Assembly: GCF_038900055.1 (NCBI RefSeq)
Contig: NZ_JBBMQM010000001.1
Span: forward strand, 2,108,001 to 2,172,000
Length of the DNA stretch: 64,000 bases
From: Henriciella sp. AS95
GTDB taxonomy: Bacteria; Pseudomonadota; Alphaproteobacteria; Caulobacterales; Hyphomonadaceae
Reading direction: 5' to 3'
Positions 1 to 64,000 of the stretch are shown one piece after another. A program made the position numbers and the translations under genes. Positions within the stretch are counted from its first letter, which is position 1, and every line of letters begins with the position of its first letter. Under the pieces are notes generated by a model. The model was given only the letters and a program-made list of their open reading frames with translations. It was not told the origin of the DNA and searched no databases.

Positions 1-568
1 CTTTGTCAGAACCAATCAATAGGGTTTGGAAACATCCAGCAGGAAAGCCCGCTTCGCTGAACACGTCTTCAATATTGAGGGCGCACCTCCAGACATTGGA
101 TGCGTGTTTCAAAATGCCGACATTCCCGGCCATAAGCGCAGGCGCTGCGAACCGGAAAACCTGCCAGAACGGAAAATTCCATGGCATGACCGCCAAGACC
201 GGACCGATTGGCAGGTTGTGGACATAAGACGTCTTGGCATCTGTACCGATTGTCTCGTCTTTGAGGTATTCCTCAGCGTGGTCGGCATAATGGCGGCAAA
301 CCCAGGCGCACTTTTCAGCCTCAGCGACGGCTTGTTTCAAAGGTTTACCCATCTCCAGCGTCATCCGATGCGCAAAATTGTCTTTGCGGTCCTCCAGCAC
401 GTCTGCTGCCGCGTGCATCAGGCGCGACCTTTCGTCAAAACCTGTCAGGCGCCAGGAGGCGTAGCGTTCTTCGGCGACGGCGAGGGCCTGGTCGACGTCG
501 ACGTCCGAATGCGGTTCGAATTCTTCGATGACGTCTTCCGTCGCGGGATTTACTGAACGCACTGTCAT
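1..568 (-). CDS. NAD(P)-dependent aldehyde dehydrogenase, N-terminal part (succinate-semialdehyde dehydrogenase-like)
   Basis: Translating the minus strand from ATG at 568 gives about 189 residues beginning MTVRSVNPATEDVIEEF, and the frame stays open to the window edge, so the C-terminal half with the catalytic Cys lies outside. The PWNFPFWQVFRFAAPALMAGN stretch and the following LKHAS lysine are hallmarks of the ALDH cofactor-binding region, and EMGKPLKQAVAE is typical of the GabD/Sad (YneI) succinate-semialdehyde group. It oxidises an aldehyde to the acid in the cytoplasm. It diverges from rsmE across a 57-bp gap that must hold both promoters. Family is certain, substrate is inferred. Confidence 0.85.
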   Translation of the reverse strand, partial: MTVRSVNPATEDVIEEFEPHSDVDVDQALAVAEERYASWRLTGFDERSRLMHAAADVLEDRKDNFAHRMTLEMGKPLKQAVAEAEKCAWVCRHYADHAEEYLKDETIGTDAKTSYVHNLPIGPVLAVMPWNFPFWQVFRFAAPALMAGNVGILKHASNVWRCALNIEDVFSEAGFPAGCFQTLLIGSDK

Positions 569-625
569 GATTTTCTGCCTTTCGGGTCTCTTAACTCTTA
601 CAAGTGTGAAGCCTATATGGGGCCC

Positions 626-1387
626 ATGAGTTCCGTTCCGCGAATATTTGTAAGCCTTCCTTTATCAGCTGGAAGCCACGTCCAACTCGACGAGAATCAG
701 GGGAAGTATCTGACCCGTGTGATGCGCCTCAGCGATGGCGCAATGGTCAGATTATTCAATGGCAAGGACGGTGAATGGCGGGCCAGCTTGAGCCAGGCAA
801 GCGGCAAGAAGGTGTTTGTCATACCTGAAGAGCAGACGAGGCCACAGGTCGCAGCGCCAGACCTCACCTTGATGTTCGCACCTTTGAAAAAGACGAGAAC
901 CGATTTTGTCGTCGAAAAAGCGTGCGAGCTTGGGGTCCAGCATATCCAGCCCGTGATGACGGAACGCACTCAATCTTCGCGTGTGAGGTCAGACCGGCTT
1001 CAGTCTGTTGTGATTGAGGCGGCCGAACAAACCGAACGAATGGATGTGCCGATCGTGGCTGACGATGTGTCCCTGTTCAGCGCGCTCGATGGTTGGGACC
1101 CGGCGCGAATGCTCTATTATTGCGATGAAGCGGGTGAGGCGAAGCCCATGGCGCAAACCCTTGCCGAAACGGAATTTGGCCCAGCAGGCGTCCTTATCGG
1201 GCCGGAGGGCGGTTTCTCAGAAAACGAGCGCCGCAGGATCCGCAGTCTTCCCTTTGTCGTGCCCGTCACGCTTGGCCCCCGTATATTGCGAGCAGAAACG
1301 GCGGCGGTTGCCGCGTTAACCCTGTGGCAGTCAATGGTTGGCGACTGGAGGGAACATCCCTATCTGCCAGACTCGCGGATCGCTTAG
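626..1387 (+). CDS. rsmE: 16S rRNA (uracil(1498)-N(3))-methyltransferase RsmE
   Basis: About 253 residues, the normal family length, with an N-terminal PUA-like part (start MSSVPRIFVSLPL, then the YLTRVMRL motif) and a C-terminal SPOUT knot with LIGPEGGFSENE and LGPRILRAETAA. Known family role: SAM-dependent m3U1498 methylation of 16S rRNA in the assembled 30S subunit. An in-frame ATG at 617 is also possible, but 626 gives the usual N-terminus. It is followed after 14 bp by gshA, a neighbour pair I recall as common in alphaproteobacteria. Confidence 0.93.
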   Translation: MSSVPRIFVSLPLSAGSHVQLDENQGKYLTRVMRLSDGAMVRLFNGKDGEWRASLSQASGKKVFVIPEEQTRPQVAAPDLTLMFAPLKKTRTDFVVEKACELGVQHIQPVMTERTQSSRVRSDRLQSVVIEAAEQTERMDVPIVADDVSLFSALDGWDPARMLYYCDEAGEAKPMAQTLAETEFGPAGVLIGPEGGFSENERRRIRSLPFVVPVTLGPRILRAETAAVAALTLWQSMVGDWREHPYLPDSRIA

Positions 1388-1401
1388 GGGCGGAGAATTT
1401 T

Positions 1402-2781
1402 ATGACGACTCCAACGTCTGACATCGACGAAAGCGCACCGCGCATAGAGTCCAAATCAGCAATGGTTGAATGGTTCGAAAGCGGCTGCACGCCAAAAACG
1501 GACTGGAAAATCGGCACGGAACACGAGAAATTCGGTTTTATTCGCAAGGGACTGCGTCCTCTGCCTTATGATGGCGATGTATCGATCAGGGCCATGCTGG
1601 AAGGCTTGCGCGATAAGTTCGGGTGGGCGCCCATTGAAGAAGGCGGCCACCTGATCGGCCTGAAAAAAGACGGCGCAAGCGTCAGCCTTGAGCCGGGTGG
1701 TCAGTTCGAACTCTCTGGGGCGCCGCTCGAACATATCCATCAGACCTGTAACGAAGTTGGCGATCATTTGCGCGAAGTCCGCGAGATCGCCGATCCCCTT
1801 GGCATCGGCTTCCTCGGCATGGGCTCTTCTCCACTATGGAGCATGGATGAGACTCCGATGATGCCGAAAGGCCGTTACAAGATCATGCGGGACTACATGC
1901 AGAAGGTCGGACGCCTCGGCCGAGAGATGATGTTCCGCACATGCACCGTTCAGGCAAATCTGGACTACGGTTCCGAAACAGACATGGTGAAGAAGCTGCG
2001 TGTTTCATTGGCATTGCAGCCACTTGGCACGGCACTTTTTGCCAATTCGCCGTTCACCGAAGGCCGAACAAACGGTTTCCTGTCCTACCGGTCGCATATC
2101 TGGACTGACACTGACCCGGACCGCTCGGGCATGCTGCCTTTCATGTTTGAAGATGGCGCAGGATTTGAGCGCTATGTCGATTATGCGCTTGATGTGCCCA
2201 TGTATTTCGTCCGGCGGGGCGGGAAATATATCGATGCGAGTGGTCTCAGCTTTCGCGATTTCCTGAAAGGTGAACTGTCCATCCTGCCTGGCGAAAAGCC
2301 GGCGATGGATGACTTTGTCGATCACCTGTCGACAATCTTCCCGGAAGTTCGCCTCAAGCAGTTCCTGGAAATGCGCGGCTCAGATTCGGGCCCCTGGAGC
2401 CGCCTGTGCGCGTTCTCAGCGTTCTGGACCGGCATCCTCTACGACGAGTCGTCGCTGGATGCGGCATGGGACCTTGTGAAGGACTGGACGGCCGCCGACC
2501 GGGAAGCCATCCGCCAGTCTGTTCGAACGCTTGGCCTCAGAACACCGCTTCCCGATGGACGCTCAATGCGCGAGCTGGCCGTAGACGTGCTTGCGATCAG
2601 CCGGGCAGGGCTCAAGGCGCGCGCCAAGCCCAATTCGGCTGGCGACAATGAAACGGGTTTCCTGGCCGAGCTCGATGAAATCGCTGAAAGCGGGCTGACG
2701 CCGTCAGATCGTCTCCTCCAACTCTACCACGGCGAATGGGGAAGGCGGGTAGAACCGGTCTTCGAAACACTCGCCTATTAG
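1402..2781 (+). CDS. gshA: Glutamate-cysteine ligase (plant/alphaproteobacterial type)
   Basis: 459 residues of the GCS2/plant-type glutamate-cysteine ligase family: IGTEHEKFGF near the N-terminus, SLEPGGQFELSGAP, the long MPKGRYKIMRDYM stretch, and FLEMRGSD later on. It catalyses the ATP-dependent first step of glutathione synthesis in the cytoplasm. The start at 1402 follows a GGAG element; an in-frame start at 1324 would overlap rsmE by 64 bp and is less likely. It fits with the glutathione reductase gene further on (37 kb). gshB is not in the window. Confidence 0.93.
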   Translation: MTTPTSDIDESAPRIESKSAMVEWFESGCTPKTDWKIGTEHEKFGFIRKGLRPLPYDGDVSIRAMLEGLRDKFGWAPIEEGGHLIGLKKDGASVSLEPGGQFELSGAPLEHIHQTCNEVGDHLREVREIADPLGIGFLGMGSSPLWSMDETPMMPKGRYKIMRDYMQKVGRLGREMMFRTCTVQANLDYGSETDMVKKLRVSLALQPLGTALFANSPFTEGRTNGFLSYRSHIWTDTDPDRSGMLPFMFEDGAGFERYVDYALDVPMYFVRRGGKYIDASGLSFRDFLKGELSILPGEKPAMDDFVDHLSTIFPEVRLKQFLEMRGSDSGPWSRLCAFSAFWTGILYDESSLDAAWDLVKDWTAADREAIRQSVRTLGLRTPLPDGRSMRELAVDVLAISRAGLKARAKPNSAGDNETGFLAELDEIAESGLTPSDRLLQLYHGEWGRRVEPVFETLAY

Positions 2782-2906
2782 CGGGTATTTGCGCCCCACA
2801 TCCTGAAAATGGCACAAGATTGCTTGAGCAACGCGAAAACGCGTGGTCATAGTGTGCGCGATGTCAGGGAAGTCAGTGAGTCTGACTTTGAGCTCGGGGA
2901 GTGAAT

Positions 2907-5030
2907 ATGAGTGATGTGTCGGCGGACCAGGTGTCCGGAAAGTCTGGCGAGAAGGGCTTCTTCGGCCATCCACGCGGTCTTGTCGTCCTGTTCTTCACCG
3001 AGATGTGGGAGCGCTTTTCGTTTTACGGGATGCGCGCGCTTCTCACCCTCTATCTGATCCAGCACTTCCTCTATTCCGATCAGGAATCCTCCCTGATCTA
3101 CGGCGCCTACATCTCGCTTGTTTATGCGATCTCCATCATCGGCGGCACGCTTTCTGACCGGTATTTAGGGCAGAGAAAGGCCGTAACATATGGAGCAATA
3201 TTGCTCGTGCTCGGCCACTTCGGCATGGCGTTCGAGGGATCAGGATCGCAGCAATATGTGACGTTCAACAGCACTGAATATGCTGTCGAAGACGAAGGCC
3301 GTGACCGGTTCCGGAAACTCTATATCGATTATGAGGGCGACCAGCGCCAGCTGGTTTTCGATAGCGAAAATTACGCGACCCTGGGAGACCGCCGGATTAC
3401 GCCGATGAATGCAGATGGCGAAGGTGACTATCGCATCGATGTCGTCTCCCGCTCGCTCTTCCAGAACGTCTGCAATCTCGTTGGTCTCGGCTGCGCAGGG
3501 CCCGATCCATCGAAGACTTTGATTGTGGACGGGCAATCCTACCCGATTGAGGACGTTGATCGTCAGGACGGCGCTGTTCAACAGGTGGCGCTTGTCGATG
3601 GCCAGGAAGTGACCTTTGAGGAGGCAACCCAGACGGATCTCCTGGTTGTCGAGCCGCTGTCTGAAAATGCTGACGCTGATGCGGAACCGAATGTTCTGCT
3701 CACTGTGCCGGATGGCGAATACTCCGATCGCAATGAGAAGCAGCAGCTTTTCATCTATATCCTGTTCCTGTCATTGGCGCTGATCATCACGGGGGTGGGC
3801 TTTCTCAAGCCGAACATCTCGACGATTGTGGGGGACCTCTACGACATCAAGGATCCGCGTCGCGATTCCGGTTTCACGCTCTTTTACATGGGCATCAACC
3901 TCGGCTCATTCCTGTCGACGTGGACCTGCGGTATTCTGGGGATCTATTACGGCTGGGCATGGGGCTTCGGTCTCGCCGGTATCGGTATGTTGGTCGGCCT
4001 GGTGACCTTCCTCTGGTTGCAGCATTGGCTTGAGGGGCGCGCAGAGCCGCCAAACCCGGAAAAACTGAAGCAGAAGGTGCTCGGACCAATCAATATCGAA
4101 TGGGCCTGTTACCTGACGGGGCTTGGGCTGATCATGCTTGCCATGCTGTTGGTGATGAACTCAGAAGTCGTTGGTTCGCTGAGTGCACTCGTCGGGATCG
4201 CCATGTTTATTGGCCTTACCGCTTACAGCTTCATCAGCCTCAAGGGGCGAGACCGTACGAGAATGTGGGCGGGCATATACTTTGCGATCGCTCAGATTCC
4301 ATTCTGGTCTCTTTTCGAACAGGCAGGCTCTTCGTTGACGCTGTTTACCAGCCGTCTGGTGGATACCAAGATATTTGGTTGGGAAGTGCCTACACCAGTG
4401 TTCCAGTCGCTGAACGCAGGCTTCATTTTCATATTCGCGCCGATGATTGCGTGGCTGTGGGTGTGGCTTGCCAAGCGCGGCTGGGAGCCTTCCACGCCGG
4501 TCAAATTCGCCATGGGTGTGTTCGGCGCTGGTCTTGGGTATCTCGTCTTGACCGCAGGTATGGGCACAGCAGGCGCAGACTTCCTGACGCCAGTCTTCTT
4601 CATCTTCGCCATCTACTGGGTCCACACCATGGCAGAACTCATGCTCTCCCCGGTGGGCCTTTCGGCCATGACCAAGCTTGCCCCTGCCCGTGCGGTCGGT
4701 CTGATGATGGGCGCATGGTTTGTCTATTCCGGCCTCGGTAATGCCATGTCGGGTGTGATCGCTTCGGCAGCCGGTGCAGAAACCGTTGGCGGTGAAATCA
4801 TCGACAAGGCGGCCGCGAAGGACAATTACGCATCTGTCTTCTCGAGCGTCGGCTGGATTGGTATGGGGATTGGCGTCGTCATGTTGCTCATCGCTCCGAT
4901 CGTTAAGGGCTGGATGAAAATGAGCGATGAGGACGAGCCGGACCACAACCTGGCAGGTCAGGAGATGGTCGCCGAGTCAGCGTCGATTGGCGCAGGCGAC
5001 CAGGTCAAGAACGAAACGCGCGACGGCTGA
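2907..5030 (+). CDS. POT/PTR2 family proton-dependent oligopeptide transporter with large periplasmic insertion
   Basis: 707 residues, much longer than a typical bacterial POT transporter of about 500. TM1 carries the ExxER signature (EMWERFSFYGMRA), followed by an MFS motif A loop (GGTLSDRYLGQRK), and TM4 begins near QLFIYILFLSLALIITG with the FLKPNIS motif. Between TM3 and TM4, residues about 111-278 form an extra hydrophilic, acidic segment with two cysteines (about 189 and 196). Topology from the cytoplasmic N-terminus places it in the periplasm. Expected role: H+-coupled di/tripeptide uptake across the inner membrane. ATG 2907 is preceded by GGGGAG; a GTG at 2901 is in frame. Confidence 0.9.
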   Translation: MSDVSADQVSGKSGEKGFFGHPRGLVVLFFTEMWERFSFYGMRALLTLYLIQHFLYSDQESSLIYGAYISLVYAISIIGGTLSDRYLGQRKAVTYGAILLVLGHFGMAFEGSGSQQYVTFNSTEYAVEDEGRDRFRKLYIDYEGDQRQLVFDSENYATLGDRRITPMNADGEGDYRIDVVSRSLFQNVCNLVGLGCAGPDPSKTLIVDGQSYPIEDVDRQDGAVQQVALVDGQEVTFEEATQTDLLVVEPLSENADADAEPNVLLTVPDGEYSDRNEKQQLFIYILFLSLALIITGVGFLKPNISTIVGDLYDIKDPRRDSGFTLFYMGINLGSFLSTWTCGILGIYYGWAWGFGLAGIGMLVGLVTFLWLQHWLEGRAEPPNPEKLKQKVLGPINIEWACYLTGLGLIMLAMLLVMNSEVVGSLSALVGIAMFIGLTAYSFISLKGRDRTRMWAGIYFAIAQIPFWSLFEQAGSSLTLFTSRLVDTKIFGWEVPTPVFQSLNAGFIFIFAPMIAWLWVWLAKRGWEPSTPVKFAMGVFGAGLGYLVLTAGMGTAGADFLTPVFFIFAIYWVHTMAELMLSPVGLSAMTKLAPARAVGLMMGAWFVYSGLGNAMSGVIASAAGAETVGGEIIDKAAAKDNYASVFSSVGWIGMGIGVVMLLIAPIVKGWMKMSDEDEPDHNLAGQEMVAESASIGAGDQVKNETRDG

Positions 5031-5050
5031 CCGCCGAGTAGGATTAGCGG

Positions 5051-5476
5051 TCAGGGGTAGGGCCGGACAGGCAGGTCAGCATCGATCCAGCCTTCCGTGC
5101 CCGTCACGCCGCCAGCGACGCTGGTGACGTTCTCAAAGCCGGCGTCTATCAGGATATCGCGGGCCCGCGCAGAGCGATTGCCTGACTTGCAGATCAGCGC
5201 GATGCGTTTGGATTTGTCGCCGCGGGCAATCTTTTCTACCCGCGCCACGAAGTCGTCATCCTTGATCGAGATCGTATGGGCTGTGGCGGGAACGCCCGTT
5301 TGCGCCCACTCTTCCGGCGTTCGTACATCGATCAGCAGCCCATCCGCTTTGCGGACCATAAGGTCCGCACGCGGCACCGGCATTTCTGGTGGTAGGCCTT
5401 GTGCTGAAGCCATGGGTAGGTTCACACTCAACCCCAGCGTGGTGACGATCACGATTTTTGCGATGAACGATGTCAT
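5051..5476 (-). CDS. Secreted rhodanese-domain protein
   Basis: 141 residues: an N-terminal signal peptide (hydrophobic to about residue 25, ending ASAQG) and one rhodanese domain with DVRTPEEW and the active-site loop CKSGNRS, whose Cys is the persulfide acceptor. A periplasmic sulfurtransferase or phosphatase-like role is possible, but no partner is visible. It is convergent with the POT transporter (20 bp apart) and divergent from the TonB-like gene. Confidence 0.85.
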   Translation of the reverse strand: MTSFIAKIVIVTTLGLSVNLPMASAQGLPPEMPVPRADLMVRKADGLLIDVRTPEEWAQTGVPATAHTISIKDDDFVARVEKIARGDKSKRIALICKSGNRSARARDILIDAGFENVTSVAGGVTGTEGWIDADLPVRPYP

Positions 5477-5578
5477 GCACTCACTTTATCACGATCCGAC
5501 TCTGTCGGTACATCGGTAGATTGCTTGCTCAACTGCAGTTACGTCACTAAAGATTGAGAAAGGCAGCCGGGGGTTGGG

Positions 5579-6007
5579 ATGCGCTTATTCTTTTTGTCGT
5601 GGCTTATTGCGTTTTTTGGGTCCTTTTCCGTCTTTGCTGAGCCTGTCTTCGATGACCAGGATGCTCAACCGATTTTGCCTCCGGTGCCAACATATCCATT
5701 ACTCGCCGCCGCTTGGGGGCTGCAGGGAAGTTGTTCAGTCAGGTTTTCTGTCGACGAGGAGGGGTACCCGTTTGGACTCATGACCAGATGCACAGAACCC
5801 ATTTTTTGCTTTGAGTCCAAACGAGCTGTTTCGAAGGTGCGGTTTGAGCCAGCCTTTTACAAAGGTGTACCACGCATCCGTACCGATGTGGTCTACCCTT
5901 TAGAATACCGACTGGCTTACACGGACCTGAAAACGGGCGAAGAGATGGAAAGGCCATTGCGCCAACAGAAACAGGAAAAACCTTGTAGCCAGGTGCCGGT
6001 CTCCTAA
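5579..6007 (+). CDS. TonB C-terminal-domain-like exported protein
   Basis: 142 residues. A signal peptide (about residues 1-20, ending VFAEP) leads into a small domain of the pattern LQGSCSVRFSVDEEGYPFGLMTRC...FESKRAVSKVRFEPAFYKGVP, which is the beta-alpha-beta pattern of TonB C-terminal domains. There is no long proline-rich spanning region and the N-terminal hydrophobic stretch looks cleavable, so it is probably a stand-alone periplasmic TonB-box-binding-like protein rather than a full TonB. Three cysteines are present in the mature part. Its stop codon shares CTAA with tldD on the other strand. Confidence 0.7.
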   Translation: MRLFFLSWLIAFFGSFSVFAEPVFDDQDAQPILPPVPTYPLLAAAWGLQGSCSVRFSVDEEGYPFGLMTRCTEPIFCFESKRAVSKVRFEPAFYKGVPRIRTDVVYPLEYRLAYTDLKTGEEMERPLRQQKQEKPCSQVPVS

Positions 6008-7413
6008 CCGGCGCCGCCGACGGTAAGCGAATCCAGTTTTAGCGTTGGTTGTCCGACGCCAACAGGGACGGATTGCCCCGCCTTGCCGCATGTGCCGATA
6101 CCGTCATCCATCGCAAAATCATTGCCGATCATGGACACTTTGTTGAGCGCTGTCGGGCCGTGCCCGATCAAGGTCGCATTCTTGACGGGCGCCACGACTT
6201 TGCCGTTCTCCACCAAGTACGCTTCGGTGCATTGGAAGACGAAATTGCCGGACGTGATGTCGACCTGACCGCCACCAAAATCGACGGCCCAAATTCCGCG
6301 CTTTATCGACTTCACGATCTCGTCGGGATCATCTTTGCCGCCCAGCATCACGGTGTTGGTCATGCGCGGCATTACGGTCGCGTCATATGATTCACGGCGG
6401 CCATTGCCGGTTGGCGCCATACCCATGAGGCGGGCGTTCTGGCGGTCCTGCATATAGCCTTTGAGGATGCCATCCTCGATCAGTACGGTTTTCTGGGTTG
6501 GTGTGCCTTCATCATCAAATGAGAGCGAGCCTCTGCGCGCTTCAATCGTGCCATCGTCAATAACCGTAACGCCTTTGGCGGCGACCTGCTCACCGATTCG
6601 GCCGGCGTAGACGCTGGTTTGCTTGCGGTTGAAATCACCTTCCAGGCCATGGCCAACAGCTTCGTGCAGCAGAACAGCAGGCCAGCCCGGCCCAAGCACC
6701 ACTTCCATCTCGCCTGCGGGGGCAGGAATTGAGTCCAAGTTGATCTCGGCCTTTCGCAGAGCGCGTTCGGCGATTGCTTTCCAGCGTTCCGGCTTTATCC
6801 ATTCAGCGTATTCAGCGCGGCCGCCGGCACCTGATGACGCCGATTCGCGCCGGCCATCCTTTTCAAGCGTGACGGCGATGTTCAGTCGAACAAGTGGGCG
6901 TACGTCGTGAAAAGCGTCACCCGCAGGGCGCAGCACGTCGATCTCTTCGTGGCTGCCAGCCAGCGACACAGATACCTGCACCACCTTTGGATCGCGGGCG
7001 CGGACCCAGGCATCGATCTCGCCGAGCAAATCTGTCTTGACTGAAAAGCCGGGCGCCTCGGTCGGATCGATTGGCGCATAAAGCCTTCGATTGATCGGCT
7101 GTGGACCAACGTCCAGTGAGCCTTGGTAACCGCGCTTCGCTGCGGACGCCGTCGAGGCTGCGCGCCGAATGGCTTCTATGGTCAATTCGCCGGAGTGGGC
7201 ATTGCCGCTCGCATCGCCAGCAATGACGCGAAGCCCGAAGCCCTGGTTTGTGTCGAAGGCTGCCGACTTCAGTCTTCCATCATCGAAGAGAAAGCTCTCT
7301 GAACGGGATTGTTGAACGTAGATGTCGCCGTCATCGGCACCATCGCATGCTTCAGCGAGAAGGGCGGTGGCCTCCTGGCGGTCAAATGGGAGGTCTGTTT
7401 GTTCCATAGACAT
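6004..7413 (-). CDS. tldD: Metallopeptidase TldD
   Basis: 469 residues with the zinc site HEAVGHGLEGD (HExxxH) and the C-terminal motifs GNFVFQCTEAYLVENGK and GxCGKAGQ typical of TldD. With TldE/PmbA it forms a heterodimeric peptidase that trims peptides such as microcin B17 precursor and other RiPPs; tldE is not in the window. Position beside the cox operon is common in alphaproteobacteria. The start could also be the third codon (MEQTDLP). A TPR gene lies just upstream on the same strand. Confidence 0.93.
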   Translation of the reverse strand: MSMEQTDLPFDRQEATALLAEACDGADDGDIYVQQSRSESFLFDDGRLKSAAFDTNQGFGLRVIAGDASGNAHSGELTIEAIRRAASTASAAKRGYQGSLDVGPQPINRRLYAPIDPTEAPGFSVKTDLLGEIDAWVRARDPKVVQVSVSLAGSHEEIDVLRPAGDAFHDVRPLVRLNIAVTLEKDGRRESASSGAGGRAEYAEWIKPERWKAIAERALRKAEINLDSIPAPAGEMEVVLGPGWPAVLLHEAVGHGLEGDFNRKQTSVYAGRIGEQVAAKGVTVIDDGTIEARRGSLSFDDEGTPTQKTVLIEDGILKGYMQDRQNARLMGMAPTGNGRRESYDATVMPRMTNTVMLGGKDDPDEIVKSIKRGIWAVDFGGGQVDITSGNFVFQCTEAYLVENGKVVAPVKNATLIGHGPTALNKVSMIGNDFAMDDGIGTCGKAGQSVPVGVGQPTLKLDSLTVGGAG

Positions 7414-7469
7414 GAGAATGGGCGCTTCGCTTCATGGCTGCAAGCGCCCATCCAGGTCATCACTGCGTA

Positions 7470-8024
7470 TTATTGCTTGATCGTGAACCTGCTCAGCTGG
7501 CGTTCAGCAAGTTCCCAGCCTGGCTTCAGCTCCAGTGCTTTCTGGAAATCATAATAGGCACCGCTGACATCGCCTGTTTGTTCGCGGGCAATGGCGCGGT
7601 TGTAATAGGCGGCAAAAATATCCGTCGAATCGAGTTCGATCGCCCGATTAAGCGGCGACAAGGCAGCTGCGAAGTCCTTGCGATAGATGTGCGCGGCCCC
7701 CTCATTCAGATAGGCGGCGCCAAGCTCTGGCTTGAGATCGACAGCTCGCGAATAATCGCTCAGGGCACCGTCATACTGGCCTTCTCGCATTCGAATCACA
7801 CCTCGATTGACGTATGTGGCCGCCCGGTTTTCCCGGCTCATCGTCTCTTCACGCAGCGCTTGGGAGCAAGTTTCTTCGGCGAGGCGATAGATGTATTTCC
7901 CGCTTTTGGCTTCGTCGAAGCATTCCTTAGCCAAGCCGCCACCGACAACGAAGACTTGCGCTGAAGCGGCTGCAGTGAACAGGCCTGCAGCTGCCAGCAT
8001 ACTACCAAGTCGATATATCGACAT
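7470..8024 (-). CDS. Exported TPR-repeat protein
   Basis: 184 residues when started at the ATG preceded by GGAGGT (8022-8024); a start four codons upstream would place the ribosome site inside the gene. A signal peptide (ending AASAQ) is followed by about three tetratricopeptide repeats (AATYVNRGVIRMREGQYDGA, AAYLNEGAAHIYRKDFAAA, AAYYNRAIAREQTGDVSGA), about residues 65-170. Likely a periplasmic protein-protein interaction scaffold; the partner is unknown. Transcribed toward tldD (56-bp gap), so possibly co-transcribed. Confidence 0.85.
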   Translation of the reverse strand: MSIYRLGSMLAAAGLFTAAASAQVFVVGGGLAKECFDEAKSGKYIYRLAEETCSQALREETMSRENRAATYVNRGVIRMREGQYDGALSDYSRAVDLKPELGAAYLNEGAAHIYRKDFAAALSPLNRAIELDSTDIFAAYYNRAIAREQTGDVSGAYYDFQKALELKPGWELAERQLSRFTIKQ

Positions 8025-8142
8025 TGATACCTCCATTTTTGTTATGCTCTGGAATATACTCCTTTTCGCGCACGAAGCGAACCAGCTGCGACAAATTTGA
8101 TAAGACTGAGCGGGTGGGTGGACGAGAGTTTAGAGTGTAGTT

Positions 8143-9132
8143 ATGGCAGGCGTCAGAGTTTTACCAAGGAGTCGGGCTGTGCGTTTTTTGATCGCTCTTC
8201 TTTCGATTTTACCATTCGGCGCATCGGCGCTGGCTGCTCAACCTGAACAGGGCGGCATCAATTTCCAGCCTGCTGCAACGCGTATTGCAGAGCGCATTCA
8301 TAATTTTCACTTCGGTGTGCTGGTGATCATCACCATCATCGTCTTGTTCGTTCTTGCGCTTCTGATCTGGGTCTGTGTTCGCTACAACAAGCGTTCAAAT
8401 CCGGTTTCCCGGAAGTTCAGCCACAATACCGTGGTTGAGATCGTCTGGACTGTCGTTCCGGTCATCATTCTGGTCGTGATCGCCGGGCCTTCCTTCTCCA
8501 ATCTTTTCTATCAGGAGAACGAACCCGATCTGGAGCGAATTGCTCAGACAGAAAACGACAATGAGAATATTTATCCTGCAGCTGCAGAAGAAGGCTGGGT
8601 TACGGTCAAGGCGCAAGGCAACCAGTGGAACTGGACCTACTCCTTCCCGGATGAACTGGATGGCGGTGGCTATCCGGTAGAGTACGTCTCCAACCCGCTT
8701 CAGCGTGGTCTGAGCAATGACCGTGGGACACCTGAGAACGGTCCGCGTAATCTTGCGACAGATTATCCGCTCGTTCTGCCTGCCAACCGCTACATCCGCT
8801 ATCAGACTGCCGCTTCGGACGTCATTCATTCGTGGACAGTACCGGCATTCGGCGTGAAGACGGACGCAGTACCCGGCCGTTTGAATGAGGGCTGGTTCCT
8901 GGTCGAGGAGACCGGCGTCTATTACGGTCAGTGTTCAGAGCTCTGCGGCAAGGACCATGCGTACATGCCGATTGAGGTTCGCGTTGTCGAACCTGACCAG
9001 TACGAGGCCTGGATCGAAAGCCTCAAGGCAGGTGACGACTTTGATGCGGCGTTTGACGCCATTCGTCCCGCCATTACCGCTTCAATTGATGAGCCGACGG
9101 ACGCAGCCATGCGCCTCGCCCAGGCCCAGTAA
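8143..9132 (+). CDS. ctaC: Cytochrome c oxidase subunit II
   Basis: 329 residues: signal peptide (to about residue 32), two membrane spans (about 57-79 and 97-118), then the periplasmic cupredoxin domain. All CuA ligands are visible: His229 (SDVIHSW), Cys264, Glu266 and Cys268 (GQCSELCG), His272 and Met275. The aromatic QGNQWNWTY electron-entry patch is also present. First gene of an eight-gene cytochrome oxidase operon; it receives electrons from cytochrome c. Confidence 0.97.
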   Translation: MAGVRVLPRSRAVRFLIALLSILPFGASALAAQPEQGGINFQPAATRIAERIHNFHFGVLVIITIIVLFVLALLIWVCVRYNKRSNPVSRKFSHNTVVEIVWTVVPVIILVVIAGPSFSNLFYQENEPDLERIAQTENDNENIYPAAAEEGWVTVKAQGNQWNWTYSFPDELDGGGYPVEYVSNPLQRGLSNDRGTPENGPRNLATDYPLVLPANRYIRYQTAASDVIHSWTVPAFGVKTDAVPGRLNEGWFLVEETGVYYGQCSELCGKDHAYMPIEVRVVEPDQYEAWIESLKAGDDFDAAFDAIRPAITASIDEPTDAAMRLAQAQ

Positions 9133-9153
9133 GACACCAGAGGGATATCTGAC

Positions 9154-10833
9154 ATGCCAATGGATCAAGTCTCAGTCGCCCACGATGATCACGCGCACGA
9201 TCACAAGCCGGGCTTTTTTACACGCTGGTTCCTGTCAACGAACCACAAGGACATCGGTACGCTCTACCTGGTCTTTGCGCTGGTCGCCGGTATCGTCGGC
9301 TACTCGCTCTCTGGCCTAATTCGCTGGGAGCTTGCTGAGCCGGGTATCGGTCCTCTGACCGGCATCATGGAGATGTTTGGTTATCAAGGTGACCAGGCCA
9401 TTGAGCACGCAAAGCACTTTTATAACGTTGTGATCACCTATCACGGCCTGATCATGATCTTCTTCATGGTGATGCCGGCGCTGATTGGCGGTTTCGGCAA
9501 CTGGTTTGTGCCGCTGATGATCGGCGCGCCGGATATGGCCTTCCCGCGAATGAACAATATCTCGTTCTGGCTGACGGTTGCCGCCTTCATCATGGCCTGC
9601 ATCTCGATGACGCTGCCGGGCACGGGCCAATTCCTTGGTTTCGGTGGTGGCTGGGTGCTTTACCCGCCGCTGTCCAGCACAACTGGTCACCCTGGTCCGT
9701 CCATGGACCTGCTGATCCTGTCGCTTCACACTGCCGGTATTGCGTCCATTCTTGGTGCGATCAACTTCATCGTCACAATCCTGAATATGCGCGCGCCCGG
9801 CATGACGATCCACAAAATGCCGCTGTTTGCGTGGTCTGTTCTCGTGACCGCCGTTCTTCTGCTTTTGTCGCTGCCGGTACTGGCTGGTGCACTCACCATG
9901 CTTTTGACCGACCGTAACTTCGGATCGCAATTCTTTGATCCGTCTGGCGGTGGTGATCCGATCATGTTCCAGCACTTGTTCTGGTTCTTCGGACACCCGG
10001 AAGTCTACATCATGATCCTGCCGGCTTTCGGCATCATTTCGCACATTGTGTCGACCTTCTCCAAGAAGCCGATCTTCGGCTACCTCGGTATGGCGTACGC
10101 CATGGTTTCGATTGGCGCGATCGGCTTCATCGTGTGGGCTCACCACATGTATACGGTCGGCATGCCGTCTGACATGAAGGCCTACTTCGTGGCAGCCACC
10201 ATGGTGATCGCAGTGCCGACCGGCATCAAGATCTTCTCCTGGATCGCCACAATGTGGGGCGGCTCGATTGATTTCGAAGTGCCAATGGTCTGGGCGATTG
10301 GCTTCATCTTCCTGTTCACGGTGGGGGGGGTGACAGGTGTTGTCCTGGCCAATGCGGGTATCGACCACGCGCTTCACGACACCTATTACGTTGTCGCCCA
10401 CTTCCACTACGTGCTGTCTCTCGGCGCTGTGTTCGGCCTGTTTGCGGGCTGGTACTACTGGTTCGAGAAGATGTTCGGCGTGAAGTACAACAAGACGATC
10501 GGCTACGCCCATTTCTGGACGATGTTCGTGGGATCGAACCTGCTCTTCTTCCCGCAGCACTTCCTGGGCCTCAACGGCATGCCGCGTCGCTATATCGACT
10601 ACGCAGACGGTTTTGCGACCTGGCACTTCTGGTCTTCGATGGGCTATGCGGTGACCCTGGTTGCGACGGCTATCTTCTTTGTCGGTGTCATCGAAGCCGC
10701 TATTCGCCGCCGCAAAGGTTCCGCAAACCCATGGGGCGAAGGTGCCACAACGCTTGAATGGACGCTGCCTTCACCGCCACCATTCCACCAGTTCAATGAA
10801 CTGCCGGAAGTTAAGCCCGACGCACACCATTAA
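9154..10833 (+). CDS. ctaD: Cytochrome c oxidase subunit I (aa3 type)
   Basis: 559 residues, twelve-span heme-copper oxidase subunit I. Signature elements: [14 protein letters not shown] (CuB His, cross-linked Tyr, and the D-channel Glu), AHHMYTVGM (two CuB His) and [16 protein letters not shown] (heme a3 and heme a His). It is the catalytic subunit reducing O2 to water and pumping protons in the inner membrane. The 21-bp gap after ctaC contains an AGAGGGA-like ribosome site. Confidence 0.98.
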
Positions 10834-10860
10834 GGCCCGCGTCAGGTAAAGAATGAGGGG

Positions 10861-10893
10861 CGGCCCTGTCACGTTGAGCGCGTGTGGGGCCGT
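10861..10893 (+). terminator. Weak hairpin in the ctaD-ctaB gap
   Basis: CGGCCC at 10861-10866 pairs with GGGCCG at 10887-10892 around a 20-base loop, followed only by a short T run. Possibly an attenuator trimming expression of the assembly genes relative to the structural subunits ctaC and ctaD. Low confidence, since the stem is short and the loop long. Confidence 0.25.
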
Positions 10894-10920
10894 TTCCAGT
10901 ATCGTCACTTGGATCGACAT

Positions 10921-11889
10921 ATGGCACATACAGAAACAGCAGAAATGATTGACCCAGTCGCTCGCCGTCATGCCACGGCTGCTGACTATGTGCAGCTGAT
11001 GAAGCCGCGCATCATGATGCTGGTCGTGTTTACCGCTGTTGCTGGCCTCGTCGCCGCGCAAAGCGTCACCGGAGTTTCCATGAACCCGGTCATGGCTGCC
11101 ATTGCGACCTTGGCGGTTGCTCTCGGGTCTGGCGCGGCCGGAGCGATCAACATGTGGTATGACGCGGATATCGACGCGATCATGACGCGCACGTCCACCC
11201 GTCCGATTCCGTCCGGGGCGGTTCCACGCGACGAGGCGCTGGCCATGGGGCTCATCATGTCCGGTGTTTCGGTCCTCATGATGTGGCTTGCTTCAAATGC
11301 GCTCGCGGCGCTGCTGCTGGCAGGCTCGATTGCGTATTATGGCTGGTTTTACACCATGCTTCTGAAACGCCGCACGCCGCAGAATATTGTCATTGGCGGT
11401 GGGGCAGGGGCGTTTCCGCCTGTGATCGGCTGGGCAGCTGTTAGCGGTAGCACGCCGCTCGATGCCTGGATCCTTTTCGCCATCATCTTCATGTGGACGC
11501 CACCGCACTTCTGGGCGCTCTCGCTTCTGGCGCACAAAGAGTACGCGAAAGCGAATGTTCCAATGCTTCCCGTCGCACATGGGGCCAAAGCTACACGCAA
11601 TCAGATTCTTGCTTATTCGATCGTGTTGGCGCCGCTTGGTCTGGCACCGGTCATCACGGGGCTCGCTGGCATGCTTTATGGCATCACGGCTCTTGTTCTC
11701 GGGGCGGTCTTTCTGGTTCTTGCGTTCAATGTCTGGCGCAGTCAGGCGGGTGACGCCGGGGCACCGGGCTCAGATTTGAAAAAGGCGAAAGGCCTCTTCG
11801 CGTTCTCCATTCTCTATCTCTTCATTCTCTTCGCCATGATCATCATTGAGCGTGGATTTGGCGCATATATGCCGGTGACGATAGCGTGA
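10921..11889 (+). CDS. ctaB: Protoheme IX farnesyltransferase (heme O synthase)
   Basis: 322 residues from ATG 10921 (MAHTETAEMIDPV); an in-frame start at 10882 would lie inside the preceding hairpin. UbiA-fold prenyltransferase with the Asp-rich motif NMWYDADIDAIMTRT and the second loop FMWTPPHFWALSL, and about nine membrane spans. It transfers farnesyl to heme b to give heme O, the precursor of heme A made by CtaA (54 kb). Confidence 0.96.
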   Translation: MAHTETAEMIDPVARRHATAADYVQLMKPRIMMLVVFTAVAGLVAAQSVTGVSMNPVMAAIATLAVALGSGAAGAINMWYDADIDAIMTRTSTRPIPSGAVPRDEALAMGLIMSGVSVLMMWLASNALAALLLAGSIAYYGWFYTMLLKRRTPQNIVIGGGAGAFPPVIGWAAVSGSTPLDAWILFAIIFMWTPPHFWALSLLAHKEYAKANVPMLPVAHGAKATRNQILAYSIVLAPLGLAPVITGLAGMLYGITALVLGAVFLVLAFNVWRSQAGDAGAPGSDLKKAKGLFAFSILYLFILFAMIIIERGFGAYMPVTIA

Positions 11890-12164
11890 TGAGTGACACC
11901 AACGAGCAAATGCCTCCCGACGACGTTCCTGATGAAGAGCAGGCGCGCCTTGCTGCTCAGAAGAAACGAAACCTGTGGCTCGCTGTCGCCTTGTTCGCAT
12001 TTGTCATTATCGTCGGCCTCACGACCGTGATCCGTCTCGGCGAAGCCGACCTTGGCGAAGATGGCGGTATCTACTGGCGCAATGATCCCGGCACCGCTGA
12101 TCAAGCGCCAATGCCCGTCCTACCTGGCGATGACGCCGGCCAGACGGAGGAGGCGCCGGAATGA
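11889..12164 (+). CDS. Small single-span protein of the cox operon (CoxF-like)
   Basis: 91 residues with one membrane span (about residues 30-50, LWLAVALFAFVIIVGLTTVIRL) between a charged N-terminus and an acidic, proline-rich tail. ATG 11889 overlaps the ctaB stop by one base (a GTG at 11886 is also in frame), and the gene overlaps ctaG by four bases, so translation is coupled. A small protein of this kind occurs between ctaB and ctaG in other alphaproteobacteria and is sometimes called CoxF; its function is not established. Here it is identified by position and topology. Confidence 0.7.
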   Translation: MSDTNEQMPPDDVPDEEQARLAAQKKRNLWLAVALFAFVIIVGLTTVIRLGEADLGEDGGIYWRNDPGTADQAPMPVLPGDDAGQTEEAPE

Positions 12165-12709
12165 ACAATCGCATGATTGCTTTGGGGCTAAGTGTGCTCG
12201 TGCTGGCGATGCTCGGTCTCGCCTTCGCATCAAAGCCGCTCTACGATACATTTTGCCGTGTGACCGGCTTTGGTGGCACGACACAAATTGCGGAAGAAGC
12301 CCCTGAAGCCATCGTCAATCGTGAGATCAAAGTACGGTTTGACGCCAATGTAATGAACGCGCCGGTGATGTTTCGTCCGCTGCAGACGTCGATGCCGATC
12401 AATCTCGGCGAACATGGCCTCGCCTTCTATGAAGTCACAAATACGTCCGATCACGATGTGAGCCTGATGGCGTCCTACAATGTTACGCCGCACAAGGCCG
12501 GTCTCTACTTCAACAAATTGGAGTGTTTCTGTTTCGAGGAGCGGATCGTCAAAGCGGGTGAGACGAAAAAGCTTCCGGTCGTTTTCTTTGTCGGACCGGA
12601 ACTGGATGACGAGCGCAACATGAAGGATGTGCGCACCATCACGCTCTCTTACACTTTTTATGAAACTGACAGCTTTGAAGGTGCGGCGAATTCAGCCGCG
12701 CTCAATTGA
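12161..12709 (+). CDS. ctaG: Cytochrome c oxidase assembly protein CtaG (Cox11 family)
   Basis: 182 residues: one N-terminal anchor (about 5-24), then a periplasmic Ig-like domain with the copper-binding ECFCFEE motif (Cys122, Cys124) and the conserved FVGPEL stretch. Cox11 delivers copper to the CuB site of subunit I. Start ATG overlaps the previous stop (ATGA). Confidence 0.96.
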   Translation: MNNRMIALGLSVLVLAMLGLAFASKPLYDTFCRVTGFGGTTQIAEEAPEAIVNREIKVRFDANVMNAPVMFRPLQTSMPINLGEHGLAFYEVTNTSDHDVSLMASYNVTPHKAGLYFNKLECFCFEERIVKAGETKKLPVVFFVGPELDDERNMKDVRTITLSYTFYETDSFEGAANSAALN

Positions 12710-12778
12710 ACTGTTGCGACTTTAATGCGGTGCAGGCTAAAAGCGCCGGAAACATGATGAATCGAGGGGTTGTGGCCA

Positions 12779-13654
12779 ATGGCTCATGATGAAGTGAAAC
12801 ACGATTATCACCTTGTGAATCCGTCGCCGTGGCCTCTGCTCGGCTCGATGTCCTTGGTTGTGCTGGCATTAGGCGCGGTGACCTTCATGAAAGGCCTCTT
12901 TGGAATGCCGCAAGGCACCTGGTGGCTTATGGCGCTCGGATTTGCTTGTGTGGCCTACGTGATGTTCGGCTGGTGGCGCGAAGTCATCAAGGAAAGCCGG
13001 GGTGGTGACCACACGCCGGTCGTCCAGATTGGCCTGAAATACGGGATGATCCTGTTCATTGCTTCGGAGATCATGTTCTTCGTGGCGTGGTTCTGGAGCT
13101 TCTTTGAGTTCGCCATCTTCCATAGTGCTCGCGTTGGCGCGTCGTTTGATGCAACCAATCCGCTATACGCTGATGCCTTGCAGGCCGTCGGTGGGCAATG
13201 GCCTCCGGCAGGCGTTGAAGTTTTCGACCCGTTCCATCTGCCACTGATGAACACGCTCGTCCTTTTGCTGTCTGGTACGACCGTCACGGCAGCGCACCAC
13301 GCGCTTCAGCACAATAACCGCAAGTCTGCGATTTTCATGCTGGCCATCACGATCGTCCTTGGCATCAGTTTCACTGGACTGCAGGTTCTCGAGTACACGC
13401 ATGCCGGCTTCTCGTTTGACGGCACCATTTATGGTTCAGCCTTCTTCATGGCGACCGGTTTTCACGGCGCGCACGTCGTCATCGGAACGATCTTCCTGAC
13501 TGTATGTCTCATTCGTCTCATGACGGGTGGCATGACGGCCAAGAAGCACCTCGGCTTTGAATTCGCGGCCTGGTATTGGCACTTTGTTGACGTGGTGTGG
13601 CTGTTCCTGTTCGCCTTCGTCTACGTCATCCCTTACCTGGTGCTCGGACACTGA
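12779..13654 (+). CDS. ctaE: Cytochrome c oxidase subunit III
   Basis: 291 residues with seven spans; motifs SEIMFFVAWFWSFFEF, HHALQHNNR, TGFHGAHVVIGT and the C-terminal WYWHFVDVVWLFLF are diagnostic. ATG 12779 has GAGGGG upstream; an in-frame TTG at 12770 is less likely. Stabilises subunit I and guides lipid and oxygen access. Confidence 0.97.
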   Translation: MAHDEVKHDYHLVNPSPWPLLGSMSLVVLALGAVTFMKGLFGMPQGTWWLMALGFACVAYVMFGWWREVIKESRGGDHTPVVQIGLKYGMILFIASEIMFFVAWFWSFFEFAIFHSARVGASFDATNPLYADALQAVGGQWPPAGVEVFDPFHLPLMNTLVLLLSGTTVTAAHHALQHNNRKSAIFMLAITIVLGISFTGLQVLEYTHAGFSFDGTIYGSAFFMATGFHGAHVVIGTIFLTVCLIRLMTGGMTAKKHLGFEFAAWYWHFVDVVWLFLFAFVYVIPYLVLGH

Positions 13655-13661
13655 TATTGAC

Positions 13662-14054
13662 GTGAGCCGGTCTGTCTCTCCCATCTCAGCGGGGCTCGGT
13701 TGCCGATGCCCCGCATGCGGAGAAGGACCGGTCTTCAAATCCTATCTCGGTCTCGCGCCGAAATGTACTGCGTGCGGGGCCGACTTTTCCAAAGCCGATG
13801 CCGGCGACGGTCCGGCCTTCTTTGTCATGTTCCTGCTTGGCATCCTTATCATGCCGCCCGTCTTGCTTGTGCAGGCCCTTTTCTCTCCGCCTTTCTGGGT
13901 CCACTTCCTGTTGTGGACGCCTGTGATTATCGTTCTGGCGGTACTGCTGCTGAGACCGTTCAAGTCTCTCATGTTTGCTTTGCAGTGGAAGAACCACGCA
14001 GAAGAAGCGCAGTGGGTCGATAAAACTGAGACTGACGATCAGTCCCAGCCATGA
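13662..14054 (+). CDS. DUF983 zinc-ribbon membrane protein
   Basis: 130 residues from GTG 13662 (VSRSVSPISAGLG); earlier in-frame starts lie inside ctaE. The N-terminus has two CxxC pairs (CRCPACGEGP and PKCTACGADF) forming a probable zinc or copper ribbon, followed by two membrane spans. DUF983 genes commonly sit between ctaE and surf1 in alphaproteobacteria, which suggests a role in oxidase biogenesis, but no biochemical function is established. Overlaps surf1 by four bases. Confidence 0.85.
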   Translation: MSRSVSPISAGLGCRCPACGEGPVFKSYLGLAPKCTACGADFSKADAGDGPAFFVMFLLGILIMPPVLLVQALFSPPFWVHFLLWTPVIIVLAVLLLRPFKSLMFALQWKNHAEEAQWVDKTETDDQSQP

Positions 14055-14743
14055 CATTCCGGCCCATGCCTCTTCTGACCGTGCTGACTTTGGTGAGCCT
14101 GGCCATCCTGGTCTGGCTCGGCAACTGGCAATATGGGCGCTACGCAGACAAGAAAGCCAATCCGCCAGAGCAGGTTTCGGCCGAGTTTAACGAGATTACG
14201 GTTCAGATAGACCGCTCCAATCCTGGTCGGGTGCAGCAATTGAACGGCATCGTTGGCGGCGAAGCGGTCTGGCGCCGCTATGCGCCGGCAAGGATTGAGG
14301 GAGAGGATGGCCTTGTCCTCGCCCTGGTCGATGCGACGTCGGGCGTACACCCGGTGCCGATGGCCGTCGCCGATGTGGAGGATTTCACACGGCGATCAAA
14401 TGTTTTCATTCGGCCGGCAAAGACGGGTGGCATCGCCAGGTCCAACCAGCCTGAAAACGATATCTGGTACGGGTTCGATGGTACCGCCATGCTTCGGCAG
14501 CTGGGCTATCAGCAGGAGAACGTGAAAGTCGTGGAGCCAGACCAGATTACGATCCGGTTGGCCGAAGATTCGTCGCGCGCTCGCAAGGCCGAGAACCCTT
14601 ATGCGACGCTTCAGGTGAGAGACGCTCTGCCGCCAGAACGCCACTTTGGCTACGCCCTGACCTGGTGGGGGATGGCAATGGCGCTTATTGGCGTGTATCT
14701 CGCCTTCCATCACGCTCAAGGCCGCTTACGTTTTCGAGGATAA
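14051..14743 (+). CDS. SURF1 family cytochrome oxidase assembly protein
   Basis: 230 residues with the SURF1 layout: a first span near the N-terminus (LLTVLTLVSLAILVWLGNWQ), a periplasmic middle with the WYGFD motif, and a final span next to the conserved ERHFGYALTWWGMA signature. SURF1 hands heme A to subunit I. Last cox gene of the operon; thrC starts 3 bp after its stop, so thrC is probably read from the same transcript. Confidence 0.94.
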   Translation: MTFRPMPLLTVLTLVSLAILVWLGNWQYGRYADKKANPPEQVSAEFNEITVQIDRSNPGRVQQLNGIVGGEAVWRRYAPARIEGEDGLVLALVDATSGVHPVPMAVADVEDFTRRSNVFIRPAKTGGIARSNQPENDIWYGFDGTAMLRQLGYQQENVKVVEPDQITIRLAEDSSRARKAENPYATLQVRDALPPERHFGYALTWWGMAMALIGVYLAFHHAQGRLRFRG

Positions 14744-14746
14744 TCG

Positions 14747-16129
14747 ATGAAATTCATTTCGACACGAGGCGAGGCCGCTGCCGTTGGCTTTGTGGATGCC
14801 TGCCTTGCCGGACTTGCGCCCGATGGTGGCCTGTACGTCCCCGAGGAGTGGCCGCGCATAGACCCCGCGGGTCCTGATGAATCCTATGTTGATGTTGCCG
14901 CACGCATCATATCGGCCTTTGCCGATGGCGAACTCTCCGACGATGTCGTGCGTGGAATCTGCCAGCGTGCCTATGCGAGTTTCGCCCATCAGTCGGTCGC
15001 GCCGCTCGTCCAGACGGGTCCGAATGCTTTCATGATGGAGCTGCACCACGGGCCGACCCTGGCGTTCAAGGACGTCGCCATGCAGCTCATTGCTCAACTG
15101 TTTGACCACGTGCTGGCCGAGCGCGGCGAGCGTATGAGCGTCACATGCGCCACGTCAGGTGATACTGGCGGCGCAGCAGCAGCTGCTTTTGCGGGGGCCG
15201 GCCATGTCGACCTCTTCATTCTGCACCCTTTCGAACGTATCTCGCCTGTGCAGCGGCTGTTCATGACAACGACCGGGTCGTCCAATGTCCATAATCTGGC
15301 ACTGACGGAAGATTTCGACGCCTGCCAGGCGATCGTGAAATCATTGTTCGCAGACCGGGACTATGTTCGCCGAACAAGTCTCTCTGGCGTCAACTCCATC
15401 AACTGGGCGAGGATTGCGGCCCAGTCGGTTTATTACGCGACCGCGCAGGCCGCACTTGGCGCCGGCCGTCCTCTTCGGTTTGTCGTGCCCAGTGGCAATA
15501 TGGGGGATGCGCTGGCTGGCTATGTCGCCGCCCGATGCGGCTTGCTGGCGGGATTTGAAGGCGTCTGCGCCGTCAATGAAAACGACACGCTGAATGTCCT
15601 GTTCGAGCAGGGCAGGATGCGCCGCGAGCAGGCAGTGGCGACACCGAGCCCGGCCATGGACATTTCCGTTCCCAGCAACTTCGAGCGGATCGCTTTTGAG
15701 GTATCGGGCCGTGACGCCGGGCTTGTCCGCCAGATCTACGACCAGTTCGCTCAAAGCGGCGATGTCGAACTGCCTGACCAGATCAAAGGACCTTTGAGCT
15801 GTAGCGGACTTTCGTCGAAGTCCGTATCGAACGCGACAACGATGACTGAAATGGCAACCGTTCTGGCGGAAACGGGATGGCTAATTTGCCCCCACACGGC
15901 CGTCGGAACCTCGGTCGCACGTGAGATGCCCCAGTCGAATGCCGTCACAGTGGTGCTTTCGACGGCGCATGCTGCCAAGTTTCCGGAGACGGTTCTGGAA
16001 GCGACCGGTCGAGATGCGCCTTTGCCAGAGCGCGTGAAAGCCCTGGCTGGCCGGGCGGAAGTGTTCGAACAAATGGCGGCCGACGCTGGCGCCGTTCGCG
16101 ACTATATTCTTTCGCACCAGAGAACATGA
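14747..16129 (+). CDS. thrC: Threonine synthase
   Basis: 460 residues, PLP fold type II. The PLP lysine lies in HHGPTLAFKDVAMQ, and ATSGDTGGAAAAAF and VPSGNMGDALAGY are the phosphate-binding loops. Converts O-phosphohomoserine to threonine. Works with homoserine dehydrogenase at 62 kb. Fusion of the cox operon to thrC is seen in other alphaproteobacteria and appears to be historical rather than functional. Confidence 0.96.
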   Translation: MKFISTRGEAAAVGFVDACLAGLAPDGGLYVPEEWPRIDPAGPDESYVDVAARIISAFADGELSDDVVRGICQRAYASFAHQSVAPLVQTGPNAFMMELHHGPTLAFKDVAMQLIAQLFDHVLAERGERMSVTCATSGDTGGAAAAAFAGAGHVDLFILHPFERISPVQRLFMTTTGSSNVHNLALTEDFDACQAIVKSLFADRDYVRRTSLSGVNSINWARIAAQSVYYATAQAALGAGRPLRFVVPSGNMGDALAGYVAARCGLLAGFEGVCAVNENDTLNVLFEQGRMRREQAVATPSPAMDISVPSNFERIAFEVSGRDAGLVRQIYDQFAQSGDVELPDQIKGPLSCSGLSSKSVSNATTMTEMATVLAETGWLICPHTAVGTSVAREMPQSNAVTVVLSTAHAAKFPETVLEATGRDAPLPERVKALAGRAEVFEQMAADAGAVRDYILSHQRT

Positions 16130-16171
16130 AGTCTCTCGCCAGCCCGGCCTTGAATCGCTAGGATTCCCGGA

Positions 16172-17206
16172 ATGGGCAACTATTCGGACACGAACGTCGG
16201 GCACTGGAAGTGGGATGCTGGTGACCGGCGGCTGGAAATCCAGCCATTGCCGCAATCTCCATTAGATGATCTCGGCGGCATCTGGTCGCTCGATGCGATT
16301 GGTGTGCTACTGGATGGGCTGAGCCGCAGTCGGCTGGAACGCGCGCTGGACCCATCGAGGAAGCAGGAGCCACGTTTCGCCTGCGTACTCGGTCTGTCGA
16401 ATGGCGGCGCGATTCGATTGACCGGTGAGTTTGGAAAAGATGGCTCTGTCGTGGGCGATCTCATTCAGGAAATTGAACCGGGCGTGTCCGTTGCCGGGAC
16501 ACCGGGGCCGGGTTTAAAGGCTGTTTTTCAGCCCATCATCTCCCTTTCGACGGGGAATATTGCAGGCTTTGAAGCCCTGGCCCGCTGGGACGGGGAAGCA
16601 CCACAGCTTCATACGGGGCACACGGGAATCGGTGATGCCGCGCTTGCGCCAAACATGTTGATCCGAGCGAGCGAAGCCTTGTCGATGTGGCGCAAGGACG
16701 GGTTTGGCGATGATCTTTTCGTCAATGTGAATCTCACGGGACGCGATCTGGCGCGCGACGATCTGGCTGGTTTAGTGGATGCGCTCGTGACCGGTCACGG
16801 GTTTTCGGCGGGTCAATTGCGGATCGAGATAACCGAGCAGGCGGCCCTTCGCGATGCCGCTGAGGCCGTGCGGGTCGCCGACGCGCTCAAAAAGGCAGGC
16901 GCGGGTGTAATTCTGGATGATTTCGGATCCGGGCATTCTTCATTCTCATGGCTGGCAGCCTTGCCGGCGGACGGGCTGAAGATCGATCCCGAACTCACGC
17001 GTCAGATTGGTAATCCGAAAGTCGATACGATTCTGGAAACCGTCACTTTGCTCGCGTCCAAACTTGGTATGAGCGCGACGGCCGAAGGGATTGAAGATCT
17101 GGGGCAGATCAGTGTTCTGAAGCATCTGGGTTTCGACTTCGCACAGGGCTTCGCCTTCTCGAAGCCGCTCAGCTCGGACGACGCACTTTCATTGCTGGCA
17201 AGCTAG
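16172..17206 (+). CDS. EAL-domain cyclic-di-GMP phosphodiesterase with N-terminal PAS-like region
   Basis: 344 residues. Residues about 115-340 are an EAL domain with the catalytic set apparently intact: E134 of FEALARW, N187, the IEITE segment (about 218-222), D249-D250 in ILDDFGSGHSS, K270 of LKID, E305 of AEGIE and Q325 of QGF. Residues 1-110 (HWKWDAGDRRLEI...) look like a PAS sensor, an inference from pattern. There is no membrane span or GGDEF domain, so it is likely a cytoplasmic hydrolase of cyclic-di-GMP. Its stop is one base from the convergent yqgE. Confidence 0.9.
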   Translation: MGNYSDTNVGHWKWDAGDRRLEIQPLPQSPLDDLGGIWSLDAIGVLLDGLSRSRLERALDPSRKQEPRFACVLGLSNGGAIRLTGEFGKDGSVVGDLIQEIEPGVSVAGTPGPGLKAVFQPIISLSTGNIAGFEALARWDGEAPQLHTGHTGIGDAALAPNMLIRASEALSMWRKDGFGDDLFVNVNLTGRDLARDDLAGLVDALVTGHGFSAGQLRIEITEQAALRDAAEAVRVADALKKAGAGVILDDFGSGHSSFSWLAALPADGLKIDPELTRQIGNPKVDTILETVTLLASKLGMSATAEGIEDLGQISVLKHLGFDFAQGFAFSKPLSSDDALSLLAS

Positions 17207-17207
17207 C

Positions 17208-17768
17208 TCAGGCGGATCCGCCAGCTGAATGCAGACGGGCCGGGTCGATGCCGAGCAGATCGAGCGCGTATCCCCATTTCAGCGAGTGCTCGTCTCCATA
17301 GACGATATCCGGCGCCGCATCGCCGATGATCCAGGAATTTTCTGCAATCTCGGTTTCGAGTTGCCCGGCGCCCCATCCGGAATATCCAAGTGCCATCACT
17401 GATTCGCGCGGCGCATCCTCCGAGGCGATGGCCTCCAGAACGTCTCGCGTTGCCGTGAGGCACACGTCTTGTCCGACATCCATCGTTGCTCCATCGCAGT
17501 GGAAATCACCTGAGTGAACCACAAAACCCCTATCAGTGCCGACCGGGCCGCCATTGAGAACCGCGCGTTCAGGCACTCTGATTTGCTGGTCAATGTCCAG
17601 CTGCGACAATAGCTGAGGCAGGGTGAGGTCGTCGATCGGCTTGTTGAGGACAATTCCCATCGCATAGTCGGGTTGATGGGCGCAGACGAGGACGAGCGAG
17701 CGCGAAAATCGGGGGTCGCCAATGCCTGGCATCGCAATGAGCAGTTTTCCAGTCAGATCCTCGGTCAT
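17208..17768 (-). CDS. yqgE: YqgE/AlgH family protein (UPF0301)
   Basis: 186 residues, full family length. Conserved GKLLIAMPGIGDPRFSRSLV near the start, GIVLNKP, and GYSGWGAGQLETEI in the middle are diagnostic. Cytoplasmic; the function is not firmly known, though AlgH affects alginate regulation in Pseudomonas. An AAGGTGA ribosome site precedes the ATG. Divergent from the peroxiredoxin gene. Confidence 0.94.
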   Translation of the reverse strand: MTEDLTGKLLIAMPGIGDPRFSRSLVLVCAHQPDYAMGIVLNKPIDDLTLPQLLSQLDIDQQIRVPERAVLNGGPVGTDRGFVVHSGDFHCDGATMDVGQDVCLTATRDVLEAIASEDAPRESVMALGYSGWGAGQLETEIAENSWIIGDAAPDIVYGDEHSLKWGYALDLLGIDPARLHSAGGSA

Positions 17769-17885
17769 GATCTCAAGTCACCTTTCATTCACATCAGGCT
17801 GACGCAGCACGCGATTATTGGCAAGGCTTGATTGAATGAGGCGGTTACAATGCCTAAGTACCGAGCAGGAAATCAGGAGAACCTC

Positions 17886-18368
17886 ATGACAATCAAAGTT
17901 GGCGACAAGCTACCCGACGCCGTCCTCATGGAAATGACGGGGAACGGGCCCGAACCTCGCAAGACTGCCGATATTTTCGGGGGTAAAACCGTCGCTCTGT
18001 TCGCGGTTCCAGGCGCGTTTACGCCGACGTGTTCGGCCAAGCACCTGCCCGGTTTCGTCGAGAAATCCGAAGCCCTTCACGGCAAAGGTGTGGACGATAT
18101 TGTTTGCACGTCGGTCAACGACGTTTTTGTCATGAATGCCTGGGGCGAGTCGGCCAATGCTGGCGAGAAGGTTCGCATGATGGCCGATGGCAATGGCGAC
18201 TTCACAAAGGCACTTGGGCTCGAAATGGACGCCAGCGGCTTTGGTATGGGAGAGCGGTCCCAACGCTATTCCATGCTCGTCAAGGATGGCGTTGTCGAAC
18301 AATTGAATGTCGAGGACGGCGGCGAGTTCAAGGTCTCCAGCGCGGACTATCTGCTCGGGCAAATTTGA
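17886..18368 (+). CDS. Peroxiredoxin, Prx5 type (glutaredoxin/thiol-dependent)
   Basis: 160 residues beginning MTIKVGDKLPDAVL, with the Prx5 signature VPGAFTPTCSAKHLPGF that carries the peroxidatic Cys, and MERSQRYS-like GERSQRYSMLVKDGVVEQLNVE near the end. Reduces H2O2 and organic peroxides using a small thiol protein. AGGAGA stands before ATG 17886; an in-frame ATG at 17832 lacks such a site. A strong terminator follows. Confidence 0.93.
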   Translation: MTIKVGDKLPDAVLMEMTGNGPEPRKTADIFGGKTVALFAVPGAFTPTCSAKHLPGFVEKSEALHGKGVDDIVCTSVNDVFVMNAWGESANAGEKVRMMADGNGDFTKALGLEMDASGFGMGERSQRYSMLVKDGVVEQLNVEDGGEFKVSSADYLLGQI

Positions 18369-18398
18369 GTCCCGCTTTGTCGCAAACCAGTTTAAAGG

Positions 18399-18431
18399 CG
18401 GCGTGTACCAGATCGGTACACGCCGTTTTTT
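18399..18431 (+). terminator. Rho-independent terminator of the peroxiredoxin gene
   Basis: A perfect 11-bp stem (CGGCGTGTACC 18399-18409 with GGTACACGCCG 18415-18425), a 5-base loop AGATC, then six T. It ends the peroxiredoxin transcript and insulates qmcA-nfeD. Confidence 0.92.
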
Positions 18432-18444
18432 ATGGCGGAATTTA

Positions 18445-18473
18445 TTGAAAAACGGAAAACTGGTGCCGATCTT
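18445..18473 (+). promoter_or_regulatory. Possible promoter of qmcA-nfeD
   Basis: TTGAAA at 18445-18450 and a weak -10 GATCTT at 18468-18473 are 17 bp apart, just after the terminator, so a promoter for the next genes must lie nearby. The -10 match is poor. A strong AGGAGGG ribosome site follows, just upstream of ATG 18501. Confidence 0.3.
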
Positions 18474-18500
18474 ATCCATAGGTACTAGGAGGGAAACACT

Positions 18501-19460
18501 ATGGAGCCATCATTTGTTGTCGCGATTATCCTCGCGATTGCCGGACTGGTCTTGTTGACGTCTGCGGTGAAGGTTGTCCCACAGGGGTACAACTTCACCG
18601 TTGAGAATTTCGGCCGTTATACCAAGACACTAAACCCGGGCCTTCATTTCATCGTACCGTTCTATCAGCGGGTTGGCCGCAAGATGAACATGATGGAAAG
18701 CGTGCTTGATATCCCCACGCAGGAAGTGATCACCAAGGACAATGCGATGGTGTCCTGCGATGCTGTTGTGTTCATTCAGGTAATCGACCCGGTTTCGGCG
18801 GCTTACGAAGTGAACAATCTTCAGAATGCGATCCAGAATCTGTCGCTGACAAATATTCGTACCGTGGTCGGGTCTATGGATCTCGATGAGGTGCTTTCCA
18901 ACCGTGATGAGATCAATGCGCGCCTTTTGAGTGTCGTTGACGCGGCGACCAATCCGTGGGGTGTGAAAGTCACGCGCATAGAGATTGCGGACCTGACACC
19001 GCCTGCAGACATTACAGAAGCCATGGCTCGCCAGATGAAAGCTGAACGCCTGAAGCGCGCTGAAATTCTGACGGCTGAGGGTGATAAGCAATCGGCGATC
19101 CTGAAAGCGGAAGGCCAGAAACAGTCTCAGATCCTTGAGGCCGAGGGCCGCCGGGAAGCCGCCTTCCGCGACGCCGAAGCCCGCGAACGCGAAGCTGAAG
19201 CGGAAGCTAAAGCGACCGCCATGGTGTCCGAAGCGATCGCCAAGGGCGACGTCAATGCGATCAATTACTTCCTCGGCCAGCAATACGTGACGGCGTTTGA
19301 AAAACTCGCAACGGCCCAAAACCAGAAGACGGTCATCATTCCGGCTGAGTTCAGTTCAATCCTCGGGACAATTGAAGGTATCAAAGGCCTCGCCGACAGC
19401 GCCGCATCATCGCGCAATAATGGCGGAACCGTTCCCTCAACAAGGCGCCGGGAGGACTAG
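18501..19460 (+). CDS. qmcA: SPFH/band-7 membrane protein, QmcA type
   Basis: 319 residues: an N-terminal span (about 5-25), SPFH domain (VPQGYNFTVENFGRYTKTLNPGLHFIVPF onward), then a long charged coiled-coil rich in Ala/Glu/Lys (about 180-250), where heptad-like AEGxKQS segments repeat three times. Forms large oligomeric rings in the inner membrane linked to FtsH-type proteolysis and membrane microdomains. Paired with the NfeD gene two bases downstream, the usual stomatin-NfeD operon. Confidence 0.93.
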   Translation: MEPSFVVAIILAIAGLVLLTSAVKVVPQGYNFTVENFGRYTKTLNPGLHFIVPFYQRVGRKMNMMESVLDIPTQEVITKDNAMVSCDAVVFIQVIDPVSAAYEVNNLQNAIQNLSLTNIRTVVGSMDLDEVLSNRDEINARLLSVVDAATNPWGVKVTRIEIADLTPPADITEAMARQMKAERLKRAEILTAEGDKQSAILKAEGQKQSQILEAEGRREAAFRDAEAREREAEAEAKATAMVSEAIAKGDVNAINYFLGQQYVTAFEKLATAQNQKTVIIPAEFSSILGTIEGIKGLADSAASSRNNGGTVPSTRRRED

Positions 19461-19462
19461 TC

Positions 19463-19939
19463 ATGGAAGGGGTCAATGAGCTCATCTGGCCACTGACGGC
19501 CTGGCACTGGCTGGCGATCGCCTTGCTTTTGCTGTGCATCGAAATGGCGGTTGGGACTTTCGATCTTCTGTGGATTGCGATTGCAGCCGGTATCACAGCG
19601 ATCTTTGCGGCCATTGCGCCGGCGGGGCTGAGTGACTGGCAAGGCCAACTGATCTTCTTTGCTGTCGCGGCGACGGGGCTTGTGATCCTTGGACGCACTG
19701 TGTTTGCTGGTATGCGCAAGATCGTCGGTGATCATCCGACGCTGAACAGGCGAATGGACCGAACCGTGGGGCAGCGAGGCGTTGTTATTGCAGACTTTTC
19801 TGGCGGTGTGGGCCGCGTGAAGCTTGGCGATACAGAGTGGTCAGCAGAGACCATGGACGGCTCCAGCCCGATTGCAGGCACCGGTGTGATTGTCGAGGAT
19901 ACGATTGGAAACGTCCTCCGGATAAAACCGGCGGTCTGA
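19463..19939 (+). CDS. NfeD family membrane protein (YbbJ type)
   Basis: 158 residues: three or four hydrophobic spans (residues about 10-85), then a C-terminal OB-fold domain of the NfeD family (RTVGQRGVVIADFSGGVGRVKLGDTEWSA). The partner of the adjacent QmcA-type protein. No serine-protease half is present, so this is the short type. The tandem 11-bp repeat begins one base after its stop. Confidence 0.9.
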   Translation: MEGVNELIWPLTAWHWLAIALLLLCIEMAVGTFDLLWIAIAAGITAIFAAIAPAGLSDWQGQLIFFAVAATGLVILGRTVFAGMRKIVGDHPTLNRRMDRTVGQRGVVIADFSGGVGRVKLGDTEWSAETMDGSSPIAGTGVIVEDTIGNVLRIKPAV

Positions 19940-19940
19940 C

Positions 19941-20006
19941 AGGCCGATTATAGGCCGATTACGGGCCGATCCTGGGTCGATTTTAGGCCGATTGCAGGCC
20001 GATGCC
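19941..20006. repeat. Six-copy 11-bp tandem repeat between nfeD and xseA
   Basis: Consecutive 11-base units starting at 19941, 19952, 19963, 19974, 19985 and 19996 read AGGCCGATTAT, AGGCCGATTAC, GGGCCGATCCT, GGGTCGATTTT, AGGCCGATTGC and AGGCCGATGCC. The core RGGYCGAT is kept in every copy and the last three bases drift. The array fills nearly all of the 72-bp gap between two convergent stop codons. There is no dyad symmetry inside a unit, so it is not a terminator. Function unknown. Confidence 0.95.
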
Positions 20007-20011
20007 GGACA

Positions 20012-21445
20012 TCAGAAAAGTGAGCCCTGAGGAGGCGGTTTCGACTCGGATTTGGGCTTGGGCTTGTTTTTTGCTGTTTTCGGCGGCGGCTTCTTTGCAG
20101 CGGCTTTTTTCGTGCCCGAAACGATGGCCTCAAGAGACCCTTTGGACAAAGTGATATCGAGTGTCTCGTCGGCGTTCGCTTCGCTCGCGTCTTTCAGCAC
20201 TTTTCCGGCACCGTCCTTAACGATGGCAAAGCCGCGATCGAGAGTCGCCTGATATGAGAGTGTCTCCAGCAATTTCGCTTCTGAGGCGAGCGCGGTTCGA
20301 TTGCTTTCAATGATTCTTGAAAGGGCAGGGCGAGCCCTCACAGCGACATCGATGAGTTTCTGTCGGTTGCGGCGCGTTTCTGTTTTCAGCGGTTCCGGCC
20401 GAAGGCGCGCGCCGGCGCGGGTCAGATGGATCTGCTTGGTCTTGATCGCGCTCGAGAGACCTGAGCGAAGACCCGTTTCCAGATAGTCGACGGTCTGGCG
20501 CTTCTGCGCGATCAAAGTTTCGAGGCGTGGAAGACGAGACGCGCGGAGCCGGTCCCGGTCATGCCGAACGCGGCGGGCCAGCGCCCGCTTCAGGCTCTGC
20601 TCACGGTCTTCAATGGCGATGAGGAGATCCGATCGCACGGGCACGGCGATTTCCGCGGCGCCTGTTGGCGTCGGTGCCCGGGCATCGGAAACGAAATCGA
20701 TCAGCGTCGTATCTGTTTCGTGGCCGACCGCAGAGATAAGCGGAATCTCGCTTTCAAAGGCGGCGCGGACGACATTTTCTTCATTGAATGGCCAAAGGTC
20801 CTCGATCGATCCACCGCCTCGTCCGACGATGAGAACATCGGGACGGTCGGCTTCAGGCAACGCGTTGAACCCACGAATGCCGGCTTCGATCTGCGAAGCG
20901 GCCTTGTCGCCCTGAACCAGCGCTGGCCAGAGAATGACGCGCACCGGGAAGCGCTCACGTATGCGATGCAGGATATCTCGGATGACGGCACCTGTCGGGC
21001 TTGTCACCACACCAACGGTTTGCGGCAGGTACGGCAGCGCTTTCTTATGCCGCTCGTCAAACAGGCCTTCGGCGGCGAATTTCTTCTTGCGCTCTTCGAG
21101 CAGCGCCATCAGCGCACCCGCCCCGGCAGGGCGCATGAAATCCGCAATCATCTGATAGTTGGACCGGCCAGCATAGATAGAGAGCCGGCCTTCGGCGACG
21201 ATTTCCAGGCCCTCTTCAGGCTTGAAGGGGAGGCGTTGCACCGAGCCTTTCCACATCACTGTGTTCAGAACAGCCTTGTCGTCCTTGATGTCGGCATACA
21301 TGTGGCCGGACCGGGCGATGGTGACGCGGCCGAGTTCACCGCGCACGCGCACATGATCGAAATTGGTTTCGATGGTGCGTTTCAGGTTTGCGGCGAGTTC
21401 CGAGACGCTTAGCTCGGCGATGTTGGATGGTGCCTCTTCGGACAT
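20012..21445 (-). CDS. xseA: Exodeoxyribonuclease VII large subunit with basic C-terminal tail
   Basis: 477 residues: an N-terminal OB-fold (SVSELAANLKRTIETNFDHVRVRGELG), then the catalytic domain with RGGGSIEDLWPFNEE and GHETDTTLIDFVSD, then a coiled-coil. It degrades single-stranded DNA with the small subunit XseB (not seen here). The last 34 or so residues are a Lys/Pro/Ala-rich extension (KKAAAKKPPPKTAKNKPKPK...), a probable extra nucleic-acid contact not part of the core family. Confidence 0.95.
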   Translation of the reverse strand: MSEEAPSNIAELSVSELAANLKRTIETNFDHVRVRGELGRVTIARSGHMYADIKDDKAVLNTVMWKGSVQRLPFKPEEGLEIVAEGRLSIYAGRSNYQMIADFMRPAGAGALMALLEERKKKFAAEGLFDERHKKALPYLPQTVGVVTSPTGAVIRDILHRIRERFPVRVILWPALVQGDKAASQIEAGIRGFNALPEADRPDVLIVGRGGGSIEDLWPFNEENVVRAAFESEIPLISAVGHETDTTLIDFVSDARAPTPTGAAEIAVPVRSDLLIAIEDREQSLKRALARRVRHDRDRLRASRLPRLETLIAQKRQTVDYLETGLRSGLSSAIKTKQIHLTRAGARLRPEPLKTETRRNRQKLIDVAVRARPALSRIIESNRTALASEAKLLETLSYQATLDRGFAIVKDGAGKVLKDASEANADETLDITLSKGSLEAIVSGTKKAAAKKPPPKTAKNKPKPKSESKPPPQGSLF

Positions 21446-21450
21446 CGGGC

Positions 21451-21903
21451 CTAGCTTTCACCCTGGTCCGAATTGCGCGGCGTATCGGACGCGGCGACGG
21501 CTGTGCGCGCTTTCAGCTCACCCGAAATGCGGGTCATCATGAAGGTGCCCGTCCAGTCGGATGGGTCATCAAAGAACCAGACGCCGCTGATGAGGCAGCA
21601 ATCGGCATCGACGTCGCCATGATAGCGCAGCATGAAAGGTTCGCCGCTCTCATCATCCAGAGCGATTTTCGTGAAGTGAACGTCGAGGCCCTGCCGATAG
21701 CCCGTAATGCGGGCTTCATACTCAGCGATATCCTGCTCTTCAGTCAGATTTTCTTCGAGGATCGAGCCTGTGACCTTGCCGCCTTCTTCCTTGATCCATG
21801 CGGTAAACATGACGGCATCATCGGTGAGGTCATAGGCGTAGAAGCCTGTCCAGAGCCCGCTCAGATCTTTTGTCTGGCGGCGTTTGGGGGGACTGTTTGC
21901 CAT
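21451..21903 (-). CDS. Conserved hypothetical protein
   Basis: 150 residues from the ATG at 21901-21903 (MANSPPKRRQTKDLSGLW); an upstream in-frame ATG would extend into the purD promoter region. Not recognised as a named family. The middle reads like a small beta-barrel (LSGLWTGFYAYDL, GKVTGSILEENL, SGVWFFDDPSDWTGTFMMTR), and the pattern SGxWxGxY recalls lipocalin-like or stress proteins. No signal peptide. It lies 5 bp upstream of xseA on the same strand and is likely co-transcribed. Confidence 0.75.
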   Translation of the reverse strand: MANSPPKRRQTKDLSGLWTGFYAYDLTDDAVMFTAWIKEEGGKVTGSILEENLTEEQDIAEYEARITGYRQGLDVHFTKIALDDESGEPFMLRYHGDVDADCCLISGVWFFDDPSDWTGTFMMTRISGELKARTAVAASDTPRNSDQGES

Positions 21904-22058
21904 AGGGGTACCTTGCCCTGCGAGAAGCGGGGCTAGCAAGCCCAATTGTGAGCTTGACAGGGGGAAAGCTCTCGATTCCCTGCAAAAGCCCAATGATGAC
22001 AGGCCAGAGCGCAGATTGGGGCTTGATCAAACAGGGCCGGGCGTTCATCTCCCAGCTT

Positions 22059-23354
22059 ATGAAAATACTCCTTCTTGGTTCCGGTGGCCGCGAGCATTCG
22101 CTGGCCTGGAAAATCGCCCAGTCCCCGCTCGTCGACGAAGTTTTCTGTGCGCCGGGTAATCCCGGCATGGACAAGATCGGACCTTGCTTCGATCTTGACC
22201 CGACGGATCTGAAAGCCGTTCAGGAACTCGCGCTTCAGATTGTGCCGGATCTCATCATCATTGGCCCGGAAGGGCCGCTGGCCGCAGGCGTGAGCGACGC
22301 CTTGCGCGCGCGGGGGTTCGACGTGCTCGGGCCGAGCCAGACAGCGGCGCAGCTGGAAAGCTCCAAGGGCTTCGCCAAGGACCTCATGAAGAAGTATGGC
22401 GTGCCGACCGCCGCCTATGGACGCTTCACTGATCTGACCGATGCGCTGGAATACCTCGAACAGATGAGTGCGCCTTATGTCATCAAGGCCGATGGCCTGG
22501 CAGCGGGCAAGGGTGTCGTGATTGCCCAGACGCTCGAGGAAGCCGAAAACACGGTCGAGGAATTCATGACCGGCAAGTTTGGAGAGGCCTCCACCGAAGT
22601 CGTCATTGAAGAATTCATGGACGGCGAAGAAGCGTCTGTGTTCGTGATGACGGACGGCGAAGGCGCCATCTATCTTCCGGTGGCTCAAGACCATAAACGC
22701 GTGGGCGATGGTGATACCGGGCCGAACACAGGCGGTATGGGCGCCTATGCGCCTGCGCCAATTGTCGATGCCCGTACGCTGGAACTGGTGCAGACGCTGA
22801 TCGTCGAGCCGCTGCTGTCGGGCATGGCTGAGGATGATATGCCCTATCAGGGCGTTCTCTATGTCGGCATCATGGTGACGCCCTCCGGCCCTAAAGTGGT
22901 GGAGTTCAATGCGCGCTTCGGTGATCCGGAATGCCAGGTTTTGATGGCGGGCCTTCCGGGCGACATCGTGCCGGCCTTGCTTGTCTGCGCGACCGGTGGG
23001 CTGGTCTCCAGTCATGCGGCGCTGTGCGACATGATGGGGCTCACCGAGTTCAAGCCAAGCGCGGTGGTTGTCATGGCGGCCAAGGGTTATCCCGGAAAGG
23101 CCGAGAAAGGCTCGGTCATTGCGGGCGTCGACAAGGCTGACGGCATTGACGGCGTGACGGTATTTCATGCCGGCACCGACATGAATGAGAAGGGCGAGCT
23201 TCTTGCCTCCGGCGGAAGGGTTCTGGGCGTTACCGCGACAGGCAATGATCTGAAGCAGGCTGTGGACCGTGCTTATCAGGGCGTCGGGGCAATCGAATGG
23301 CCCGAAGGATTCTACCGCAAGGACATTGCTCACCGAGCGCTAAAAAAAGCGTAA
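22059..23354 (+). CDS. purD: Phosphoribosylamine-glycine ligase
   Basis: 431 residues beginning MKILLLGSGGREHSLAWK, the GARS N-domain, followed by an ATP-grasp domain (DGLAAGKGVVIAQT, GDGDTGPNTGGMGAY) and the GFYRKDIAHRAL C-terminus. Second step of de novo purine synthesis. The 155-bp divergent gap to the preceding gene should contain its promoter; the start at 22059 gives the standard N-terminus. Confidence 0.97.
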   Translation: MKILLLGSGGREHSLAWKIAQSPLVDEVFCAPGNPGMDKIGPCFDLDPTDLKAVQELALQIVPDLIIIGPEGPLAAGVSDALRARGFDVLGPSQTAAQLESSKGFAKDLMKKYGVPTAAYGRFTDLTDALEYLEQMSAPYVIKADGLAAGKGVVIAQTLEEAENTVEEFMTGKFGEASTEVVIEEFMDGEEASVFVMTDGEGAIYLPVAQDHKRVGDGDTGPNTGGMGAYAPAPIVDARTLELVQTLIVEPLLSGMAEDDMPYQGVLYVGIMVTPSGPKVVEFNARFGDPECQVLMAGLPGDIVPALLVCATGGLVSSHAALCDMMGLTEFKPSAVVVMAAKGYPGKAEKGSVIAGVDKADGIDGVTVFHAGTDMNEKGELLASGGRVLGVTATGNDLKQAVDRAYQGVGAIEWPEGFYRKDIAHRALKKA

Positions 23355-23425
23355 TCTGGCGGCTCGGCAGGCAACCAAGCGGCGGGCAATCCGTTTCTTC
23401 TTCACTGATATGAAGGAGAAACCTC

Positions 23426-23869
23426 ATGACTAACAAGAATATCGATGCCCTTAACGACGTGACCAAAACGCTGATCGATAGCCAGAAAGGCTATGAGAAA
23501 GTGTGCGCCATGTCTGATGACAGCTATGCGCTTCGCGGCAAGTTCCAATCGTTGGCGGCCGAGCGGGCCGATCTGATCCAGAGTTTCCAGAATCAGGTCC
23601 GTTCCTTTGGCGGCGAACCGGAAACCTCCGGCGGCACAGGCGGCTCGCTTCACAGGGCCTGGGCCGACTTTACGTCGCTCTTCCAGGACGATGAGCACGC
23701 CGCTCTGGAGGCCGTTGAAGGCGGCGAAGAACACCTCGCCAAGGAAGCGGCGTCCAAGCTGGAAGACAAGGATTTGGACATGGTGACCCGCGAGCTGCTT
23801 CAGCGCGCTCAAGCGTCGGCCTGCTACGGCGAACGCTTCGCTGAAATGGCTGAAGACGCTCGGAGCTAA
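23426..23869 (+). CDS. PA2169-type four-helix-bundle protein (DUF2383)
   Basis: 147 residues, all-helical, beginning NIDALNDVTKTLIDSQKGYEKV with the later LFQDDEHAALEAVEGGEEHLAKEAASKL motif, matching the PA2169 ferritin-like family. Cytoplasmic, often stress-related, with unproven function. A strong AAGGAG ribosome site precedes the ATG and a terminator follows, so it is a monocistronic unit. Confidence 0.88.
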   Translation: MTNKNIDALNDVTKTLIDSQKGYEKVCAMSDDSYALRGKFQSLAAERADLIQSFQNQVRSFGGEPETSGGTGGSLHRAWADFTSLFQDDEHAALEAVEGGEEHLAKEAASKLEDKDLDMVTRELLQRAQASACYGERFAEMAEDARS

Positions 23870-23890
23870 TCCAGTCATACAAAAACATGA

Positions 23891-23919
23891 ACGGCCACTC
23901 TCATCAGGGTGGCCGTTTT
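23891..23919 (+). terminator. Rho-independent terminator after the PA2169-type gene
   Basis: ACGGCCAC at 23891-23898 pairs with GTGGCCGT at 23909-23916, with a 10-base loop that can pair further by G-T and C-G, followed by a short T run (TTTT). Confidence 0.85.
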
Positions 23920-24047
23920 GCTGTCTCGCGTTCAAATGCGGGAGGCGGCCGACCCATTCATTGTGGCGATTTGACCTTGCGAAAAGCTTGTCCGCGTGAC
24001 TGCACGCGCTAGGGTGCGCCCCGAAAAGGTATTGCAGGGAGTAGAGC

Positions 24048-25136
24048 ATGTCAGAGGCCGAAAACGCGCAGGAAATGTTTACGGGCACCAAGGAGGTCGC
24101 CGAGAGTCACAAGTTCGACGAGAGCAAGCTCGCGCAATGGATGGAAGCGAATGTCGAGGGCTATGAAGGGCCCCTGACCGTCAAGCAGTTCAAGGGTGGT
24201 CAGTCGAACCCGACCTACAAACTCTTCACGCCGGGCAAGACCTATGTGTTGCGCCGTAAACCGCCTGGCAAGCTATTGCCATCGGCGCATGCGGTTGACC
24301 GAGAGTTCCGCGTCATCAACGCGCTTTATCCGACGGGATTCCCTGTTGCTCGCCCATATGGTCTCTGTACGGATGAAAGTGTCATCGGCACAATCTTCTA
24401 TGTGATGGACTGCGTGGACGGACGAATCCTTTGGGACGGGACGCTACCGGAGTATGAGCCAGCGATGCGGCGGAAGATTTACGAAGCCAAGGTCAAGACG
24501 TTCGCCGATCTTCATAATACGGATTGGCGGGCGATTGGCCTGGAAGGCTTCGGCAAGGAAGGCGACTATGTTGCGCGCCAGATTCACAGGTGGACGAAGC
24601 AGTACAAGGCGTCGGAAACCGAACATGTCGAAGATATGGAGAAGCTGATCGAATGGCTGCCGAAGAATATCCCGCCGGGCGATACGACGACGATTGTCCA
24701 TGGTGACTACCGGCTGGATAATATGGTGCTGCACCCGACCGAGCCGAAAGTGATTGCCGTGCTGGACTGGGAGCTGTCCACGCTCGGTGATCCGCTTGCG
24801 GACTTTTCCTACCATCTCATGAACTGGGTGATGCCGAGCGGCGATGAAACGCGCGGATCACTGTCGTCCATCCCGGACCTGAAGGCGCACGGCATTCCGA
24901 CCATGGAGGAATATGTCGATATGTATTGCGAGCATACCGGCCGTGATGGGTTGCCGGAGCTCGACTATTATTTCGCATACAACGCGTTCCGCCTCGCGGG
25001 CATCCTGCAGGGCATTGTCGGGCGCGTGCGCGACGGGACAGCCTCCAATGCAAACGCTGCCGCGAATGCCGAGCGTGTGAAGCCTCTCGCAGCCTTTGCC
25101 GCAGAGCGGGCGCGCATGGCGGGAATGAAGGGATAA
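24048..25136 (+). CDS. APH/ACAD10-like phosphotransferase
   Basis: 362 residues of the aminoglycoside-phosphotransferase kinase fold, closest in pattern to the ACAD10/11 N-terminal kinase domain. FKGGQSNPTYKL is the glycine-rich loop, VLRRKPPGKLLPSAHAVDREF holds the ATP lysine, TIVHGDYRLDNMV is the catalytic loop and VLDWELSTLGDPLADF holds the metal-binding Asp. Likely phosphorylates a hydroxyacyl-CoA or similar small molecule, by analogy with ACAD10/11, rather than an antibiotic. Two bases upstream of the hotdog-like gene, hence co-transcribed. Confidence 0.85.
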   Translation: MSEAENAQEMFTGTKEVAESHKFDESKLAQWMEANVEGYEGPLTVKQFKGGQSNPTYKLFTPGKTYVLRRKPPGKLLPSAHAVDREFRVINALYPTGFPVARPYGLCTDESVIGTIFYVMDCVDGRILWDGTLPEYEPAMRRKIYEAKVKTFADLHNTDWRAIGLEGFGKEGDYVARQIHRWTKQYKASETEHVEDMEKLIEWLPKNIPPGDTTTIVHGDYRLDNMVLHPTEPKVIAVLDWELSTLGDPLADFSYHLMNWVMPSGDETRGSLSSIPDLKAHGIPTMEEYVDMYCEHTGRDGLPELDYYFAYNAFRLAGILQGIVGRVRDGTASNANAAANAERVKPLAAFAAERARMAGMKG

Positions 25137-25138
25137 GG

Positions 25139-26047
25139 ATGATGGCGAATATTATTGAAGGACCGCTTCGCAAACCCGCTCAGATGCTGGCGGATCAATC
25201 TTATGACGGCCACAAGTCGCTGCATGATGACAGTGAAGCCGAGAGGCTTGGTATCAAGGCCGGCCCGATCGAAGGGCCGACGCATTTCAGCCAGTTCTCA
25301 CCCTATCTGGTGGACCTGTTCGGCAAGGAATGGTTCGAGCGAGGCTGTTTTTCCACCCATTTCCTCAACATGGTTGTCGAAGGGGAGGCGGTGCGTGTCT
25401 TCGTCGAGCCGAAGAACGACACCGAAGCGTATTGCCGCGCCGAAAAAGAGGATGGCACACCGGTTCTGGAAGCGAGCGCGACGCTCGGTCCCGATCACGG
25501 CGAGACGCTGCTGCGCGCCCGGATGGCGAAGCTTCGGCCTGCAGGCGATCTGGTCATCCTTGCGGACATGAAAGTTGGATTGACGGGGCAGAGCGAAGAA
25601 ATCGTTCGCATGGAGCCCGATCAGCATATGGGCGATCTCTATCCGTTCTCGCTGAACCAGAAGCTCCAGAAGATTACCGAACCGATGGACTGGTATTATG
25701 ATGCCGATGCCTCGCCGTGGGGACGTGCCATCGTGCCGACCGAAATGGTGTCCGTGTTGGGAAACTATACGGGCGGCATGGTCAAATGGCCGATCAAGAA
25801 ACCATCGATTGGCCTGTTTGCTGACCTCGAAATCATGATGGTGGACGGCCCGTTATTTGTGGGTGCGACCTACAAGCTGAAACGGGAAGTCGTCGCGCTG
25901 TCCCAGAGCCGCCGCGTCGAGAATTACTGGGTTGAGACGAGCTTCTACGACGAAGCTGGCGAAACCCTCAAAGCCAAGATGCTGCTCAATCATGGGATCA
26001 TGAAGGCGAGCTATCCGGACTATCCGAAAGAGTTGCTTCCGGCCTAA
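25139..26047 (+). CDS. Conserved protein, probable hotdog/MaoC-like fold
   Basis: 302 residues. The N-terminal half has the pattern LHDDSEAERLGIKAGPIEGPTHFSQF, resembling MaoC-type acyl-dehydratase N-domains; the second half (GLFADLEIMMVDGPLFVGATYKLKREV) could be a second hotdog. I do not recognise a named family. Pairing with an ACAD10-like kinase suggests acyl-CoA or lipid catabolism, an inference from context only. Shares the CTAA stop overlap with the convergent gene. Confidence 0.7.
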   Translation: MMANIIEGPLRKPAQMLADQSYDGHKSLHDDSEAERLGIKAGPIEGPTHFSQFSPYLVDLFGKEWFERGCFSTHFLNMVVEGEAVRVFVEPKNDTEAYCRAEKEDGTPVLEASATLGPDHGETLLRARMAKLRPAGDLVILADMKVGLTGQSEEIVRMEPDQHMGDLYPFSLNQKLQKITEPMDWYYDADASPWGRAIVPTEMVSVLGNYTGGMVKWPIKKPSIGLFADLEIMMVDGPLFVGATYKLKREVVALSQSRRVENYWVETSFYDEAGETLKAKMLLNHGIMKASYPDYPKELLPA

Positions 26048-26910
26048 TCGGACGCCGCGCAGCCCGCTTCATTATAGTCCCGCTGAAAGATGTAAGTCTG
26101 CTCGGCGATGGGGACGGTGACGTCTTTGTATACGGTGTTGACCGGGTCGCTCCAGCTTTGTGCGAACCGCTCCATATGGGCGATGCGGTCACCCAGAAAG
26201 CGCTTCAGGTGCGCGGCATCGATCATGCCCCAATACTCATTCGGGTCGACGCGGCAGTCATGGTTGAGGGCGTCGGCGAGCATTCTGTCGCTGACGATTT
26301 CAATGTAATCTGCGTCAACACCCTGGCCCTTCAGGTGATCAATCATGTGATCCTGGCCGCTCTTGTGCAGGGTGTAGGGGAAATTATAGCCGAGCCCGGC
26401 CAATATACGTTCGCTTTTGGTGGCGTCTTCTCCGTCTTTCAGCCATCCGAACCACTGATCAAATCCCATCATGACGATGCCGTGCACGGAAATATGGGCA
26501 GAATGATGGATCCATAACTCATCCGCCCCCGGAACAAGCACCATGGCGCATGCAGACATGCACTGTCCCGCGATGACAATCGGTTCGTCGCGTTGATCAA
26601 GGATTCGGCTCATCATTCGTGCCGTGGCGACGTTTCCGCCTGGGCTGGTAATGATTATTCTGTCGGCAGGATCCATATCCGCCAATTGCAGAAACTGGCC
26701 TGGAAAGATCGCTGCATTGTAGCAAATGGTCTTCGTATCCGGCAGAACCGACACGCCTTCGGAGGCGAGGCAGGCGTCGACTTCCTCGTCCAGGGAGTCG
26801 ATCGGCTCATCGAAGCTGATGCCCTGGGCGGTGGCGAAGGATGCTGACATGGCGATAATGGTCGTCAGGAGGCCCAAGCTTGGCAGCTTCAGCGGAAATA
26901 AATTGAACAT
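26044..26910 (-). CDS. Secreted ClpP/crotonase-fold protein (putative periplasmic serine peptidase)
   Basis: 288 residues from ATG 26908-26910, which has AAGG upstream and gives a clean signal peptide ending ATAQG; an ATG 11 codons earlier is also in frame. The mature part has a ClpP-superfamily pattern: IIITSPGGNVATARMM (oxyanion-like SPGG, about residues 89-92), GQCMSACAMVL with a candidate nucleophile Ser at about 119 flanked by two Cys, and HHSAHISVHG with a candidate His at about 143. Whether it is an active peptidase is unproven. No partner is obvious. Confidence 0.72.
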   Translation of the reverse strand: MFNLFPLKLPSLGLLTTIIAMSASFATAQGISFDEPIDSLDEEVDACLASEGVSVLPDTKTICYNAAIFPGQFLQLADMDPADRIIITSPGGNVATARMMSRILDQRDEPIVIAGQCMSACAMVLVPGADELWIHHSAHISVHGIVMMGFDQWFGWLKDGEDATKSERILAGLGYNFPYTLHKSGQDHMIDHLKGQGVDADYIEIVSDRMLADALNHDCRVDPNEYWGMIDAAHLKRFLGDRIAHMERFAQSWSDPVNTVYKDVTVPIAEQTYIFQRDYNEAGCAASD

Positions 26911-27006
26911 CACGGAGCCTTTAGTGAAATTTGCACGGTTCATGCATCGAAGTTTAGGTTAGTTGGAAAAACCGTAAACACTCAAGTCGGTTGCGCGGAG
27001 AGCATC

Positions 27007-27864
27007 ATGGGATATCAGCTGAAATTTCAATTGTGGACGGCGGCGCTTCTTGCCCCGGCAATTGTTTCGGCGTGCGGCGGTCAATCGAGCGGTCCTGTCG
27101 CCGATGATGGTGCGGCGAGCGCCTGTGTGGAAATTCCGGATGGATATTATCTGTTCACTGAAGGACAGTTTTCTCCAACCAGTGAGGATATGGCCATAGA
27201 GCTGCCGGCCCAAACCACTCAAAGCCAGGTCGCGTGGGTGGATAGTGTAACGGACGACGTCAAGAATATGGGCTATGACTGGCTGTCGGTGAGCGTAGCG
27301 GGACCGGTTGCCACGCTGGTTGGAACGGCGCCCGATGCCGATACGAAACAGGCCGCTTACTCAGCAGGACGAAATGCCGTCATGTCGAGCCCGGTCGGTG
27401 CTCAACACATCAGCCTCGTTGTCGATGGGATTTCGGTCGACGGCGGTGAGCAAGCCGTGGGGGGCGCGCTTGCAGGACTGGCTGACCGTCCGACTCCAGA
27501 AGCCTGCCAGGCGACATTCGCGGCTGTCATGACTGGCCGCAATATTGAGTTTGATAGCGACAATTCAAGCATTGCGGAGTCCAGTGCGCGTCTTCTGGAT
27601 GCGGTGACCGGCGCAGCGCTTATCTGTTCGGACTATACGATCGAAATAGGCGTCCACACCGACGCGCGGGGCGCTGACTCCTACAATTTGCGCCTCTCTC
27701 AGGAGCGGGCTGACGCCGTCAAGCAATACCTGGTCGACAACGGCGTGACCGAGAGCAAGCTGACCGCGGTTGGATATGGCGAAAGCCGCCCGTTGGACTA
27801 CGCCCAGACCTCAGAGGCCTATGCTCGCAACCGCCGGATTGAGTTCACGCTTCAGGGCTATTGA
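27007..27864 (+). CDS. OmpA-family lipoprotein with BON-like domain
   Basis: 285 residues. Lipobox IVSAC at residues 19-23 predicts a lipoprotein. The middle (about 60-145, WVDSVTDDVKNMGYDWLSVSVAGPVATLVGTAPDADTKQAAY, read in segments) looks like a BON domain, and the C-terminus (about 175-285) is an OmpA peptidoglycan-binding domain with NLRLSQERADAVKQYL and NRRIEFTL. Probably tethers the outer membrane to peptidoglycan. GGAGAG precedes the ATG. Overlaps the convergent rluB end by seven bases. Confidence 0.88.
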   Translation: MGYQLKFQLWTAALLAPAIVSACGGQSSGPVADDGAASACVEIPDGYYLFTEGQFSPTSEDMAIELPAQTTQSQVAWVDSVTDDVKNMGYDWLSVSVAGPVATLVGTAPDADTKQAAYSAGRNAVMSSPVGAQHISLVVDGISVDGGEQAVGGALAGLADRPTPEACQATFAAVMTGRNIEFDSDNSSIAESSARLLDAVTGAALICSDYTIEIGVHTDARGADSYNLRLSQERADAVKQYLVDNGVTESKLTAVGYGESRPLDYAQTSEAYARNRRIEFTLQGY

Positions 27865-28751
27865 TGCTTTGAAGCGGAACGCGGCTTTCGCGGCGCATTT
27901 CGCTGGTTTCCGCGGGTCCGTTTTTGTTTCGGCTTTCCGCTCTTCTGACTCGGCATATACGTGCCGAGCGCTTCATTGAGCTGTGATGGCAGGACTTCCT
28001 CGACGGCACCCGGCTGCAAATCCGCGAGCTCGAATGGGCCGTAACTGGTCCGGATGAGGCGGTTCACTTCAAGGCCAACCGCTTCGAGGGCGCGGCGGAC
28101 CTCACGTTTCTTGCCTTCGGTCAGCGTGACGCGGATCCAGTTATTGGTGCCGGTCTCGCGTTCGAGTTCCGCCACGATCGGCGCATAGGTAACCCTGTCG
28201 ACCGTGATACCGTCCGCGAGCTCTTTCAGCTTTTCCGGGGTAACCTTGCCATGGGCGCGGGCGCGGTAGCTGCGCTGAAACTCATTTCTGGGCAGCTCAA
28301 GCGTGCGGGCGAGTTCGCCATCATTGGTGAGGAGCAGCAGCCCCTCAGTGGTAAGGTCGAGCCGGCCAACCGTCATGACGCGGGGCAGGTGCTTTGGCAG
28401 CTCGTCAAAGATCGTGCGACGGCCTGCTGGGTCGATCGTGGTCGTGATCAGGCCGGACGGTTTGTGATAGCGCCAGAGGCGTGTCGCTTCTGGCTGTTTG
28501 ACCTTCTTGCCGCGGACCTGGATCGTCTCATTGCCCGTCACCTTGAAGGCTGGCGAAGTGAGTTTCCTGCCGTTTACGGTGACGAGGCCCTGCTCGATCA
28601 GCACCTCGCTTTCACGCCTGGACGCAATGCCAGCGCGGGCCAGCCATTTGGCAATCCGTTCGCCTTCGCTCCAGTCATCGGGCGTGGCGTTTTCAGATGA
28701 GGGTGAGTTGGTCCGTCTGCCGGGCCGGGGCGTCTCACGACGATCCGTCAT
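27858..28751 (-). CDS. rluB: 23S rRNA pseudouridine synthase (RluB/RsuA family)
   Basis: 297 residues: an S4 RNA-binding domain (IAKWLARAGIASRRESEVLIEQGLV), then the catalytic domain with VGRLDLTTEGLLLLTNDG, whose Asp is catalytic, and KKREVRRALEAVGL. RluB-type enzymes modify U2605 of 23S rRNA. The last 30 or so residues are strongly basic (SGKPKQKRTRGNQRNAPRKPR...), as is common in alphaproteobacterial members. Confidence 0.93.
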   Translation of the reverse strand: MTDRRETPRPGRRTNSPSSENATPDDWSEGERIAKWLARAGIASRRESEVLIEQGLVTVNGRKLTSPAFKVTGNETIQVRGKKVKQPEATRLWRYHKPSGLITTTIDPAGRRTIFDELPKHLPRVMTVGRLDLTTEGLLLLTNDGELARTLELPRNEFQRSYRARAHGKVTPEKLKELADGITVDRVTYAPIVAELERETGTNNWIRVTLTEGKKREVRRALEAVGLEVNRLIRTSYGPFELADLQPGAVEEVLPSQLNEALGTYMPSQKSGKPKQKRTRGNQRNAPRKPRSASKHQ

Positions 28752-28772
28752 TATCGCTGTCCTTTAAGGGCG

Positions 28773-29177
28773 TCAGCTTATGTGAAGGATGGGGCACGCG
28801 ATTGCAAGAGCGAGGGCAAGCTCCAGTGGTATCCAGACGGGGATCATGCCGGCTGAGCGGTTCTCTTTTGCGTCCAGCAGGAGCGATAAGGACCGGCCGA
28901 GACCGGCGCCGAACCATCCGGCGGCCACGGGCATGATGGCAAAGAGGGAGTAGAAGCCGCCGACGCGAAGGAGAATGACGAGAGTTGTCATATGAACCAT
29001 GAAGAGGAGGCCCCCATAGGTGGCCCGGAACTCCGAGTAGCCGCCCGGCTTTGCTGGATCCGGATCCGGCACGAGGCGCACCACGCCCTGCGCCCATTTG
29101 GGCACAAACAGCGCGCCCAGACCCATCAAAGCGCCCGCAAACAGGGCGATCGCGGAAATGATTGTGAGGATTGTCAT
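28773..29177 (-). CDS. DUF4345-like integral membrane protein
   Basis: 134 residues with about four membrane spans (residues about 5-25, 50-70, 75-95, 110-130). Conserved GGYSEFRATYGGLLF and the small, hydrophobic layout match DUF4345-type proteins. Function unknown. Upstream of rluB on the same strand with a 21-bp gap. Confidence 0.7.
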   Translation of the reverse strand: MTILTIISAIALFAGALMGLGALFVPKWAQGVVRLVPDPDPAKPGGYSEFRATYGGLLFMVHMTTLVILLRVGGFYSLFAIMPVAAGWFGAGLGRSLSLLLDAKENRSAGMIPVWIPLELALALAIACPILHIS

Positions 29178-29247
29178 GAGATCTCCACCTGATTGGCCTG
29201 AAAGCTACACTTAGAACAGTCAGCCTCACCGGCGAGTTAAGACGCAC

Positions 29248-30201
29248 TCAGACGCCGGCCTCTTTCCAGGCCGATTTGGGCCAGCGCCGATGTTGCCAGA
29301 ACCATTGCTCAGGGTTCGCACGGACCTGTTCTTCAATGAACCCTGTGATCTTTGCGACGCAATCCTTGACGGCGGCGTCGCCTTCGAGGCCCGGATCGGG
29401 CGTGATCGCTTCATGGATAGTGACACGAAAGCGGGCAGGACCGGTTCGAACGGTCGAGACGGGGATGATGGGCACCTTGTATTTGAGCGCGAGGCGGGCG
29501 GGGCCCGGTGCGGTCATCGCGTCGCGGCCAAAGAACGGGACCGCCAGCCCCTTATTGAACTTCTGGTCGTTCATCAGGGCGACTGATCGACCAGCGGACA
29601 GGGCCCGCATCAGTTCGCGCGTGCCGAGGCCCTTGGGCGTCAGGACGCCGATCCCGTATTCGTGGCGGACCTTGTTGATGCGTCGGTCGATATGCGGGTT
29701 GTTCAGCGCGCGATAGGTAACGAGGCAATCGACGGGGCGGCGGCAGATGACAGCGGCCATGACTTCCCAATTGGCGAAGTGGCCCGAGATGAACACAGCG
29801 CCTTGATCGCTCTGCTCGACAGCGTCGAGACGCTCAGGATTGACGACGTCGACACGGTTACCTTCATAGGGATGAATTTTGGGGAGGTGGGGAAGTTCGC
29901 CCGCCGTGCGGCCGACGCTCTCCCAGCTGGCCTTGGCGACGCGTTCGATCTCGTCTTCGCTCCAGTCGGGAAAGGCCATGCGCAGATTGCGCTTCACCGT
30001 ATTGTTCTGGCTGAGCAGCGGGGCAATCGTCTTGACGATCCACCCAGCAGCGCCCGATGCGCGGTCGGGGCCGAGCAGTTTCATCGGCCACCAGTAGACG
30101 ACATCCCAGGCAATCGCTTCCAGGCGCCAGGCGATGCGCTGCCCGAAGGTTGAGCGCTCATCAATGTCCGTTGGACGGATATATTGGTCTGTTTCGCTCA
30201 T
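29248..30201 (-). CDS. Lysophospholipid/lipid A late acyltransferase (LpxL/HtrB family)
   Basis: 317 residues. The catalytic HX4E motif appears as HFANWE (about residue 140), with the family signature VALMNDQKFNKGLAVPFFG and the C-terminal WFWQHRRWPKS. Adds a secondary acyl chain to Kdo2-lipid A in the inner membrane. The ATG overlaps the lpxK stop (ATGA), making it the last gene of a waaA-lpxK-acyltransferase unit. Confidence 0.92.
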   Translation of the reverse strand: MSETDQYIRPTDIDERSTFGQRIAWRLEAIAWDVVYWWPMKLLGPDRASGAAGWIVKTIAPLLSQNNTVKRNLRMAFPDWSEDEIERVAKASWESVGRTAGELPHLPKIHPYEGNRVDVVNPERLDAVEQSDQGAVFISGHFANWEVMAAVICRRPVDCLVTYRALNNPHIDRRINKVRHEYGIGVLTPKGLGTRELMRALSAGRSVALMNDQKFNKGLAVPFFGRDAMTAPGPARLALKYKVPIIPVSTVRTGPARFRVTIHEAITPDPGLEGDAAVKDCVAKITGFIEEQVRANPEQWFWQHRRWPKSAWKEAGV

Positions 30202-31208
30202 GTCGCTTGGCTTGCCCGTTCGATCAGCGGCTTCAGGAGATGGTCCAGAACGTCCGCATTTTCAAACGTTGCTAGCACTGGAAAGGCAAGGATGTCTCCG
30301 CGTTGGCTTTGCTTCAGGCGGACATAGTCTTTCTCGGTCGTGATGAGCGTGGCTTCGCGGTCCTTGGCCAGGCTGGTCAGATAGGCAATGTCGCGGTCCG
30401 AATAGACGTGATGATCAGGGAAGGGGACGCTGTCTTCTAGGCGAGCGCCGCATTCTTCGAGCGTATCGAAGAATTTCTCGGGCCTGCCGATGCCGGCAAA
30501 GGCGACGTAGGTACCCGGCAGGTTGGCCGAGCGCGGCACCAGGCTGGAGCGAATGATCGGCAGCGGGCAGCCGTCAAGTTCTTCAGGCTCAGGCCCGGTG
30601 CCTGTCAGGACGATCGCGTCCGCGCGCGACAATCCTGCTGCGACCGGCTCGCGCAGGGGGCCTTTGGGAATGACGTGTCCGTTTCCGAAGACGGACTGGC
30701 GATCAATGACGACAAGAGAGAGATCCTTGAACAGGCCGGGATTCTGATGGCCGTCATCCATGATGATGAAATCGACGCCGTCATCCTGCATGGCCTGGCC
30801 CGCCTCGGCCCGGTCCGCACCGATCCACGCTTCGCCAGAACTGGCGAACATCAGCGCTTCGTCACCGACATCGGTTGCCGTGTGAGTTTTGAAGTCAACT
30901 TTCAACGGGCCTTTCGATGTCCCTCCATAACCGCGCGAGAGCGTTGCGATACGGGCGCCGGGAAGCTCTTCTGAGAGGCGGTCCCTGATGGCAGCTGCGA
31001 CGGGGCTCTTGCCTGTTCCGCCAGCGCTGAGATTGCCCACGCAGAGAACGGGAATGTCGAGCTTGTGGGGTTCGGTATTGGCAATACGGCGCTTTGTGAC
31101 ACCGGCATAAACCGCAGCGAGCGGCGTCAGCATGATACGCGTCAGGGGCGCGGCTTCACGCGACTTTGGGTCGACATCGCGGTCCCAGAAATGGGGTGAA
31201 CGCATCAT
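30198..31208 (-). CDS. lpxK: Tetraacyldisaccharide 4'-kinase
   Basis: 336 residues with the modified Walker A GNLSAGGTGKSPVA, LSRGYGG and DDGHQNPGLFKDLSLVVID (the DGHQ motif), all typical of LpxK. Phosphorylates the 4' position of the lipid A disaccharide at the inner membrane. Overlaps waaA and the acyltransferase by four bases each. Confidence 0.96.
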   Translation of the reverse strand: MMRSPHFWDRDVDPKSREAAPLTRIMLTPLAAVYAGVTKRRIANTEPHKLDIPVLCVGNLSAGGTGKSPVAAAIRDRLSEELPGARIATLSRGYGGTSKGPLKVDFKTHTATDVGDEALMFASSGEAWIGADRAEAGQAMQDDGVDFIIMDDGHQNPGLFKDLSLVVIDRQSVFGNGHVIPKGPLREPVAAGLSRADAIVLTGTGPEPEELDGCPLPIIRSSLVPRSANLPGTYVAFAGIGRPEKFFDTLEECGARLEDSVPFPDHHVYSDRDIAYLTSLAKDREATLITTEKDYVRLKQSQRGDILAFPVLATFENADVLDHLLKPLIERASQAT

Positions 31209-32476
31209 GATGTTTCCGCCGGAATGATATTGAGAAGCGCCGCGACTGTTTGCTCCATCGGTTCGCGCGTGCGTTGCTTCAGGAATAAGCGCATCTCTTC
31301 GGATGGGGCTGCCGCCGGAAAATCTGCGGCAAGGTCTGACGGTGTCTCAACGATCGAGAACCCGGCTATGCCGGCAAGGTCAGAAGTGATGTCTTCGAAG
31401 TTGAACTGGTCCGGCCCCGTCAGGACAGGCGTGCCGGTCTGCAGGATCTCGATTGGGTTGTGGCCACCGACCCCGGCCGCGTGGCCGCCGCCGAGATAAA
31501 CCGTGTCGGCAAGTTCTGCGAAGAGGCCGACTTCGCCCAGCGTATCGGCCAGGATGAGATCGACGGGGCCGGTCATGGACTGTCCGAGAGACCGTTGATG
31601 GAAAGAGACGCCACGGGATTTCAGGAGCTCCATGATCTCAGGCGCCCGTTCAGGGTGGCGCGGGACAATCACCAGAGCTGGCGTTTCGTCCATCAGCGCG
31701 ACCGCATCAAGGGCGAAGGCTTCCTCACCTGAATGCGTGGATATCGCTGCGAGGCAATGGCGATCGCCTTTGAACTGGGTGCGCAGTGTGGCCAGCTCCG
31801 CCGGGTCAGATGTCGGCGCCGGGAGTGAGGTTTTCAGATTGCCCGGTTGCAGCACCTTGCGTGCACCAAGGCGTGTCAGGCCGGCAGCCGTCTTCTGGTC
31901 GGCCGCGAGCACGATATCGAAACTGCCGAAAAGCTCCTTTGCGAATGCTGGCCATTTTTCCCATCCATCAATGCTTTTTTCGGTCATCCTCGCATTGATG
32001 AGAGCGGTGGGTATGTCGGCCTTGTTCAATTCTGTGAGGAGGTTGGCCCAGATCTCGCCTTCCGCGAAAATTGCGGCCTGCGGGGTCCAGTGTTCTATAA
32101 ACCGTCTGGCGATGGCGGGCGCATCGATGGGCGCAAACTGGTGGGTGCCTCGCCCCTTCAGTGTTTCACTCGACGCGATCGCCTTATCGACCAGTTCAGC
32201 TGATGTGCGGGTCTGGCTGGTGAACAGGAAATTGAGATGCGGACGATGCTCGATCAATGCCTCGGCAAGAGCGATGAGAAGGCGTGATTCGCCTATACTG
32301 GCGCCGTGAAGCCAGACCAGGGGCGAAGAATTCGCGTGGCCAGGGATGCGGGCGAACCGCTCAGCCGAACGCTCGCCATCCTCTTTCCCCCGGCGCACCC
32401 TGTGGGAAATCAGCAAGCCCAGAAACGGATGCACAGCGCGTGTCGCAGTTCGATAGAGAGTTCGGCCCAGACTCAT
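31205..32476 (-). CDS. waaA: 3-deoxy-D-manno-octulosonic acid transferase
   Basis: 423 residues, GT30. An N-terminal anchor, LVWLHGASIGE, with the catalytic Glu in the SIGE motif, and a C-terminal GT-B domain (GGHAAGVGGHNPIEILQTGTPVLTGPDQFNFED). Adds Kdo to lipid IVA. Lies in the conserved order DUF374-waaA-lpxK. Confidence 0.95.
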   Translation of the reverse strand: MSLGRTLYRTATRAVHPFLGLLISHRVRRGKEDGERSAERFARIPGHANSSPLVWLHGASIGESRLLIALAEALIEHRPHLNFLFTSQTRTSAELVDKAIASSETLKGRGTHQFAPIDAPAIARRFIEHWTPQAAIFAEGEIWANLLTELNKADIPTALINARMTEKSIDGWEKWPAFAKELFGSFDIVLAADQKTAAGLTRLGARKVLQPGNLKTSLPAPTSDPAELATLRTQFKGDRHCLAAISTHSGEEAFALDAVALMDETPALVIVPRHPERAPEIMELLKSRGVSFHQRSLGQSMTGPVDLILADTLGEVGLFAELADTVYLGGGHAAGVGGHNPIEILQTGTPVLTGPDQFNFEDITSDLAGIAGFSIVETPSDLAADFPAAAPSEEMRLFLKQRTREPMEQTVAALLNIIPAETS

Positions 32477-32521
32477 AGCGGGTCTTTTAAAGCGAATTTG
32501 GTCCGGCGTCGCCAGTTGCGA

Positions 32522-33229
32522 TCAGTGTTTCCTGGCAATGAGCTCAGACGCCCGCGCGTAGACTGCGTCCATGGCGTTGCCGAGTTCATGGACAGCGTCA
32601 TCCGTACTTGCGGTTTTGTCGATGAAGATGGGCTCGCCGATCACCATGGCACCTTTGGAGAAGGGGATTGGGATCATGAAGCGGTCCCAGGTGTTCAACC
32701 GGTTCACCGGCCGGCAATCGAGGGCATATGGAATAATGGCCGCCCCCGTCCTTTGCGCCAGTACGATCGGGCCAGGCTGAACCGTTTCGGCCGGTCCGCG
32801 CGGACCGTCGGGCGTGATGCACATGACGCTGCCGGAGCGCAGGCGGCGGCTGGCTTCAGCCAGCGCGGCCAAGCCGCCCTTGTCCTTTTTCTTGCGCTTG
32901 TGCGTGGAAGATCCCCGTACGGACTCAAGGCCCAGATGATCGATCGCCTTGGCGACGGCTTCCCCATCCCTCGACAGGGAGATCAACATTGCGGTCCGAT
33001 ACTGTTTTGGGGGAAGTTTGCGCGCGATCTTGCTCCAGATGGTTGGCAGCAACAGAACCCGGGAATGCCATGCGGCGACGACAAGGCCGTTGTCGGCTTG
33101 CCAAGCCTGCTTGAATCCCTCTGAGCCCTCGACGGTCCAGCGGATCGTGCGGGCGCACAGGACCATATAGGCCCAGATCAGTCCGCCCAATATGGAGGAC
33201 ACAGCAGGTTGGCGCAGAAGGGACTTCAT
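32522..33229 (-). CDS. DUF374 acyltransferase-like protein
   Basis: 235 residues starting MKSLLRQPAVSSILGGLIWA. The reading frame stays open upstream through the tRNA-Val gene, but that extension (AVEHCLHTAGVTG...) is just translated tRNA and is not protein. DUF374 features: AAWHSRVLLLP, LISLSRDGEAVAKAIDHLG, TPDGPRGPAETVQPG. One membrane anchor at the N-terminus. The family is related to lysophospholipid acyltransferases and sits beside waaA in alphaproteobacteria, so a lipid A role is likely. Confidence 0.88.
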   Translation of the reverse strand: MKSLLRQPAVSSILGGLIWAYMVLCARTIRWTVEGSEGFKQAWQADNGLVVAAWHSRVLLLPTIWSKIARKLPPKQYRTAMLISLSRDGEAVAKAIDHLGLESVRGSSTHKRKKKDKGGLAALAEASRRLRSGSVMCITPDGPRGPAETVQPGPIVLAQRTGAAIIPYALDCRPVNRLNTWDRFMIPIPFSKGAMVIGEPIFIDKTASTDDAVHELGNAMDAVYARASELIARKH

Positions 33230-33345
33230 CGAAGCGGCCCTTGTAGAAGGCGTTGCCGTTTTGCGCAAAGGCGAAAAACAATTGGTCCAGTCCCCGCCTG
33301 GATATGTCGGCGAAAACGCAAAAAATTGCAAAAAACCGAAGGGAA

Positions 33346-33420
33346 TGGTGGGCGATACTGGGATCGAACCAGTGACCCCTGCCGTGTGAAGGCAGTGCTC
33401 TACCGCTGAGCTAATCGCCC
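33346..33420 (-). tRNA. tRNA-Val (CAC)
   Basis: Read on the minus strand: acceptor GGGCGAT pairs with ATCGCCC; the D arm is GCTC...GAGC; the anticodon stem CTGCC/GGCAG holds loop TTCACAC with anticodon CAC; the T arm is ACTGG TTCGATC CCAGT. A discriminator A and CCA at 33346-33348 are encoded in the DNA. Length 75 with CCA. Decodes GUG valine codons. Confidence 0.97.
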
Positions 33421-33436
33421 GTGATGGGGAGCGGAG

Positions 33437-33465
33437 TTGATAAATAGAGTGCCGCGAGACGTCAA
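33437..33465 (-). promoter_or_regulatory. Probable tRNA-Val promoter
   Basis: On the minus strand TTGACG (33465 to 33460) and TATCAA (33442 to 33437) are 17 bp apart, about 16 bases upstream of the tRNA 5' end. A good match for a housekeeping sigma promoter; it may also serve the envelope operon downstream. Confidence 0.55.
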
Positions 33466-33706
33466 ACGAAGAATACACGAGGGCTGAGCAAGGTGTTTTG
33501 TGCATGTTTCGGCGCATGGCAGCGATGCGAAAATGCAGGCCGCTTTTTTTGAATTTTTGGGTCCTAAAACTTTTGCGTCAAAGTGTCACCCGATTGAGGG
33601 ACTCGTGGTTAAGGCCTCGGAATTACGATTATTGCATTTGAAATCAATAGTCTGAGACGGAATGGTGAAAGCAGGCCGATATTTGGATGAACAGGGGCCA
33701 ACAATA

Positions 33707-33737
33707 TGAACGGTTGTTCAGAATGAACAGCTGTTCA
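33707..33737. promoter_or_regulatory. Paired 14-bp palindromic operator TGAAC-N4-GTTCA
   Basis: TGAACGGTTGTTCA (33707-33720) and TGAACAGCTGTTCA (33724-33737) sit 17 bp apart centre to centre; the second is a perfect palindrome. A further half site TGAAC lies at 33688. This matches the look of a TetR-type or similar dimeric repressor site. It lies about 190 bp upstream of the small gene at 33923; no regulator gene is adjacent. Identity of the regulator unknown. Confidence 0.6.
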
Positions 33738-33922
33738 TAAAAGTCATTAAACCAAATTTCATCTAGATTTCCCCTTGAGATTCAGCCCGAGAACCGTCAT
33801 CTAAGCTTCACGAACGGCGGGAGAATAACGCGTCTGCTGTCGTGAAAAAAAATAGCAAACAGAAGGGCAGGCATGCTGGTGGACAACCCCCAGTACCCCT
33901 TATTTAGCCTGGAGAGATTGAA

Positions 33923-34171
33923 ATGAAAGACTGGTGTAACAATGAAGGTGCAAAGCGCCTTCGCGAGAAAATTCGTGAGTATTGGGCAGAGCGCGGCTAC
34001 GAAGTCGACGTTGACCTCGTAGATGCTGGCTTCGTGCCGGCCATGCGTAGTGCTCGTACTGACCTGCGCAGCAATATGGTGAACGGCATGCCGCGTCGCC
34101 GCGTTGCTAAAGCACAAGAAGATGTCCGCACGACCTACCGTCCAGCGGACGCCGCAACCGAAGCGGCCTAA
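33923..34171 (+). CDS. Small conserved hypothetical protein
   Basis: 82 residues beginning MKDWCNNEGAKRLREKIREYWAERGYEVDVDLVDAG (split here only in reading), with an amphipathic helix first and the central ARTDLRSNMVNGMPRRR. I recall similar short proteins in other alphaproteobacteria, but no function. The GGAGAG ribosome site and codon use support it. Shares the CTAA stop overlap with gph. Confidence 0.8.
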   Translation: MKDWCNNEGAKRLREKIREYWAERGYEVDVDLVDAGFVPAMRSARTDLRSNMVNGMPRRRVAKAQEDVRTTYRPADAATEAA

Positions 34172-34851
34172 AACCTGATCGCCCGGATCAAGCCGGGCAG
34201 GTCTCCATACGTCTCGTAGACCCCTGAGACTTTTGAGAGATCGACAGGTTCAGGCCCGTACCCAAACGGTGCAAAAACGAAGGGCAGTCCGGCATTCCGG
34301 GCTGCCCTTTCGTCTATCTGGCTGTCGCCGATCATCATTGAACGGCGCTGATCGCCACCCGCCCGGCGCAATGCTTCTAGCACATGATCGCCATTTGGCT
34401 TCTTGTCGGGGACCGCATCTGCGCCCACGATAGCTGCGAACCGTTCGAAAATGCCAAATCCGCTCAGGACCGCCTCCGACAGCGCCTGCGGCTTGTTCGT
34501 GCAGACGGCGAGCGTCGCGCCCGCGGCAGCGATTTCGTCCAGCGCGGTTTCCACCCCGGGATAGAGCGAACTCAGATGGCAGAGGTTTTCGCGATAGTGG
34601 TTCAGGAAGTCGCCCCAGAGATCGTCGACGACAGTTTCGGATACTTGTTCGCCCTGATGCGTCAACGCCTTGCGGATCATGGCCTTCGCGCCTTCGCCGA
34701 TCATACCATGGATGAGGTCGAAAGCGACGGGATCGTAGCCGGAACGCGTGAGACAGTCATTGAGCGCGGCATGAAGATCGGGGGCGCTGTCGACAAGCGT
34801 CCCATCGAGGTCAAAAATGATTGTCCAGCCGTCAAGCTCGTGCGTTTCCAT
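34168..34851 (-). CDS. gph: Phosphoglycolate phosphatase (HAD family)
   Basis: 227 residues from the ATG at 34849-34851, which has GGAG seven bases upstream. HAD motif I IIFDLDGTLVDS, motif II VCTNKP, and motif III/IV KPNGDHVLEAL plus MIGDSQIDERAARNAG. Dephosphorylates 2-phosphoglycolate from DNA repair. Divergent from glmU. Confidence 0.9.
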   Translation of the reverse strand: METHELDGWTIIFDLDGTLVDSAPDLHAALNDCLTRSGYDPVAFDLIHGMIGEGAKAMIRKALTHQGEQVSETVVDDLWGDFLNHYRENLCHLSSLYPGVETALDEIAAAGATLAVCTNKPQALSEAVLSGFGIFERFAAIVGADAVPDKKPNGDHVLEALRRAGGDQRRSMMIGDSQIDERAARNAGLPFVFAPFGYGPEPVDLSKVSGVYETYGDLPGLIRAIRF

Positions 34852-34928
34852 CAGTTTGCTCCAAATGGCTCGCATCGACTCGTCAGATGGTTTAGGCGAG
34901 ATGTCAAAGCAGTATGAGACGAAAATAC

Positions 34929-36284
34929 ATGTCGGAAAGAGCAGCAATCATTCTGGCCGCGGGGCAGGGAACGCGAATGAAATCCTCCCTGCCGAAGGTG
35001 CTTCATCCGGTCGGCGGACAAGCGATGATCGACTGGTCGATCCAGCTTGCAAAACGCGTCGGTTGCGAGCGTATCATCACAGTCATCAGCCCGAACTCGG
35101 ATGCTCTGAAGTCGCATGTGACGGCAGCGCTGGGCGAGGACGCGATTGCCATTCAGGACCCACCGCTCGGGACGGGCCACGCCGTGCGGGCTGCAGAAGC
35201 CGCGCTCCAGGACTTCAAGGGCGATGTTATTGTTCTCTACGGTGACACACCGCTCATTCCGTCGACAGCGGTCGAGGCTTTGTTCGGCGAGCTGGAAGCG
35301 GGAACCGGTGTCGGCGTGCTCGGCTTTCGGGCCAAAAAGCCGGGTGCTTACGGCCGGCTGGTAACAACGAGCGAAGACGAACTCGAGGCCATCGTGGAAG
35401 CCAAGGATGCTTCGCCCGAACAGCTGAAGATCGATCTCTGCAATTCCGGCGTCATGGCTGCGCGCGCCAGCCGGCTGTTTGATCTTCTCGCCAAGGTCAC
35501 TAACGACAACAAGAAGGGTGAGTACTATCTGACGGATGTCGTGGAACTCGCCCGAAAGGCAGGGGCGAGCTGTAAGGTCGTGACGTGCCAGGAAGCTGAT
35601 GTGATGGGCGTGAACTCGCGCGTCGAGCTTTCCGTTGCCGAAGCAGCGTTCCAGTCCCGCCGCCGGCGCGAATTGCTGGAGTCCGGGGTCACGATGACGG
35701 CGCCAGAAACCGTGTTCTTTGCGCATGACACCATCATAGAAAACGATGTCGTGATCGAGCCCAACGTCGTATTTGCACCGGGCGTGCATGTGCGAACGGG
35801 GGCGGTGATCCGCGCGTTCAGCCATCTCGAAGGGGCAATTGTCGATGAGGGCGCACAGATCGGGCCTTATGCGCGTCTGCGGCCGGGTGCTCGCATCGGC
35901 GAGGGCGCCCGGATTGGCAACTTCGTGGAAGTGAAGAAGACGAAAGTCGGCAAAGGCGCGAAAGCCAACCACCTCGCCTATCTCGGCGACGGCGATGTCG
36001 GCGCGAATGCCAATCTCGGCGCGGGCACCATCTTCTGCAATTATGATGGCTTCCTGAAATATCAGACCCGCATTGGCGAAGGCGCTTTTGTGGGCTCCAA
36101 CAGTGCGCTGGTCGCGCCAGTGACAATCGGAAAAGGCGCTTATGTCGGCTCAGGCTCTGTGATCACCGAAGATGTATCGCCTGATGCGCTTGCGATCGGG
36201 CGGGGTAGACAAGTCGAAAAGGCCGATTGGGCGACGAGCTTCCGCGTCGAAATGGCGGAAAAGAAAAAGCAGAATCAGAAATAA
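34929..36284 (+). CDS. glmU: Bifunctional UDP-GlcNAc pyrophosphorylase / GlcN-1-P acetyltransferase
   Basis: 451 residues: an N-terminal nucleotidyltransferase (LAAGQGTRMKSSLPKVLHP, QDPPLGTGHAV) and a C-terminal left-handed beta-helix with hexapeptide repeats and the ANHLAYLGDGDVG motif. Makes UDP-GlcNAc, the entry point to peptidoglycan, lipid A and the GnnAB-like branch at 45 kb. Start MSERAAIILAAG chosen by family; an in-frame ATG lies five codons earlier. The downstream gap to rpiA is 12 bp. Confidence 0.96.
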   Translation: MSERAAIILAAGQGTRMKSSLPKVLHPVGGQAMIDWSIQLAKRVGCERIITVISPNSDALKSHVTAALGEDAIAIQDPPLGTGHAVRAAEAALQDFKGDVIVLYGDTPLIPSTAVEALFGELEAGTGVGVLGFRAKKPGAYGRLVTTSEDELEAIVEAKDASPEQLKIDLCNSGVMAARASRLFDLLAKVTNDNKKGEYYLTDVVELARKAGASCKVVTCQEADVMGVNSRVELSVAEAAFQSRRRRELLESGVTMTAPETVFFAHDTIIENDVVIEPNVVFAPGVHVRTGAVIRAFSHLEGAIVDEGAQIGPYARLRPGARIGEGARIGNFVEVKKTKVGKGAKANHLAYLGDGDVGANANLGAGTIFCNYDGFLKYQTRIGEGAFVGSNSALVAPVTIGKGAYVGSGSVITEDVSPDALAIGRGRQVEKADWATSFRVEMAEKKKQNQK

Positions 36285-36296
36285 GGGTAGTGGGCG

Positions 36297-36995
36297 ATGG
36301 CATTTGAGCGAGAGAAAGAGAATGCGGCGGCGGCCGCGATCGAGTTCGTGGAAGACGGCATGACGGTCGGTCTCGGAACAGGCTCAACAGCAAAGTTTTT
36401 CGTGGAAATGCTGGCCGAGGAGATTGCCGACGGCCTGATGGTAAAGGGTGTGCCGACCAGTGAGGAAACCAGGAGACTGGCGGAATCGCTCGGCGTGCCG
36501 CTTTTGCCGATCGAGCATGTCGATCGCATTCAGCTGACCGTCGACGGTGCTGATGAAGTGAATGATGACGCCCAGCTTATCAAAGGGGGCGGGGCCGCCT
36601 TGCTGCGTGAAAAAATCATCGCGAATGCCAGTGACCTGATGGTCGTGATCGCTGACCCGTCCAAAGTCGTCGATGTGCTAGGCGCTTTTCCCTTGCCGGT
36701 CGAAGTCACACCGTTCGGATACACCATCACAGCCAAGAAAGTGTTTGATGCGCTGAAGGCGGCTGGCGTGAGCCGACCGAAGATCGATGTCCGCACGAGC
36801 GGCGGCAACAAGCCGTTGGTGACCGATGGCGGAAACTACATCCTGGACTGCCATTGCAGCGTTATCCCGGACCCTGTGAAAGCTGCCGCATTACTGTCTG
36901 TTGTGCCGGGCGTTGTGGAGCATGGGCTGTTTATCGGTCTAGCCCGCACGGTCATCGTCGGTGATGAAGATGGGGCATCGGTGATTGAACACTGA
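36297..36995 (+). CDS. rpiA: Ribose-5-phosphate isomerase A
   Basis: 232 residues, the usual family length. GLGTGSTAKFFVE is the phosphate loop, TVDGADEVNDDAQLIKGGGAALLREKI holds the catalytic Asp and Glu region, and EVTPFGYT is conserved. Interconverts ribose-5-phosphate and ribulose-5-phosphate. Order glmU-rpiA-gor suggests an operon. Confidence 0.96.
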   Translation: MAFEREKENAAAAAIEFVEDGMTVGLGTGSTAKFFVEMLAEEIADGLMVKGVPTSEETRRLAESLGVPLLPIEHVDRIQLTVDGADEVNDDAQLIKGGGAALLREKIIANASDLMVVIADPSKVVDVLGAFPLPVEVTPFGYTITAKKVFDALKAAGVSRPKIDVRTSGGNKPLVTDGGNYILDCHCSVIPDPVKAAALLSVVPGVVEHGLFIGLARTVIVGDEDGASVIEH

Positions 36996-37055
36996 TCCTC
37001 GCATGCCATCTAAGGGCGGCAAGAAACACACCAGGAATCCGAAGGACGCTCCACT

Positions 37056-38456
37056 ATGGCCGATGCGCAGTATGACTATGATCTCTTTGTAATCGGGGCT
37101 GGATCCGGCGGCGTGCGCGCTGCACGGATTGCTGCGCAGGCTGGTGCGAAAGTGGCCATCGCAGAAGAGTACCGCGTTGGGGGGACCTGCGTCATCCGCG
37201 GCTGTGTGCCGAAGAAGTTCATGGTCTACGCCAGCGACTATGGTCACAAGATCAAGGAAGCCGCGGAATATGGCTGGCAGGTTGAGTCGAATGGCTTCGA
37301 CTTTCCAAAATTCATGTCCAGCATGCACGCTGAAGTCGATCGGCTGTCCGCAATCTATCTGCGTAACCTCGCCAATGCCGGCGTTGAGGTCTTCGAAGAA
37401 CGGGCAGAACTGGATGGTCCGAACAAGGTCGTACTGAAGGAGACCGGCAAGTCATTTACCGTCGACAAGATCTTGATCGCCACGGGCGGTGAGCCGTGGA
37501 GACCCGCCAAGGAAGACCTTCCAGGCGTCGAGCATACGATCACGTCGAATGAGATTTTCCAGCTTAAAGAGCTGCCAAAGTATCTCGTGATCGCTGGCGG
37601 CGGTTACATTGCCTGCGAGTTTGCGCACGTCTTTGCTGGTCTCGGGGTCGAGACGTGTCTCGTCTATCGCGGCGACACTGTGCTCAACGGTTTTGATTAT
37701 GACGTCCGCACGTCGGTCCACGAGGGTCTCAAGGAAGCCGGCGTTCGCGTGATCACCAACCGCACCTTTGACCGCATCGATGAGGTGGAGGGCGAAAAAT
37801 GCCCGTACAAGATCACGCTCGACGATGAGACGGAGGTCATGGCCGACGTCATCATGATGGCTGTTGGCCGTCGTCCGTCCACCAATGGACTTGGCTGTGA
37901 CAAGGCTGGCGTCGAGCTTGATCAGAAAGGCGCTGTCATCGTCGATGATGCGTCGCGCACCAATGTTCCGAATATTTTCGCTGTGGGCGACGTGACGGAC
38001 CGCATCGCGCTGACGCCGGTCGCAATCCGGGAGGGGCATGCCTTCTCTGACAGCATCTTTGGCGACGATGAGTGGTCGTTCGAGCACGACAATGTCGCTT
38101 CAGCTGTGTTCGTGCAGCCGGAAGTGGGCACGGTCGGGCTGTCGGAGGCTGAAGCCCGCAAGAAATTCGGCGATGTCGATATCTACAAGACGCGTTTCAG
38201 CCCGATGAAAACGGCGCTTCTGGAATCATCGGAACGCGTGATGATCAAGCTGGTGGTGAAGCAGGATGACCAGAAAGTCGTTGGCGTTCACATCGTCAGC
38301 CCGGATGCGGGCGAAATGATCCAGATGATTGGCGTGGCGGTGAAGATGGGCGCTACAAAAGCGGACTTCGATCGCACCTGCGCGGTGCACCCCACCATTG
38401 CCGAGGAAATCGTCACGCTGCGGCAGAAATGGGTGCCGGACGTTGAACCAGGCTGA
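37056..38456 (+). CDS. gor: Glutathione reductase
   Basis: 466 residues, FAD/NAD-linked disulfide oxidoreductase. IGAGSGGVRAARIAAQ binds FAD, the redox disulfide is GGTCVIRGCVPKK, and HPTIAEEIV holds the C-terminal catalytic His. The NADP-binding loop is GGGYIACEFA. Keeps glutathione reduced; pairs with gshA at 1.4 kb. Rarely such sequences are thioredoxin- or mycothione-type, but the CVxxxC and overall pattern fit Gor. Confidence 0.95.
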   Translation: MADAQYDYDLFVIGAGSGGVRAARIAAQAGAKVAIAEEYRVGGTCVIRGCVPKKFMVYASDYGHKIKEAAEYGWQVESNGFDFPKFMSSMHAEVDRLSAIYLRNLANAGVEVFEERAELDGPNKVVLKETGKSFTVDKILIATGGEPWRPAKEDLPGVEHTITSNEIFQLKELPKYLVIAGGGYIACEFAHVFAGLGVETCLVYRGDTVLNGFDYDVRTSVHEGLKEAGVRVITNRTFDRIDEVEGEKCPYKITLDDETEVMADVIMMAVGRRPSTNGLGCDKAGVELDQKGAVIVDDASRTNVPNIFAVGDVTDRIALTPVAIREGHAFSDSIFGDDEWSFEHDNVASAVFVQPEVGTVGLSEAEARKKFGDVDIYKTRFSPMKTALLESSERVMIKLVVKQDDQKVVGVHIVSPDAGEMIQMIGVAVKMGATKADFDRTCAVHPTIAEEIVTLRQKWVPDVEPG

Positions 38457-38466
38457 TGGTGGAAGG

Positions 38467-39777
38467 CTAAGGTGCCATGACGAGCTGGTGGATTTCGCCA
38501 GCTGACGCCTTCAGGGCTTCGCGAACAGCTTTCAGCCCGCCGCCGCGACCTTTGTGAATGATGAGGCTCTTCCATGGCGCCTGGTCCGGTTCTGGCGCTT
38601 TCACTGTGAGGTGCCCGCTTTTCGGAATCGCATGCTGGAGAAGGGCTTCAGAGAGTTTGAAACCGGCGCGCTGGTCATGAGCGCCATTGCGGGCGTCGGC
38701 TTCAAACGATGACTGCTCATTCTTCGAAACGCGATTGAACAGAACCGACAGATCTGGACGAACGTCGTCGGCGATCTGTTCATTGAGAACAAGGTTGAGC
38801 AGCTTCACGCCGCGCAGCGAATACATGTCGGGATGCATCGGCGCGATCACGCGGTCACTGGCTTCTAGGGCGCATTTTGTCAGGAATGTCGCGTTCGGGT
38901 TGGTGTCGAACACGATGAGATCGTACGAACTGCGCAGATGGTCGATCATTCGCAGGAAGTTTTCCCGGATGGCTGCCAGCGCAGCTGCATCCGTGGCGAA
39001 CGCATATTTGGAAATCTCGAACTGGCCGGAGATCAGATCCAGCACGCCTCCAGGTGCGCCTTCCTCCATCAGGGAATGGGCGATGTCATCAGGATCTGGC
39101 GCAGGAAACGGCTCGATCGACAGGCTGCTCCAGGCTTCGGCTGGCGATGTCGCATCGCTGGCGTGTAGCCGGCTTCGTTCAAACAATGAGATGACCGATT
39201 TGTCCTGGATGGCGCTTTTGTCTGCGGCCTCCATGTCGAAGAAGGTCTGGGTCAGATTGTATTGTGGGTCGAGGTCAATCAGCAGGACGCGGCCGCCAAT
39301 TGTGGCCTGCCATGCCCCGAACACCTGTGACGTGATGGTTGTCTTACCGACACCGCCTTTGAGGTTCATCACGGACAGGACAGGGCACTTGCGGCGATAG
39401 CGGCGTCGCACGTCGCTCGTCAGTTTTTCGAGACCGCCTTCATCCATGAGGCCATAGCTCAGACTGTTGGCCAGCTCTTTCTTGAAGACGCCGGACAAGC
39501 GGGCATTATCGGTTCGGAAAGGGAAAATGGTGGTGCCACGGGCAATGGCTCGCTCGATCTGCCCCTGGGCCTCTCGGGAGCGAACGCTGCTCGCGGACAC
39601 CAGAACGACCATCGCGAAGGCCTTGTCGATCGCCTCTATGATCGTGGCCCGGCTTTCCTCAGTGTCGGCGCCGGGGGCGTCATACCAGACAGGAATGCCG
39701 GCCCGGCGCAGCGCTTCATGCACCTGCAAGAGGTTATCGACATCCTTGGGGCCGTGAACAATGAAGGCGTGCGACAT
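38467..39777 (-). CDS. TIR-ParA fusion protein
   Basis: 436 residues. Residues 1-125 look like a TIR_2 domain (HAFIVHGPKDVDNLLQVHEALRRAG...VWYD and the later FPFRTDNARLSGVFKKELANSL). Residues 132-430 are a ParA/MinD-type P-loop ATPase with the deviant Walker A KGGVGKTT (140-147), switch DLDPQYNLTQ (168-177) and Walker B IVFDTNPN. In the usual TIR pattern SxxVxREVERA, the Glu that acts as NADase catalyst falls at Gln73 (GQIERA), so the activity may be lost; this is an alignment from memory. No ParB, no parS and no obvious effector next to it. The start has a poor ribosome site. Confidence 0.85.
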   Translation of the reverse strand: MSHAFIVHGPKDVDNLLQVHEALRRAGIPVWYDAPGADTEESRATIIEAIDKAFAMVVLVSASSVRSREAQGQIERAIARGTTIFPFRTDNARLSGVFKKELANSLSYGLMDEGGLEKLTSDVRRRYRRKCPVLSVMNLKGGVGKTTITSQVFGAWQATIGGRVLLIDLDPQYNLTQTFFDMEAADKSAIQDKSVISLFERSRLHASDATSPAEAWSSLSIEPFPAPDPDDIAHSLMEEGAPGGVLDLISGQFEISKYAFATDAAALAAIRENFLRMIDHLRSSYDLIVFDTNPNATFLTKCALEASDRVIAPMHPDMYSLRGVKLLNLVLNEQIADDVRPDLSVLFNRVSKNEQSSFEADARNGAHDQRAGFKLSEALLQHAIPKSGHLTVKAPEPDQAPWKSLIIHKGRGGGLKAVREALKASAGEIHQLVMAP

Positions 39778-39913
39778 GGGAGGTGTGGCTTTCTTTTACC
39801 CCGATGGGTAGGGCAATGGGGGTGATTCCGCCACACAAACTGCCCATGAAATGTGGTAAAACTTGTGCGACCGCTGCCATTATGATTAAGACGCGCGCCT
39901 GAGGAGTAGAGAC

Positions 39914-41293
39914 ATGACCTGGACACCGAACAGCTGGAGAGCCAAGCCTGCCAAGCATATTCCGGAAGATTATCCGGATAGCGCGGCGCTGTCTGATGTG
40001 GAAGCACGCCTGAAAGAGTTTCCGCCGCTGGTGTTTGCAGGCGAAGTACGCAAACTCAAGCAACAGCTCGCTTCTGTCTCTGCCGGTGAAGCCTTTCTGC
40101 TGCAGGGCGGCGATTGCGCCGAGAGCTTCAAGGAATTCAGCGCGGACAATATTCGCGACACGCTGCGTGTCATGCTGCAGATGGCGGTCGTCCTGACGTT
40201 TGCCGCGTCAAAGCCTGTCGTGAAGGTTGGCCGTCTGGCCGGACAATTCGGCAAGCCCCGTTCGTCGCCTGTCGAGACGGTCGATGGCGTGACGCTGCCA
40301 TCCTATCGCGGCGACAATATCAACGGGATGGAGTTCACCGAGGAAGCGCGGTTGCCGGACCCTGAGCGGCTGATCAGGAGCTACTCACAGTCCGCATCGA
40401 CGCTGAACCTTGTGCGGGCTTTCTCGCAGGGCGGCTATGCTGACCTTGCGAATGTGCACCAGTGGATGCTGGGCTTTGTTGACCGCTCACCGCAGGGCGC
40501 TCGGTATGAAGCGCTCGCGGACCGTATCTCCGACGCTTTGTCCTTCATGAACGCGTGCGGCGTGAACTCCAAGACCGTGCCGCAAATGGCGCAGGTCGAT
40601 GTGTATACGTCGCATGAGGCCTTGCTGCTGGGCTTTGAGGAAGCGATGACGCGTGTCGATTCTACGTCTGGCGACTGGTACGATACCTCGGCGCACATGC
40701 TGTGGATCGGCCACCGTACGCGCCAAGTCGACCATGCGCATGTCGAGTTCTGCAAGGGCATCCGCAACCCGCTGGGCATCAAGTGCGGGCCGGGCCTGGA
40801 GACCGACGAGCTTCTGCGTTTGATCGAGACGCTGAACCCGAAGGACGAAGCCGGCCGTATTACGCTGATCACCCGCTTTGGATCAGAAGGCGTGAAGGAA
40901 GGTCTTCCGCCGCTGGTACGCGCTGTGAAGAAGAGTGGGCGGAATGTCGTCTGGTCCTGTGACCCGATGCACGGCAACACGCTGAAGACGGACAGCGGCT
41001 TCAAGACCCGTCCGGTCGACCGCATCCTGTCCGAAGTGCGCCAGTTCATTGAGGTCGTCTCGTCAGAAGGGTGCTATCCGGGCGGGGTTCATTTCGAGAT
41101 GACCGGCCAGGATGTCACCGAGTGTATTGGTGGCGCACAGGCCATCTCTGAGGCCGACCTGTCGTCTCGATACCACACTCACTGCGATCCTCGTCTGAAC
41201 GGCGAACAAGCGCTTGAGTTGGCCTTCCTGATCGCAGAGAAGCTCCAGCACATGAAAGCCGCCGTCAGCGCCGAAGCGCGCGCCGCGAGCTAA
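39914..41293 (+). CDS. 3-deoxy-7-phosphoheptulonate synthase, class II
   Basis: 459 residues. GGDCAESF holds the metal-binding Cys, and [30 protein letters not shown], seen in segments, is the class II DAHP synthase core. First step of aromatic amino acid synthesis. Preceded by GAGGAG at about seven bases. The 136-bp gap to the TIR-ParA gene holds both promoters. Confidence 0.96.
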
Positions 41294-41307
41294 GAGGGAG
41301 ACGAGCC

Positions 41308-42693
41308 ATGCGTCGCAGGCGGGTCTGGCCCGCCTGGGCGAGGCCATCCGACATTGCAGATCTATTGCGGCTGTCAGGGCCGATTGCCGTCTCGCGCGCT
41401 GCGATGATGTTGATGGGCCTGACGGACGTGATTGTGCTCGGCCAGAATGCGCCGGGTGAGCTGCCTTTTGTCCTGAACTCGTGGCTGCCGATTGGTGTGT
41501 CGCTGGGGCTGACGATGGGTTTGCTGATGGGCGTCTCGGTGCTGACGGCGGAACTGGCAGGCGTCGGCGATGGGCATAATAGCGGCCGCATTTTCCGGCG
41601 GGGCATCAAGTTTTCGCTCTGGTTCGGGGCGATCTTGACGGCCGTAATCCTGTTGATTGCGAGTCCGATGTTCAGGCTGTTCGGCTTCGAGGAGCATGTG
41701 GCAGAAGGCACGGCGTCGGTCACGCGCATTCTCGCGATTGGCCTGATCGGTCATATGCTGACCCATGTTGCCGGGTCGTATCTTGAAGCGCTTCGGCGCC
41801 CACTGATTGTGACGGCAATCATGTATACCGGCGTTCTTATCAACCTCGTGATCGATCTGGCGGTTGTAGCGGGCTGGTGGGGTATGCCGAAACTGGGCGC
41901 CGATGGCGTTGCCATCGCAACGACCGGCACGCGCTGGGGGCTCGTGATCTTCTTCCTTCTGGCCGTGTGGAAGCTGACCCCGGCCTTCAAGCCGTCTGAA
42001 GCTGGGCCAGAGGGGGAAGCCAAACATCAATTCTCCGTCGGTTACGGCACTGCGGTTTCGAATGTCGCCGAGTGGGGCGGGTTCAACTCGACTTTCATTA
42101 TCGCCACGTTGATCAGCACCGCTGTGAATACGATTTACGGCATGGCGATCCATGTCATTGGCTTCTGCTTCATGGCGTTCCTGGGCCTCGGCACAGCGAC
42201 AAGCGTCCGTGTGGCCGAAGCCTATGGGCGCAAGAATTCCGATCAGGTGCGCGAAGCCTCCCGACTGGGCGTTGTGGCGACCGTGTTGATCGGCGTACTT
42301 CTGGGCGCGCTCGTCTGGATGTTCCAGGAACCGCTGGCATCCATTCTGATCAAGTCGGATGCGGAAGTCGGGGGCGTCGCCATCCATGCTGCGCTTGTGC
42401 CGATAATCGGCTTCACGTCTGTGGTTATCGTCTTTGACGGTTTGCAGAACGTCGCCTCGATGGCGATGCGAGCACAGAATGTGATCTGGCCGCCCACCTT
42501 CATCCATCTTGGATCCTATTTCATCCTGATGCTGCCACTCGCCTGGTATTTCGGCATGGTCCGGGGCGGCGGTGCCATGGGGATGATGCAGGCTGTGCTG
42601 ATCGCTTCTGTGTTCGCAGGTCTGATGCAGACCCTGATGCTGGAAATGAAAGCGGCGCGCCGGTTGAAACCGACGCGCCGCCCAGTGATCTAA
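41308..42693 (+). CDS. MATE family efflux transporter
   Basis: 461 residues with about twelve spans. Two MatE repeats: GLTDVIVLGQNAPGELPFVLNSW and the second-half AEWGGFNSTFIIATLIS. Export of drugs or metabolites with H+ or Na+; substrate unknown. 14 bp downstream of the DAHP synthase gene, so probably the same transcript. Confidence 0.9.
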   Translation: MRRRRVWPAWARPSDIADLLRLSGPIAVSRAAMMLMGLTDVIVLGQNAPGELPFVLNSWLPIGVSLGLTMGLLMGVSVLTAELAGVGDGHNSGRIFRRGIKFSLWFGAILTAVILLIASPMFRLFGFEEHVAEGTASVTRILAIGLIGHMLTHVAGSYLEALRRPLIVTAIMYTGVLINLVIDLAVVAGWWGMPKLGADGVAIATTGTRWGLVIFFLLAVWKLTPAFKPSEAGPEGEAKHQFSVGYGTAVSNVAEWGGFNSTFIIATLISTAVNTIYGMAIHVIGFCFMAFLGLGTATSVRVAEAYGRKNSDQVREASRLGVVATVLIGVLLGALVWMFQEPLASILIKSDAEVGGVAIHAALVPIIGFTSVVIVFDGLQNVASMAMRAQNVIWPPTFIHLGSYFILMLPLAWYFGMVRGGGAMGMMQAVLIASVFAGLMQTLMLEMKAARRLKPTRRPVI

Positions 42694-42708
42694 GATCGCT
42701 GTCGAAGC

Positions 42709-42975
42709 TTAGATGTCTTTCAGAGCCGAAGCAGGCTTGAAAGCACCAGACGTCTTCTCAGGAATCTGGATCGTTTCGCCCGTTGCCGGGTTACGACCTT
42801 CGCGCGCGCCACGCGTCTTCGCGTGGAATGTGCCGAAACCTGCGATTGCCACCTGCTTACGGCTTTTGACCGCACCAGAGATGGTATCGAAAACTGCGTC
42901 TACCGCCTTGCCGGCGTCTGCTTGAGACATGCCTGCAGATTCTGCGACGGCTTTTGTAAGTTCACCCTTGTTCAT
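42709..42975 (-). CDS. HU family DNA-binding protein
   Basis: 88 residues: MNKGELTKAVAESAGMSQADAGKAVDAVFDTI then GFGTFHAKTRGAREGRNPATGETIQIP, the HU/IHF beta-arm and DNA-binding pattern. A small nucleoid protein binding DNA with low sequence preference. AGGAG sits six bases before the ATG. Convergent with the MATE gene. Confidence 0.97.
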   Translation of the reverse strand: MNKGELTKAVAESAGMSQADAGKAVDAVFDTISGAVKSRKQVAIAGFGTFHAKTRGAREGRNPATGETIQIPEKTSGAFKPASALKDI

Positions 42976-43041
42976 TGGGCTCTCCTTTTAGCTTACGGCT
43001 CAACAGTGCCGCGTCTTGGTTCTACATGATTCGGAGGGGGT

Positions 43042-43076
43042 AAATAGCCCGAAAACCCAATAACGACGGGCTATTT
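43042..43076 (-). terminator. Hairpin overlapping the stop codon of the gene at 43071
   Basis: AAATAGCCCG (43042-43051) and CGGGCTATTT (43067-43076) form a perfect 10-bp stem around 15 bases. On the minus strand it begins inside the stop codon region of the gene and lacks a long T run, so it may be a processing or weak termination signal upstream of HU. Confidence 0.5.
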
Positions 43077-43982
43077 CAGCAGAATCCACCCTTCTTCTGT
43101 GGTTATCTGCGCAATTTCCGTGCTTTCGAGCGCTTCCGGCGGGCCAAAGAGAGGGCCGAGTTTTCCCGCTTCGTCCAGATCGTAATAGTGGTGGGCGAGT
43201 GCGCGGACCTGTGCTTCGTCGAGCACTTCACCGGGGCCGGGCTTGGCATCGACCAGCGAAGGATAGACCTCGGCGAAGACGATGTCCGTGGTTTCTAGCG
43301 CGTCTTCGTCGAGTGCCTGAAAGCCGGTCTCGAATGGCCAGATCTTCGAGTTAGGCAGTCGTTCGGTGAGGGCTTTGACGGTGGGAATCCCAAGCAGCGA
43401 CTGACTGCCAACGGAGCCAGCGCCATAAAGCTGCCAGACCGATTTGGGTTTCGCCTTGAAATTCCGTCGCACGTAGTCTTCCGCGATCCGGTATTCGGCA
43501 ACGGGCGATTGCGTGAAGTCGCCTTTCTTACCTGACAGAGTGGTGATCTGGTCACGGGCGGGCGCCCCCCAGAACGGCTGGGGTCCTTTTGTCATGGAAT
43601 AATTCATGCCGGCGGCAATGGCGAAGCGACGGTTCGAATTGTCGTCCTTGTCCTTAAGCTTGGACGCCAGATGATCGAAGGTGCTTTTCCATGCTGGCTC
43701 GCCGGCCTTTTCCAGACCGGCCGCTTTTGCGGTGCCAGCCGGATAACCAAGGCTGAAGTCCAAACCGATCAGCACCTTGTCTCCGCGCGCGGCAAAGCGT
43801 TCCGCGAGGCCCGCAATCATGTCGCGCGCCTTGAGGCGAGTGGGTGGGTTGGCCGCCTGAAACTGGAACTTCAGCCGCGCGTCACGGGCGAGAGCTCCAA
43901 TCCAGATCGAATTGGCCCCCTGCGCCGGTTTGCTGGCCGCGCTCCAGTCAACGATGATGTAGGCATCGAACAAACGTGCCAT
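43071..43982 (-). CDS. Conserved hypothetical protein (RNase H-like DUF429-type pattern)
   Basis: 303 residues beginning MARLFDAYIIVDWSAASKPAQGANSIWIG. The acidic VDWSA and IGLDFSLGYPAG strands suggest an RNase H/actin-like nucleotide fold, as in DUF429-type proteins; WQLYGAGSVGSQSLLGIP and WPFETGF are strongly conserved-looking motifs. I recall similar alphaproteobacterial proteins being given names such as cobalamin biosynthesis protein, which the sequence does not support. Function unknown. No signal peptide or membrane span. Confidence 0.7.
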   Translation of the reverse strand: MARLFDAYIIVDWSAASKPAQGANSIWIGALARDARLKFQFQAANPPTRLKARDMIAGLAERFAARGDKVLIGLDFSLGYPAGTAKAAGLEKAGEPAWKSTFDHLASKLKDKDDNSNRRFAIAAGMNYSMTKGPQPFWGAPARDQITTLSGKKGDFTQSPVAEYRIAEDYVRRNFKAKPKSVWQLYGAGSVGSQSLLGIPTVKALTERLPNSKIWPFETGFQALDEDALETTDIVFAEVYPSLVDAKPGPGEVLDEAQVRALAHHYYDLDEAGKLGPLFGPPEALESTEIAQITTEEGWILLK

Positions 43983-44008
43983 GCAAAGCCTCGATTATTG
44001 AGTGTTGG

Positions 44009-45031
44009 CTAGTCGATTTTGACCAGCATCTTTCCGGTGTTTCGCCCCTGGAAGAGGCCGAGGAAGGCTTCAGGAGCCGTCTCGATTCCTTCCATGACTG
44101 TTTCCTCAAACTTCATCTTGCCCGACTGAATCCAGCCAGCCATGTCCTGCAGGAATTGCGGCTGCATATCAGTGTGCGTGGAGACGATGAAACCCCGGAT
44201 TTGCAGCTGCTTGCCGACGACCTGAATAATGTTGCGCGGCCCGGGAACGGGTTCGGTGGCATTATACTGGCTGATCATGCCGCACTCGGCAAAACGGGCC
44301 ATAGGCCGTGCACATTCAATCGCGGCTTCAAGATGATCACCGCCGACATTGTCGAAGTAGACGTCGATGCCTTTCGGGGCGGCTGACTTCAGTGCACCGA
44401 GCAGGGATTCATAGGTGTCGTGCTGCTTGTAATCGATCACGGCGTCAGCGCCGAGGTCTTTGATAAGATTGCATTTTTCACTGCCGCCGGCAGACCCGAT
44501 CACCGTGCAATTCTTGATCTTGGCGATCTGTGTCACGGTTGACCCGACGGCGCCGGCTGCGCCCGACACGAACACGGTATCACCTTCTTTCAGGTCGGCG
44601 ACGCGAAGCAGGCCTGCATAGGCGGTCAGGCCGGGCATGCCGGCAACGCCGAGCAGCGCCGAATCGGGGAGACCCGTCTGCGGAACCTTGTTGGCCATCA
44701 CCTCTTCAGGCTTGGCCGTCCAGGCTTCGCGCCAGCCAGCCATCGATGTGACGAGATCGCCGACGGCAAAGTCAGGATGAGCCGATGCGGTGACCTTTCC
44801 AACAGCGCCGCCCTGAAGCGTTTCGCCGATCTGGAAAGGGGGCACGTAACTTTCGCGATCGTACATCCGCCCGCGCATATAAGGGTCAACGGACATCCAG
44901 CTGTTCTGGACCTGGATTTCACCGTCCTTTGGCTCAGCGGCGTCGGTTTCGCTCATCGCAAAGTCAGAGAGTTTCGGCATGCCGACCGGGCGTGCTGCGA
45001 GCGCCCATTCTTTCGATTTCAGTGTAGCCAT
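44009..45031 (-). CDS. Zinc-independent MDR oxidoreductase (CurA/leukotriene B4 dehydrogenase-like)
   Basis: 340 residues from the ATG at 45029-45031, which has AAGGAGG eight bases upstream; the upstream open frame is not coding. MDR family: DPYMRGRMYD, GMPGLTAYAGL, then the nucleotide-binding VSGAAGAVGSTVTQIAK. Lacks the zinc-binding cysteines of alcohol dehydrogenases. NADPH-dependent reduction of alkenals or enones is the usual role. Confidence 0.9.
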   Translation of the reverse strand: MATLKSKEWALAARPVGMPKLSDFAMSETDAAEPKDGEIQVQNSWMSVDPYMRGRMYDRESYVPPFQIGETLQGGAVGKVTASAHPDFAVGDLVTSMAGWREAWTAKPEEVMANKVPQTGLPDSALLGVAGMPGLTAYAGLLRVADLKEGDTVFVSGAAGAVGSTVTQIAKIKNCTVIGSAGGSEKCNLIKDLGADAVIDYKQHDTYESLLGALKSAAPKGIDVYFDNVGGDHLEAAIECARPMARFAECGMISQYNATEPVPGPRNIIQVVGKQLQIRGFIVSTHTDMQPQFLQDMAGWIQSGKMKFEETVMEGIETAPEAFLGLFQGRNTGKMLVKID

Positions 45032-45199
45032 TACGGTGTCCTCCTTGTTTATATATGGCCAACAGATGGGCCGCAGCGCGCATCGTGTGAAGGGCGGAGC
45101 GAAAGAATTCGCAAGACTCTTTGATCGACAAGCCTGTGCGCCGGACTTGTGATGAGACACAAACCGGTGCGAAGGGGAGCCAACAAGGTGGAGTACACA

Positions 45200-46120
45200 A
45201 TGTCATCTCTGAAGGTTGGCCTCGTCGGAGCGGGTGTGTTTGGCGGATATCATGCCGGCAAGATCGCAGCGTCGGATCGGGCAGAATTTGTCGGCGTATT
45301 CGATCCGGATCTGGAAAGAGCCTCAGCGCTTGCCGACAAGCAAGGCGTGAACGCCTTCAAGAGCGAAGCGGACTTCTACGGCGCATGCGATGCCGTCATC
45401 GTTGCGTGCCCGGCCAGCTATCATGAGAGCGTTGTCAAAAAGGCGCTCACATTGGGGCTGCATGTACTCGTCGAGAAACCCCTGGCGCTGAGCGGGGCCG
45501 CTGCAGCAGAGCTCGCCGAATTGGCCGATGAGAAATCGCTGGTCCTGCAGGTCGGACACCAGGAGCGGCTTGTTCTTGAGGCGATGGGTTTCTTCGATAT
45601 ATCAGAGGCGCCGCTGTCAATTGAAGCGATCCGCGAAGGCCCTCCAGCGCCGGACGGCCGGGCAGGCGACGTCTCTGTTATCTGGGATCTGATGACCCAT
45701 GATCTCGACCTCGTTGCCCGCCTGATGGGCGGAGGCGCGACGGCGACCGGCCGGGGCCAGGTGCACCACACCAAACATATCGATCAGGCCGAAGCGGACC
45801 TCATCTTCGATGACGCGCGAACGGCAAGGATTTCTGCCAGCCGTGCCGCCCCGGAGCGGCGCCGGAATATGACGGTGACGTATCCGTCTGGTGCGATCCA
45901 CGTCGACTTCCTCACCCGCCAGGTGGAGAACTCGACCAGTCACATCATAAACGCCGACATTTCCGACAGTCTGCCTGACCCGCTGGGCGCTGCCGACGAA
46001 GCTTTCTTTGCCGCTTGCCTCGGCGAGCGCGAATCCCCAATTCCCGGTCGGGAAGCCGCCGAAGCCGTGCGGCTTGCCGAACAAGTCGAACAGACCGCCC
46101 TCGAAAAGATTGGAGCCTGA
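45200..46120 (+). CDS. Gfo/Idh/MocA-type dehydrogenase, candidate GnnA
   Basis: 306 residues from ATG 45200 after AAGGTGG. An N-terminal Rossmann fold (VGLVGAGVFGGYHAGKIAAS, HVLVEKPLALS with the usual EKP motif) and a C-terminal substrate domain with DLMTHDLDLVARLMGGG. The order dehydrogenase then DegT aminotransferase, with GlmU and lipid A genes in the window, fits GnnA, which oxidises the 3-OH of UDP-GlcNAc; WlbA-type UDP-GlcNAcA dehydrogenase is the alternative. GnnA assignment is inference. Confidence 0.8.
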   Translation: MSSLKVGLVGAGVFGGYHAGKIAASDRAEFVGVFDPDLERASALADKQGVNAFKSEADFYGACDAVIVACPASYHESVVKKALTLGLHVLVEKPLALSGAAAAELAELADEKSLVLQVGHQERLVLEAMGFFDISEAPLSIEAIREGPPAPDGRAGDVSVIWDLMTHDLDLVARLMGGGATATGRGQVHHTKHIDQAEADLIFDDARTARISASRAAPERRRNMTVTYPSGAIHVDFLTRQVENSTSHIINADISDSLPDPLGAADEAFFAACLGERESPIPGREAAEAVRLAEQVEQTALEKIGA

Positions 46121-46123
46121 ACC

Positions 46124-47278
46124 ATGGCCGCTGCCCTCAACTCACTTCCTGCGGATGCGCCGATCCAGTTCTTTGACCTGAAGGCGCAGCAGGCCTCGAT
46201 CCGCCCAGCGCTCGAGCAACGCTGGATCACGATCCTTGATCATGGACGCTATATTGGCGGGCCGGAAGTCGACGAATGCGAGCAGAAACTGTGTGAATTC
46301 ACAGGCGCTGCCGACGCGGTTGCTGTTGGTTCCGGGACGCAGGCACTGGTGATGCCGCTGATCGCGCTTGGCTATGGCCATGGCGATGCGGTCTTCATTC
46401 CGGGCTTTACTTACAATGCGACGGCCAATGCCGTTCTTCTGGCGGGGGCAACACCGGTTCTCGTCGATATCGACCCGAACACGTTCAATATGGATCCCGA
46501 AGACCTTGAGCGGAAAGTCCAGCGGGTCAAAGGCACGCGTAACTTGCGAGCCCGCGCCGTCATTCCGGTCGACCTTTATGGTCTGGCTGCGGATTATAAA
46601 GCCATTCAGCAAGTCGCCGATGCGCATGGTCTCGTCATCGTTGGTGATGGTGCGCAGGCTTTCGGTGCGAAGCAGGATGGCAAATGGCTCGGCACGCTGG
46701 CCGAGATAACGGCGACCAGCTTCTACCCGACCAAGACGCTTGGCGGCTATGGAGACGGCGGCGCAATCCTGGTGCGTGACAAGGAGATGGGCGACTTGCT
46801 TCGCTCGATCCGCTGGCACGGCACGGGCGACAATCGCAAGGAATCGATTCGCGTCGGAATCAACGGTCGATGCGACTCTATCCAGTGCGCCGTTGTTGCA
46901 GAAAAGCTTGGTATTTTCGAAGGGGAACGCCAGCGGCGGATCACGGCTGCGTCGATTTATAATCAGCGGCTGGAGGGCAAAGTCGAGATGCAGACCGGCT
47001 CGCAGTCCGATGAGCCCGCTTATGGGCTGTACACGGTACGGGTGCCGGATCGCGATGCGATTCGGGCGAAGCTGCAGGACGCCGGTGTGCCAACAGCGAT
47101 CTATTACGATACGCCGATTCATCAGATGCCGGCCTTCGAGCAGTTCTCGCCGGCCCGCGGTTTGCCTGAATGCGAGAAGGCCTCTCAGGAGGTTCTGAGT
47201 CTGCCGATGCACCCATATTTGTCGGAAGATCAGCTTCACCGTGTCTGTGACGCACTGCTGGGGGCTTTGCAGCGCTAA
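46124..47278 (+). CDS. DegT/DnrJ/EryC1/StrS aminotransferase, candidate GnnB
   Basis: 384 residues, PLP sugar aminotransferase: GSGTQALVMPLIALGYGHGDAVF, GDGAQAFGA, and the PLP lysine in SFYPTKTLGGYGDGGAI. Three bases downstream of the dehydrogenase, so the pair is co-expressed. With GnnA-type oxidation it would make UDP-2,3-diamino-GlcNAc, which LpxA could load to give amide-linked lipid A. Alternatively it is a WlbC/WbpE-type enzyme for O-antigen sugars. Confidence 0.85.
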   Translation: MAAALNSLPADAPIQFFDLKAQQASIRPALEQRWITILDHGRYIGGPEVDECEQKLCEFTGAADAVAVGSGTQALVMPLIALGYGHGDAVFIPGFTYNATANAVLLAGATPVLVDIDPNTFNMDPEDLERKVQRVKGTRNLRARAVIPVDLYGLAADYKAIQQVADAHGLVIVGDGAQAFGAKQDGKWLGTLAEITATSFYPTKTLGGYGDGGAILVRDKEMGDLLRSIRWHGTGDNRKESIRVGINGRCDSIQCAVVAEKLGIFEGERQRRITAASIYNQRLEGKVEMQTGSQSDEPAYGLYTVRVPDRDAIRAKLQDAGVPTAIYYDTPIHQMPAFEQFSPARGLPECEKASQEVLSLPMHPYLSEDQLHRVCDALLGALQR

Positions 47279-47300
47279 AAAGGCACCTTAAGTCAGCGAC

Positions 47301-48959
47301 ATGGCAGATACGCTGAAGATATTGGTCGCGCAGCTCAATCCGATTGTCGGGGACATTGACGGCAATCTCGAAAAAGCGCGTGCGACGCTGAAGGAAGGCG
47401 CTGAAAAGGGCGCTGACTTGGTCGTGTTCGCCGAGATGTTCATGCTTGGCTATCCACCGGAAGATCTGGTCCTGAAGCCAAGTGCTGTCGAGGACAGTAT
47501 GAATGCCGTCAGGCAGCTGGCCGAAGAGAGCGCGGACCTTCCCGCTTTCGTCACGGGCTCGCCGTGGGCAGAAGACGGAGCGCTGTACAATTCTGCGGTC
47601 TATTGCGCCGGCGGAGTGATCGAGGCGCGATACGACAAGCAGGAATTGCCCAATTACGGCGTCTTTGATGAGCAGCGCCTGTTCACCAAGGGGAAGTCGC
47701 CCGCCGTCATCATCAATTTGAAAGGCGTGAAAATCGGTCTCGCCATCTGCGAGGATGTCTGGTTCGACCGGGTGCCCAATGCGGCCCGGGCCGCCGGGGC
47801 CGAGATGCTGATCATCCCGAACGGATCGCCGTGGCGCCGGAGCATCCATAAGGAACGCGCCGAAGCGTTTGACCGGTGGAGCCGCCTCGGCATGCCATAT
47901 CTGTTCGTCAATCAGGTCGGCGGACAGGATGAGCTTGTCTTTGATGGCGCATCATACGCGACGAATACCACCCATGCTGAACGGTGTGGGCTGGTGGGCC
48001 AGTTTGTGTCCGGCACTGAGATGGTCGAGTTCGATCTGGAAGAGCGCAAATTTGTCCTGAAGGATGAAGGCTGCCGGCTGGATCATGACGGCTGGCACAT
48101 GGAGTATCGCGCCGCGATGCTGGCGCTCGGCGATTACGTCAACAAGAACAAGTTCCCGGGCGTCGTGCTCGGCATGTCCGGCGGGATAGACAGCGCGCTG
48201 ACGGCGGCGATTGCGGTTGATGCGCTTGGCCCGGACCGCGTCTGGTGCGTGATGCTTCCGTCGAAGTACACGTCGTCCGACAGTCTGGAAGACGCAAAGG
48301 CGTGCGCCAAAGCGCTTGGCGCGCGCTACGACATCATCAATATCCGGCCCGGCGTGGACGCGCTGGACGAGATGCTGACCGAGCAGTTTGCTGAAACGCA
48401 GAGCGATACGACCGAAGAGAATATCCAGTCGCGCCTGCGGGCTGTGACGCTGATGGCGTTGTCGAACAAGTTCGGCCACATGGTCGTGACGACCGGCAAC
48501 AAGTCAGAGATGGCTGTGGGCTACGCCACGCTCTATGGCGATATGTGCGGCGGCTACAATGCGCTGAAGGATTTTTACAAGACCGAAGTCTTCGAGCTCT
48601 CCAGGTGGCGCAACCTCAACCATCCAGACTGCGCGCTCGGTCCGAAAGGTGAGGTTATTCCCGAGCGGATCATCACAAAGCCGCCATCGGCGGAGCTGCG
48701 CGAAGACCAGAAGGATGAAGATTCGCTGCCGCCCTATGACCAGCTTGACGATATCCTGCGCGGCCTTGTCGATGAGGAAGAAGACATTCGCGATATCATG
48801 GCCCGCGGCCATGAGGAGGCGACTGTAAAGCGGATCGAGCATCTCTTGTATCTTGCCGAATACAAGCGTAGGCAGGCGCCGCCCGGCGTGAAGGTCGGCA
48901 GCAAGAATTTCGGGCGCGACCGGCGCTATCCGATTACCAACCGTTTCAGGGATGATTGA
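47301..48959 (+). CDS. nadE: Glutamine-dependent NAD+ synthetase
   Basis: 552 residues. The N-terminal nitrilase-type glutaminase has the Glu-Lys-Cys triad in FAEMFMLGY, YDKQELPNYGVFDE and AICEDVWF, and the C-terminal PP-loop synthetase has GMSGGIDSALTAAI. Makes NAD from deamido-NAD with glutamine nitrogen. Overlaps gltX by one base. Confidence 0.95.
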   Translation: MADTLKILVAQLNPIVGDIDGNLEKARATLKEGAEKGADLVVFAEMFMLGYPPEDLVLKPSAVEDSMNAVRQLAEESADLPAFVTGSPWAEDGALYNSAVYCAGGVIEARYDKQELPNYGVFDEQRLFTKGKSPAVIINLKGVKIGLAICEDVWFDRVPNAARAAGAEMLIIPNGSPWRRSIHKERAEAFDRWSRLGMPYLFVNQVGGQDELVFDGASYATNTTHAERCGLVGQFVSGTEMVEFDLEERKFVLKDEGCRLDHDGWHMEYRAAMLALGDYVNKNKFPGVVLGMSGGIDSALTAAIAVDALGPDRVWCVMLPSKYTSSDSLEDAKACAKALGARYDIINIRPGVDALDEMLTEQFAETQSDTTEENIQSRLRAVTLMALSNKFGHMVVTTGNKSEMAVGYATLYGDMCGGYNALKDFYKTEVFELSRWRNLNHPDCALGPKGEVIPERIITKPPSAELREDQKDEDSLPPYDQLDDILRGLVDEEEDIRDIMARGHEEATVKRIEHLLYLAEYKRRQAPPGVKVGSKNFGRDRRYPITNRFRDD

Positions 48960-50302
48960 TGACGTCTCCAATCGTTAGATTTGCTCCATCGCCGACCGGC
49001 AAGCTGCATGTCGGCAATGTCCGCACAGCGCTGATCAACTGGCTGTTCGCCAAGGGGCAGGGCGGCAAGTTCATCCTGCGCGTCGACGACACCGATACGG
49101 AACGGTCAACGAAAGAGTATGAAGACCAGATCAAGGCGGACCTGAAATGGCTCGGCCTGGAATGGGATGACACATTCAATCAGTCTGACAAGTTCGAGCA
49201 ATACGATGCGGCAGCCGACAAGCTGCGCGAAATGGGGCTGCTCTATGCGGCCTATGAGACCGCTGACGAACTCGATCGCAAGCGGAAGATCGCGCTGTCA
49301 CGGGGCCGTCCGCCGGTCTATGACCGGGCGGCGCTGAACCTGACGGATGAAGACAAGGCGAAGCTTGAAGCCGAAGGGCGCAAGCCGCACTGGCGGTTCA
49401 AACTGTCAGGCGACCGCGTTGAATGGACTGATCTGGTGCGCGGCCCGCAAAGCATTGATACGTCGAGCGTGTCTGACCCGGTTCTGATCCGTGAAGATGG
49501 CTCCTATCTCTATACGCTGCCATCTGTGGTCGATGATATCGATGCCGGCATCACGCATGTCGTGCGCGGCGAGGATCATGTCACGAATTCCGGCGCGCAG
49601 ATTGAAATCTTCAAGGCGCTTGATGGGACCGCGCCCGATATGGCGCACACGCCGCTGCTGGTCGATGCAGAAGGCGGGGCGTTTTCGAAGCGCCTGGGCT
49701 CGCTCAACATGGAAACGCTGAACGAACGCGGCATTCTGCCAATGGCGATCCTGTCGCTGCTCGCCAAGCTTGGCACGTCGGACAATATCGAAGTGCGTGA
49801 GACGCTCGATGCGCTCGCCGCGGACTTTGACTTTGGCAAGATCGGCCGAGCGCCTGCAAAGTTCGATGAACGAGACCTTCTTGCGCTCAATGCATCATTG
49901 ATCCACGCATTGCCATTTGACGCTGTGAAAGAGCAGTTGAACGAGATTTCGCCCGATGCTGCGAATGAAGCCTTCTGGCTGGCCGTGCGGGAGAACTGTC
50001 AGACGGTGCAGGATGCGAAACCGTTTGCCGATATCGCCTATGGCCGCATCGAATCCATCATCGATGATGAAGATGCCGACTTTATCGCCGAGGCAAAGTC
50101 GCTGCTTCTGGCCGGCGACGTGACCAGTGAGTCGTGGAGCGTCTGGACAGCGGCGCTGAAAGAAAAGACCGGCCGCAAGGGCCGCGGACTCTTCATGCCG
50201 CTCCGCAAAGCGCTGACGGGGCAGGAACACGGGCCGGATATGGGGACCATCTTACCCCTCATCGGCCGAGAGGCGATCGAGCGGCGGCTGTCGCGCGTCT
50301 AG
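48959..50302 (+). CDS. gltX: Glutamyl-tRNA synthetase
   Basis: 447 residues, class I. FAPSPTGKLHVGNVRTAL is the HIGH region and FSKRLGSLN the KMSKS-like loop (here SKRLG). ATG 48959 shares one base with the nadE stop; a TTG one codon before is in frame. Short for a GluRS, consistent with a GlxRS2-type or alphaproteobacterial member. Its stop shares CTAG with the convergent LOG gene. Confidence 0.93.
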   Translation: MTSPIVRFAPSPTGKLHVGNVRTALINWLFAKGQGGKFILRVDDTDTERSTKEYEDQIKADLKWLGLEWDDTFNQSDKFEQYDAAADKLREMGLLYAAYETADELDRKRKIALSRGRPPVYDRAALNLTDEDKAKLEAEGRKPHWRFKLSGDRVEWTDLVRGPQSIDTSSVSDPVLIREDGSYLYTLPSVVDDIDAGITHVVRGEDHVTNSGAQIEIFKALDGTAPDMAHTPLLVDAEGGAFSKRLGSLNMETLNERGILPMAILSLLAKLGTSDNIEVRETLDALAADFDFGKIGRAPAKFDERDLLALNASLIHALPFDAVKEQLNEISPDAANEAFWLAVRENCQTVQDAKPFADIAYGRIESIIDDEDADFIAEAKSLLLAGDVTSESWSVWTAALKEKTGRKGRGLFMPLRKALTGQEHGPDMGTILPLIGREAIERRLSRV

Positions 50303-50862
50303 TCGTTCATCACGACAATTCGATCCCTGAGCGCGGTTAGTGCCGCTTCGGGCGTGCTTTCGTGCACGAGGCAGGCCTTGAACTCTTCCGGCGTGAACTT
50401 GCCTTCGATGATGTGATCCATCAGCTGGAAGAAAGGTGACCAGAAGCCGTCTTCATCGAGGAAAGCCATCGGCTTTGCGTGCAGGCCGAGCCGCGCCCAG
50501 CTGAGCATTTCGACGGCTTCTTCAAGCGTGCCGATGCCGCCTGGCAGCACGATGAAGGCATCTGACTCGTCAAACATCATTTGCTTGCGCGTGTGCATGT
50601 CATCAACGATCACGTGCTCGACGTCTTCGAAGATGCGTTCTTTCTGCAGCAGAAATTTCGGCATGATGCCAAGAACTTCGCCGCCGGCTTCATGAACGGC
50701 GCGTGCGCATGCGCCCATCAGGCCGACGCCGCCGCCGCCATAGACGAGGCGCAGATCCTTCTCGGCCATCTGGCGTCCGAGCGCGCGTGCGAGCTCAAGA
50801 TAGCCCGGTTTCACGTCATTCGAGGAGCCGCAATAGACGCAGATCGATTTCAGCTTGGGCAT
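50299..50862 (-). CDS. LOG family protein (cytokinin riboside 5'-monophosphate phosphoribohydrolase-like)
   Basis: 187 residues. VYGGGGVGLMG and PGGIGTLEEAVEMLSWARLGLH (read in segments) are the Lonely-guy signature, PGGxGTxxE. Hydrolyses nucleoside 5'-monophosphates at the ribose-base bond. Bacterial function is uncertain. Confidence 0.92.
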   Translation of the reverse strand: MPKLKSICVYCGSSNDVKPGYLELARALGRQMAEKDLRLVYGGGGVGLMGACARAVHEAGGEVLGIMPKFLLQKERIFEDVEHVIVDDMHTRKQMMFDESDAFIVLPGGIGTLEEAVEMLSWARLGLHAKPMAFLDEDGFWSPFFQLMDHIIEGKFTPEEFKACLVHESTPEAALTALRDRIVVMND

Positions 50863-50953
50863 TCGGATTCCTATCGTTTATTCCACCGGGCATGTAATGG
50901 CTTGAGCAGATTCGCACCAGACCCGCCCTGTTCGAAACAGGTTTCCTCCCCAT

Positions 50954-52801
50954 ATGGCGCAAATGAGTGACACACACGCGACGCAGCCTGACAAGGATCA
51001 GATCGAGAGTGCCGACGGTGGTCTCGGTGGTGCGATCATCCGAATTCTGAAGCTGCTGGCCCGGCCCGAGCTTTCCAAATGGCGTCCAATCATGGCGGTT
51101 GCGATTGTGCTAACCTTGGGCGCTGCCGTTCTTGAAGTTGCGTCTCCGATTATTCTTGGGGATGCGATCAACAGGGTTGCGGGGGAAGGGCCTGTCGCCA
51201 CGTCTCTAACGGTTGCGGTTCTCTGGATTGCGCTGGCCATCGGGCTTCGCTTTCTGGCGGCGGCGCTGCCACAGGCGCGCGACGCGCTGTTCAGCCCGGT
51301 CAGCCAGGACGCGCAACGTATCGCTTGTGTTGATGCCTTTGGCCACGCGCAGTCCCTGTCGCTTGGTTTCCATCAGACCCGTCGTTCCGGAGCGCTGAAC
51401 CGCGTGATCGAGCGCGGCGCGAGCGCGATCGACTATCTGATCCGGTTTCTAGCCTTCAATATCGGCCCGACCTTCGTGCGGCTGGCGCTCGCGTCCATCG
51501 CCTTGGGGGTGGCCTATGATTACAGGCTCTCGCTGATCGCTGTTGTGACCATCGTCATCTACGTCATCGCGACGGTAGTCATTACCGAATGGCGCGTGCG
51601 GCAACGCCGACGCATGAACAAGGCCGATACGGAGCTGCGGGCCGTCTCCATCGATACGCTGACGAATTTCGAAACGGTGAAGGCCTTTGCCGCCGAAGAG
51701 CGCGAGACCCTGCGCTACGACGGCGCGATGAAGCGATACAATAAGCGCTATGTCGAGGCGGTGCGGAGCATGTACCTGCTCAACGGTGTGCAGGCCTTTG
51801 TCATGAATGCCGGCCTGTTGGCGGTGCTGGCGCTGTCAGCCTGGAATTACAAACAGGGCACCATGGAGATCGGTGACCTGACCGCCGTGATGATGGTGCT
51901 GCTCAGCTTGTATGCCCCGCTCAATATCCTCGGCTGGGCGTGGCGGGAAATCAAACAGGGCGCTGTCGACCTCGAAAAGCTGCATGGCCTTCTGAACATG
52001 AAGCCGGAAGTTGCTGATAATCCGAATGCGCGTGTTCTGGCGAAGCCAGACGGGCGCGTCGTGTTTGACCAGGTGTCCTTCACCCATGATGGCCGCGCCG
52101 TTGGCGTTCAGGACATATCCTTCACTGTCGAACCCGGCCGAAAAGTCGCGTTCGTCGGCACCTCCGGCGCGGGCAAGTCGACGTTGCTGAAGCTGCTCTT
52201 CCGCTTTTATGATGTCGAAACCGGTTCGGTGAAAGTCGATGGCAGCGATGTGCGTGACCTGACGCAGGCGTCGCTTCGTGGCGCGCTTGGTCTCGTGCCC
52301 CAGGATGTTGTGCTGTTCAATGACACGATCCGCTCCAATATTTCGTATGCAAAGCCTGAGGCGAGCCTTGATGAATTGAGGGATGCGGCCCGGCGCGCGC
52401 AGCTGCTCCCCTTCATTGAGGCGCTGCCGGAAGGCTGGGACACGCGGGTTGGTGAGCGCGGTCTGAAATTATCCGGCGGTGAAAAGCAACGTGTGGGTAT
52501 CGCCCGCGTTATCCTCGCTGATCCTGCCGTGCTCGTTCTGGACGAAGCGACATCAGCCTTGGACAGCGCAACAGAAGCAGCCGTCCAGGATGCGCTCGAC
52601 GAAGCGGCCCGCGGGCGGACCACGCTGATGGTCGCTCACAGGCTATCGACCGTGCAGAACGCGGACGAAATAATTGTGCTAGAAGCAGGGCGTATCGTGG
52701 AGCGCGGCTCTCATGCTAAACTGTTGCAACGGGATGGTGCATATGCCCGCATGTGGGAGCGCCAGATTGCACGCGATGAACTCGCCGCAGTTGCTGAATA
52801 G
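50954..52801 (+). CDS. Atm1-type ABC exporter (homodimeric, half-transporter)
   Basis: 615 residues: six spans in the first 330, then a NBD with Walker A GTSGAGKSTLLKLL, Q-loop VPQDVVLF, signature LSGGEKQRVGIARV, Walker B VLVLDEATSALDS. The LFNDTIRSNISYA stretch fits the Atm1/heavy-metal group. Likely exports glutathione-linked or metal-thiol species; the glutathione genes here fit. The Psd-like gene follows after 12 bp. Confidence 0.88.
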   Translation: MAQMSDTHATQPDKDQIESADGGLGGAIIRILKLLARPELSKWRPIMAVAIVLTLGAAVLEVASPIILGDAINRVAGEGPVATSLTVAVLWIALAIGLRFLAAALPQARDALFSPVSQDAQRIACVDAFGHAQSLSLGFHQTRRSGALNRVIERGASAIDYLIRFLAFNIGPTFVRLALASIALGVAYDYRLSLIAVVTIVIYVIATVVITEWRVRQRRRMNKADTELRAVSIDTLTNFETVKAFAAEERETLRYDGAMKRYNKRYVEAVRSMYLLNGVQAFVMNAGLLAVLALSAWNYKQGTMEIGDLTAVMMVLLSLYAPLNILGWAWREIKQGAVDLEKLHGLLNMKPEVADNPNARVLAKPDGRVVFDQVSFTHDGRAVGVQDISFTVEPGRKVAFVGTSGAGKSTLLKLLFRFYDVETGSVKVDGSDVRDLTQASLRGALGLVPQDVVLFNDTIRSNISYAKPEASLDELRDAARRAQLLPFIEALPEGWDTRVGERGLKLSGGEKQRVGIARVILADPAVLVLDEATSALDSATEAAVQDALDEAARGRTTLMVAHRLSTVQNADEIIVLEAGRIVERGSHAKLLQRDGAYARMWERQIARDELAAVAE

Positions 52802-52813
52802 GAAGAGGTAAGA

Positions 52814-53737
52814 ATGGCTAAACGTGGAAAACCGATGACCGAACGCTCGCTGCCCTGGTGGCAGAGCGGCTTTGATCTTGAGGGCGTCGTTGGCTTTCTC
52901 GCGGGCTGGTTGCTCGGCATTCTGCTCGGCATGCTGTGGAGTCCGCTGTTCTGGATTGGCTTTATCCCCGGCATCGTGATTCTGTTTGCGACCCGGACCG
53001 CCGAGCGCGTGAGCCCGGAAGACAGCTCACTGATCCTGGCGCCTTGTGATGGCGTGATCGTTTCGGTCGAGGACGTCGATCCGCCAGAGCAGCTTGGTCT
53101 GGTTGGGCCGCATAAGCGGATCCGCGTTTCGTCTTCGCCATTCGCAACGAACAACATCCATGCTGTGACCGAAGGCAGTATCGAACACGCCGAACGTGAA
53201 ACGGGGGCCGCGGAGAATTTTGCGGCGCTGCGGCCCGATACGCCGGGGCTTGAAGTGCTCTTCTTCAGCCTGACCGGCGGTGTGGGGAAAGTTGGCATGC
53301 GGGTCGCCACCGGCGGACTTGGGCCTCGTCTTGTGACGAAGGTCGACATTGGCGATCACGTGCCCGCAGGCAAGACGATTGCAACGCGCCGATTGGGCGG
53401 CTGGTGCGATGTGTATGTGCCCAGGGGCGGTGCCACTCAGGTTGAGCCCGGCCGGACGCTGATCGGCGGCGAAACGGCCATCTGGCGTTACGGTGCAGCG
53501 GCGGCCGTGCCTGAGCCGGATGATGCTGAGGAAGATATTTTCGACGATGAGGACGAGCCGACGGAACTTGATGCTGACTATGCCGCCTCTCCGGAAACAA
53601 CGCCGCCGGAAGTCGCCGAAGACGTCGAGGAGGAGGTGAAAACCGAATCAGACGCGGCTACCAAGTCCGACGACCCAGCCGAGATGTTTGCTCGGCTTCG
53701 CCGGGAAGCAAGCAAGATTTCAGACGAAGACGACTAG
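52814..53737 (+). CDS. Phosphatidylserine decarboxylase-related protein lacking the pyruvoyl serine
   Basis: 307 residues. N-terminal hydrophobic hairpin (about 24-60), then a Psd-like body (ILAPCDGVIVSVEDV, then NNIHAVTEG and VGMRVATGGLGPRLVTKVDIGDHVPAGKTIAT). Where active short-type Psd enzymes have R-F-G-S-R-V-D-V-Y, with Ser cleaved to the pyruvoyl, this protein has R193-L-G-G196-W-C-D-V-Y: Gly196 replaces Ser. The NERN-like and HVNR motifs are also not preserved. A strongly acidic tail (about 233-290) is added. So it is probably a non-cleaving paralogue. Co-transcribed with the exporter, not with pssA as usual. Confidence 0.75.
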   Translation: MAKRGKPMTERSLPWWQSGFDLEGVVGFLAGWLLGILLGMLWSPLFWIGFIPGIVILFATRTAERVSPEDSSLILAPCDGVIVSVEDVDPPEQLGLVGPHKRIRVSSSPFATNNIHAVTEGSIEHAERETGAAENFAALRPDTPGLEVLFFSLTGGVGKVGMRVATGGLGPRLVTKVDIGDHVPAGKTIATRRLGGWCDVYVPRGGATQVEPGRTLIGGETAIWRYGAAAAVPEPDDAEEDIFDDEDEPTELDADYAASPETTPPEVAEDVEEEVKTESDAATKSDDPAEMFARLRREASKISDEDD

Positions 53738-53940
53738 ACTTGGTCTGACGGCGCTTCGGCTCTGTTCATCCAGCGCAGAAGAGGGCGGAGTGGGATAACC
53801 CAGGCGACGCCCGCAAAAACGTAGAACGCAAGTTGCAGCCAGTCATTTTTCGTGGCGAGCCATGACCCAATCGTGCCGGCCAGAAAGATCCAGAGCCCGA
53901 TGAAGGCAAGCAATACCACGCCAGCGATGATCTTTCTCAT
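53734..53940 (-). CDS. DUF2842 small membrane protein
   Basis: 68 residues from the ATG at 53938-53940, with two hydrophobic spans (IIAGVVLLAFIGLWIFLAGTI and LQLAFYVFAGVAWVIPL) and the family ending PLLRWM. Known only from alphaproteobacteria; function unknown. Shares CTAG with the Psd-like gene. An open frame continues upstream, but GGGAG stands before this start. Confidence 0.8.
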   Translation of the reverse strand: MRKIIAGVVLLAFIGLWIFLAGTIGSWLATKNDWLQLAFYVFAGVAWVIPLRPLLRWMNRAEAPSDQV

Positions 53941-54019
53941 GTCGCGTTTCTCCCAAGGAACTGCATATGCGACGCCATGGCGGCTTGCCTGCCACGCCTG
54001 TGCAGTCAGATAGAGAGCC

Positions 54020-55054
54020 ATGAGACAAATGGCAAAGACCGAAACTGCGACCCTTTGGGTCCGCCGCTGGCTGATCCTGATCGCGCTCATGGTTTATGCC
54101 ATGATCCTTATCGGCGGCATGACGCGTCTGACTGACTCCGGACTATCCATCACTGAATGGGACCCGGTCAGCGGCGCGCTCCCGCCAATTGGCGCTGACG
54201 CCTGGGCCAGTGAGTTCGCAAAGTACCAGCAGACAGCGGAGTTCCAGCAGCAGAACTATAATATGTCGCTGGCAGAGTTTCAGTACATCTACTGGTGGGA
54301 GTGGGGGCATCGGCTTTTTGGGCGGCTCATCGGCCTTATCGCTGTCGGCGGGTTCGCAATCTTTGCAATCAAAGGCTGGCTCAGCCGGTCATTATCTGTC
54401 CGTCTTCTTATCCTGATCGCGCTGGGCGGCCTTCAAGGCGCGATTGGATGGTGGATGGTGTCGAGTGGCATCGGAGAGACCGAACGCCTCGACGTCGCGC
54501 CTTACCGACTTGCGACACACTTTGTGCTGGCGCTGGTCATTATCGGATACACAGCCTGGCTGTGGCTCGATCTCGGCAAACGCCAGAGGATCGAGGTGGG
54601 TTCGGCAGGGCGGTGGCTCGCGCTTGGTCTGCTCGGCTTGATCTTCGTGCAGATGGCGAGCGGCGCGCTTGTGGCGGGGCTCGATGCCGGGCGCACCTAC
54701 AATGACTGGCCTTTGATGGCTGGCGAGTTCTTCCCATCACCCTACATGCCGGCCGAACTTGGCATCCGCAGCCTGTTCGAAGGCCGCGCGGCGACGCAGT
54801 TCAATCATCGGATCATCGCCTATGCGATCTGGATCATCGTCCTGGTGGGCGTCGCCGTGATGCGCGGCAAACCTGGATGGCGAGAAACGGCGACCTTGGC
54901 GGTGCTGGTCACGGCGCAGGCGTCGTGGGGCATCTTCACTCTGTTGAGTAGCGCCCCACTCGGCCTCGCCATTGTCCATCAGGCACTCGGGGTGATCCTG
55001 TTTGTTGCGGCGGTACGGTTTGCCTGGCTCACTGGCCGCCGGGCGGAATACTGA
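54020..55054 (+). CDS. ctaA: Heme A synthase (CtaA/Cox15)
   Basis: 344 residues, eight spans in two four-helix halves. The four His that bind heme are visible in GHRLFGRLIG, ATHFVLALV, FNHRIIAYA and VHQALGVIL, and GGMTRLTDSGLSITEWDPV is the alphaproteobacterial signature. Converts heme O from CtaB to heme A for the oxidase at 8-14 kb. ATG 54020 or 54029 is possible. Confidence 0.95.
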   Translation: MRQMAKTETATLWVRRWLILIALMVYAMILIGGMTRLTDSGLSITEWDPVSGALPPIGADAWASEFAKYQQTAEFQQQNYNMSLAEFQYIYWWEWGHRLFGRLIGLIAVGGFAIFAIKGWLSRSLSVRLLILIALGGLQGAIGWWMVSSGIGETERLDVAPYRLATHFVLALVIIGYTAWLWLDLGKRQRIEVGSAGRWLALGLLGLIFVQMASGALVAGLDAGRTYNDWPLMAGEFFPSPYMPAELGIRSLFEGRAATQFNHRIIAYAIWIIVLVGVAVMRGKPGWRETATLAVLVTAQASWGIFTLLSSAPLGLAIVHQALGVILFVAAVRFAWLTGRRAEY

Positions 55055-56048
55055 TCGGGGTCAGCGTAATCCGGCTCGGATCGATCAGAATGGCGCGATG
55101 ATCGTCGCTGCCAATCGTCCCGCCCATGACGATAACGCCGCCTGGATAACCGCCGCCGCGTGCATCGCCTGTCGCTGCCAGCGAGGTCGGTACGTCTGGC
55201 ATGCGAATGGTGATTCCATCCTCGATATTCAGCGCTTGTGACTGACCGTTTTCAAAGATCGCTGTCAGCGTGCCGGCGTCGGAAAGGGTCAGAAGGGTTT
55301 CCCGCCCCATTCGGCGCAACGTGGACGTGGCCATGATCGGCGTGTCGTAGACTTCGACGCCGTCGGCTGTGAAGGTGCAGGCGCCAATCGTGCCGTCGGT
55401 TTCGATTTCTTCGGTCGGCGACCAGACGAGTTCACCGCCGCTTTCATTGATGTCACCAACCATCAGCGTGGTCGAGCCAGCCGTCCAGTAGGCGAGACGA
55501 TGCAGAGCGTCTGTGCCCGCGATCGGCGGCGCGGCGCAGAGGCCTTCCGCGCGTCCTGATTGCTCTATCTGGAAGGCGTAGGGAATCGCTTCCTGCAAGC
55601 CTCCACCGTGAATCCAGATTTTGAGGTCGCCGGAGCCGTCAATGCCGGGAAAGAAGGTCACGGGCGTGTCAGCGAGAAGGGCATAGCGCCCCTCTGCAAG
55701 TGCAGCGACATCGGAATCGGCGATATCGGTGATACGCTCACCGTCAAAATTGAACAGCTGCAAGCCGCCGCCCTCATAGGCCAGCGCAAAGGTCGAGCCA
55801 GCGCCGCCAGCGATTCCAATACTGCGCACGGGCAAATCGAGGGAATCAGTCGACCAGACGGCGGGGAGGGTGTCCGTCGCTGTTTCAATCTCGACTTCCT
55901 GTTCGACGGCGCTGTTTTCCTGTATAGAAGGCTCTTCAGGCTCGGGCTCTTGCGGTCCGCTGCAGGACGCGGCATAGAAAAGCAGGAAACCGGCGATCCC
56001 TGCGTTGACAGGTAAGGTCTGCGCGCTTAAACGCGGGCGCTTGAACAT
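55029..56048 (-). CDS. Putative beta-propeller lipoprotein
   Basis: 339 residues. A signal sequence with lipobox YAASC (about 25-29) predicts a lipoprotein, followed by an acidic Pro/Glu linker (about 30-60). The body repeats short beta motifs ([23 protein letters not shown]), a pattern weakly like phytase-type propellers. Catalytic residues are not recognisable. Overlaps the convergent ctaA by 26 bp. Function unknown. Confidence 0.7.
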
Positions 56049-56084
56049 ATTCCAACACTCCGAATGAGAGGCTCCCGAGGAGCA

Positions 56085-56549
56085 ATGAAGACTTATAACG
56101 CACCAGCTGACGTGGAGAACAAGTGGATCGTTATCGATGCGACAGATGTCGTTGTCGGTCGCCTTGCTTCATATGTCGCCAAACGCCTGCGGGGCAAGCA
56201 CCGTGCTGATTTCACTCCGCACATCGATACGGGCGACCATGTCGTCGTAATCAACGCTGACAAAGCTCGTTTCACTGGAAACAAGCTCCGCGACAAAACC
56301 TATTACCGCCACACGGGCTATCCGGGTGGGATCAAGGAAACCACGGCAGGAAAGATCCTGTCTGGCCGTTTCCCTGAGCGTGCGGTCGAGCTTGCTGTAA
56401 AGCGCATGATGCCGGGTGAAAGCCCGCTCGCCAAACAGCAGTTTGCAAAGCTTCGCGTCTACGCTGGCGCAGAGCATCCGCACGAAGCCCAGAAGCCAGA
56501 AACCGTCGACTTCGCGTCGATGAACGACAAGAATAAGAGAGCTGACTGA
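56085..56549 (+). CDS. rplM: 50S ribosomal protein L13
   Basis: 154 residues, [38 protein letters not shown] onward (in segments), with [13 protein letters not shown] and the GMLP-like [16 protein letters not shown] motif. AGGAG is seven bases before the ATG at 56085; an earlier start is less likely. Early large-subunit assembly protein, in the standard rplM-rpsI pair. Confidence 0.98.
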
Positions 56550-56554
56550 GTATC

Positions 56555-57040
56555 ATGTCCGACACTGCAAATTCTCTTGAAGACCTGAAAACCGTCACCG
56601 GCGGTGAAGCTGCGGAAGCTGAGGTCGTAACTGTAGAGCCGAAGATCGACGATCTCGGCCGCGCCTATGGCACCGGCCGCCGCAAGTCGGCTACGGCTCG
56701 CGTCTGGATCAAGCCGGGCACCGGCAAGATCACCGTCAACGGCAAGGATCAGGAGCAATACTTCGCTCGTCCGGTTCTGCGCATGGTCATCGAGCAGCCG
56801 CTGATCGAAACCGATCGCCGCACGCAGTTCGACGTGATCTGCACGGTCAAGGGCTCTGGCCTTTCCGGTCAGGCCGGCGCTGTCCGTCACGGCATCTCGC
56901 GCGCCCTGGTCGCCTATGAGCCGAGCCTTCGCGCCGTTCTCAAGCCACACGGCTTCATGACCCGCGACCCGCGGACCGTCGAGCGCAAGAAGTATGGCCG
57001 CGCGAAAGCCCGCCGTAGCTTCCAGTTCTCGAAGCGCTAA
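56555..57040 (+). CDS. rpsI: 30S ribosomal protein S9
   Basis: 161 residues: an acidic N-terminal extension (about 35 residues, common in alphaproteobacteria), then [18 protein letters not shown] and the conserved C-terminal [17 protein letters not shown] tail that reaches the P site. Five bases after rplM. Confidence 0.98.
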
Positions 57041-57070
57041 GACGCGATTTCAAAACAGAATTTTGGAATG

Positions 57071-57100
57071 GGGCGCTTCTTTTCGGGAAGCGCCCTTTTT
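57071..57100 (+). terminator. Rho-independent terminator of rplM-rpsI
   Basis: A perfect 9-bp stem (GGGCGCTTC 57071-57079 and GAAGCGCCC 57087-57095), a 7-base loop and five T. Confidence 0.93.
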
Positions 57101-57130
57101 CTTTGCGCCGAGGCGTGAGAGGAGAGCCGC

Positions 57131-58174
57131 ATGACACAAAAGACATTGAAAGCCGCCATTCTTGGCGCATCAGGGTATACGGGCGCAGAGACCGTCCGCC
57201 TTCTGCGAAATCACCCCCATGTCGACGCGGTGGCCGCGACGGGTAATGCTCTGGCAGGGCAAAAGCTCTCAGGTATTTTTCCGCATCTGGCGGGGCCGGG
57301 CGACCTTGATGTGATCAAGGCCGAAGATGTGTGTTGGGACGAGGTGGATGTGGCTTTCGGCTGCCTGCCGCACGGCACCAGCCAGGATCTGATCGAGACG
57401 CTTCCGGCGAATGTAAAAGTCGTGGACCTGTCATCCGATTACCGATTCCGGGATGCGGGGGCGTACGCAAAAGCTTATGGCCGCGAACACATCGCCCCTG
57501 AGCGGACGGCCAACGCCGTTTACGGGTTGAGCGAGCACGCGGCCGACGCGCTGAAAGGCGCAGATCTCGTTGCCTGCCCGGGATGTTATCCGACGGCGAT
57601 TCTCATGGTTCTTCTGCCGCTCATGTCACCACTGATCATCGACAAGGATGCGATCATCATCGATGCGAAGTCTGGAGCATCGGGCGCGGGCAGGGGGCTC
57701 AAGGAGGGTAATCTCTTCTGCGAGGTCACCGAGGGCACGCACGCCTATGGGGTCGGCACGCACCGCCATACGCCAGAGATCGAGCAGGAGCTGAATCTCC
57801 GGGCAGGCGTCAGCGATATTGAGGTGACGTTTACGCCGCACCTGCTGCCGATGGCGCGCGGCGAGCATGTGACCTGTCACTTGCGGGGCGATGTCGATGC
57901 GGTCCAGGCCGCGCTTGAGGCCGCCTATGCTGACCAGCCCTTCGTGACGGTTCTGCCGCTCGGCTCGCCGCCGCCTGATACGCGGCATGTCCGCGGAACG
58001 AATGACTGCCGCATCGCTGTGTTTCCAGACCGCGTAAAAGGCCGCGTCATCGTGATTGGCGTGATTGATAATCTCGTCAAAGGATCAAGCGGCCAGGCGG
58101 TCCAGAACCTCAACCTGATGATGGGCTGGGATCAGGCCTTGGGGCTGGACGTGCTTTTGCCGCTCTTCCCCTGA
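57131..58174 (+). CDS. argC: N-acetyl-gamma-glutamyl-phosphate reductase
   Basis: 347 residues, ArgC type 1. GASGYTGAETVRLLRNHP binds NADP, and the catalytic Cys is in CPGCYPTAILM. Third step of arginine synthesis. Its last 43 bp overlap the convergent phaC end. Confidence 0.95.
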   Translation: MTQKTLKAAILGASGYTGAETVRLLRNHPHVDAVAATGNALAGQKLSGIFPHLAGPGDLDVIKAEDVCWDEVDVAFGCLPHGTSQDLIETLPANVKVVDLSSDYRFRDAGAYAKAYGREHIAPERTANAVYGLSEHAADALKGADLVACPGCYPTAILMVLLPLMSPLIIDKDAIIIDAKSGASGAGRGLKEGNLFCEVTEGTHAYGVGTHRHTPEIEQELNLRAGVSDIEVTFTPHLLPMARGEHVTCHLRGDVDAVQAALEAAYADQPFVTVLPLGSPPPDTRHVRGTNDCRIAVFPDRVKGRVIVIGVIDNLVKGSSGQAVQNLNLMMGWDQALGLDVLLPLFP

Positions 58175-60291
58175 CGTTTGGCAGGAGCCTTCTTCGCTGA
58201 CGACTTGGCCGGAGTTTTCGACTTCGTCGCGGCGGCCTTTTTAGGCGCGGCTTTCTTCGTTGCCGGTTTGGCTTTCGCCGACGCCGCCGTTTTCGACCGC
58301 GTCGACGTCGTGCGAGACTTTGTGGTCGACTTCGTCGTCGGTTTTGCTGTGCCGGTTGTCCTGGTCTTGGCGGATGCAGCGCGAGTCGCGGTTTTCTTCG
58401 GCGCAGCCTTCTTGGCCGCCGGTTTCGGCGCGGCTTTCTTTGCAGGTTTCGGTTTGGCAACAGACGGCGTCGAATATTTCGTCGCAGGATGTTCGCCTGC
58501 CGCGATGGCTTCAAGGCGCATTTTTACATAGGTGCCCGGAGCCTCACCAAGGCCGGCGTCTTCAACGGGTTTCGCTGCTTTCTTTGGTCCGGATTTCGGT
58601 TCGAGCCATGTCCACCAGGTCGGCCACCACGAGCCCTTTGTTTCTTCTGCAGCTGTCAACCAGGCCTCTGGCGTGCCGGGCAGGCTTTCATTGGTCCAGT
58701 GCTGATATTTCTCCGCACGCGGATGATTGACCACGCCTGCAATGTGACCGGAGCCTGCGAGGATGAAATTGACATCGCCGCCATAGCGCTGGGCCCCGCG
58801 ATAGATCGAATGCCAGGGACAGATATGGTCTTCGCGGCTGGCCTGAACGGTGATCGGTATTTCGATGTCCTTCATGGAAATGCTCTCGCCGAGCACCTTG
58901 AACAGGCCGTTGCTGAGCTTGTTCTCGCCATAAAGGTCATTGAGATAGGTGTGATGGGTCTTGCCAGGAATATTCGTCTGGTCGGCATTCCAGTAGAGGA
59001 GGTCGAACGGGCGTGGCTTCTTGCCGAGCATGTAATTGTCGACGACGTAACGCCAGACCAGGTCCACGGGACGCAACCAGTTGAACGTGTCGCCCATCAT
59101 TTCGCCCGGCATGATGCCATCATTGGCTTCAATGATGTCGTCGATATTCCGGCGGGACTCCGCATCCGTGAACACCATCAGGTCGCCAGCGTCTGAAAAG
59201 TCCGATTGAGAGGCAAAGAAGGTTGCCGATGCGATGCGTTTGTCATCGGTCTTCGACATGTAGGCGAGCGCGCCGGTGAGCAGCGAGCCGCCAATGCAAT
59301 AGCCAACGGCATTCAGGTCATCGCTGTCGGTGCGGGCAAGCACTTCATTGGTCGCCGCCATGACGCCCTGTTCGATATAATCGTCCCAGGTATAATCGCG
59401 GGTGACATCATCGGCTGAACGCCAGGACACCACAAAGACCGTCAGGCCCTGGTTCACCAGCCAACGGATCATCGAATTCTCTTCGCGAAGATCGAGAATA
59501 TAATACTTGTTGATCCAAGGCGGGAAAATGAGGAGCGGACGGCTGTAAACCTTGTCCGTGGTCGGCTCGAACTGCAGCAGTTCGATAAGCTTGTTGCGGA
59601 AGACGACCTTTCCGGGTGCCGTTGCGACATTCACGCCGACTTCGAATGGGGATTCGTCCGTCTGGCTGATCGAGAGGCGGCCATGGCCCTTCTTGATGTC
59701 GGCGCGGGCATTGCGCAGGCCGTCGACGAGGCTTTGACCGCCTGATTCAACCATCGCCTTGAGGGCAGCCGGGTTGGTCGCGAAGAAGTTGCTTGGTGAA
59801 AGCGCGTCGATTGTCTGGCGGGTATAGAATTGTGCCTTGCGCTTCTCAGCCGTGGTCAGTTCGCTCGCGGAATCAAGCAGGGACATCATCCAGCTGGAGT
59901 TCAGCTCATATGCTTTGCGCATGAATTCGAATGCGGGATTTGCCGACCAGTCGGGATCGGAGAAGCGGCGGTCGCGTGACTCGCTGACCTCGCCAAGAGT
60001 GAAGTCTTTCCAGAGATTTACCCAACCCATCCAGAGATCGATGTTGGCGTTCATCAGCGCTTGGGGGTTGGTGGCAAGTGACTGTCCCAAGCGGCCGTAA
60101 GCACCGAGCATTCCAAAGGGATCGCTCTTATCAGGTGTTTTGAGCTGACCATTGCTGTTCGACATCACCTCGGAGAGCAGCGCCTGTGATTCCGCGGCCG
60201 CTTCTGCGAGTGATATTCCAATGGCCTGAAGCTGAGCAGGCGACTGCTCTGCCAGGATTTCGTTCAGACTGCGATTTTCTTTATCTGCCAT
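58132..60291 (-). CDS. phaC: Class I polyhydroxyalkanoate synthase with histone-like C-terminal tail
   Basis: 719 residues against about 580-600 usual. The catalytic triad is Cys332 (GYCIGG), Asp488 (REDHICPWH) and His516 (GSGHIAGVVNHP). The core ends near residue 600; the last 119 residues are Lys/Ala/Pro/Thr-rich with AAPKK and AKP-type repeats, much like histone H1 or the PhaF/AlgR3 tails that bind DNA. The core polymerises (R)-3-hydroxyacyl-CoA on granules. The tail may tether granules to the nucleoid, an inference. phaA and phaB are not in the window. Confidence 0.95.
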   Translation of the reverse strand: MADKENRSLNEILAEQSPAQLQAIGISLAEAAAESQALLSEVMSNSNGQLKTPDKSDPFGMLGAYGRLGQSLATNPQALMNANIDLWMGWVNLWKDFTLGEVSESRDRRFSDPDWSANPAFEFMRKAYELNSSWMMSLLDSASELTTAEKRKAQFYTRQTIDALSPSNFFATNPAALKAMVESGGQSLVDGLRNARADIKKGHGRLSISQTDESPFEVGVNVATAPGKVVFRNKLIELLQFEPTTDKVYSRPLLIFPPWINKYYILDLREENSMIRWLVNQGLTVFVVSWRSADDVTRDYTWDDYIEQGVMAATNEVLARTDSDDLNAVGYCIGGSLLTGALAYMSKTDDKRIASATFFASQSDFSDAGDLMVFTDAESRRNIDDIIEANDGIMPGEMMGDTFNWLRPVDLVWRYVVDNYMLGKKPRPFDLLYWNADQTNIPGKTHHTYLNDLYGENKLSNGLFKVLGESISMKDIEIPITVQASREDHICPWHSIYRGAQRYGGDVNFILAGSGHIAGVVNHPRAEKYQHWTNESLPGTPEAWLTAAEETKGSWWPTWWTWLEPKSGPKKAAKPVEDAGLGEAPGTYVKMRLEAIAAGEHPATKYSTPSVAKPKPAKKAAPKPAAKKAAPKKTATRAASAKTRTTGTAKPTTKSTTKSRTTSTRSKTAASAKAKPATKKAAPKKAAATKSKTPAKSSAKKAPAKRQGKSGKSTSSPKA

Positions 60292-60391
60292 GCCTTTAGG
60301 CTTTTCATCACCTTATTCTCGCCATTCTACACGAACACGTATAGGTAAGAAACGTTTCAAGAATCATGAAGATGCGCGGTAATTTGACGGT

Positions 60392-60796
60392 ATGCGGCCT
60401 TTTTTGCTCATTTTAGGTTTCCTGCTCGCCGGTTGTGCCGGTTCTGTGGGCAAACTATCAGACATGCGCGACGCCGCGCCTGACTGGTATGAGGCGCGCA
60501 AAACCGAACTCGCTGGTGAAGGGTATCCGAGCCTTGCGAATGTTCCTCAGAACACGACCTATCGTCGTCAGCAGGCATCCATGGTTTTGACGCGAGAAGA
60601 ACAGAATGCCTTGCTTGCGGCTTTCGAGGCAAACCCTCGCTCCGCGCAAGTTGATGAAACCCTTGAGCAAATTCTTGAATGGAGCCGAGCGCTTCGCGCC
60701 AGGGTGGACCAGCAGCTAACCGAAGCGAGCTTTCTGACCGATGCCCAGATCGCCCGTTTGCACGCGCGCTTTGACCGGCCGCGAGCGCGTCGCTAG
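60392..60796 (+). CDS. Small lipoprotein
   Basis: 134 residues with the lipobox LLAGC (about residues 11-15) after a short signal. The mature part is helical and charged, with no known domain found; QARADQQL-like coiled segments are possible (LEQILEWSRALRARVDQQL). Function unknown. 42 bp upstream of alaC. Confidence 0.75.
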   Translation: MRPFLLILGFLLAGCAGSVGKLSDMRDAAPDWYEARKTELAGEGYPSLANVPQNTTYRRQQASMVLTREEQNALLAAFEANPRSAQVDETLEQILEWSRALRARVDQQLTEASFLTDAQIARLHARFDRPRARR

Positions 60797-60838
60797 ACCC
60801 TAATCGTTTTCCACTAACCTATGCAGGAGTAGAGGCCC

Positions 60839-62038
60839 ATGTCGGGCGAATTTTACAAGATCAGACGACTTCCCCCTTACGTGTTCGAACAGGTCAATCG
60901 GAAAAAGGCGGCCTTGCGAGCGGACGGTGCGGACATCATCGATCTCGGCATGGGTAATCCCGACCTGCCGACGCCGAAACATATTGTCGATAAACTGTGC
61001 GAAACTGCACGGAAGCCGGACGTAAACGGATATTCCGCATCAAGAGGAATACCTGGCTTGCGCAGGTCGCTCGTGAATTATTACAAGCGGCGTTTCGGCG
61101 TAGAGCTCGACAAGGACCGGGAGGTTATTGTCACGCTAGGCTCCAAGGAGGGGTTCGCGAACCTCGCCCAGGCGATATCCGCGCCTGGTGATGTCATTCT
61201 TGCGCCCGATCCGTCCTATCCGCTGCACTCTTTTGGCTTCATCATCGCTGGTGCGTCCATCCGGGGTGTGCCGGCCCAGTCGCCTGAGCAGTATCTGCAG
61301 AACATCGCCAATGCGATTCAGTACAGCGTGCCGCCGCCCACCGCGATGGTGCTGTGCTACCCGTCAAACCCGACGGCCGCTGTCGCCGATCTCGACTTCT
61401 ATAAGGAAGCGGTAAAGATCGCGAAGAAGCACGATCTCTGGATCCTGTCAGACCTCGCCTATAACGAGATCTACTTTGACGATCCGCCGCCATCGATCCT
61501 GCAGGTCAATGGCGCGAAGGAGATCGCTGTCGAAACGACGACAATGTCGAAGACATATTCGATGGCGGGCTGGCGTATCGGCTTTGCGGCGGGCAGTGAG
61601 CGCCTGATCGGTGCTCTGGGGCGCGTCAAATCCTACCTCGATTATGGTGCCTACACGCCAATTCAGGTCGCGGCCTGCGCGGCTCTCGATGGACCACAGG
61701 ACTGCGTCGAAGAGATGCGCCAGATCTATCGGTCGCGCCGTGATACGCTGATCGAGAGCTTTGGCCGTGCCGGTTGGGACATTCCGGTGCCGTCAGCGTC
61801 CATGTTTTGCTGGGCACCGATTCCTGAGGCTTGCCGACACATGGGGAGCCTCGAGTTTTCGCTTGAACTGATCAACGAAGCGAGCGTCGCTGTCTCACCC
61901 GGAGCGGGATTCGGCGAACGTGGTGACGGATTTGTCAGAATTGCCCTGGTTGAGAACGAACAGCGCATTCGGCAGGCTGCACGTAACATCAAACGGTTTC
62001 TTCTCACGAAGGAAGCTGATAGCAGGTGCGCCGTCTAG
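60839..62038 (+). CDS. alaC: Class I aminotransferase, AlaC-type
   Basis: 399 residues. The PLP lysine lies in TMSKTYSMAGWRIGFAAG, and NPDLPTPKHIV, YPSNPTAAV and LSDLAYNEIYFD are the conserved alanine/diaminopimelate-type aminotransferase motifs. Probably makes alanine from pyruvate and glutamate. Followed by hom, and the alaC-hom-glpX order is shared with Caulobacter. Confidence 0.9.
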   Translation: MSGEFYKIRRLPPYVFEQVNRKKAALRADGADIIDLGMGNPDLPTPKHIVDKLCETARKPDVNGYSASRGIPGLRRSLVNYYKRRFGVELDKDREVIVTLGSKEGFANLAQAISAPGDVILAPDPSYPLHSFGFIIAGASIRGVPAQSPEQYLQNIANAIQYSVPPPTAMVLCYPSNPTAAVADLDFYKEAVKIAKKHDLWILSDLAYNEIYFDDPPPSILQVNGAKEIAVETTTMSKTYSMAGWRIGFAAGSERLIGALGRVKSYLDYGAYTPIQVAACAALDGPQDCVEEMRQIYRSRRDTLIESFGRAGWDIPVPSASMFCWAPIPEACRHMGSLEFSLELINEASVAVSPGAGFGERGDGFVRIALVENEQRIRQAARNIKRFLLTKEADSRCAV

Positions 62039-62063
62039 TAAAGTTGCGCCGGAGGGTCGGGGA

Positions 62064-63350
62064 TTGAAAACACTTAAGCTCGGTATTGCCGGCCTGGGCC
62101 ATGTAGGGTGCGGGCTAATCGATCTCGTTCAGCGTCAGGACCGCCTGAGGCTGCCTGGCAAGGTGGAGATTGCGGGCGTGACTGCGCGCAATCGGTCACG
62201 CAATCGTCCCGTGTCGACGGATGACTATGAGTGGTTCGACGACGCAGCCAAGCTCGCGGCCGATGACAGCATCAATGTCTTTGTCGAATTGATTGGCGGT
62301 TCTGACGGACCGGCCAAGGTGGCGGTGGAAACAGCGCTGAAATCAGGCAAGGCTGTGATCACGGCGAACAAGGCTCTGATTGCCATGCATGGTCAGGAGC
62401 TGGCTGAGCTTGCTCGTGAGAATGGTGTCGACCTGCTGTTCGAAGCGGCGGTTGCTGGCGGTGTTCCGGTCGTGCGGGTGCTGCGTGACTCGCTCGCTGG
62501 CGTCGATGTGCGCCGCGTCACCGGCATCCTGAATGGGACCTGTAACTTCCTCTCCAGTGAAATGCTGGCCACCCGCCGTCCTTATGAAGTCGTCCTCGCA
62601 GAGGCGCAGCGCCTCGGATATGCAGAATCTGACCCGACGCTTGATGTGTCCGGCATGGACGCGGCTCACAAGGCAGCCATTCTTGCCGCGATCGCGTTCT
62701 CTGCCGATCTCGATTTCTCGAAAGTGTCGGTGCGCGGCATTGATGAAGTTGAGTTGCTGGACCTTGATCTGGCGGACCGGCTCGGCCTTCGCATCAAACT
62801 GATTGCCGAAGGTAAAATTACTGATAGCGGCGTTGTTTGCCGTGTGGAGCCTTTGGCTCTGCCAACCGGGCATCCGCTTGCGCGCGTTAATGGCAGCCTG
62901 AATACGGTTCGTGTCGAAGGAGAGCCGCTTGGCGCGGTGACGCTGACTGGGCCTGGCGCCGGACCTGGTCCGACCGCTAGCGCGGTCATGGGCGATGTCG
63001 CCAAGCTTTTCAATCCGATTGCACGTCCTGCGTTCGGCCGGGCCGAACACCATGATGTGCGGTCTTTTGTGTTTGCCGAGAGCGACGAGAAGTCGGCATT
63101 CTTCTTGCGAGTCCGTCTGGCTGACAGGGCAGGGGCGCTGGCAGAATTGACCGAAGCGCTTGCCGAAAGCGGCGTGTCTGTCGACAAGCTGTTGCAAGAT
63201 TCAGCAGACGAGAATGGCGCTGCGCCGGTCGCAATTGTGACCCATGTCTGTGCGCGTAGTGAAATCAATGATGCGAGAGACCGCTTACGGGCTCTGGAAT
63301 CAAATATGGGTCAGCCTCAGATCATCGCGATCGAGGCATCAACGGAATAG
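62064..63350 (+). CDS. hom: Homoserine dehydrogenase
   Basis: 428 residues from TTG 62064, which has GGAGG nine bases upstream; the frame extends upstream into alaC and gives a much longer, unsupported protein. An N-terminal NAD fold (LGIAGLGHVGCG), the catalytic domain GILNGTCNF, then a C-terminal ACT domain (AFFLRVRLADRAGALAELTEAL) for threonine feedback. Supplies homoserine to thrC at 14.7 kb. Confidence 0.93.
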   Translation: MKTLKLGIAGLGHVGCGLIDLVQRQDRLRLPGKVEIAGVTARNRSRNRPVSTDDYEWFDDAAKLAADDSINVFVELIGGSDGPAKVAVETALKSGKAVITANKALIAMHGQELAELARENGVDLLFEAAVAGGVPVVRVLRDSLAGVDVRRVTGILNGTCNFLSSEMLATRRPYEVVLAEAQRLGYAESDPTLDVSGMDAAHKAAILAAIAFSADLDFSKVSVRGIDEVELLDLDLADRLGLRIKLIAEGKITDSGVVCRVEPLALPTGHPLARVNGSLNTVRVEGEPLGAVTLTGPGAGPGPTASAVMGDVAKLFNPIARPAFGRAEHHDVRSFVFAESDEKSAFFLRVRLADRAGALAELTEALAESGVSVDKLLQDSADENGAAPVAIVTHVCARSEINDARDRLRALESNMGQPQIIAIEASTE

Positions 63351-63385
63351 GAGGACCGGTGGCATCCGCCGCCGGAGAAAAATAG

Positions 63386-64000
63386 ATGTCTGATAGTGTT
63401 CTGGTACCGCATCTTTCCGATGCAATGGTTCGTGTCACCGAAGTTGCTGCAATTGCGGCTTATAAAATGGTTGGGCGGGGCGACGAAAAGGCCGCGGACC
63501 AGGCGGCGGTAGATGCCATGCGCCGCGCTTTCAACTCGGTGGACTTTCAGGGCCGGATCGTGATTGGTGAGGGCGAACGCGACGAAGCGCCAATGCTCTA
63601 TATCGGCGAGGAAGTCGGCACGGGCAACGGACCGGCAATCGACATCGCGCTCGACCCGCTTGAAGGGACCACACTGACGGCGAAAGCCATGGCCAATGCG
63701 CTTGCTGTCCTGGCCATCGCGCCGCGGGGCGGGCTGCTTCATGCGCCGGACACCTATATGGACAAGATCGCCATTGGACCGGGATACCCGGACGGCGTCG
63801 TCGATCTCGATGAAACCCCGGCTGCCAACATCACGGCGATGGCCAAAGTCGCCGGCAAGCCCGTTGAAGACATGACCGCATGTGTTCTCGACCGTCCACG
63901 CCACGCAGAGATCATTGAGAGCCTGCGCAGCGTTGGTGCACGAATCTGCCTGATTTCGGATGGTGACGTTGCCGGCGTGATCAATACAACCAATTCTGAC
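63386..64000 (+). CDS. glpX: Fructose-1,6-bisphosphatase class II, N-terminal part
   Basis: 205 residues to the window edge, starting MSDSVLVPHLSDAMVRVTEVAA, with GRGDEKAADQAAVDAMR and the metal-binding IGEGERDEAPMLYIGE and DPLEGTTLTAKAMANAL. The gene continues past 64000. Gluconeogenic phosphatase. GGAGA lies upstream. Confidence 0.95.
   Translation, partial: MSDSVLVPHLSDAMVRVTEVAAIAAYKMVGRGDEKAADQAAVDAMRRAFNSVDFQGRIVIGEGERDEAPMLYIGEEVGTGNGPAIDIALDPLEGTTLTAKAMANALAVLAIAPRGGLLHAPDTYMDKIAIGPGYPDGVVDLDETPAANITAMAKVAGKPVEDMTACVLDRPRHAEIIESLRSVGARICLISDGDVAGVINTTNSD

Follow-up and report, generated by a model that had tools for sequence, protein, structure and literature searches.

The 64,000-nucleotide stretch of DNA analyzed here (the window), from the marine strain Henriciella sp. 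AS95, contains a gene whose product joins a TIR domain to a ParA-type ATPase and appears to carry Gln in place of the catalytic Glu of TIR NADases. TIR domains are NAD-cutting immune enzymes, and in animals they also act as non-enzymatic assembly modules. Is this protein an immune enzyme, the remnant of one, or a component of some other cellular process? A literature search, made mostly without subscription papers and preprints, found no description of a TIR-ParA fusion.

Domain composition and constraint

The open reading frame proposed in the earlier note was present and lies on the minus strand, which that note had not given; it starts with ATG and its product is referred to as P0001 (Table 1). 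The fusion is as clear as had been claimed, with Pfam TIR_2 on residues 5-91 (E 3.4e-10, 40.9 bits against a cut-off of 28) and AAA_31 on residues 133-343 (E 3e-25). TIR_2 was matched by 40 of 40 aligned family members at E 0.01, and the predicted structure of residues 1-130 alone (mean pLDDT 93.4) displayed a TIR fold. Among the 120 best homologues listed, the alignment of 118 begins at residue 1; together with the low dN/dS values given below, this excludes a chance ORF. All near-complete matches were full-length open frames with zero internal stops.

Table 1. Coordinates within the window of the fusion gene, its parts and its neighbors.
Feature	Position	Strand	Evidence
TIR-ParA fusion gene, 436 aa	38467..39777	-	ORF; Pfam; homologues; dN/dS
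TIR domain, residues 1-130	39388..39777	-	
ParA-type ATPase domain, residues 132-436	38470..39384	-	
Deviant Walker A KGGVGKTT, residues 140-147	39337..39360	-	sequence; near-invariant
Walker B / switch II region DLIVFDTNPNAT, residues 286-297	38887..38922	-	sequence; conserved
Codon 73 (CAG, Gln), column of the catalytic Glu of TIR NADases	39559..39561	-	profile alignments; Q/D/E across family
Codon 69 (GAG, Glu), Trp position of WxxxE	39571..39573	-	profile alignments
Class II DAHP synthase, head-to-head neighbor (context)	39914..41293	+	TIGR01358; 53/53 loci
Glutathione-disulfide reductase (gor), downstream neighbor (context)	37056..38456	+	TIGR01424
Divergent intergenic region between fusion gene and DAHP synthase, 136 bp	39778..39913	.	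136-174 bp in 53 named loci

The P-loop is intact, as reported earlier, and was conserved in all 56 rows printed or tallied. The signature Lys of the deviant Walker A motif (KGGxGKT) and the Walker B Asp are both present, Walker B itself lying at residues 286-291. The ATPase part has the fold of the ParA/MinD superfamily and its closest relatives are partition ParAs, while its score with the NCBIfam partition models (77.1) was far under the cut-off of 180. In the full-length predicted model residues 171-260 (switch/insert) mostly had pLDDT below 50, so the ATPase may be unusual. Compared with the ParA/Soj partition ATPases (1wcv; pNOB8 ParA, 5k5z), the fusion differs in its N-terminal TIR domain, in this long, less confident insert, in a C-terminal GRGGG motif of its own and in the lack of an adjacent ParB.

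Pairwise dN/dS ranged from 0.018 to 0.096 for the TIR part and from 0.025 to 0.194 for the ATPase part (eight pairs, 7 computable for each part), values which are rough because dS was often near saturation. Since they are low, the Glu-less TIR domain is under constraint and not decaying. Between genera the mean identity was 0.43 for the TIR part versus 0.68 for the ParA part, the TIR diverging faster.

The catalytic glutamate column of the TIR domain

The earlier note had placed Gln73, within GQIERA, at the usual position of the catalytic Glu, and sequence alignment bore this out. Profile searches with the TIR part matched BtTir (7uxr, E 4.4e-5), a TPR-TIR protein (9m0n, 0.0019) and Cat1 (9mud, 0.0037), and in all three the Glu four residues past the Trp of WxxxE aligned with residue 73. 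AbTir residues 134-267 aligned with residues 1-128 of the model; E208, given as the catalytic residue of AbTir in the available text of PMC10022894, occupies place 75 of this stretch of AbTir, consistent with residue 73 as the catalytic column. Cat1 was dropped as proof of a catalytic Glu, as the available text of PMC12162218 names D33 and Y122 and no Glu; it backs the position of the WxxxE Glu only, the catalytic role resting on the available text of PMC10022894 (AbTir, ThsB and others). Judging from residue 73, the TIR domain may be inactive as an NADase.

Column 73 was Gln in 100 of the 120 best homologues (the query among them), Asp in 19 and a gap in one, and Glu in none of the 119 having a residue there. 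The 55 loci from named genomes plus the query displayed Gln in 18, Asp in 36, Glu in one and a gap in one. Gln was found in 16 rows grouped as Henriciella and in two uncultured Hyphomonadaceae, Asp in Hyphomonas and its close kin, and Glu in the sole Ponticaulis row (L149, 42% identity), which is an orthologue. The question of whether the same Gln is conserved has thus a divided answer: the catalytic Glu is absent from all 119 close homologues, but its substitute is Gln or Asp depending on the genus, and the Ponticaulis orthologue retains Glu.

A tree built from the ATPase part alone placed the Ponticaulis row as the earliest branch, with support of 92 for the group as a whole and 88 for the remainder. 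In a broader set of no fewer than 28 TIR-ParA fusions (P0122-P0127 and P0144-P0165, including Myxococcota records), this column held Glu in 25, Asp in two and Ala in one, so Glu loss has also occurred in three of these 28. The first branching of the Glu-bearing Ponticaulis row and the prevalence of Glu in the distant fusions indicate that Glu was probably the ancestral state. Of 55 family rows, just 2 had the Trp of WxxxE. Its loss was dropped as a hallmark of the clade, since 14 of the 28 distant fusions (hand count) also lack the Trp. The BB-loop stretch was short and variable.

Distant fusions and known systems

The Glu-bearing fusions (P0122 of Hirschia baltica, P0127 of Myxococcales and others) share the domain order of P0001 and have a homologous ATPase, but the identity of their TIR domains to that of P0001 is 20-23%. 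Five of the distant fusions (P0151-P0155, 583-663 aa) are extended at the C-terminus by a part that matched no Pfam family at E 0.01. The fusion of Hirschia baltica (G033; L023 / L178:9708-11138) further differs from P0001 in that a 140-aa gene shares four bases with its end. The bacterial TIR NADases AbTir (7uxu), BtTir (7uxr) and ThsB (6lhy) differ from the family of P0001, which has Gln or Asp for the catalytic Glu, lacks the WxxxE Trp and is joined to a ParA. In the VMAP conflict systems, too, a ParA-like domain and TIR domains are both employed; according to the available text of PMC7159879, their MinD/ParA-like effector domains are predicted to be inactive and occur in a multi-gene setting, whereas the ATPase motifs of the fusion are intact and its gene stands alone.

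Locus and neighboring genes

The neighbors named earlier, gor and a DAHP synthase gene, were confirmed, the latter as class II; neither is a ParB or an effector, and a ThsA-type effector gene was not found among the flanking genes in the window. Farther out lie glmU, rpiA, MATE and HU genes. The same locus was occupied in 20 of 20 carrier genomes with flanks (three stretches being short contigs, and the DAHP synthase sometimes masked by an overlapping ORF call). Within the named set the DAHP synthase was in reach in 53 of 55 loci, the other two stopping at a contig edge, and was head-to-head in every one of the 53. Ten loci lack the fusion gene; there gor immediately precedes the DAHP synthase gene with a gap of 106-171 bp.

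An operator, or a site resembling parS, was considered for the divergent promoter and rejected. The conserved block on the DAHP side is also found where the fusion gene is absent, and therefore probably represents the DAHP promoter. The conserved adjacency was likewise rejected as evidence of a functional link to the DAHP synthase, because the order gor-DAHP-MATE is also seen in 10 loci without the fusion (L076-L084 and L086). An NAD+ synthase gene (NF010588; window 47301-48959) lies about 7.5 kb past the fusion gene; as genomes lacking the fusion also have it close to the DAHP synthase, no link between the two is proposed.

Distribution and inheritance

From 86 relatives, the genome contig scan retained 80 loci, of which 55 belong to the TIR-ParA family of P0001 and 25 match ParA only. 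At E 1e-22, 67 of the 105 genomes of the taxonomic family gave a match, a figure that includes the distant cousin in Hirschia. The suggestion that this could be a core gene of the lineage held for Hyphomonas, where it was present in 41 of 42 genomes, among them all 37 of high quality, but not for the genus of the window: there it was detected in 19 of 29 genomes (two as fragments at contig ends) and missing in 10, so in this genus it is dispensable and not core. In a tree of nine neighboring proteins the absences fell in four places among the carriers, namely a seven-genome clade, G012 (support 0.68), G009 and G007; G029 also gave no match, its contig having no slot in view.

The gene tree broadly followed the same groups. 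The fixed locus, the scattered absences and the agreement of the gene tree with the groups lead us to read the history of this single-copy gene as vertical inheritance with repeated loss. As had been noted, there were no signs of transfer. None of the viral contig candidates coded for a relative, and the plasmid records gave no match over 80% of the protein. The phage collection, searched with P0122 and not P0001, gave 5 records, none covering 80%.

A profile of the distant fusions, run on sampled genomes at E 1e-20 with the top four candidates per genome scored, matched 2 of 385 genomes from the class and 9 of 398 from the phylum. Both class matches and three of the nine phylum matches were the family of P0001; the other six were ATPase only. 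The typical Hyphomonas locus was also seen on contigs L132, L134, L136 and L140, titled Candidatus Sulfopaludibacter or Acidobacteria, which are probably mislabelled or contaminated MAGs. A close homologue from a eukaryote protein collection (P0116, 65%) is probably bacterial contamination.

Search for a partner

ParB_N matches numbered 1 to 9 per genome (26 genomes), and these counts revealed no carrier-specific ParB. A single ParB_N gene was found in 6 of 16 carriers (G001, G003, G013, G027, G028 and G032), and every non-carrier had at least two. In the three of these checked (G003, G028 and G032), the single ParB adjoins another ParA-like match; the fusion is therefore an orphan as regards ParB. 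The 140-aa gene overlapping the Hirschia fusion was present in 1 of 61 relatives, Hirschia itself, and the 140-, 133- and 122-aa proteins of Hirschia gave hhalign probabilities of 0.1-0.2% with the C-terminal parts of P0151-P0155. No partner or cargo emerged from the neighborhood, Hirschia small-gene and ParB_N searches.

Possible function

We favor, with a probability of roughly 0.45, an orphan ATPase of the ParA/MinD superfamily which positions an unlinked cargo and whose TIR domain serves as a non-catalytic docking or assembly module. ATPases of this superfamily dimerize in dependence on ATP, and the intact motifs let the same be expected here. Binding of ATP through KGGVGKTT would lead to dimerization and to attachment to a surface, the nucleoid or another scaffold. 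The N-terminal TIR domain, its catalytic Glu gone, would act in protein-protein docking or self-assembly and would connect the ATPase with a cargo or a pole factor, resulting in the positioning of something in cells of Hyphomonas, Henriciella and Ponticaulis. It looks like a part of an immune enzyme turned structural part. What suggests positioning is the ATPase superfamily, by analogy. Several points count against the reading: the searches turned up no partner or cargo, the low-confidence insert may make the ATPase an unusual one, the gene is dispensable in the genus of the window, the dN/dS values are rough, the loss of the WxxxE Trp is shared with distant fusions, the Asp of Hyphomonas might retain some catalysis, and the faster divergence of the TIR part between genera might be that of a sensor in conflict.

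The TIR domain might instead be a ligand sensor which binds NAD, ADP-ribose or a cyclic nucleotide uncut and switches the ParA ATPase, in immunity or in signalling of NAD status. This is unlikely, as the WxxxE Trp position is Glu in P0001 and rarely Trp in the family, the BB-loop stretch is variable and short, and no signal-producing gene adjoins. Improbable to a higher degree is a one-gene anti-phage immune system, with the Glu-bearing cousins as its active forms; the frequency of TIR domains in defence, the prevalence of Glu in the distant fusions and the several losses in the genus of the window speak for it, but a gene at a fixed locus across three genera, nearly universal in Hyphomonas and in single copy, is unlike the usual defence gene. 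The absence of relatives from the viral and plasmid collections also argues against defence, and the PADLOC-DB matches were weak (best E 1.8e-4, 18.7 bits, residues 5-68 only). We give equally little credit to a TIR domain that is still enzymatic, with Asp, Gln or some other residue in use and possibly with a non-NAD substrate, since the close homologues have Gln or Asp and never Glu, and the E85Q mutant of ThsB is described as catalytic-dead, its activity abolished, in the available text of PMC10022894.

A partition ParA acting on the chromosome or a plasmid and bearing an unusual N-terminal domain would fit the best ATPase relatives, but is very improbable given the lack of an adjacent ParB, the pairing of the single ParB of the checked carriers with another ParA-like match and the low scores with the NCBIfam models. 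That the protein is a decaying relic of an active TIR enzyme is suggested by the loss of the catalytic Glu and of the gene in several lineages; the low dN/dS of the TIR part and the full-length open frames of every near-complete match leave it hardly credible, and the constraint largely refutes it.

For the favored docking and positioning role, the available text of PMC6650430, a paper on chromosome segregation in H. neptunium, offers a setting, as it states that the cell poles must be marked by unknown factors; a ParA found across Hyphomonas and equipped with a docking domain would be a candidate if this species carries it. A broader and doubtful scenario is that an immune-type TIR-ParA family, mostly Glu-bearing, was domesticated once at the fixed Hyphomonas/Henriciella site, where the NADase residue would have been dropped and the TIR domain retained as a structural part of a novel cell-organizing ATPase, a candidate pole factor of stalked budding bacteria (available text of PMC6650430). 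If true, the favored reading would provide a natural bacterial case of a TIR domain switched from enzyme to non-enzymatic module on an intact ParA ATPase, with the Glu-bearing Ponticaulis orthologue at the same locus as a built-in comparison. As nearly all genomes of a genus that includes a stalked budding model species carry the gene, its role is directly testable. The Glu-bearing TIR-ParA fusions constitute a further unexplored group.

The gor-DAHP slot of Hirschia

In Hirschia (G033) the slot between gor and the DAHP synthase gene (L088:8478-9694) holds another ParA gene, which encodes 283 aa without a TIR domain, lies on the DAHP strand and is overlapped by a 122-aa gene. Its distance from P0001 exceeds that of the Hirschia TIR-ParA, and its presence there was set aside. 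The slot is perhaps an insertion hot spot, or its occupation a coincidence.
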